Assembly (NCBI GenBank): GCA_947645965.1
Contig: CANSES010000013.1
Coordinates: 1-26,370, forward strand
Direction of reading: 5' to 3'
DNA from: an uncultured Enterorhabdus sp.
Lineage (GTDB): Bacteria; Actinomycetota; Coriobacteriia; Coriobacteriales; Eggerthellaceae
Length of the DNA stretch: 26,370 nucleotides
Position numbers and translations under genes: made by a program
Shown here: positions 1 to 26,370 of the stretch, in pieces
Layout of the letters: every line of letters starts with the position of its first letter
Numbering within the stretch: position 1 is the first letter of the stretch
Notes under the pieces: model-generated
What the model saw: the letters and a program-made list of their open reading frames with translations, nothing else
Told to the model about the DNA's origin: nothing
The model's database searches: none

Positions 1-2
1 GT

Positions 3-872
3 GCCGACCTGTTGGATATTCCCGAGGTGGCGGCCACCTTCGCCTGCGCCTCCGATGTGCTCGGCCGCGATGTGGCGGCCCTCGTGCGCGACGGCGCGCC
101 CGAGGAGCTGAACGACACCCGCAACGCGCAGATCGCCATCAGCGCCCTGTCCATCGGCACGGGCCGGGCGCTTGCGGCCTGTGGCGTGGTGCCCGACGCG
201 CTGCTCGGCTTCTCCCTCGGCCAGATTTCCGCCCTCGTGCTGGGCGACATGCTGGACGAGGAGGCGGCCTTCGCCCTCATCGCCGAGCGCAGCCGCCTGA
301 TGGGCGAGGCGGCCGATGAGAACCCCGGCGTCATGAGCGCCTTTTTGAAGATCACCCTGGCCGAGGCCCAGGAGCTGTGCGCGGCCTGCGCCGAGGGCGA
401 GGTGCTGGTGCCTGCCAACCTGAACGGCGGCGGCCAGATCGTTATCGCCGGCACGCCCACAGCCGTCGCGCGCGCCGAGGAGGCCTGGGTCGCTTCCAAG
501 GGCCGCTTCTCGCGCCTGGCCACCTCCGGCGGCTTCCACAGCCCGCTCATGGCCCCGGCTGCCGAGGCCTTCGCCGCCTACCTGGCCGGTGTGGACTTTC
601 GCGAGTCGGCGGTGCCTGTCATCGGCAACGTGCACGGCGCGCCCCTTCGGGCCGCTACCGTGCGCGAGGAGCTGGTGGCCCACCTCACCTCGCCCGTACA
701 GTTCGAGGCCAGCGTGCAGAAGTTGGCCGCCGCCGGGGCGCAGATGTTCGCCGAGGTGGGTTACGGCGGGGTGCTCGCGAACCTCGTGAAGCGCATCGAC
801 CGCACCATGCCCCGCGCGGCCATCCAGGACCGCGCGAGTTTCGACGCCTTCGTGGCGGAAAACGGAAAGTAG
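3..872 (+). CDS. fabD: Malonyl-CoA:ACP transacylase FabD, 5' end outside window
   Basis: FabD moves the malonyl group from CoA to acyl carrier protein, providing the extender unit for fatty-acid synthesis in the cytoplasm. The frame is open to the left edge and the visible protein lacks the N-terminal GQGSQ segment, so the gene is cut by the window; the TTG at 12 is probably not the real start. The nucleophile motif reads GFSLGQ (Ser codon 213-215; the family usually has GHSLG, so His is Phe here), and the second catalytic residue is the His of GGFHSPLM (codon 537-539). The end, VLANLVKRID, matches the family C-terminus. It is followed by fabG after 6 nt, and the fabG ribosome site (AGGAG, 871-875) overlaps the fabD stop codon, indicating one operon. 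Confidence 0.95.
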   Translation, partial: ADLLDIPEVAATFACASDVLGRDVAALVRDGAPEELNDTRNAQIAISALSIGTGRALAACGVVPDALLGFSLGQISALVLGDMLDEEAAFALIAERSRLMGEAADENPGVMSAFLKITLAEAQELCAACAEGEVLVPANLNGGGQIVIAGTPTAVARAEEAWVASKGRFSRLATSGGFHSPLMAPAAEAFAAYLAGVDFRESAVPVIGNVHGAPLRAATVREELVAHLTSPVQFEASVQKLAAAGAQMFAEVGYGGVLANLVKRIDRTMPRAAIQDRASFDAFVAENGK

Positions 873-878
873 GAGACT

Positions 879-1637
879 ATGACTGATACGCAGGATCGCC
901 GCGTCGCGGTGGTCACCGGGTCTACCCGGGGCATCGGGCGCGAGATCGCCCGCGAGCTGGCTCGCGCCGGTATGAACGTGGTGGTGAACAGCTCGTCTGA
1001 GAAGAGCCTGCCGGCTGCCCAGGAGCTGGCCGCCGAGATTGCCGCCGACTTCGCCGTGGAAGCGGTGGCCGTGGCCGCCAACGTGGCCGTGGAAGAGGAG
1101 GCCAACGCGCTCATCGCCGCCGCCACCGACGCCTTCGGCCGCGTGGACGTGCTCGTGAACAACGCCGGCATCACCCGCGACGGTCTGGCCGCCCGCATGA
1201 GCGACGAGGACTTCGACGCCGTCATCGACATCAACTTGAAGGGCAGCTTCCACTGCTGCCGCGCCGCCGCCAAGGTGATGATGAAGCAGCGCTGGGGCCG
1301 CATCATCAACATGTCCAGCGTGGTGGGCGTCTACGGCAACGCTGGCCAGGTGAACTACGCCGCCTCGAAGGCCGGTGTCATCGGCATGACCAAGACCCTC
1401 GCCAAGGAGCTCGCGCGCCGCAACATCACGGCCAACGCCGTGGCCCCCGGCTTTATCGCCACCGATATGACCGACGCGCTTTCCGACAGCCAGAGGGAGG
1501 CCATCGTGGGCCGCATCGGCAGCGGGCGCTTGGGCGAGCCGGCTGACATCGCGCATCTGGTGCGCTTCCTCGCCTCGGACGAGGCGTCCTATATTACCGG
1601 TCAGGTTATCTGCGTGGACGGAGGTATGTCCCTATGA
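879..1637 (+). CDS. fabG: 3-oxoacyl-ACP reductase FabG
   Basis: NADPH-dependent reductase for the first reduction of each fatty-acid elongation cycle, converting 3-ketoacyl-ACP to 3-hydroxyacyl-ACP. The 252-residue protein is a full-length classical short-chain dehydrogenase: TGSTRGIG dinucleotide motif near the N-terminus, NNAGITRDG in the middle, and the catalytic set Ser147, Tyr160 and Lys164 (Y-A-A-S-K). The C-terminus, [17 protein letters not shown], is typical of FabG. The start is set by AGGAG four bases before ATG. The gene ends in an ATGA overlap with fabF, so the two are translationally coupled. The position between fabD and fabF favours FabG over other SDRs. Confidence 0.96.
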
Positions 1638-2917
1638 CGAACGAGAACGCGAGCACCCGCCGTCCCGACGGCACCCACCGCGTCGTCATCACCGGTGTGG
1701 GTGCGGTGACCCCGGCCGGTGTGGGCGTGGACGCGCTGTGGAACACGCTGATGGAGCGCGGCTGCTGCATCGGGCCCATCGAGCGTTTCGACACGAGCGA
1801 CTACGAGGTGCACATCGGCGCCGAGGTGCGCGACTTCGACGGAGTGGAACACGGCCTTACCAAGAAGGAGGCGCGCCGCTTCGAGCGCTTCGTGCAGTAC
1901 GCCATCGTGGCCGCCGACGAGGCCCTGGCCCAATCCGGCCTTGAGGTGACCGAGGAGAACCGCGACCGCATCGCCGTGGTGTTCGGCACCGGCATCGGCG
2001 GCATCGACGAGCTGCAGAAGAGCTTCGCCGCCCTTGAGGAGAAGGGCCCCAAGCGGGTGAACCCCCTGTTCATTCCCACGATGATCGGGAACATCGCCGC
2101 GGGCAACCTGGCCATTCGCTACGGTATGCGCGGCGAGTGCCTGAACGTGGTGACCGCCTGCGCTACCGGTGCCCACTGCATCGGCACGGCCCTGCGCGAT
2201 ATTCGCCACGGCTACGTGGATGCGGCCCTGGTGGGTGGCACTGAGGAATCCGTGAGCCCTATCTGCATCGCCGGGTTCACGAACCTGTCGGCCCTCACTC
2301 GCGCCGAGGACCCGAAGTGCGCCTCGCTGCCCTTCGACGCCCGACGCGGCGGATTTGTGGCCGGCGAGGGGGCCGGTGCGCTCGTCATCGAATCGCTGGA
2401 GCACGCCTTGGCCCGCGGCGCTGCGCCCATCGCCGAGATCACCGGCTTCGGCTCCACCGGCGACGCCTACCACATGACCGCCCCCGACCCGGAGGCCGCG
2501 GCCATCACGGCCGCCATGGCCGCGGCGCTCGCCGAGGGGGGCTTTACCCCGGCCGACCTGGGGCATCTGAACGCCCACGGCACCGGCACTCCGGCCAATG
2601 ACGCCGGCGAGTCCAAGGCCCTCGCTCGTCTCATGGGCAGCGCCGAGGCCGCCGCGGCGGTGCCCGTCACTTCCATCAAGGGCACCACGGGCCACATGCT
2701 CGGCGCCGCCGGCGCCGTGGAGGCCATCGTGTGCGCCCTGTCCGTGGCCCGCGACACCGTGCCTCCCACGGCCGGTTTCGCCGAGCCCGCCGAGGATTGC
2801 CCGGTGGCCGTGGTGACCGAGGCTGTGACCGACTACCCCCAGAAGGTGGCCCTGTCCACGTCTCTGGGCTTCGGCGGCCACAACGCCGCTTTGGCCTTCT
2901 CGCCCTATAAGGGCTAG
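1634..2917 (+). CDS. fabF: 3-oxoacyl-ACP synthase II (KAS II)
   Basis: Condensing enzyme that elongates acyl-ACP with malonyl-ACP. The 427 residues show the thiolase fold motifs of KAS II: catalytic Cys176 in [11 protein letters not shown], His315 in [11 protein letters not shown] and His354 in [13 protein letters not shown], with the end [13 protein letters not shown]. Length is normal (410-430). The start overlaps the fabG stop by four bases. No fabH, fabK or fabI lies in the window; they would have to be upstream or elsewhere. The gene is followed by 130 bases holding a GTAGGGG palindromic repeat before fabZ. FabB is the alternative name, but FabF is the usual enzyme in this type of cluster. 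Confidence 0.95.
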
Positions 2918-2942
2918 GGAAAGAGCCCGGAGAGGCGGGATC

Positions 2943-2966
2943 GTAGGGGCGGGCTAAAGCCCGCCC
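2943..2966. repeat. GTAGGGG-type palindromic repeat, copy 1
   Basis: The stretch starts GTAGGGGCGG and folds into a perfect 9-bp stem (GGGCGGGCT 2947-2955, AGCCCGCCC 2958-2966) with a 2-base spacer. A second related, degenerate segment follows at about 2983-3016 (GGGCGGCCTAAAG, then GCGGGGCGTCC). The same consensus returns at 7129-7205, so this is a dispersed intergenic REP-like family. No T-run follows, so it is not a classical terminator, although it could fold in the fabF-fabZ transcript. Confidence 0.7.
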
Positions 2967-3047
2967 GCTCGGCCGTAGTTGACGGGCGGCCTAAAGACCC
3001 CCCTGCGGGGCGTCCGTGCAGGAAGGTAACGAAGAGAGGAGACTGTC

Positions 3048-3509
3048 ATGGCTGACGAGACCATGTTGGCCCCGCTGCCCTGGGGGCGCGAGGTTATCGA
3101 GGGCATTCTGCCCCATCGCGATCCGTTCGTGTGGGTGAGCCGCATCGTGGCCATCGAGCCGGGCGCGTCCATCGAAGGCGAGCTGGACGTGCCTGCCGAC
3201 CTGGACATCTTCCGCGGCCATTTCCCCGACCACCCGGTGCTGCCCGGCGTCATCATCATGGAGGCCCTGGCCCAAACTGCCTCCATTGCCGTGCTGCAGT
3301 CGCCCGAGCTGCGCGGATGCATCGGCTTTCTCACCGGTATCGACGGCGCGAAGTTCCGCCGTCAGGTGGTGCCGGGCGATACGGTCACCCTGAAGGCCAC
3401 CATCGTGAAGTCGTCGCGCCGCCTGGTGGTGGCCGACGTGGAGGCCTCGGTGGATGGCGAGGTGTGCGCCACCGCCACCCAGAAATACGTGCTCGCGCCG
3501 AAGGAGTAG
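3048..3509 (+). CDS. fabZ: 3-hydroxyacyl-ACP dehydratase FabZ
   Basis: Hot-dog-fold dehydratase that converts 3-hydroxyacyl-ACP to trans-2-enoyl-ACP. The 153-residue protein has the family signature HFPDHPVLPGVIIMEALAQ, with catalytic His58 and Glu72 fourteen residues apart, as in known FabZ. The N-terminal motif ILPHRDPFVWVSRI is also typical. The start is supported by GAGAGGAGA seven or so bases upstream of ATG. The stop is only 7 bases before the accDA start, and the accDA ribosome site (AAGGAG, 3501-3506) lies in the last FabZ codons. FabA-type isomerase activity cannot be excluded from sequence, but length and motif favour FabZ. Confidence 0.95.
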   Translation: MADETMLAPLPWGREVIEGILPHRDPFVWVSRIVAIEPGASIEGELDVPADLDIFRGHFPDHPVLPGVIIMEALAQTASIAVLQSPELRGCIGFLTGIDGAKFRRQVVPGDTVTLKATIVKSSRRLVVADVEASVDGEVCATATQKYVLAPKE

Positions 3510-3516
3510 AGAGACC

Positions 3517-6138
3517 ATGGCCAAAGCGGTATCCAAATACATCAGCTTCGACAGCGAGGGCCAGCTTGTTTCGGGTCCCGCCGACGAGCACGCTCCCGAG
3601 GCGGTTGCCGAACCCGAGCCGGCATCGCTGAAGGCGGCCGTCGCCTACGCGCTGGACACCATTGTGGAGGCGGCGGGTGCCCTGCCCGAGAACGCCGCCG
3701 CGCTCATCGCGTCCCGCGCGGCCCAGGATGTGACCGATCCCGAAGAGGCCACGCTTACCGTGGCTTGCGATGTGCGCTCCACCATCGGCGACGACTTTGC
3801 CGTGGCAGCGCCCGCAGTCGCCGATGGCGAGCCAGCGCGCCCGAAGGCCCTGGTCATCGCCTCAGGGAAGAACGCTCGCGCCTTCGTGGGCCCCATGGAG
3901 CAGGCGGGCCTCGACGTGGTGTTCGCCACGGTGGACAACCGCTCGCTCGACGGCTTTGCCCGCCGCCAGCTGCCCACGTACAACCTGGGCTCCACCACCG
4001 CCGAGGTGAGCGCCGACGCGCTTGCTGGCAACATCTACACGGTGCTGTCGGCGGCGAAGGCCTGCGAGGCCTCGCTTATCTTCCTGGACGCCGCCGATGC
4101 GCCCCTGGCTCGCGACGAGTACTTCCTGCGCCACGCCCGCAAGCGCGGCCTGCGCGTGTTCGCCCCGGCCGCCGAGGGCACCCTGCTCATGGGCTGGATG
4201 GAGCTTTTGCCCTCGCGCGATGCCGCCGGTCCTCTAGCCGCCGAGCCGTCGCAGGCCCCCTGGGAGACGGCCTTCTCCATCGATCTGGACGACGACGAGG
4301 GTCCCACCCACTGGCGCCGCTGCCACAAGTGCAAGCTGTTCTTCGACAAGCAGGAGATCATCGAGGAGGGCTACGCCTGCCCCGCTTGCGGCACCCTGCA
4401 GCGTCTGCGCTCCGACGAGCGTTTGGCCATCACCGTGGATGCGGGCTCCTTCGAGGAGTGGAACGTCCAGATGCCCGATTCCAACCCGCTGGATTTCCCC
4501 GGTTACCCGGAGAAGCTTGCCGACCAGCGCGACCGCAGCGGCCTGGAAGAGGCCGTGCGCACGGGCCGTGCTGCCATCGCCGGTCTGCCGGTGGCCATTG
4601 GCATCATGGAGTCCGGCTTCTTCATGGGCTCCATGGGGCACGTGGTGGGCGAGAAGGTGGCCGCGCTCATCGACCGCGCCGTGGCCGAGTCGCTGCCCGT
4701 GGTGGTGTTCTGCGCGTCCGGCGGCGCCCGCATGCAGGAGGGTCTCACCTCGCTCATGCAGATGGCGAAGGTGTCCTGCGCGGTGGAGCGCCTGAGTGCT
4801 GCGCTCCTGCCCTTCATCACCGTGCTGACTGATCCTACCACCGGCGGCGTGACCGCGTCCTTTGCCATGCAGGGCGACATCATCTTGGCCGAGCCCCGCG
4901 CGCTCATCGGCTTCGCCGGCCAGCGCGTTATCCGCGACACCATCAAGCAGGAGCTGCCCGAGGGCTTCCAGACCGCCGAGTTCGCCCTGGAACACGGCCT
5001 GATCGACGCCATCGTGGAGCGCGGCCAGCTGCGAAGCGTGCTGGCCCAGCTGCTGGCCATCCACGCCCCGGCCGACCCCTCGCGCATCGTCACCTACCAC
5101 AGCGTGATGGACGCCCTGGAAGTGGGCGCGAACGCCTACGGCTCGGTGTCGGTGGCGCCCGAGGCCCGCATCGTGGGCGAGCGCATCCGCGCCGAGGAAG
5201 CCGCCGCCGGCTTCTTGCGGAAGGTGCCCGTGGTCGGCGATTTCTTCGGCCGTCCCGAAGCGAGCGAGGAAGAGGTTGCGGCCGCGGCCCGGCGCGAGCT
5301 GGATCGCCATGCGCGCCGCGAGGCCCGCAAGTCGGGGGTGAGCGGGGAGGCCGCCGCCGGCAGCGCCTGGGAGAGCGTGCAGATCGCCCGCAATGTGCAC
5401 CGCCCCACGGCGCGCCGCTACATTGACGGCATCGTGGAGGGCTTCATTGAGCTGCACGGCGATCGCGCCTTCGCCGACGACGGCGCTATTCTGGCCGGCG
5501 TGGGCTGGATTTCCGGTCACCCGGTCACGGTGATCGCCCAGGAGAAGGGCGTGAACCTGGCCGATCGCGTGGCTCGCAACTTCGGCTGCCCGCAGCCGGA
5601 GGGCTACCGCAAGTCGCTGCGTCTGATGGCCGAGGCCCAGAAGTTCGGCCGGCCCATCCTGTGTTTGGTGGACACCCAGGGCGCCTTCTGTGGCACCGAG
5701 GCCGAGGAGCGCGGCCAGGGCAATGCCATCGCCGACAACCTGGTGTTCATGGCCGGGCTTACCGTGCCCGTGGTCAGCGTGCTTCTGGGCGAGGGCGGTT
5801 CCGGTGGCGCGTTGGCCTTGGCCGTGGCGAACCGCGTGGCCATGCAGGAGCACGCCGTGTACTCGGTGCTGTCGCCAGAGGGGTTCGCCTCCATTCTGTG
5901 GAAGGACCGCAGCCGGGCGCCGGAGGCCGCCGAGGTCATGCAGATGAACGCCGACGCGGTACTGGCCGGCGGCATCATCGACGCGGTGATCTCCGAGGGG
6001 GTGGGTCCGGCCCACGAGAACCCCGAGGTCGCCGTGGAAGCCGTGCGCGACTACGTGAAGGAGTCGTTCAAGGAGCTGGCCGACCTGACCCCGGAGGAGT
6101 TGGTGCGCCAGCGCCAAGAGCGCTTCGCCCGGTTCTAG
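3517..6138 (+). CDS. accDA: Acetyl-CoA carboxylase carboxyltransferase, AccD-AccA fusion with extra N-terminal region
   Basis: Transfers the carboxyl group from carboxy-biotin-BCCP to acetyl-CoA, making malonyl-CoA. The 873 residues hold: residues 1-108, of unknown role; residues about 109-225, resembling the first (pre-ATP-grasp) domain of biotin carboxylase; the AccD zinc ribbon with Cys269, Cys272, Cys288 and Cys291; the AccD crotonase fold with SGGARMQEG near 401-409 and TTGGVTAS near 441-448; a short linker; and AccA from about Trp618, with LGEGGSGGALAL near 758-769. Separate AccD and AccA are about 290 and 320 residues, so both halves are essentially complete. ATG 3517 is chosen because AAGGAG lies 10 bases upstream; the open frame reaching back to 3454 only overlaps fabZ. 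AccB and AccC are not in the window. Confidence 0.93.
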   Translation: MAKAVSKYISFDSEGQLVSGPADEHAPEAVAEPEPASLKAAVAYALDTIVEAAGALPENAAALIASRAAQDVTDPEEATLTVACDVRSTIGDDFAVAAPAVADGEPARPKALVIASGKNARAFVGPMEQAGLDVVFATVDNRSLDGFARRQLPTYNLGSTTAEVSADALAGNIYTVLSAAKACEASLIFLDAADAPLARDEYFLRHARKRGLRVFAPAAEGTLLMGWMELLPSRDAAGPLAAEPSQAPWETAFSIDLDDDEGPTHWRRCHKCKLFFDKQEIIEEGYACPACGTLQRLRSDERLAITVDAGSFEEWNVQMPDSNPLDFPGYPEKLADQRDRSGLEEAVRTGRAAIAGLPVAIGIMESGFFMGSMGHVVGEKVAALIDRAVAESLPVVVFCASGGARMQEGLTSLMQMAKVSCAVERLSAALLPFITVLTDPTTGGVTASFAMQGDIILAEPRALIGFAGQRVIRDTIKQELPEGFQTAEFALEHGLIDAIVERGQLRSVLAQLLAIHAPADPSRIVTYHSVMDALEVGANAYGSVSVAPEARIVGERIRAEEAAAGFLRKVPVVGDFFGRPEASEEEVAAAARRELDRHARREARKSGVSGEAAAGSAWESVQIARNVHRPTARRYIDGIVEGFIELHGDRAFADDGAILAGVGWISGHPVTVIAQEKGVNLADRVARNFGCPQPEGYRKSLRLMAEAQKFGRPILCLVDTQGAFCGTEAEERGQGNAIADNLVFMAGLTVPVVSVLLGEGGSGGALALAVANRVAMQEHAVYSVLSPEGFASILWKDRSRAPEAAEVMQMNADAVLAGGIIDAVISEGVGPAHENPEVAVEAVRDYVKESFKELADLTPEELVRQRQERFARF

Positions 6139-6182
6139 GGAGCGCTCGTCCTCTGGCGAGATAACTTTCCCGCAACGCTTGT

Positions 6183-6215
6183 GGGGGCCGCTCTTGGGGG
6201 CGGCTCCCTTGTTTT
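6183..6215 (+). terminator. Rho-independent terminator of the fab-accDA operon
   Basis: A 9-bp stem (GGGGGCCGC 6183-6191 with GCGGCTCCC 6200-6208, one G-U pair) with an 8-base loop is followed by TTGTTTT. It lies 45 bases after the accDA stop. A TATGCT hexamer at 6215-6220, directly after the T-run, is a plausible -10 box for the next gene. Confidence 0.82.
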
Positions 6216-6253
6216 ATGCTGGGCTCACTATGAGTTCGTTGATGGGAGCCAAT

Positions 6254-7111
6254 ATGCACCGAGGACCTCAGAAGGTGATGTGGATCGCGGGCGGTGCCGG
6301 GCGCGCGGCCCGGGCCATCGAGCGGCAGATCGACCGCGAGCGCTTCGTGGTCATCACCACCGATACCGAGTTGGACGTGACCGATCGCGAGGCCGTGCAG
6401 CAGTACGCTTCCATCAACCGACCCGACATCGTGGTGAACTGCGCTGCCATGGCCGACGAGGCCACCTGCGCTGCCCACCCCGTGGAGGCCTACCGGGTGA
6501 ACACTCTCGGCGCGCGCAACCTGGCCGCGGCATCGTGGGCGGTGGGGGCGATGATGGTGCAGCTGTCCACCGACGATGTGTTCGCGGACGGCGACGGCGC
6601 CCGCAACGAGTTCGACGAGCTGCCGTCGCGGGACAATCCCTGCGCGAAGTCGAAGATGGCCGGAGAGCAGTTCGCGTGCACGTTGAACCCGCGGCACGTG
6701 ATCGTGCGGTCGAACTGGGTGTACGGGGCCGAGCCGGGCTCGTGGCTGGCCGATCTTGTCATGGCCGCGCGCACGGGCACCCCCTTTCCCGTGGCAGAGA
6801 ACTGGTGCTCGTCGCCCACGTCGGCGACCACCCTGGCCGCTTGCGTGATCGCGCTTGTCGAGAGTGGGGAATACGGCGTGTTCCACGGTGCCGACCAGGG
6901 TGTGGTGAGCCGTGCCGATTTCGCCCGCGAAGTGCTGCGCCTCGCGGGCCTGCCCGCCGATTGCCTGCGTCCCACCAACGACCCCGCCGACCAGCGCACC
7001 GTGCACCTGGACAACCTCATGCTCGCCCTCACCGGTGTCTACCAGATGCCTCCCTGGCAGGAAGACCTGCGAGCCTACCTGGGCTCCCAGGGGCTGCTGG
7101 CCTCGGCGTAG
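6254..7111 (+). CDS. RmlD-like sugar-nucleotide-binding / extended SDR protein with altered active site
   Basis: Homologue of dTDP-4-dehydrorhamnose reductase (RmlD substrate-binding family). Visible family traits are an N-terminal Rossmann start (MWIAGGAGRAARA), NCAAMADEATCAAHP (RmlD: NaAAyTaVDkAE), VNTLGARNLA, STDDVFADG and SNWVYG. The catalytic YxxxK is replaced by Cys130-A-K-S-Lys134, so the proton-donating Tyr is missing. No other rhamnose gene is adjacent. At 285 residues the length is normal. ATG 6254 is chosen because GGGAG (6244-6248) sits 5 bases upstream; ATG 6230 and 6242 are in-frame alternatives, and 6230 would suit a nearly leaderless transcript from the TATGCT box at 6215. A substrate cannot be assigned; it may bind but not reduce a sugar nucleotide. 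Confidence 0.8.
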   Translation: MHRGPQKVMWIAGGAGRAARAIERQIDRERFVVITTDTELDVTDREAVQQYASINRPDIVVNCAAMADEATCAAHPVEAYRVNTLGARNLAAASWAVGAMMVQLSTDDVFADGDGARNEFDELPSRDNPCAKSKMAGEQFACTLNPRHVIVRSNWVYGAEPGSWLADLVMAARTGTPFPVAENWCSSPTSATTLAACVIALVESGEYGVFHGADQGVVSRADFAREVLRLAGLPADCLRPTNDPADQRTVHLDNLMLALTGVYQMPPWQEDLRAYLGSQGLLASA

Positions 7112-7128
7112 GGGGCGCTGCGCTCTTC

Positions 7129-7205
7129 GTAGGGGCGGCCTTCTGGCCGCCCGCATTGGCGGGTGGCGCTTCGGCGGCTGCGGGCGGACTAAAGTCCGCC
7201 CCTAC
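7129..7205. repeat. GTAGGGG-type palindromic repeat, copy 2 (inverted pair)
   Basis: A 77-base element bounded by perfect 10-base inverted ends, GTAGGGGCGG at 7129-7138 and CCGCCCCTAC at 7196-7205. Each end has its own small hairpin: GGGCGGCC with GGCCGCCC around a TTCT loop on the left, and GGGCGGACT with AGTCCGCCC on the right, whose CTAAAG core is like copy 1. The structure is that of a paired REP-like unit (two palindromes head to head). No transposase of the RAYT type is present in the window. Confidence 0.75.
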
Positions 7206-7242
7206 GGGGGTGTTTCCTCTTGTCAGTCTTCTGGCTCGAAAC

Positions 7243-7279
7243 AACACGGGGGCGTCCCTCTCGGAACGCCCCCGTGTTT
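7243..7279. terminator. Bidirectional terminator between rmlD-like gene and ddh
   Basis: A strong hairpin pairs AACACGGGGGCG-TCC (7243-7257) with GGAACGCCCCCGTGTT (7263-7278) around a 5-base loop, with TTT on the right and, on the other strand, a run ending TTGTTTCG. It lies between the stop codons of two convergent genes, as expected for a terminator working in both directions. Confidence 0.8.
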
Positions 7280-7304
7280 GCGATGGGGTATGCAGTTGTC
7301 CGAC

Positions 7305-8294
7305 TTACAGCATCGTGGCGCGCAGCTCATCAGCGCTCATCGGCGACAGCAGGGCCGGGGCGATGTCGAAGATGGTGCGGCAGCCCGTCTCGCCGGCCGC
7401 GGCCATGCGAGCGCAGGCGCGGGCGCAGGCCACCAACACGGAACCGGTGAACTCGGGGTTGGAGTCCAGCCTCAGCGCATATTCGATCACGTGGGTGTTC
7501 TCGCCGTTGGCGCCCGTCGTGCCAGTGCGGATGACCGAGCCGCCGTGGGGGATGCCGGCGTGGTCGCGATCCAGCTCCTCCTGGGTGATGAAGGTGACCG
7601 TGGTGTCGTAGTCGGCGAAGTAGTTCGGCATGGTCACGATGGCCTCTTCGATGGCGGCAGTGTCGGCCCCTTCCTCGACCACGACGAAGCACTCGCGGGT
7701 GTGCTTGTCGCGGGTGGCCAGCGCGGGATTCGCGCCGGAGCGCACGGCCTCCAGGGCGGCGGGCACGGGCACGGTGTACTGGCGGGCATCCACCACACCG
7801 GGGATGCGGCGGATGGCATCGGAATGGCCCTGCGACACGCCGCGGCCCCAGAAGGTGTAGTCAGCGCCGTTGGGCATGATGGCGTTGGCGTAGACGCGGC
7901 TCACCGAGAACATGCCCGGATCCCAGCCCACGGAGATGACGGCCACATGCCCCGCCTCGCGGGCGGCGGCGTCCACGGCGGCGAAGTGCTTCGGGATGTT
8001 GGCGTGGGTGTCGAAGGAGTCCACCACGTTGTAGAGCGCGGCGGCCGCGGGGGTCTGCTCGGGCAGGTCGGTGGCCGAGCCGCCGGCCAACACGAGCACG
8101 TCGATGTCGTCGGTATGGGCGGCCAACTCGTCGGCGGGCCACACGGCCACGTCGGCGCCGTAGGGCTGCACGGTGGCGGGATCGCGGCGGGTGAACACGC
8201 CGACCAGGGTCATGTCGTCGTTGGCGGCGCAGGCCAGCTCAACGCCACGGCCGAGGTTGCCGTAGCCGAGGATGCCGATGCGAATGGGATTCAA
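7305..8294 (-). CDS. ddh: meso-diaminopimelate D-dehydrogenase
   Basis: NADPH-dependent enzyme that makes meso-2,6-diaminopimelate in one step from tetrahydrodipicolinate and ammonia, bypassing the succinylase/acetylase route; the product feeds lysine and peptidoglycan synthesis. The 329-residue length matches the family. Motifs are GYGNLGRG (residues 10-17, dinucleotide binding), VVDSFDTHANIP, VISVGWDPGMFS and TFWGRGVSQGHSDAIRRI, all characteristic of Ddh. The start is a TTG, fixed by AAGGAG (8301-8306) with a 7-base spacer. An AT-rich patch at 8330-8341 could be its promoter. The TTG overlaps the stop of the open kinase frame in a TTGA arrangement, so co-transcription with the two-component genes is possible. 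Family identity is clear; operon membership is inference. Confidence 0.95.
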   Translation of the reverse strand: MNPIRIGILGYGNLGRGVELACAANDDMTLVGVFTRRDPATVQPYGADVAVWPADELAAHTDDIDVLVLAGGSATDLPEQTPAAAALYNVVDSFDTHANIPKHFAAVDAAAREAGHVAVISVGWDPGMFSVSRVYANAIMPNGADYTFWGRGVSQGHSDAIRRIPGVVDARQYTVPVPAALEAVRSGANPALATRDKHTRECFVVVEEGADTAAIEEAIVTMPNYFADYDTTVTFITQEELDRDHAGIPHGGSVIRTGTTGANGENTHVIEYALRLDSNPEFTGSVLVACARACARMAAAGETGCRTIFDIAPALLSPMSADELRATML

Positions 8295-10552
8295 GGTTGC
8301 CTCCTTGTGTGTCGCGGTTGGGGTATGGTCCTATTATTACTCATGGGGGCGCGCCGCGCGGGCCGCCCGTGGCGCGCGTTACAAGGTTTTAACGGAGCCG
8401 TCCCCAAAGGCACGGTGGCGCCTTGGGTGCCCCCAGCGCGCTCAGCGGTGTTCGCGGCTGCCGTTGGCGATGCTCCCGGCGTCCTTGAAGTTCCTGATAA
8501 GCTTGGCGCTCGTGAAGCCCCCGCGCTGCCGTTCCCCATCGCGCGCAGCCCCTCGCGACGCGGCGCGCCGCCGTCGACCGCTGGGGCGCCCTCGGTTTCC
8601 GGGCGCGTGGGGATGCGCAAGGTGAACACGGTGACGCCGCGCTCGCTGGCGGCTTCGATCTCGCCCTGATGGGCCACGACGATCTCCTTGGCGATGGCCA
8701 GGCCCAGCCCCGCCCCGCCCGAGCGCGTGGCCCGCGCCCCGTCTTCGCGATAGAACTTCTCGAAGATGGACTGCAGGTGCGCCTCGGATATCTCGCGGCC
8801 GCGGTTGGCCACGGTGATGGTGGTGAAGCGGGCGTCCTGGCGGGCGGCCAGGGCGATCACCGAATGGGTGTCGGCGTAGGCCACGGCGTTACGCAGCACG
8901 TTGCCCAGGGCGCGGGCCAGCTTGTCGGGATCCACGAAGAACTGGTCGGCGGCACCCACGTCCACTGAGATGCGGATGTGGCGCGCCGAGGCCTCGGGGA
9001 AGAACGACTCGGCCACCTGCTGGCAGAACAGGCGCACGCCCACGGTCTCGCGCTCGATGGGAATGGCCGACAGGTTGTAGCGCGTGATCTCGAAGAACTC
9101 GTTGATGAGGCTTTCCAGGCGCTCGGCTTTGCTGTAGGCCACGTCGGCGTACTTGCGCAGGGTGTCGCGGGGCAGGTCGGTGGTCTCGCGCAGCAGATCC
9201 AGGTAGCCGAGCACCGAGGTGAGCGGCGTGCGGATGTCGTGGGCCAGATAGGCTACCAGCTCGTTCTTGCGTTGCTCGGCCGCCTTCGCCGCCCGTTCAT
9301 CGGCCAGCGACTGGGAGCGGATCACCGCCAGCTCGTTGCGGGCGATGGACAGATCCTGGGGCAGCTCGATGGGGGCGTCCTTATCGCCGATCACCTTCCC
9401 CACGGCCTCTGACAGGGCGTCGAAGTAGCGCAGCGAGCGGTTGAGCGCGCGGAAGACGATGATGAGCCAGCCGGCTACGAACACGATGAGGGCCAAGGGC
9501 AGCTTGAACGACTTCACGAACGTGTAGGTGGCGATGTCGCGCACCTCGTAAGTGCCGTTGGTGGAGTGCTCCACCTGCCAGACCGGCTCGCTGGCAGAAA
9601 GGCCCACGGCGCGGGCCTGGTCGGCGGGGGGCAGCACCGTCCACTGGCTGTAGGCCTCGGCCTGGGAGGTGGGATAGACCGCGTCCAGGATGTCGTAGAG
9701 CTCGGCGTTGTCCATGCCGAGCAGCGCTGCGTTCGTCATGATGGCCACCGGATCGGTTTCGATGCCCAGCGGCACGTCCAGGACCAGGCCGAGCTCTTGG
9801 ATGCGCGCGCTCACGCGCAGGGCGGCAAAGCCCTGGGCGGTGCTGGCCTCGGAGGGGTCGATGCCGGCGCCGCTCAAGATGGCGTCGTAGGTAATGAAGG
9901 GGACGGCGGGCTCGCCGTCCGAGCTCGAGAGGATCGCGTCGGTGGCGGTGTCCGCGTTGGCGTCGCCATCGGTCGCGGCAGTGTCGGTACCGACGTCGCC
10001 GTCGGTCGCGGCGCTTCCGTTGGCGTTCGCACCGGGGGCATCTTCGACGCCGTTTGTTTCCACCTTGATGGCGTCGCTGTTGTTGGATTCGACATCGCCT
10101 ATCTGGGCATCGACGATGGTGTAGAGGGCTGTGTCCTGCAGATAGGCTTCCAGCACGGCGCGGGCCGCCTCGGAGGGCGGCGTGCCCGCGGCCACGGCGG
10201 CGGTGTACTCTTCCATGGCTTGGCTGAGGGCGTCCAATTCGGCGGTTGCGGCGCTGATGCTGCCGGTTTCGTTCGAGAAGCCCTCCTTCTCCATGCCCTG
10301 CACTTCGCTTGTGAACAGGTCAGTGCCCACCAGGCCGTATTCCGCCAGGGCCGTGTTGAACTGCTCGGTGGAGTTCAACGGCCGCCACACCGAGGTGGAA
10401 TCGGCCACCTCCTCGGCGATGCGAGGCACGACGAGGGCCTCAAGCACCAGCCCCACGACGAGAAAGGCGGCAGTGAACAGAATGAGATTGCGCGCGAGGC
10501 CGCCGAGCACGCGGCGGCGCAGCACCTTGGCCTGGTCGGTCTTAAGCGCCAT
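8291..10552 (-). CDS. VanS-like membrane sensor histidine kinase with anomalous C-terminal tail
   Basis: Sensor kinase paired with the response regulator upstream. Order: TM1 (about 19-42), a roughly 300-residue exported sensor region with an Asp/Ala/Thr-rich low-complexity stretch, TM2 (about 349-367), HisKA with phospho-acceptor His438 in LAHDIRTPLTSVLGYLDLL, and HATPase with LGNVLRNAVAYAD, FEKFYRED and GGAGLGLAIAKE. The segment KAERLESLINEFFEITRYNL is very like VanS. The start ATG 10552 overlaps the regulator gene by 11 bases. After the ATPase domain the open frame runs another ~115 Ala/Pro/Arg/Gly-rich residues to 8291. From about 8518 downward G/C at codon position 3 is lost in this frame and appears in the -1 frame, which stops at 8442, so the last ~75 residues are probably out of frame. 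Stimulus unknown. Confidence 0.85.
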   Translation of the reverse strand: MALKTDQAKVLRRRVLGGLARNLILFTAAFLVVGLVLEALVVPRIAEEVADSTSVWRPLNSTEQFNTALAEYGLVGTDLFTSEVQGMEKEGFSNETGSISAATAELDALSQAMEEYTAAVAAGTPPSEAARAVLEAYLQDTALYTIVDAQIGDVESNNSDAIKVETNGVEDAPGANANGSAATDGDVGTDTAATDGDANADTATDAILSSSDGEPAVPFITYDAILSGAGIDPSEASTAQGFAALRVSARIQELGLVLDVPLGIETDPVAIMTNAALLGMDNAELYDILDAVYPTSQAEAYSQWTVLPPADQARAVGLSASEPVWQVEHSTNGTYEVRDIATYTFVKSFKLPLALIVFVAGWLIIVFRALNRSLRYFDALSEAVGKVIGDKDAPIELPQDLSIARNELAVIRSQSLADERAAKAAEQRKNELVAYLAHDIRTPLTSVLGYLDLLRETTDLPRDTLRKYADVAYSKAERLESLINEFFEITRYNLSAIPIERETVGVRLFCQQVAESFFPEASARHIRISVDVGAADQFFVDPDKLARALGNVLRNAVAYADTHSVIALAARQDARFTTITVANRGREISEAHLQSIFEKFYREDGARATRSGGAGLGLAIAKEIVVAHQGEIEAASERGVTVFTLRIPTRPETEGAPAVDGGAPRREGLRAMGNGSAGASRAPSLSGTSRTPGASPTAAANTAERAGGTQGATVPLGTAPLKPCNARHGRPARRAPMSNNRTIPQPRHTRRQP

Positions 10553-11267
10553 GGCCGCCGCAGGTGCCCGGGCCGCCGCGCAGCTTGTAGCCCACGCCCC
10601 AGGCCGTTTCGATAAAGGTGGTGGAACCGTCGATAGCGGCCAGCTTCTTGCGCAAACGGCGGATGTGCACCATGACGGTGTTGGCCGCGGCATCGTCGAA
10701 GCGCTCGTGCCAGGCGCCCTCGAACAGATCGGAGGCCGACACGGGGGAGCCGGGCGACTGGGCCAGCAGGGCTAAGATGGCGAACTCCTTAGGGGTGAGG
10801 TGCAGCGGCTCGCCGTGCAGCGTGGCCAGATGGGTGCGCAGGTCCACCTCGATGGCCCCGGCGGCAAGCAGGGTGGACGAGGCAGGGGCGGCTGCCGCGG
10901 CCCGACGGCGCAGGCGCGCCTTCACCCGGGCCACCAGCTCGCGGGGGCGGAAGGGCTTGGTGATGTAGTCCTCGGCGCCCAGGGTGAAGCCCACCACCTG
11001 GTCGGCTTCCTCGTCTTTCGCCGATAGGAAGATGACGGGGATGTCCATCATCTGCCGCGCCCGCACACACAGCTCGAAGCCGTCGATGCCGGGCATCATG
11101 ATGTCCACGATGGCCAGATCGAAGGGGCTGCGGGCGAGCATATCGAGGGCGGCCTGCCCGCTGTAGCAGGCCAGGGCGTCCATGCCCTCGGCCACCAGCA
11201 GGTTCACCACCAGATCGGCGATGGCCTGTTCGTCGTCAACAACTAGAATGTGCGCTTTCTTCTCCAT
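10542..11267 (-). CDS. VanR-like OmpR-family response regulator
   Basis: Two-component DNA-binding regulator of 241 residues. The receiver domain (about 1-120) has the acidic pair Asp11/Asp12, phospho-acceptor Asp55 in AIVDIMMPGIDG, the switch residue Ser82 and Lys104 in EDYITKPFRPRELVARVKA, wording that is close to VanR. The winged-helix domain follows, with LTPKEFAILALLAQSPG and VMVHIRRLRKKL and the final WGVGYKL. The start is chosen at ATG 11267 because a TACAAT -10 box (11280-11275 on this strand) lies 7 bases before it, the geometry of a leaderless transcript; no ribosome site is visible for this ATG or for ATG 11276. The kinase gene overlaps its end. No vanH/A/X-like resistance genes are nearby, so a glycopeptide role should not be assumed. 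Confidence 0.92.
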   Translation of the reverse strand: MEKKAHILVVDDEQAIADLVVNLLVAEGMDALACYSGQAALDMLARSPFDLAIVDIMMPGIDGFELCVRARQMMDIPVIFLSAKDEEADQVVGFTLGAEDYITKPFRPRELVARVKARLRRRAAAAAPASSTLLAAGAIEVDLRTHLATLHGEPLHLTPKEFAILALLAQSPGSPVSASDLFEGAWHERFDDAAANTVMVHIRRLRKKLAAIDGSTTFIETAWGVGYKLRGGPGTCGGHGA

Positions 11268-11330
11268 GGGCTGCATTGTACGCGACTTTGCGCCGCCCGT
11301 GGCGGGGCGCGGCAAACTCCACCAGGGGCT

Positions 11331-11347
11331 TTAAGGAAAAGTTAAGG
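11331..11347. promoter_or_regulatory. Direct-repeat operator candidate for the OmpR-family regulator
   Basis: TTAAGG occurs at 11331-11336 and again at 11342-11347, exactly 11 bases apart (read with one base upstream: TTTAAG-GAAAA-GTTAAG). OmpR/PhoB-type regulators bind tandem half-sites with this pitch, and the pattern resembles the CiaR site of streptococci. It lies in the 180-base gap between the divergent regulator and peptidase genes. Possible -10 boxes for the + strand gene are TATGGG in TGCTATGGG near 11371 and TAGGGT at 11401-11406. Confidence 0.45.
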
Positions 11348-11448
11348 GGCCTGCCGGAAATGTCAGCATTTGCTATGGGACTCGTAAGTGGCGCCCTCGG
11401 TAGGGTAGGGCCACGGGAAAACGACCGTGCGACCGAGGAGGAATCACC

Positions 11449-12237
11449 ATGAACGCCGCCGTCCATTCTTATACCGAAGCCGCGCCCCTGGAAGGGCCGG
11501 TGAACCCCTATTCGCGCGACGCCTGGCCTCCGCCGCGTCCGCTGGCCGTGCGCCAGGGCATGCGCGTGGTGCCGCTGGTGGGTGCCATCGGTCTGGCGGT
11601 GTTCCTGCTGATCGCCGCATTCCAGTTGGCCTCGCTGTATCTGGGCGGCCCGGGTGATGTGAGTCAGGCCCTGGCGGCTTCGGCCGAGCCGGCGCGGCCC
11701 GGTGACGGCTCGGAGGCGGCCAGCACGCCCCGCAGCCAGTGGCGCGCCGGCGAGGTGCCCTACCTTTACCAGATCGACCCTACCTGGTCATCGGCGCCCT
11801 ATGCCGGGACGGATGTGGCCGAGGCCGGCTGCGGTCCCACGAGCCTGGCCATGGTGTACGTGGCGCTGACGGGCAAGACCGATTACGACCCCGAGGCCAT
11901 GGCGGCCTTCAGTGAAAGCGGTGGCTACGTGGAAGAGGGGATGACCGCCTGGCGTTTCATGCGCGACGGCGCCAGCCAGCTGGGCCTGGCTTCTCGTGAG
12001 TTGTCGCCCGAGGCGGGGCAGGTGCTGGACGCCCTGCGCTCCGGCCAGCCGGTGATCTGCTCGGTGGGTCCGGGCGACTTCACTACCACGGGCCACTTCA
12101 TCGTGCTGGCCGGGGTGGCCGACGACGGCGGCGTGGTGGTGCACGACCCCAACAGTCCCGCCAACAGCGCGAAGACCTGGGAGGTGGACCGCATTCTCGG
12201 CCAGTGCCGCAACCTGTGGGCCTTCCAGCGCGCCTAG
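11449..12237 (+). CDS. Membrane-anchored C39-like cysteine peptidase
   Basis: A 262-residue protein with an N-terminal cytoplasmic part, one membrane segment (about residues 43-67, VPLVGAIGLAVFLLIAAFQL), a linker, and an extracellular papain-like domain of the C39-like type (PF13529-like). Catalytic candidates are Cys128 in AGCGPTS, His216 in TGHFIVL and Asp233 in VHDPNS. No ABC or GG-peptide partner is fused, so this is a surface peptidase or amidase rather than a bacteriocin exporter protease. The start has an excellent GAGGAGGAA site. It is divergent from the two-component genes and may be one of their targets, given the direct repeat between them. The substrate is unknown; peptidoglycan cross-bridges or exported proteins are possible. 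Confidence 0.85.
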   Translation: MNAAVHSYTEAAPLEGPVNPYSRDAWPPPRPLAVRQGMRVVPLVGAIGLAVFLLIAAFQLASLYLGGPGDVSQALAASAEPARPGDGSEAASTPRSQWRAGEVPYLYQIDPTWSSAPYAGTDVAEAGCGPTSLAMVYVALTGKTDYDPEAMAAFSESGGYVEEGMTAWRFMRDGASQLGLASRELSPEAGQVLDALRSGQPVICSVGPGDFTTTGHFIVLAGVADDGGVVVHDPNSPANSAKTWEVDRILGQCRNLWAFQRA

Positions 12238-12369
12238 GGCGCGGGGGGAGAGCTGCAAAAGGGTGCGCGGGCGGTGTGAAACTGCGCTGCTCATTTGATG
12301 GGCGGCGCGCTCAGGTTTGGCTCGGCGAGTAGAATGGCCCCATAACTCATTAAGAGAAAGGAGGCCGCC

Positions 12370-13143
12370 GTGGATTACGCCACTTCCGCACCCTCGGTGC
12401 CGCCCCAACCTGCGCCCGCTGCGGTGCCCCAGCCCCAACCCTTGGCCGCTGCGCCTGTGCTGTGGTGCCAGAACCTCACCAAGACCTACGGGCCGGCCGT
12501 GGCCCTCGATCGCTTCACCGTGTCGGTGCCCGCGGGTCGCATCGTGGGACTGCTCGGCCCGAACGGCTCGGGCAAGACCACGCTGCTGAAGATGATCGCC
12601 GGCGTGAGTCACCCCACGGCCGGTGAGGTGCGCGTGGCCGGTCTGCCCGTGGGGCCCGAGAGCAAGGCCATCGTGTCCTACCTGCCGGAGCGCCCCTACT
12701 TCTCCCGTTCCATGCGGGTGCGCGAGATGCTGGCCTACTTCGCCGACTTCTATCCCGACTTCGACGCCGCTCTGGCCCATGAGATGCTGGGCCGGCTCGG
12801 CGTGGACCCGGCGGCGGTTTGCGCGTCGCTTTCCAAGGGCACCGTGGAGAAGGTGCAGCTGACCCTGGTCATGGCGCGCCATGCGGCCCTGTACCTTTTG
12901 GACGAGCCCATCGGCGGCGTGGATCCGGCGGCGCGCGACTACATCCTGTCCACGATCATTCGCGCCTATCGGCCCCAGTCCACCATCATCCTTTCCACCC
13001 ATCTTGTGCGCGACGTGGAAACGGTGCTGGACGACTTCATCCTGCTGCGCTACGGCCAGATGCTGCTGCACGCGCCCGTGGCCTACGTGCGCGAGAAGGG
13101 CACCACGCTGGACGCCTTCTTCCGAGAGGAGTTCCGATGCTAG
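12370..13143 (+). CDS. ABC transporter ATP-binding protein (YtrB/BcrA-like)
   Basis: ATPase of a two-component ABC-2 exporter. The 257 residues begin with a Pro/Ala/Gln-rich leader of about 35 residues, followed by Walker A GPNGSGKTT (63-71, Lys69), YLPERPYF in the Q-loop area, the signature LSKG (154-157, in place of LSGG, as usual in the YtrB-like group), Walker B LYLLDEP with Asp178/Glu179, and the H-loop His211 in STHL. The start is GTG, fixed by AAAGGAGG (12357-12364) with a 5-base spacer. A TAGAAT hexamer near 12330 may be the -10 box. The stop overlaps the permease start by 7 bases, so the two are translationally coupled. The cargo cannot be told from sequence. Confidence 0.92.
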   Translation: MDYATSAPSVPPQPAPAAVPQPQPLAAAPVLWCQNLTKTYGPAVALDRFTVSVPAGRIVGLLGPNGSGKTTLLKMIAGVSHPTAGEVRVAGLPVGPESKAIVSYLPERPYFSRSMRVREMLAYFADFYPDFDAALAHEMLGRLGVDPAAVCASLSKGTVEKVQLTLVMARHAALYLLDEPIGGVDPAARDYILSTIIRAYRPQSTIILSTHLVRDVETVLDDFILLRYGQMLLHAPVAYVREKGTTLDAFFREEFRC

Positions 13144-13967
13144 GCAAGTTGATGACCTACGAGTTGCGGGCCCTCTGGAAGCCCGCGATTATCATGCTTG
13201 CGATCATGGTCGCGGCGGGCGTGATTGGAGCCGGCTGCCTCGGCGCGACCCAGGCGCTCAGCGAAGTGGCCAGAAGCGGCGACGGCACCCTGGCGGCGCC
13301 GATGTCCGCCAACGCTACGGCCGTGCTCTTCATGGGCGCGCTGTTCTGCGGCTTTCTCGTGGGGGCGGCGGTGGCGGCGTTCTACGTGTTTGTCTCCATG
13401 CGCTTCTACCGTACCTTGTTCACCGATGAGGGCTACCTGACCCTTACCTTGCCCGTGCGCTCGGGCACGCTGGTCATGGCGAAGTTCTGGGTTGCCTATC
13501 TGCTACTTGTTGCGTTTGCCCTCGGGGCGCTGGTGATGTACACCTTGATGGTGCTGGCCGTCAGCGGTGGCGACGTGGATGCCGTTACGGGCATGCTCTC
13601 CATCATGGGCGGTTGGGGCGCGTTCGTGGCCGACGGTGATCTCGCCAGTGCGCTGGGCGGTATCGTGAATACTTTGATAACCTGTGCCTATGCTCTGGGG
13701 CTGGCGTTTTTCAGCCTCACCGTGGGCGCCTGGTGGGCGCGCCGCCACAAGGTGGCCGTCGCCGTGGGCGTATACCTGGCCGTGGGTTGGGTGATCTCGC
13801 TCGTCTTCTCCATCGCCGGCGTGCTGGTCATGGTCGGCGATGTCGTGTCCTGGGATATCGCCCTCATGGCCGTATCAGTGGCGCAGACGCTCACGAACAT
13901 CGGTGTGGCTGTCGGCGGTGTGGCCCTCTCCGCCCATCTTCTCCGAACGAAGGTCGACCTGAACTAG
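13137..13967 (+). CDS. ABC-2 type permease, six predicted membrane segments
   Basis: Membrane partner of the ATPase just upstream, overlapping it by 7 bases. The 276-residue protein begins MLGKLMTYELRALWKPA, a cytoplasmic coupling helix usual for ABC-2 permeases, and has about six hydrophobic segments (near 20-40, 58-82, 104-128, 165-187, 196-222 and 228-252). The loop RTLFTDEGYLTLTLPVRSGTLVMAKFW is the conserved stretch of the family that includes YtrC- and BcrB-like permeases in Firmicutes and Actinobacteria. No separate substrate-binding protein is present. A self-protection, peptide or lipid export role is possible but not shown. Confidence 0.85.
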   Translation: MLGKLMTYELRALWKPAIIMLAIMVAAGVIGAGCLGATQALSEVARSGDGTLAAPMSANATAVLFMGALFCGFLVGAAVAAFYVFVSMRFYRTLFTDEGYLTLTLPVRSGTLVMAKFWVAYLLLVAFALGALVMYTLMVLAVSGGDVDAVTGMLSIMGGWGAFVADGDLASALGGIVNTLITCAYALGLAFFSLTVGAWWARRHKVAVAVGVYLAVGWVISLVFSIAGVLVMVGDVVSWDIALMAVSVAQTLTNIGVAVGGVALSAHLLRTKVDLN

Positions 13968-14085
13968 GGCTGTTGTGCGCCTGTGCGAATCCCGCGCGGG
14001 TGCTCGCGCATCCGTTCCATTCCACCCCTCCTGCGGCTCGGTGCGGCCTTGCGCGTGGGACGTCCGGGATTTTTATGCCCCGACC

Positions 14086-14100
14086 TTAGCTGGCAGCTAA
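14086..14100. promoter_or_regulatory. Perfect inverted repeat upstream of the DUF4190/DUF5067 gene
   Basis: TTAGCTG-G-CAGCTAA is a perfect 7+7 palindrome in the 211-base gap 13968-14178. The gap also contains the palindrome CCCGCGCGGG (13991-14000). The position, 79 bases before the next start codon, would suit an operator. No T-run follows it, so a terminator is unlikely. Confidence 0.35.
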
Positions 14101-14178
14101 TGAAACGCCCGGGCAGAACCGATACCCTCACTTCTTGTCTATCAGGAGAATCATTTCTCAGAGAAGAAGGGAATCATC

Positions 14179-14859
14179 ATGGAGAAGAAGCCGACTTCGG
14201 GGATGGCGGTTACCGCGCTGGTGTTGGGAATTATCGCGTTGGTCAGCTCGTTCGTGCCGCTGCTGAACCTGCTGTCGTTCCCGTTCGTGCTGCTGTCCAT
14301 CATCTTCGGCGCCATCGGGGTGTGGCAGACGGTGAAGGGCACCAAGGGCGGTAAGGGCCTGGCCATCGCCGGTCTGGCCTTGGGCATTCTGGCGCTGGTG
14401 GTGACGGTGGTCATGTACGGAAGCGCGGCTAGTGTGGCCGACTCCGGCGCCACGGCGACGATGGACGGCGCGGAAGGAACGAGCGATCCGGCGACTGCCG
14501 AGCAGAGCGAGGCCCCTGCGGCCTACGGGGCGACTATCGACGGCTGCCGCGTGACCGAGGACTATGCGGGCGAGCCGGTGGCGGTGGTGACCTATACTTT
14601 CACCAATAACAGCGAAGAGGCGGCCAGCTTCATGGTGGCCCTGCATCCCGAGGTGTTCCAGAACGGGGTGGAGTTGAACACGGCCGTTGGCAGCAACTGG
14701 GATTCGGAGAAGTATCTGAGCGATGTGAAGCCCGGCTCGTCGGCGACGGTGGAAATCGGGTATCAGCTGGAGGATATGAGCGACATCACGGTGGAAGTGA
14801 GCGAGCTGTTCGACTTCAATGACGCGCTGCTGGCTGAGCAGACGTTCTCGCTGGCCTAA
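14179..14859 (+). CDS. DUF4190-DUF5067 membrane protein
   Basis: A 226-residue protein of unknown function. Residues 8-80 form the DUF4190-like part, two membrane helices with Gly-rich GKGLAIAGLALGILALV between them. A Ser/Ala/Glu-rich linker leads to an exported C-terminal domain of the DUF5067 type, seen in VTYTFTNNSEEAASFMVALHPEVFQNGVEL and the DVKPGSSATVEIGYQLED strand pattern, an immunoglobulin-like beta fold. This pairing is common in surface proteins of anaerobic Actinobacteria and Firmicutes. The start is set by AAGGG (14167-14171) 7 bases upstream. No enzyme motif is visible; an accessory role at the cell surface is the only safe inference. Confidence 0.8.
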   Translation: MEKKPTSGMAVTALVLGIIALVSSFVPLLNLLSFPFVLLSIIFGAIGVWQTVKGTKGGKGLAIAGLALGILALVVTVVMYGSAASVADSGATATMDGAEGTSDPATAEQSEAPAAYGATIDGCRVTEDYAGEPVAVVTYTFTNNSEEAASFMVALHPEVFQNGVELNTAVGSNWDSEKYLSDVKPGSSATVEIGYQLEDMSDITVEVSELFDFNDALLAEQTFSLA

Positions 14860-14881
14860 GCGGCGCTGTGCGGTACGGTTT

Positions 14882-14923
14882 GCGGCATCCTGTCTCTTTT
14901 CGTGGACGGGATGCCGCTAGAAT
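14882..14923 (+). promoter_or_regulatory. Promoter with inverted repeat upstream of the HTH regulator
   Basis: GCGGCATCC (14882-14890) and GGATGCCGC (14909-14917) are perfect 9-base inverted arms 18 bases apart. The right arm abuts a TAGAAT -10 box (14918-14923), which lies 6 bases before the ATG at 14930, so the arms bracket the expected -35 region and the transcript would be almost leaderless. The sequence GATGCCGCT of the right arm is repeated in the promoter of the downstream kinase gene. Confidence 0.55.
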
Positions 14924-14929
14924 GCGGGT

Positions 14930-15382
14930 ATGGTAATGGCGCGACGGAGAAGGAAGAGGCGCGTGGAGGAACCGCTGACCGAGGATATGCTGACGGAGCT
15001 TCTGGAAGCGCCCGACCCGGCGCAATTCATTGATCGCGCGGAAGTGGGGCGCCGCGACCTCTCGGGCTATTTGAACCAGTTGCTCGAGGAGCGCGGGCTG
15101 AGACGCGCGGCCGTGGTGCGCGCAGCGGGTATCAACGAGACGTTCGGCTACCAGATATTCACCGGTGCGCGGAAGGCCTCGCGTGACAACCTGCTGAAGA
15201 TCGCGTTTGCCTTGGGGTTGCCCCTGCGCGAGGCGAACCGCCTCTTGCAGGCGGGCGGCGCCAACGAGCTGTACTGCAAAAACCGCCGCGACGCCATTAT
15301 CATCTTCGCGATCTCCCATGGCTATTCCCTGCAGAAGACGGAGGAAGAACTGTACCGGTTCGGTGAGCCGACGATTAGCTAG
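14930..15382 (+). CDS. HTH (XRE-like) regulator of the kinase-linked family
   Basis: A 150-residue protein with a basic N-terminus (ARRRRKRR) and a helix-turn-helix region at about 45-100 (LSGYLNQLLEERGLRRAAVV, then NETFGYQIFTGARKASRDNLLKIAFALGL). The C-terminal part, NRRDAIIIFAISHGYSLQKTEEELYRFGEPTIS, is conserved in a family found next to Ser/Thr kinase genes in anaerobic Actinobacteria and Firmicutes. No ribosome site precedes the ATG; the TAGAAT box 6 bases upstream suggests a leaderless mRNA starting at or near 14930 (ATG 14936 is an alternative). The kinase gene follows 79 bases later on the same strand. Likely role: DNA-binding regulator working with the kinase, perhaps as its target. 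Confidence 0.8.
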   Translation: MVMARRRRKRRVEEPLTEDMLTELLEAPDPAQFIDRAEVGRRDLSGYLNQLLEERGLRRAAVVRAAGINETFGYQIFTGARKASRDNLLKIAFALGLPLREANRLLQAGGANELYCKNRRDAIIIFAISHGYSLQKTEEELYRFGEPTIS

Positions 15383-15410
15383 GCGGTATCGCGGTTGGAA
15401 TCGGGCCGCG

Positions 15411-15454
15411 TCCGATGCCGCTTGGCATCGGATAGCGGCCTTCTTTGGTACCAT
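15411..15454 (+). promoter_or_regulatory. Promoter with perfect inverted repeat upstream of the Ser/Thr kinase gene
   Basis: TCCGATGCC (15411-15419) and GGCATCGGA (15424-15432) form a perfect 9-base inverted repeat with a 4-base spacer. TACCAT (15449-15454) fits a -10 box and ends 7 bases before ATG 15462. The right arm overlaps the expected -35 position. GATGCCGCT is shared with the site upstream of the HTH gene, which suggests one regulator for both. As RNA the repeat would be a tight hairpin, but no T-run follows directly. Confidence 0.5.
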
Positions 15455-15461
15455 GGACGCC

Positions 15462-16706
15462 ATGGAAGACGATCCCTTGATGACATATCTCAACGCGCTG
15501 GCCCTCGACGAATGCTATCGGGTTGAGGCGGTGCTGAAGACGACGCCCCACGAGACGACCGAGGTGGTCTCCTTCGTGGGGGCCAACAACGCCGCGCTCG
15601 GTCCCTTTGTGCGCAAGCGCATCAACGGGGATGCGCCCTTGGGAAGCGCGTACCTCCTGCTGTGGGAGGCTTGGCGCGCCGGGCGGCGGTTTCGTCATTT
15701 GCCCCGCATCTACGATGTGCACGAGGGCGATGGCGAGCTGATCGTGGTGATGGAGTACGTGGCCGGGCGCACGCTGCGCGACGAGGTGTACGCGCGCGAC
15801 GGGTCGGTAGCGTTGGCGGCGGAGCTGTTTCCGCTGCTGTGCGATGGCGTGGTTGAGCTGCACGAGGAAGTGGGCGCGCCGCTGATCCATCGTGACTTGA
15901 AGCCGAGCAACGTTGTGGTGAACGGATCGGCGCTGACCATCATCGACTTCGGCATCGCCCGCGCCTTCCGCGCCGGGGCATCGCACGATACGACCCATTT
16001 CGGTACGCGATCCTATGCGCCGCCCGAGCAGTTCGGCTACGGGCAGACCGATGTGCGCAGTGACGTGTATGCCTTGGGGATGATCCTGTATTACCTGTTG
16101 ACCGAATGCGATCCCGACCCATCGGTGGTGGCCGGCGGCTTCGCCGAGTCCGAGGTACCCTCCTGTCTGCGCGGGGTGCTGCAGCGGGCCTGCGCCTTCG
16201 ACCCGGCGGCGCGCTTCTCGTCGGTACGCGAACTGAAGGCGGCGTTTCTCGCGGCGTTGCTTGCCGCGCCGGCGCAGACGGGCGCGCCGGTGTCGCCTCC
16301 GCCGGCACTACCGCTGGCCGTCCCTCCAACGGGAGCTCCCAGGCCCGTCGAGTCCTTTGGGGCGGGAGAGGTATGGACGGGACGTTCGATAAGCGCCGTT
16401 ATCGTGTGCGGCCTGCTTGCAGCGCTGTCGGTTTTCTGCGCTTTCAGCTCCGCTGGCTATCAAGGGATATGGCCCGTGCCGCTAAGGATTCTATATTACT
16501 GGCCCTTTGGACTTTTGTTTTTCGGAGGTGTGGCCTGCCTGTGGATGGGCGACTCCCTCTTCGCGAAGCTGTTCGCACGGTTTGGCCTGGCCACGCGCGG
16601 GCGCAAGCGCGTCGCGGGATGGGCTCTCATCGTGTTGAGCTCCCTCATCCTTACGGGGGTGAATGGCTTGGCAGAATCGCTCGGTTTTCCCACGTCAAAC
16701 AGTTAG
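15462..16706 (+). CDS. Membrane-bound Hanks-type Ser/Thr protein kinase
   Basis: Bacterial eukaryotic-like kinase of 414 residues. The catalytic domain (about 15-260) has the catalytic loop HRDLKPSN with His143 and Asp145, the magnesium loop DFG with Asp162, and TRSYAPPEQ in place of the usual GT..Y.APE block, followed by DVRSDVYALGMILYYLL. The N-lobe has no clear Gly-rich GxGxxG loop; Lys in VRKRI may be the ATP-binding lysine. A Pro/Ala-rich linker leads to three hydrophobic C-terminal segments with no extracellular PASTA sensor. ATG 15462 is chosen because it lies 7 bases after the TACCAT box; ATG 15453 is an in-frame alternative that overlaps the box. It is linked to the HTH gene by position and by shared promoter repeats. 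Confidence 0.88.
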   Translation: MEDDPLMTYLNALALDECYRVEAVLKTTPHETTEVVSFVGANNAALGPFVRKRINGDAPLGSAYLLLWEAWRAGRRFRHLPRIYDVHEGDGELIVVMEYVAGRTLRDEVYARDGSVALAAELFPLLCDGVVELHEEVGAPLIHRDLKPSNVVVNGSALTIIDFGIARAFRAGASHDTTHFGTRSYAPPEQFGYGQTDVRSDVYALGMILYYLLTECDPDPSVVAGGFAESEVPSCLRGVLQRACAFDPAARFSSVRELKAAFLAALLAAPAQTGAPVSPPPALPLAVPPTGAPRPVESFGAGEVWTGRSISAVIVCGLLAALSVFCAFSSAGYQGIWPVPLRILYYWPFGLLFFGGVACLWMGDSLFAKLFARFGLATRGRKRVAGWALIVLSSLILTGVNGLAESLGFPTSNS

Positions 16707-16713
16707 TTGCCGC

Positions 16714-17604
16714 CTAGCCTTCCCAGCGGGTTTCCCAGAAGGCGACGGCGCTGGCGGCGGCCACGTTCAGGGAATCGACGCCGTGGGCCATGGGGATGCG
16801 CACCGTGTAATCGCAGGTGGCGATTGTGGCGGGGCGCAGGCCGTCGCCTTCGGTGCCCAGGACCAAGGCCAGCTTATCGGCGGCCTTCAGACGCGAATCG
16901 GCCACGGAGACGGAGTCGTCCGACAGCGCGAGGGCCGCCGTGGTGAACCCGGCCGCATGCAGCAGGGCCACGCCCTCGGCGGCCCAGTCGCGGTCGGTGC
17001 CGATGCGGGCCCAGGGTACCTGGAACACCGCGCCCATGGCCACGCGCGAGGCGCGGCGGAACAGCGGGTCGTGGCAGGAGGGCGTGAGCAGCACCGCGTC
17101 GATGCCCAGCGCCGCCGCGCTGCGGAAGATGGCCCCGATGTTCGTGTAGTTCGTGATGTCCTCCAGCACCGCTACGCGATGGGCGCCGGCCAACAGGTTG
17201 GCCAGGGCGGGCTCGGGCGCGCGGTGGAAGGCGCAGAGGGGGCCGCGGGTTTCCTGGTAGCCGGTGAGGGCCCGCACCTCTTCAGTGGGAGCCACGATGA
17301 CGGGCGCCTCGGGTGCCGCCGCGCGAATGCGGTCGAGTAGCGGCGCGGCGGCCCGCTCCCAGCGCGCGTCGGTCAGCACGGCGAAGGGACGGTATCCCGC
17401 CGCGAGGGCCCGATCGATCACGTTCACCGATTCCGCCACGAACAGTCCCGCGGACAGGCGGTCGGGAGCGCCGTCAGGGTCGCAGGCCCGGGCGAGGCCC
17501 ACCAGCTGCTTTGGGTCGCGCAGCTCGCCGTCGGTCATGGTGGCGAAGGGGGCCAGGTGCGCGCGGGCGCGCTCGCCGAGGGCGGCGGGGTAGGTGGGTT
17601 CCAT
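16714..17604 (-). CDS. SPOUT (TrmH/SpoU) family RNA methyltransferase
   Basis: S-adenosylmethionine-dependent 2'-O-methyltransferase of tRNA or rRNA. The 296 residues comprise an N-terminal substrate-binding part (about 50-130) and the knotted SPOUT domain: motif 1 TNIGAIFRSAAALGID (Asn155, Arg161), motif 2 LALVLGTEGDGL (245-256) and motif 3 VRIPMAHGVDSLNVAAASAV (268-287). The start ATG has TAGGAG 4 bases upstream, and that TAG is the stop codon of the acyltransferase gene, so the two are joined in an operon. The 3' end meets the kinase gene end to end with a 7-base gap and no terminator. The exact target nucleotide cannot be told. Confidence 0.92.
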   Translation of the reverse strand: MEPTYPAALGERARAHLAPFATMTDGELRDPKQLVGLARACDPDGAPDRLSAGLFVAESVNVIDRALAAGYRPFAVLTDARWERAAAPLLDRIRAAAPEAPVIVAPTEEVRALTGYQETRGPLCAFHRAPEPALANLLAGAHRVAVLEDITNYTNIGAIFRSAAALGIDAVLLTPSCHDPLFRRASRVAMGAVFQVPWARIGTDRDWAAEGVALLHAAGFTTAALALSDDSVSVADSRLKAADKLALVLGTEGDGLRPATIATCDYTVRIPMAHGVDSLNVAAASAVAFWETRWEG

Positions 17605-17611
17605 GGGGCTC

Positions 17612-18739
17612 CTACAGCTTCGGGTTCTTGGCGATGGGCGCCGGGACTGGCGCCAGGTACCGACCAGGATACACGATGAAGCCTAGGCTGCCGAGGCGCG
17701 ACAGCCCCGCCATCAGGGCCACGGGTGCGCCGAAGCAGACGAGTGCCCCCAGGCCCAGGCAAGCCCAGGGCGCCACCGGCGGCACGCCGAGGCTGACCAG
17801 CAGGAAGAACAGCAGCCGCAGGCAGAGGGGCGCCATCAGCCAGAAGGCCATGGTGTAACGTGAGACGAAGCCGTAGAAGCGGTTCTGCATGCCCGAGCGG
17901 AACAGCGTGGAGAACAGCGAGACGACCCACATGATGCCGATGGCGTCCAAGATGGCGTGGGATGCTTCTCCGATCCAGCCGGCCGTGAAGGTGATGATGC
18001 TCGCGGCGATCCACAGCGCCCCCAGCGCCCAGGCCTTCTCGCGGCTGCGCATGAGGGGCAGCGCCCGCAAAAGCGCGATGGCGATGCCGCCGGCGAACCA
18101 GATCCAGTTCTCCGCCACCGATGAGACGGCGTAGGGCAGGGCGGCGGCCACCGGCGCGGTGCTCGGCAGCGCCCACAGCACCACGATGGCGATCTTGCAG
18201 GCCACGGCGGCCAGCACGAGCCCGTAGGCGTTGCGGCGGCTGATGGGGGTGGGGGTGATGGCGTACAGCAGGAAGCAGGTGTAGAAGTAACCGAGGGGCG
18301 CCACCGGTTCCAGGAACAGGGCGCGGGCCACCTCGGGCAGCGTGAGGGTGCGGGCGGTGCCCGTGAGCGACCCGGCGGCCAGGCCCAGCACCGTGAACAC
18401 GGCGAAGGGCACGAGCAGCACCACGGCCTCGCGGCGCAGGTTCAGCGCCCAGGCGCGACGGGTGCGCACGGTGCGGTAGCGCTGGTAGAGGTACCCGGTG
18501 CAGAAGAAGAACACGGGGAACTGGAGGGGGAACAGGCAGTCCTGGGCCCAACGGGCCACGCCCGCGTCGGGGATGGCGCCCACCCCGGCCGCGAAGGTGA
18601 GCAGGCTGCCCAATGCGATGAGCAGCGCCGCAGTGGCTTCCAGGTTGCGCACCCAGGTGTCGTGGGGATGGTCGATGCCATGGCCGTGCATTTCCTGAAC
18701 GGCATCGGTACGCGGGGATATGTTGAGGAAATCAGTCAT
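17612..18739 (-). CDS. Acyltransferase-3 family membrane protein
   Basis: Integral membrane protein of 375 residues with roughly ten hydrophobic segments, similar to the acyltransferase 3 family (OafA/WecH-like) that O-acetylates or succinylates cell-surface glycans. Supporting features are the N-terminal hydrophobic helix after NLEATAALLIALGSLLTF, FPVFFFCTGYLYQRYRT (family pattern FFviSGyL), PLGYFYTCFLLYAI and ENWIWFAGG. The usual R/H pair of the first helices is not obvious, so substrate and activity are open. ATG 18739 is preferred because GAGAGG lies 3 bases upstream; GTG 18757 is in frame but would include that site. The gene is 55 bases or more behind the LuxR-type gene on the same strand and 7 bases before the methyltransferase. 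Confidence 0.75.
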   Translation of the reverse strand: MTDFLNISPRTDAVQEMHGHGIDHPHDTWVRNLEATAALLIALGSLLTFAAGVGAIPDAGVARWAQDCLFPLQFPVFFFCTGYLYQRYRTVRTRRAWALNLRREAVVLLVPFAVFTVLGLAAGSLTGTARTLTLPEVARALFLEPVAPLGYFYTCFLLYAITPTPISRRNAYGLVLAAVACKIAIVVLWALPSTAPVAAALPYAVSSVAENWIWFAGGIAIALLRALPLMRSREKAWALGALWIAASIITFTAGWIGEASHAILDAIGIMWVVSLFSTLFRSGMQNRFYGFVSRYTMAFWLMAPLCLRLLFFLLVSLGVPPVAPWACLGLGALVCFGAPVALMAGLSRLGSLGFIVYPGRYLAPVPAPIAKNPKL

Positions 18740-18812
18740 AGGCCTCTCGGGTCTCACGGTAACATGGGCGGCCTATCCTAGGGTATCCGTGGCGGGAACG
18801 TTTGCCCAACCA

Positions 18813-19322
18813 TTACCTTTTCGGGTACACGGCGACGGGATCGCCCGCGACGGCGGAGGACGCGGGGGTTGGGTTGGGCGAGGAAGGGGCCGGGATTGGC
18901 GCGGGCGGCGCGGCGACCGTGGGCGTTGCGAGGGTTGCGGGCGCGGCGAGGGCTGGGGGTGTCGTCGGCTGGGTCGCAGACGCTGCGGAGGCTGCGGGCG
19001 CCGTCGCCCGCGCCGCAGGTGGAAGAGGCTCGTTACCGTTCACGAGCTGCTCGAATTCCCGACGGCGGCTTACGCAGGCTTTGCGGAAGATGTTCGAGGC
19101 GTGGAACTGCACGGTGCGCGGCGCGAGTTGGCAACGCTCAGCGATGTCCTGGTAGCTGCACTGCTGCAAGATGAGCTGGGCGACGGTAGTTTCCCGCGGT
19201 GTGAGACCGAGTGCTTCCAGGCGCTGCCGCTGTCGGGTCATTGCGGCGCTTTGGCGGTCTTTCCGCAAGAGGGCGCGCAGCTGCGCCACAGCGAAGCGAA
19301 GGGGAGAGGTTTGCTCGTTCAT
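18813..19322 (-). CDS. Short LuxR-type (GerE) regulator with Pro/Ala-rich tail
   Basis: A 169-residue DNA-binding protein. Residues about 38-94 are a LuxR/GerE helix-turn-helix (LGLTPRETTVAQLILQQCSYQDIAERCQLAPRTVQFHASNIFRK). There is no receiver, autoinducer or membrane domain; the first 37 residues are a short helical part. Residues 95-169 are a low-complexity tail made mostly of Ala, Pro, Thr and Ser, an unusual order since LuxR HTH domains are normally C-terminal. The start is set by AAGGAG 5 bases before ATG. TGCTAGGAT (19371-19363 on this strand) is a good extended -10 box. It leads a likely operon with the acyltransferase and SPOUT genes. Confidence 0.82.
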   Translation of the reverse strand: MNEQTSPLRFAVAQLRALLRKDRQSAAMTRQRQRLEALGLTPRETTVAQLILQQCSYQDIAERCQLAPRTVQFHASNIFRKACVSRRREFEQLVNGNEPLPPAARATAPAASAASATQPTTPPALAAPATLATPTVAAPPAPIPAPSSPNPTPASSAVAGDPVAVYPKR

Positions 19323-19362
19323 GATAGCTCCTTACCGGGGTGGGAATCTCCGCCCGCATCCC

Positions 19363-19371
19363 ATCCTAGCA
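19363..19371 (-). promoter_or_regulatory. Extended -10 promoter of the short LuxR gene
   Basis: On the minus strand the bases read TGCTAGGAT, matching the extended -10 pattern TGnTAnnnT, about 40 bases before the start codon. Thirty bases further upstream is the perfect palindrome TAAACGTTTA (19401-19410), a possible operator. Confidence 0.45.
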
Positions 19372-19410
19372 TTCAGATGGTGCCTGGCCTTCTTCGTGAG
19401 TAAACGTTTA

Positions 19411-19663
19411 TCATCTGTTTATATATAGAGTAAGCTTGTAATCATATCTCTTGATGGGCAATAATCCCATCGCGGTCCATTCTTTCGCCACCTGCAGAAG
19501 ATGTGGGTGCGTCGTTGGGGAACCGTGGACTTTCTCGGTAAGTAAAGGGAGGGTCGTGCGTCCATGGTAGGATTTTGCGTCGCTTCGCGCTGGTTCGCCG
19601 CGCGGGCAGAAGCGTTGCCGCGGATGCGCCGCGGCGTTCCCGAGAGTAAGGTGCGAGTTCGGC
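19411..19663 (+). other. Long gene-free stretch upstream of uppP: AT-rich promoter region and structured leader
   Basis: No credible gene is seen from 19323 to 19663 (341 bases). It opens with an AT-rich patch (TTTATATATAGAG, about 19418-19430) that could hold the uppP promoter. Downstream, several inverted repeats follow: GATGGG with CCCATC (19453-19471), a two-tier hairpin CGCTTC-GCGC with GCGC-GAAGCG (19581-19614), and GCCGCGG with CCGCGGC (19617-19635). A TAAGG ribosome-site candidate lies at about 19647-19651. Together they make a 200-base structured 5' leader plausible. Confidence 0.4.
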
Positions 19664-20605
19664 ATGGATATGTTCATTGAGATTCTGAAGGCGTTCTTCA
19701 TCGGTGTGGTGGAGGGCATTACCGAGTGGCTGCCCATCTCCTCCACGGGCCACATGATCCTCGTGGACGAGTTCGTGCAGCTGTCTGTGTCGCCCGAGTT
19801 CCTCGAGCTGTTTTTGGTCGTCATTCAACTGGGTGCCATCATGGCCGTGCTCATCCTGTACTTCCACAAGCTGAACCCCTTCTCGCCGCGCAAGACGGCG
19901 CCCGAGAAGCGCGGCACCTGGCGGCTGTGGGGCATGGTGGCCATCGGCTGCATTCCCGCGGCGGCCATCGGCCTTACCCTGGACGACTTTTTCAACGAGT
20001 ACTTCTACAACGCCTGGACGGTGGCCGTGGCGCTCATCGTGTACGGCGTGGTGTTCATCCTGCTAGAGCGCCGCAATCGTCGGCGCGAGGCAGCTTACCT
20101 GGCCTCCCGCCAGCCCCGCGGTGCCCACGAGCGCGCCCTCGAAGTGGGCCCGGGCAGCGATGGTGACGACGCCGAGGCCGCCCTGTTCCGCGTGCGCACG
20201 GTGGATGAGATCGACTGGAAGACGGCGCTGAAGATCGGCTGCTTCCAGATGCTCGCCATCATCCCCGGCACCTCCCGTTCCGGCTCCACCATCATCGGCG
20301 GCATGCTCTGCGGCTGCTCGCGCACGGCAGCGGCCGAGTTCACGTTCTTCCTGGCTATTCCCGTCATGTTCGGCTGGGGCGTGCTGAAGCTGATCAAGTA
20401 CATCCTGGCCGTGGGCCTGGCCATGACCGCCACCGAGATCGCCGTGCTGGTGGTGGGCATTCTCACGGCATTCGTGGTGTCGGTCATCTCCATCAAGTTC
20501 CTCATGGGCTACATCAAGAAGAACGACTTCACCGCTTTCGGCGTCTACCGCATCATCGTGGGCGTCGTGGTGCTGGCCTACTTCGGCGTGAAGGTGCTGC
20601 TGTAG
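19664..20605 (+). CDS. uppP: Undecaprenyl-diphosphatase UppP (BacA)
   Basis: Membrane phosphatase that turns undecaprenyl diphosphate into the monophosphate carrier used for peptidoglycan and other wall glycans; overproduction is known to give bacitracin tolerance. The 313 residues carry both family motifs: EGITEWLPISSTGH (residues 17-30, catalytic Glu17/Glu21, Ser27 region and His30) and PGTSRSGSTI with Arg205. Seven or eight membrane helices are visible. The protein is some 40 residues longer than usual (about 265-280) because of a charged cytoplasmic insert near 127-177 (RRNRRREAAYLASRQPRG and an Asp/Glu stretch). It is a single-gene unit with a strong terminator. The mDAP dehydrogenase in the same window also serves peptidoglycan. 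Confidence 0.95.
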   Translation: MDMFIEILKAFFIGVVEGITEWLPISSTGHMILVDEFVQLSVSPEFLELFLVVIQLGAIMAVLILYFHKLNPFSPRKTAPEKRGTWRLWGMVAIGCIPAAAIGLTLDDFFNEYFYNAWTVAVALIVYGVVFILLERRNRRREAAYLASRQPRGAHERALEVGPGSDGDDAEAALFRVRTVDEIDWKTALKIGCFQMLAIIPGTSRSGSTIIGGMLCGCSRTAAAEFTFFLAIPVMFGWGVLKLIKYILAVGLAMTATEIAVLVVGILTAFVVSVISIKFLMGYIKKNDFTAFGVYRIIVGVVVLAYFGVKVLL

Positions 20606-20634
20606 GCGGTCGGCCGCAGAACAAGGCTCTCTCG

Positions 20635-20664
20635 AGGCACCCTTCATGAGAGGGTGCCTTTTTT
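20635..20664 (+). terminator. Rho-independent terminator of uppP
   Basis: AGGCACCCT (20635-20643) and AGGGTGCCT (20651-20659) form a perfect 9-bp stem with a 7-base loop, followed by six T residues. It lies 30 bases after the uppP stop and just before the promoter of the toxin-antitoxin pair. Confidence 0.93.
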
Positions 20665-20666
20665 GT

Positions 20667-20698
20667 TATACTTGGCACTTGGTACCAAGCGCTTGGTA
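20667..20698 (+). promoter_or_regulatory. Promoter and nested palindromic operator of the AbrB-MNT/HEPN pair
   Basis: TATACT (20667-20672) is a near-consensus -10 box. Directly after it are two overlapping perfect palindromes, CTTGGTACCAAG (20678-20689) and TACCAAGCGCTTGGTA (20683-20698), built from repeated CTTGG/CCAAG half-sites; another CTTGG is at 20671-20675. The second palindrome ends two bases before the ribosome site AGGAGG (20700-20705). A protein bound here would block transcription start, as expected for self-repression by the AbrB-type domain encoded next. Confidence 0.7.
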
Positions 20699-20709
20699 GA
20701 GGAGGCATG

Positions 20710-21351
20710 ATGGGTGAGACGGCGAGAATCGAACCGCAGCGTATTCGCATTTCGAGTAAGCGGCAGATCACCATTCCCTCGAAGGCCTATAAGGATATGG
20801 GTTTCAAGGAGTACGCTTGGATTGAGCAAACTGACGAGGGGCTGCTCATCAAGCCGCTGTCGGTGGACGATGAGGACATCTCGCTCTCGGTTTTGAAGAA
20901 GCTGGTGGCCGAGGGCTACGAGGGCGAGGCGCTAGTCGAGCGCTATGCTGCCGTGTGTCCCCCGGTCATTCGCTTCGAAGACGCGAAACGGGATAGTGTT
21001 GTTGGCGAGAAGGCTGTGGCGCTTCCGGTTCCCGTGGCCGCAGATCGTGAGGGGGAGCGCGCGCGGGTGTTCGACGCCGTGGCGCAGGAGTGCGCGCGTT
21101 TCGCCGCCATCACGAAGGGCTATGCATTCGGCTCGTTCGCCCGGGGGGATTTCACCGAGGAGAGCGATGTGGATGTTCGCCTGGAATACGACAAGGCGGC
21201 CCCGTTTACCTTGTTCGAGGTGTCCCAGTTCCAGAAGCATCTTGAGCGAGCGTGCGGGCGCTCGGTGGATGTGATCACGGCCAAGGGCGTCAAGAACCCC
21301 AACTTGGCCGCCGCGATCGAGCGGGAGAAGGTGCTGGTCTATGAGCGCTAA
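20710..21351 (+). CDS. MntA-like nucleotidyltransferase antitoxin fused to an AbrB/MazE DNA-binding domain
   Basis: Predicted antitoxin of a type VII (HEPN-MNT) toxin-antitoxin pair. Residues about 6-50 form a swapped-hairpin AbrB/SpoVT/MazE domain (IRISSKRQITIPSKAYKDMGF). A helical linker (about 55-110) joins a minimal nucleotidyltransferase domain (about 115-213) with the exact GSx10DxD motif: Gly141-Ser142, Asp153 and Asp155, plus a third acidic residue, Asp187 in SVDVIT. In characterised MntA, this domain adds AMP to a Tyr of the HEPN toxin to neutralise it. Standalone MntA is about 100-140 residues, so the DNA-binding fusion is an addition. ATG 20710 is preferred over ATG 20707 because AGGAGG is 4 rather than 1 base upstream. 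It overlaps the toxin gene by 11 bases. Confidence 0.88.
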   Translation: MGETARIEPQRIRISSKRQITIPSKAYKDMGFKEYAWIEQTDEGLLIKPLSVDDEDISLSVLKKLVAEGYEGEALVERYAAVCPPVIRFEDAKRDSVVGEKAVALPVPVAADREGERARVFDAVAQECARFAAITKGYAFGSFARGDFTEESDVDVRLEYDKAAPFTLFEVSQFQKHLERACGRSVDVITAKGVKNPNLAAAIEREKVLVYER

Positions 21352-21730
21352 GGCCACCGATCTTGCGCGCGTGCAGGAGATGTGCGACCTCATCGTGGAG
21401 ACCCAGGGGCAGATCGAGCGCCTCGGCATTACCGAGCAGCGTTTCAAGAGCCCGGCCACAGATGCCGATCACCTGTTCTCGGAGGCCATTATGGGCCGTG
21501 TGCTTCGCGTCACGGAGGAGGCCGGATCGCTGAGCGACGAGGCGCTGGAACACTACGATTTCGAGCGCCGAGCCATAAAAGGCGTGCGCAACCGCCTGGC
21601 CCATGCCTACGGCGACGTGGACGCCGATGTCATCTGGGATGTGGTGCAAGAGGATTTCCCCAAGCTGCTCGAAGGCTGCCACGCCTACTGCGATCACCAC
21701 GGCCTGGAACTGGAGGTGTCGGATACCTGA
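21341..21730 (+). CDS. HEPN-domain toxin, HepT-like RNase
   Basis: Toxin partner of the preceding antitoxin. The 129-residue helical protein has the HEPN active-site motif Rx4HxY exactly: Arg83, His88 and Tyr90 in RNRLAHAYGDVD. In the HepT/MntA system (type VII) this Tyr is the residue that the MNT partner modifies with AMP, and R/H cleave RNA. The length fits HepT (about 110-140). The start ATG lies inside the 3' end of the antitoxin gene, with GGAGAAGG upstream, so the two are coupled and the antitoxin is made first. It is otherwise an orphan unit between uppP and the membrane LuxR gene, with no phage or transposon genes around. RNA target unknown. Confidence 0.88.
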   Translation: MSAKATDLARVQEMCDLIVETQGQIERLGITEQRFKSPATDADHLFSEAIMGRVLRVTEEAGSLSDEALEHYDFERRAIKGVRNRLAHAYGDVDADVIWDVVQEDFPKLLEGCHAYCDHHGLELEVSDT

Positions 21731-21838
21731 TTGTCACTGACATTGAATTGAGATGGCACTGCGGGTGGCCAAGTCTGCTTTTCGCTGCGCTTTGAACCGA
21801 TCGATCCGATATTCCACCTTGAGAATCACCGGGTCGAT

Positions 21839-21855
21839 GCCAGTGCTATACTGGC
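21839..21855 (+). promoter_or_regulatory. Promoter with inverted repeat upstream of the membrane LuxR gene
   Basis: TATACT (21847-21852) is a good -10 box, and GCCAGT-GCTAT-ACTGGC forms a perfect 6+6 inverted repeat across it (21839-21855). Protein binding there would hide the promoter. A ribosome site GGAGGGAG is at about 21868-21875, before ATG 21884. Confidence 0.5.
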
Positions 21856-21883
21856 GGAGGTTTTATGGGAGGGAGAGGGCGGT

Positions 21884-23440
21884 ATGGAACGGGTGAGCGG
21901 CGAGACGTTGTTGGCGGTGGCGGGGTACGGGTGCTCGCTCGCACTCAGCGCGCTGTCGTTTTGGAGTCCGTTGTCGCTGGTTCCCTCGGCGGTGTCTCAG
22001 GAGGCGCCGAGCTTCTACTTTCTGGTCCACTTCGGCCTGGTGCTGAGCTTTGCCATGGTGGTCATCGGTCATTTCGGCGATGGGGCGCGCGTGCCGCGGG
22101 TGCTGTTCGCAGCTACCTTCGTACTGCTGGTCACGGGATTTGCCCTGTCGGCCAACAGTTTGGGCGGTGCTTTCGATCTACCTGTGGCCGTGCTGTCGAG
22201 CGGGGCTTTGTGCACGGGGCTGGGGTCGGGTTTCGCGCTCATGTGCTGGATGCTCGTGTTCGAACGCTTCGCTCTCCGGCGTGCCTGGATGGTCATGGTG
22301 ACGGGCTCGGTGTTTGCTGCCGTGCCCACCCTGACGATCTCTTTCTTGCAGACGATCAATCCGCTCTCGTTTTCGTCGCTCGTGCTGATTCTCCTTCTGC
22401 TCAGCCTGGTGTTTCTGGTGCTGGCCATGCAGGGAGGCGGGACGGGCTCAGCGGGAAGCGCCGCGCCGCCCGCAGAGGCGCGGGGATCGGCGCCCCCGCT
22501 TCGGGAGCCGACCGCTCCCGATGGTGCTCCGTCGGCAGCGCTGCGCCAGGTGGGTTCCCATTTCGGACTGGCCCTGGCTTGCATCGTGGTGCTGGCGTTG
22601 TTCCAGCCTCTTCTGGACGCTTCGGGCTTGAACGACGGGCTCTCGTCCTGGGGTAAGACGCTGCTTTCCCAGGGCGGCAACATCGTCGGCGCCCTGGCGA
22701 TGCTGGCCGTGGGGCGGGCGACCCAGTGGCGCATCGATGTGCCGCGCATCTTCCTCTTCGTGACGCCGGTCTTCGCCACGGTCTGTCTGTTCTTCCCCTT
22801 CGTGAGCGAGCGCTACTGGTTCATCTTCTCGTTCGTGAGCATGTTGCTGTTCTCGGTGCTGTCCCTGGGCGTCATGCTGAGCTGCCTGCAATTTGCTTCG
22901 AAGAAAACGGCGCCGCTTCTGCTTACCTACGGCGTACTGGGATTCTGCCTCTATGCGCCGGGCCTGATCGGCATGGCGGCGGGCCAGGTGACTCACCAGC
23001 TATTCGGCTCGTCGAAGTTGGTGCTGGCTGTGGCTCTGCTTCTGATAGTGGGCGTCTGCGTGGTCCTGGCGCTGCGCATCGGTCAGCGCCTTCTGAATGG
23101 AATGAGCGCCGCCCATCCGCGTGACCCTCTGTCGCCGTCGAATGCCAGCGACCGGCGCGCCGCCAACGAAGGGGCTCCCTCGCTCGACGCATCTGCGGGC
23201 CTTGAGGCGGCTTGCGCTGCATTGGGGGAGCGCTTCAACCTGACGGCTCGCGAGAGGGAGATCCTCGCGATGCTCGCCCATGGGCGCAACGTGCCCTTCA
23301 TTGCCGAGGCGCTCGGGCTGTCTTCCCACACGGTGCGCGGCTATGTGAAATCGCTGTACGCGCGCCTCGATGTGCATTCGCGCCAAGAGCTCATCGACCT
23401 CGTTGAGCAACGGTTACCTTTGGCCAATTTCAACGAATAA
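21884..23440 (+). CDS. Multi-TM membrane regulator with C-terminal LuxR HTH (Eggerthellaceae type)
   Basis: A 518-residue protein. Residues about 5-405 contain some 10-12 hydrophobic segments arranged like a shortened MFS transporter, split by a cytoplasmic Pro/Ala-rich loop near 185-220. After a polar linker, residues about 453-510 are a LuxR/GerE helix-turn-helix (LTAREREILAMLAHGRN, FIAEALGLSSHTVRGYVKSLYARL). Proteins of this build are numerous in Eggerthellaceae, typically next to Tat-exported flavin reductases, and are taken to sense a small molecule at the membrane and activate the neighbour. Here the flavoprotein gene starts 165 bases downstream. The start ATG 21884 has a purine-rich GGGAGGGAG site; ATG 21865 is in another frame. 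Confidence 0.9.
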   Translation: MERVSGETLLAVAGYGCSLALSALSFWSPLSLVPSAVSQEAPSFYFLVHFGLVLSFAMVVIGHFGDGARVPRVLFAATFVLLVTGFALSANSLGGAFDLPVAVLSSGALCTGLGSGFALMCWMLVFERFALRRAWMVMVTGSVFAAVPTLTISFLQTINPLSFSSLVLILLLLSLVFLVLAMQGGGTGSAGSAAPPAEARGSAPPLREPTAPDGAPSAALRQVGSHFGLALACIVVLALFQPLLDASGLNDGLSSWGKTLLSQGGNIVGALAMLAVGRATQWRIDVPRIFLFVTPVFATVCLFFPFVSERYWFIFSFVSMLLFSVLSLGVMLSCLQFASKKTAPLLLTYGVLGFCLYAPGLIGMAAGQVTHQLFGSSKLVLAVALLLIVGVCVVLALRIGQRLLNGMSAAHPRDPLSPSNASDRRAANEGAPSLDASAGLEAACAALGERFNLTAREREILAMLAHGRNVPFIAEALGLSSHTVRGYVKSLYARLDVHSRQELIDLVEQRLPLANFNE

Positions 23441-23463
23441 CCGCTTGAACAGGCAATTTGCGA

Positions 23464-23581
23464 CCCCCTACTTTGAGGGGTGGGAAGGCTTTCGCTCAAA
23501 CGCCCCATGGTGGGGCTACCGTCGCCGGGAAGCGCCTCGCTAGCATGGGGCCGTCTCATTCGCTGAAAATCCGTTCAGCGA
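23464..23581 (+). promoter_or_regulatory. Regulatory region between the membrane LuxR and flavoprotein genes
   Basis: Three dyads lie in this 165-base gap: CCCCC-N8-GGGG (23464-23480), GCCCC-ATGGT-GGGGC (23502-23516), and a perfect 7-bp hairpin TCGCTGA with TCAGCGA (23560-23581) in the likely leader. TAGCAT (23541-23546) fits a -10 box with a start near 23553, which places the second dyad at about -44, the usual site for LuxR-type activators. AAGGAGGG is the ribosome site at 23590-23597. Confidence 0.45.
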
Positions 23582-23605
23582 GATGGTCGTAAGGAGGGAA
23601 TTTCC

Positions 23606-25339
23606 ATGGAACTGAATCGACGCGACTTTCTCAAGGGTGCCGTGGTGACGGGTGCGCTGGCCGCTGGCGGCGCGTTGGCGGGCTGCGCGCCGGCTGCGAA
23701 GGAGGGCAACGCCGCGAACAGCGGCGCAGCGGCGCCGGCCGAGGGTGCCGCTTCCGAGTACCTGACGGCTGCATCGGCCACGCAGAAATGGGCCTTCGAG
23801 ATTCCGCCCGAGCCCATCACCGACATCGCCGAGACGGTGGAGGCCGACGTGGTCGTGGTCGGTGCCGGCACGGCGGGCCTCGTGACGGCCTACTCGGCGC
23901 TCCAGCAGGGGCTGGACGTCGTGGCGGTGACGGCGTCTTCCATCCCCATCTCTCGCGGCGGCTCGAACAACGCCATCTATTCTAAGCAGATGGAGAAGGA
24001 GGGCTTTCCGCGCCAGGATCCCTATTTCATCCTGAAGGAGATGGCCGAGAACTCCAACAACGTGGACCAGCGCAAGTGGTACCACTATTACCACAACAGC
24101 GAGGAGGCCATGAACTGGATGATCGACATCATGGAGGGCGCGGGCTTCCAGACGGGCATCGAGCGCACCTCGAACATGGTGGAGGACAGCCTGTTCTACC
24201 AGGCCCCCGCGGCCCACGGTTGGATCAACACCGAGAACCAGGCGGTAGGCATGACCCAGCCCTTCGTGGTGAACACCCTTTCCGAGAAGATCCAGGCCGA
24301 GGGCGGTCGGGTGCTCTTCAAGAACATCGGCCGCCAGCTGGTGCGCGGTGGCGCCCCCAACGGCACCACGGGCCGCGTGACCGGCATCATCTGCGAGCGC
24401 GAGGACGGCAGCTTCGCCCAGTACAACGGCGCGAAGGCCGTGGTGCTGGCCACGGGCGACTTCTCTTCCAACCGCGACATGATGGCGAAGTACGCGCCCC
24501 AGGCGCTGGATATGGTGGCCGATGAGGTATACGACACCGTGGACTACGACAAGGAGTTCGTGTTCGGCGGCCTGTTCCCCGGCGACGGCCAGCGCATGGG
24601 GCTGTGGGTCGGCGCGGCGTGGCAGAAGTCCTTCCCCTGCGCGCCCATGGGCGCCACCATCAACGCGGGCACCACGCCGAACGCCTACCAGAACTTCTGG
24701 GGCCTTTTGGTGAACCGCGACGGTCAGCGCTTCATGAACGAGTACTGCTCGAACATCTTGGGTGGTCGCGTTCAAACGCTGCAGCCGGGCGGCGAGTCCT
24801 TCGCGCTGTGGGATGTGAACTACTCGAATTTGCCCGACTGGTATCCGGGGCAGGGCGGCTACGGCATTCTGGAGAAGCTCACGCCGGAGCAGGTGGTGGA
24901 GCTGTGGGAGGATTCCGTGGCCTCGGGCGCCTATATCAAGGGCGACACCCTGGAAGAGGTGCTCGAGCAGGTGGGTCTGCCGGTGGAAGAGACCATGGCC
25001 ACCATCGAGCGCTACAACGAACTGTGCGAGGCCAAGGAGGACACCGACTTCTTCAAGCGTCCCGAGAATCTGTTCCCCATCAAGACGCCGCCCTTCTATG
25101 CGAACAAAGCGGCCGGCACGCCGGGCTTGCTGACCATTCTGGGCGGCCTGCGCACCGACGATAACATGCGGGTGTGCGACGCGGACGACCATCCCATCGA
25201 GGGCCTGTACAACGTGGGCACCATGGTGGGCGACTTCTACTCCGGTTTCTACACCTTCCAGGTTGAGGGCGTGAACTATGGCGCGTGCTGTCTCACCTTC
25301 GGATACCTGACGGGCAAGTTCATCGCTGAGAACGAGTAG
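23606..25339 (+). CDS. Tat-exported FAD-dependent reductase (fumarate reductase flavoprotein-like), lipoprotein
   Basis: Extracytoplasmic flavoenzyme of 577 residues, FAD_binding_2 family. The N-terminus has a twin-arginine signal (Arg5-Arg6 in NRRDFLKG) followed by LAGC, a lipobox with Cys27, so it is probably a Tat-exported lipoprotein. The FAD site is VVVVGAGTAGLVTAYSA (GxGxxG at 86-91), and ISRGGSNNAIYS and the C-terminal VGDFYSGFYTFQVEGVNYGACCLTFGYLTGKF are family features. No haem or FMN-binding domain is fused, so electrons must come from a separate donor not encoded in the window. Such enzymes reduce small unsaturated or hydroxylated organic acids in anaerobic respiration; the substrate here is unknown. 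The adjacent membrane LuxR is the likely activator. A terminator closes the unit. Confidence 0.9.
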   Translation: MELNRRDFLKGAVVTGALAAGGALAGCAPAAKEGNAANSGAAAPAEGAASEYLTAASATQKWAFEIPPEPITDIAETVEADVVVVGAGTAGLVTAYSALQQGLDVVAVTASSIPISRGGSNNAIYSKQMEKEGFPRQDPYFILKEMAENSNNVDQRKWYHYYHNSEEAMNWMIDIMEGAGFQTGIERTSNMVEDSLFYQAPAAHGWINTENQAVGMTQPFVVNTLSEKIQAEGGRVLFKNIGRQLVRGGAPNGTTGRVTGIICEREDGSFAQYNGAKAVVLATGDFSSNRDMMAKYAPQALDMVADEVYDTVDYDKEFVFGGLFPGDGQRMGLWVGAAWQKSFPCAPMGATINAGTTPNAYQNFWGLLVNRDGQRFMNEYCSNILGGRVQTLQPGGESFALWDVNYSNLPDWYPGQGGYGILEKLTPEQVVELWEDSVASGAYIKGDTLEEVLEQVGLPVEETMATIERYNELCEAKEDTDFFKRPENLFPIKTPPFYANKAAGTPGLLTILGGLRTDDNMRVCDADDHPIEGLYNVGTMVGDFYSGFYTFQVEGVNYGACCLTFGYLTGKFIAENE

Positions 25340-25376
25340 TTTTCGCTGGGGACAGGTGCCCGGCAGCACATAATCA

Positions 25377-25411
25377 GGGCCTTCTTGCCGTGTGGCAGGG
25401 AGGTCCTTTTT
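25377..25411 (+). terminator. Rho-independent terminator after the flavoprotein gene
   Basis: GGGCCTTCTTGCC and GGCAGGGAGGTCC pair over 13 bp (three G-U pairs) around a GTGT loop, followed by five T residues. It starts 38 bases after the stop codon. Confidence 0.88.
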
Positions 25412-25635
25412 CGTGGGAAGGTAACCGTTCGGCAACTGAACAGTGTCATGGATGTTGCCTGATCAACCGATTGTTTTCAGGTGGGGTGACGGGGATGTGC
25501 CAGGGCATTGGCACCTCTAGTATGGTTACCGTACAGAGGAGATGCCTCGTGGAGGCGCGACCGCAGGGAGGGGCGGCGGCGCCGAACGTGAGAGCCAGCG
25601 GGGCATTGCAGGCGCTTGAGGATAGGAGTTATCCC
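25412..25635 (+). promoter_or_regulatory. Gene-free region upstream of the DUF308 gene, with a long dyad
   Basis: This 224-base stretch shows no convincing gene; the in-frame extension of the next gene back to 25390 would run out of the terminator and lacks coding bias. It contains a hairpin GTGCC with GGCAC (25497-25514) and a long dyad at 25514-25539: arms CCTCT-a-GTATGGT and ACCGTAC-AGAGG around one base, with one mismatch and one extra base. The dyad resembles the spaced GTAC-type operators of MerR-like regulators. GGTAACCG at about 25420 and GGTTACCG at about 25524 are related half-sites. Confidence 0.4.
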
Positions 25636-26202
25636 ATGGAGAAGTTTTTCGGTATCGTGCGGTCGAACAATTTGGTGCAGGCGGTGCTGTGCATCGCGTT
25701 CGGCCTGTTTCTGATGATCTACCCGTCCATCACCATTCAAGGCATCATCATGTTGTTCGGCGTGGCCCTGGCGCTCATGGGGCTGGCGGGCCTCGCGTCG
25801 TACTTCCGTCAGCGCGGCGTGCGCTACCGTGACACGGGCACGCTGATGACGGCGGTATTCTATCTGATCATCGCGCTCATCGCGTTTGTGTTCCCGAAAG
25901 TGATCGCCGGGTTCTTCTCGGTGGTGCTCGGCGTGGTGCTCATTCTGCTCGCCATCGTGAACGTGGTGCGGGCCGTGGGGCTGCGCTCCTTTGGCAGCAG
26001 CATCTGGATCGCCGTGCTGGCGGCAGCGGTGGTGGTGGGCGTGGGCGGTGTGCTCATCGTGGTGAACCCCTGGGGCGCTTCCATGACCTTCGTGCTGGTG
26101 CTGGGCGCGGCCTTCATCGCCAACGGCGCGGTGGACCTGTTCATCGAGTGGTACACCCGCGATTCGGAGAAGAAGGCCGATCTGGCGATGCGCCCGCGCT
26201 AG
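25636..26202 (+). CDS. DUF308 / HdeD-like membrane protein
   Basis: A 188-residue membrane protein with six hydrophobic segments arranged as three pairs, typical of the DUF308 (HdeD) family, for example SNNLVQAVLCIAFGLFLMI, ALMGLAGLASYF and TAVFYLIIALIAFVFP. In E. coli HdeD belongs to an acid-resistance island, but most family members have no known role. The start ATG 25636 has AGGAG (25624-25628) with a 7-base spacer. It forms a single-gene unit between two terminators. The tail (YTRDSEKKADLAMRPR) is cytoplasmic and charged. No function should be inferred beyond a membrane role. Confidence 0.85.
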   Translation: MEKFFGIVRSNNLVQAVLCIAFGLFLMIYPSITIQGIIMLFGVALALMGLAGLASYFRQRGVRYRDTGTLMTAVFYLIIALIAFVFPKVIAGFFSVVLGVVLILLAIVNVVRAVGLRSFGSSIWIAVLAAAVVVGVGGVLIVVNPWGASMTFVLVLGAAFIANGAVDLFIEWYTRDSEKKADLAMRPR

Positions 26203-26321
26203 GGTGTGCCCGCGCCTGGGCGGCGCGCGCCGGCGTCCTCGCCCCTTCCGCATCCCGCTGACGCGCATTCGGTTTTGCCGATGGCGGCCTGTCGAGGGCT
26301 TCTATAACCTAATTACTCCAT

Positions 26322-26346
26322 GACCCCTGCTCGCGCGGGGGTCTTT
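26322..26346 (+). terminator. Probable terminator after the DUF308 gene
   Basis: GACCCC (26322-26327) and GGGGTC (26338-26343) form a stem with further G-C pairing inside, followed by TTT. It is 120 bases after the stop. The intervening 26203-26321 holds no gene that can be supported. Confidence 0.6.
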
Positions 26347-26370
26347 GCTATCATGGACGCCACGCGAGGG
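26346..26370 (+). promoter_or_regulatory. Probable promoter or gene start at the window edge
   Basis: TTTGCTATCATGGACGCCA is almost the same as the start of the Ser/Thr kinase gene at 15446-15462. TATCAT fits a -10 box. ATG 26353 opens a frame (MDATRG) to the edge of the window, too short to identify. Confidence 0.3.

Follow-up and report, generated by a model that had tools for sequence, protein, structure and literature searches.

Two overlapping genes lie on the forward strand of the window (i.e., the whole 26,370-nucleotide [nt] stretch of DNA analyzed here): ORF1 (20707-21351) and ORF2 (21341-21730), which share 11 nt and are situated where the original prediction had placed them. ORF2 encodes a HEPN (HepT-like) protein of 129 amino acids (aa), a predicted RNase toxin, and ORF1 encodes a protein in which an AbrB-like module is joined to a minimal nucleotidyltransferase (MNT). 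A ribosome-binding site, AGGAGG, was identified by eye at 20700-20705, 1 nt from the first ATG of ORF1 and 4 nt from the second, and because the latter spacing is better, 20710 is the likelier start; the database copy of the fusion protein (P0001) also begins at this second ATG. The AbrB-MNT fusion protein would then span 20710-21351 (213 aa; 214 aa from 20707, the numbering used here for its residues).

The gene upstream of the pair, which we take to be undecaprenyl-diphosphatase-like, has on its 3' side a terminator-like stem-loop on the forward strand (20634-20660; 11-pair stem with a T-rich tail), and the whole stretch holds four terminator-like sites versus 1.0 expected. A -10-like box, TATACT, was noted by eye at 20667-20672 (forward strand); a consensus promoter scan of 20560-21900 returned no promoter-like site and no sigma-70 consensus. 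An operator-like repeat occupies 20671-20698, with half-sites CTTGG, CTTGG, CCAAG, and CTTGG at 20671, 20678, 20685, and 20692, respectively. This repeat thus proceeds in 7-bp steps and includes CTTGGTACCAAG (20678-20689) and ACCAAGCGCTTGGT (20684-20697); it overlaps the end of the TATACT box and stops just 5' of the ribosome-binding site.

Domain composition of the two proteins

The fusion protein comprises, in this order, an AbrB/MazE-like N terminus, two helices, a variable linker, and the MNT. More specifically, a predicted AbrB/MazE-like DNA-binding domain (20740-20862; residues 12-52 of 214) is followed by a two-helix stretch common to unfused AbrB antitoxins (20863-20961; residues 53-85), a variable linker (20962-21039; pLDDT <50 at residues 88-109, mean pairwise identity 21%), and an MntA-like nucleotidyltransferase domain assigned by Pfam and fold comparison (21040-21348), all on the forward strand. 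ORF1 carries GSFARGDFTEESDVD, an exact GSx10DxD catalytic motif (21130-21174, forward strand; residues 142-156), and IRISSKRQITIPSK; G142, S143, both Asp residues of DxD, and a third Asp (188) are invariant across 21 aligned fusion proteins. ORF2 contains an exact Rx4HxY motif, RNRLAHAY (21587-21610, forward strand; R83, H88, Y90). In an alignment of 48 HEPN sequences, that of the window included, R83, N84, and H88 never vary, and Y90 is almost fixed, being retained in at least 90% of the sequences.

ORF1 scored 45.8 bits for Pfam Polbeta and 43.4 bits for NTP_transf_2, and ORF2 scored 40.7 bits for HepT-like, all above the cut-offs, so that identification of the pair goes beyond chance. The curated cut-off of 60 bits was not reached for either NCBIfam MntA_antitoxin (NF047752; 40.7 bits, ORF1) or HepT_toxin (NF047751; 27.2 bits, ORF2), and hence the two proteins are related to, rather than equivalogs of, those models. 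Fold comparison of the structure model identified an MNT fold in ORF1, with alignments to HEPN-MNT antitoxin chains at 11-22% identity. The HEPN model is all-helical (pLDDT 88.5), and its top four Foldseek matches are HepT chains, at weak E-values (0.18-0.26). Class I HEPN/MNT systems are defined by neighboring PF01934 (or PF08780) and PF01909 genes (Yao 2020; PMC7641770). At the present locus, PF01934 and PF01909 match above their gathering scores in the overlapping ORFs, and both class I motifs, GSx10DxD in the MNT and Rx4HxY in the HEPN protein, are exact. The locus can be read as a class I (type VII) toxin-antitoxin pair whose antitoxin carries an additional, predicted DNA-binding domain.

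For the N terminus of the fusion, TIGR01439 (AbrB) gave 17.3 bits, below its curated cut-off of 28.3 bits, and Pfam MazE gave no match. Among relatives, the unfused protein P0051 reached 24.5 of the 28.3 bits for TIGR01439, PF04014 scored 15.8 and 14.0 of 24.7 bits, and MazE was weakly matched in 6 of the 13 members of the AbrB alignment (best E 0.005). By tblastn, the AbrB part matched three plasmid proteins annotated AbrB/MazE/SpoVT (E 1e-6 to 4e-6), and the UniRef name of the relative P0009 starts with "SpoVT-AbrB." The modeled N terminus has a strand-strand-helix-strand-strand order, with a pLDDT of 72-81 by block. The fold lists are dominated by MNT structures and contain no AbrB structure, the fold list covering residues 110-214 only. 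A sequence search of the PDB with the AbrB alignment returned only a designed repeat protein, a match that we took to be spurious. The AbrB label is thus weaker when judged from the single sequence. The original prediction of one protein joining an AbrB/MazE-like N terminus to a GSx10DxD nucleotidyltransferase held up through the motifs, the Pfam matches of the MNT, and the relatives, with AbrB scores remaining below cut-off.

Relatives of the fusion and the operator-like repeats

AbrB and MNT motifs occurred together in 36 of the 120 protein matches listed (of 132 in total), the window's own protein being one of the 36, and the named carriers among these are Adlercreutzia, Parvibacter, and Eggerthellaceae. 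Four additional loci with an AbrB-MNT fusion were recovered, each with a HEPN gene, which, together with the exact Rx4HxY motif, the HepT-like Pfam match, and the overlap of the two ORFs, confirms that this is a HEPN-MNT pair, as predicted. Searching the genome contigs with the single sequence yielded no relative, whereas the alignment-based search did recover relatives. No relative was confirmed in viral contigs or phage records, and 11 plasmid records gave partial matches to either domain. Two metagenomic proteins, P0029 and P0045, carry an ABC-transporter (PF00005) or AIRS (PF00586) domain attached to AbrB-MNT or to AbrB, which probably reflects joining during assembly or a point of insertion.

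The window shares synteny with Adlercreutzia mucosicola (L001): four flanking proteins, aligned over nearly their whole length, are 85-98% identical. The HEPN proteins are 91% identical and the AbrB-MNT proteins only 66%; part of the divergence comes from the variable linker. Downstream of the pair (21884-25339), a gene that we take to be LuxR-type membrane regulator-like adjoins a presumably Tat-signal flavoprotein reductase-like gene, and both are retained in A. mucosicola. The distance from the phosphatase-like gene to the pair is ~0.9 kb in A. mucosicola (L001:3102-4001) versus ~0.1 kb in the window (20605-20707), which points to an insertion or deletion next to the operon. The window's flanking proteins had no tblastn match at E 1e-5 in the 4-kb flanks of three other loci (L002, L003, L004); the pair therefore occupies a different site in these loci and appears to be mobile.

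The AbrB module also occurs on its own, eight unfused proteins of 121-132 aa being 51-67% identical to that of the window. An AbrB search of 396 genomes gave 32 matches in 29 genomes, of which the 21 best comprise 4 AbrB-MNT loci, 1 decayed AbrB-MNT locus (G216), and 16 loci called AbrB-ParE. Three of the 11 weaker matches are AbrB with a degenerate MNT, and the operator comparison below leaves out the other 8. At the 16 unfused loci, all from Coriobacteriia (L146-L152, L154-L156, L158, L160, L162, L163, L165, and L166), a small gene comes next after the AbrB antitoxin gene, which it overlaps in 15 loci, the two being 71 nt apart in L152; the product of the small gene is ParE by Pfam in the 10 scanned and was called ParE by resemblance in the other 6 (L147, L150, L152, L154, L155, and L158). 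Since the module is found both fused to MNT and before ParE, one domain serves a type II pair and an enzymatic antitoxin. In AbrB-MNT, the ParE-binding tail of an AbrB-ParE-like antitoxin appears in effect to have been swapped for an enzyme. Where both kinds of operon are present, cross-regulation between them is possible.

CTTGG/CCAAG arrangements were found upstream of 5 of 5 AbrB-MNT and 16 of 16 AbrB-ParE loci, and of 0 of 38 other MNT genes (0/15 RHH, 0/13 RelB, and 0/10 plain, the last being a selection whose upstream stretch is anchored at the GS motif and hence includes coding sequence). Shuffled sequences gave ≤0.02 loci per class for the stricter AbrB half-site motif and means of up to 1.21 loci per class for the looser criterion of two half-sites. 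The RHH-MNT genes have their own GTATTGCAATTGCAATAC-like repeat (13/15, missed in L006 and L092; 0 in other classes), and the RelB-MNT genes have a third, GTCATACA-like repeat (13/13; also 3/15 RHH and 0 in other classes). As the CTTGG/CCAAG operator tracks AbrB across two toxin types, the operator follows the DNA-binding domain rather than the toxin.

Because these motifs had been picked with the sequences already in view, whole genomes were then scanned for two exact words. The word ACCAAGCGCTTGGT from the window occurs 21 times, in 20 of the 396 genomes, and its reversed form is present in 1 genome. Eleven of the 21 sites lie immediately 5' of AbrB genes (3 AbrB-MNT, the decayed G216 gene, and 7 AbrB-ParE), spread over 11 of the 29 genomes that gave an AbrB match. 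The other 10 are not at AbrB genes: 8 belong to genomes that gave no AbrB match, and the remainder (G345 and G372) lie at a distance of ~3 kb from an AbrB-MNT gene that is degenerate. Three stray sites fall within what we take to be peptide-deformylase-like coding sequence and one within presumably acetyltransferase-like coding sequence. Reading frames were considered as a test of the stray words and dropped; frames of ≥90 aa cover 9 of the 10 stray and 10 of the 11 AbrB-promoter sites, so that both sets are mostly inside frames and such a test is unusable. The second word, ACAATGTCATACAG, occurs at 10 sites in 10 genomes (reversed word in 1 genome), 7 of them at RelB-MNT genes from the HEPN search and 1 at a RelB-MNT gene (L197) found solely through the word. 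The remaining two copies of ACAATGTCATACAG, at position 1501 of L202 and L204, have no RelB-MNT gene alongside and are unexplained.

An operator-like repeat at the antitoxin's own promoter thus follows the DNA-binding domain across relatives, as in autorepressed antitoxins. Were the AbrB part merely to dimerize or stabilize the antitoxin, leaving the operon unregulated and neutralization as in ordinary type VII systems, the weak domain scores would be accounted for, as would the observation that single-domain MNTs work without AbrB (PMC7641770); but the repeat would not be expected to accompany AbrB at all 21 loci compared and at none of the 38 others, nor would AbrB genes be expected just 3' of 11 of the 21 exact 14-mer sites across the 396 genomes, and we consider this reading quite improbable. 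Autorepression by the AbrB half is well supported at the sequence level, and the operator evidence bears out the proposal that the antitoxin is also the operon's repressor.

Modular N termini across Coriobacteriia

A HEPN profile gave 63 matches in 52 of the 396 genomes of the same bacterial class (Coriobacteriia). All of the 17 closest (E ≤6e-50) lie 3' of an N-terminally extended MNT, of which 4 are AbrB, 12 RHH-like, and 1 RelB. Altogether, 34 of the 63 matches have an N-terminal module on the MNT (4 AbrB, 13 RHH-like, 15 RelB, 1 other RHH-like, and 1 HTH_3), and the remaining 29 comprise plain and unclear cases, matches at the end of a contig, and matches for which no MNT was found. N-terminal typing was by reading for L090, L098, L103, and L138 and by Pfam scan for L143, whose HTH_3 is above the cut-off. 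RelB N termini exceeded the cut-off in 4 of 4 scanned with Pfam and 3 of 3 scanned with TIGR02384; the RHH-like N termini had sub-threshold Pfam scores, and their label also draws on what we take to be an RHH sequence pattern. At a locus outside the 63 (L011:3092-4871), a single 470-aa frame combines DUF4172, Fic, a DeoR-type HTH, and MNT, and is followed by a HEPN gene of the same kind with RNRLAHAY. This predicted antitoxin would hold two different AMP-transferring domains in one protein.

The HEPN tree has 59 rows, 21 of which form a clade with support of 98/94 that unites 14 RHH-like, 5 AbrB (window included), 1 RelB, and 1 Fic row, and the same clade has support of 97/94 in the joint tree. 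Partial, broken, fused, or unpaired sequences (L096, L099, L104, L121, L124, L128, L134, L136, L140, and L141) and loci present under another number (L001-L005 and L008-L010) are omitted from the HEPN tree, and its 20 "plain" rows include some whose MNT was left unpaired by the gap rule (L109, L127, and L131). The best HEPN tree entails 11 label changes versus a minimum of 6 for 7 labels. The HEPN and joint trees hinted that the AbrB fusion had arisen twice; we dropped this possibility since a single AbrB clade was not rejected (AU p 0.30, 0.53, and 0.465 for HEPN, MNT, and joint, respectively). For RelB, a single clade of 13 rows (without L132 and L133) was rejected in the HEPN tree (p 0.027), whereas one of 11 rows was not rejected in the joint tree (p 0.30). 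In the 21-row clade, the MNT-HEPN core appears stable while the DNA-binding domain and operator change together. The suggestion of a distinct AbrB subtype is to be amended: the fused variant is real, but AbrB is only one of several modules on such MNTs (along with RHH-like, RelB, HTH_3, and Fic plus HTH), so that the variant is better described as a modular group than as an AbrB subtype.

Several loci have decayed or come apart. Three AbrB-MNT proteins (L170, L171, and L173, the last also numbered L012) have lost DxD, and all are in genomes without a HEPN match; their AbrB motif and some operator half-sites persist, as if they had been converted to plain regulators. The RelB-MNT protein of L197 (L197:1524-2018) has an intact motif and no HEPN gene, being followed by what we take to be a glutamine-synthetase-like frame, and could be an orphan antitoxin. 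In the RHH-type relative P0062, DxD is missing its first Asp; going by both cases, coupling of the MNT to a toxin is not universal. At G216 (L124/L164), the AbrB motif is altered, no MNT part was found, the HEPN frame is broken, and the operator word is intact.

These patterns bear on how the toxin would be neutralized. The fusion might act as a promoter-bound, nonenzymatic antitoxin whose MNT only sequesters HEPN in a type II-like manner: its AbrB module is homologous to that of the type II-like AbrB-ParE antitoxin, P0062 lacks a catalytic Asp, and in Shewanella, MntA and HepT form a hetero-octamer whose formation is held important for neutralization (PMC7641770). Invariance of G142, S143, the DxD pair, and Asp 188, retention of Tyr90, and confinement of the three AbrB fusions without intact DxD to genomes without a HEPN match argue against such a role, which we regard as unlikely. 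A reversal of roles, with MNT as the toxin and HEPN as the antitoxin, was the original proposal of 2009 (PMC2701414), but toxicity of HEPN has been demonstrated for pairs with these motifs (PMC4621449, PMC7641770), the upstream position of the MNT gene fits an antitoxin (PMC3710099), and G216 combines a broken HEPN frame with no MNT part, as expected if HEPN is harmful; we give this reversal hardly any credence.

Proposed mechanism and comparison with known systems

Our preferred reading, to which we assign a probability of roughly 80%, is that the operon codes for an RNase toxin (HEPN) together with a bifunctional antitoxin, whose MNT neutralizes the toxin, likely by placing AMP on Tyr90, and whose AbrB half binds the repeat and represses. 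Starting from the architecture, motifs, gene pairing, homology, and co-segregation of the operator, which can be read in the sequences themselves, we infer DNA binding, repression, RNase activity, and AMPylation of Tyr90. Free HEPN would cut RNA, the C-terminal MNT would neutralize it, most likely by AMP transfer to Tyr90, and the N-terminal AbrB domain would sit on the 7-bp-spaced CTTGG/CCAAG repeat over the expected transcription start, thereby shutting the promoter. Proteins of the AbrB family are dimeric, and a dimer is presumed for the AbrB half here. The flexible linker would connect both tasks and could be a protease target. AMP on the HEPN Tyr has been shown to be the means of neutralization for pairs with the same motifs (PMC7641770). 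The fusion is a real and conserved antitoxin, probably with two functions, within a modular clade.

A broader and distinctly more tentative possibility is that, in Coriobacteriia, the type VII antitoxin serves as a plug-in, MNT-HEPN cores having repeatedly acquired a type II DNA-binding half with its operator, such that the promoter reads the modification state of the toxin and a covalent reaction replaces conditional cooperativity. Unmodified HEPN would then bind the MNT half and alter the hold of the fusion on DNA, and AMPylated HEPN would be released, restoring repression. Regulation of MNT-HEPN operons had been an open question; with the domain covalently attached, the operator readable, and both changing together, transcriptional control of a type VII system becomes directly testable.

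The locus shares its gene order, motifs, MNT fold, and PF01909/PF01934 domains with class I HepT/MntA systems, i.e., Shewanella SO_3166/SO_3165, those of Thermococcus CL1 and Legionella (8xeh/8xeo), and structures 7ae2-7ae9, which we take to be from Aphanizomenon. Known MntA proteins are single domains of <150 aa with no predicted DNA-binding domain (PMC4621449, PMC7641770), whereas the present protein is a 213-aa fusion with AbrB, helices, a linker, and an operator-like repeat. That an enzymatic antitoxin may also be a repressor is supported by the operator, but this principle is not new: the single-domain MntA SO_3165 binds its own promoter with weak autorepression and without a recognizable DNA-binding domain, and deletion of the Shewanella gene pair raised promoter activity 1.6-fold (PMC4621449). 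In the portions of the open-licence full texts searched, we found no description of MNT fused to AbrB, RHH, RelB, or Fic; the HEPN/MNT toxin-antitoxin kind itself is known, and the AbrB-MNT variant did not appear in that literature. The name of one PDB entry, Cmr1-MntA, suggests that there are further kinds of MNT fusion.

AbrB-ParE, described from Geobacillus as a potentially new composite (PMC6929052), is a type II pair with a homologous AbrB module, the two-helix extension, and the same CTTGG/CCAAG operator kind; unlike in AbrB-ParE, the MNT enzyme here takes the place of the C-terminal tail, and the toxin is HEPN rather than ParE. The RelB-, RHH-like-, HTH_3-, and Fic-HTH-MNT proteins of Coriobacteriia have the MNT-HEPN core in common with AbrB-MNT and carry unrelated N-terminal modules. 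In the paREP1 HEPN-RHH proteins of Thermoproteales, the DNA-binding domain is instead fused to HEPN, with no MNT partner; the 2009 survey that reported such HEPN-RHH fusions without MNT guessed at a DNA-binding component acting in trans (PMC2701414). In contrast to the network of that survey, in which HEPN-MNT is a strictly unique pair (PMC2701414), the AbrB-MNT fusion links type II and type VII systems.
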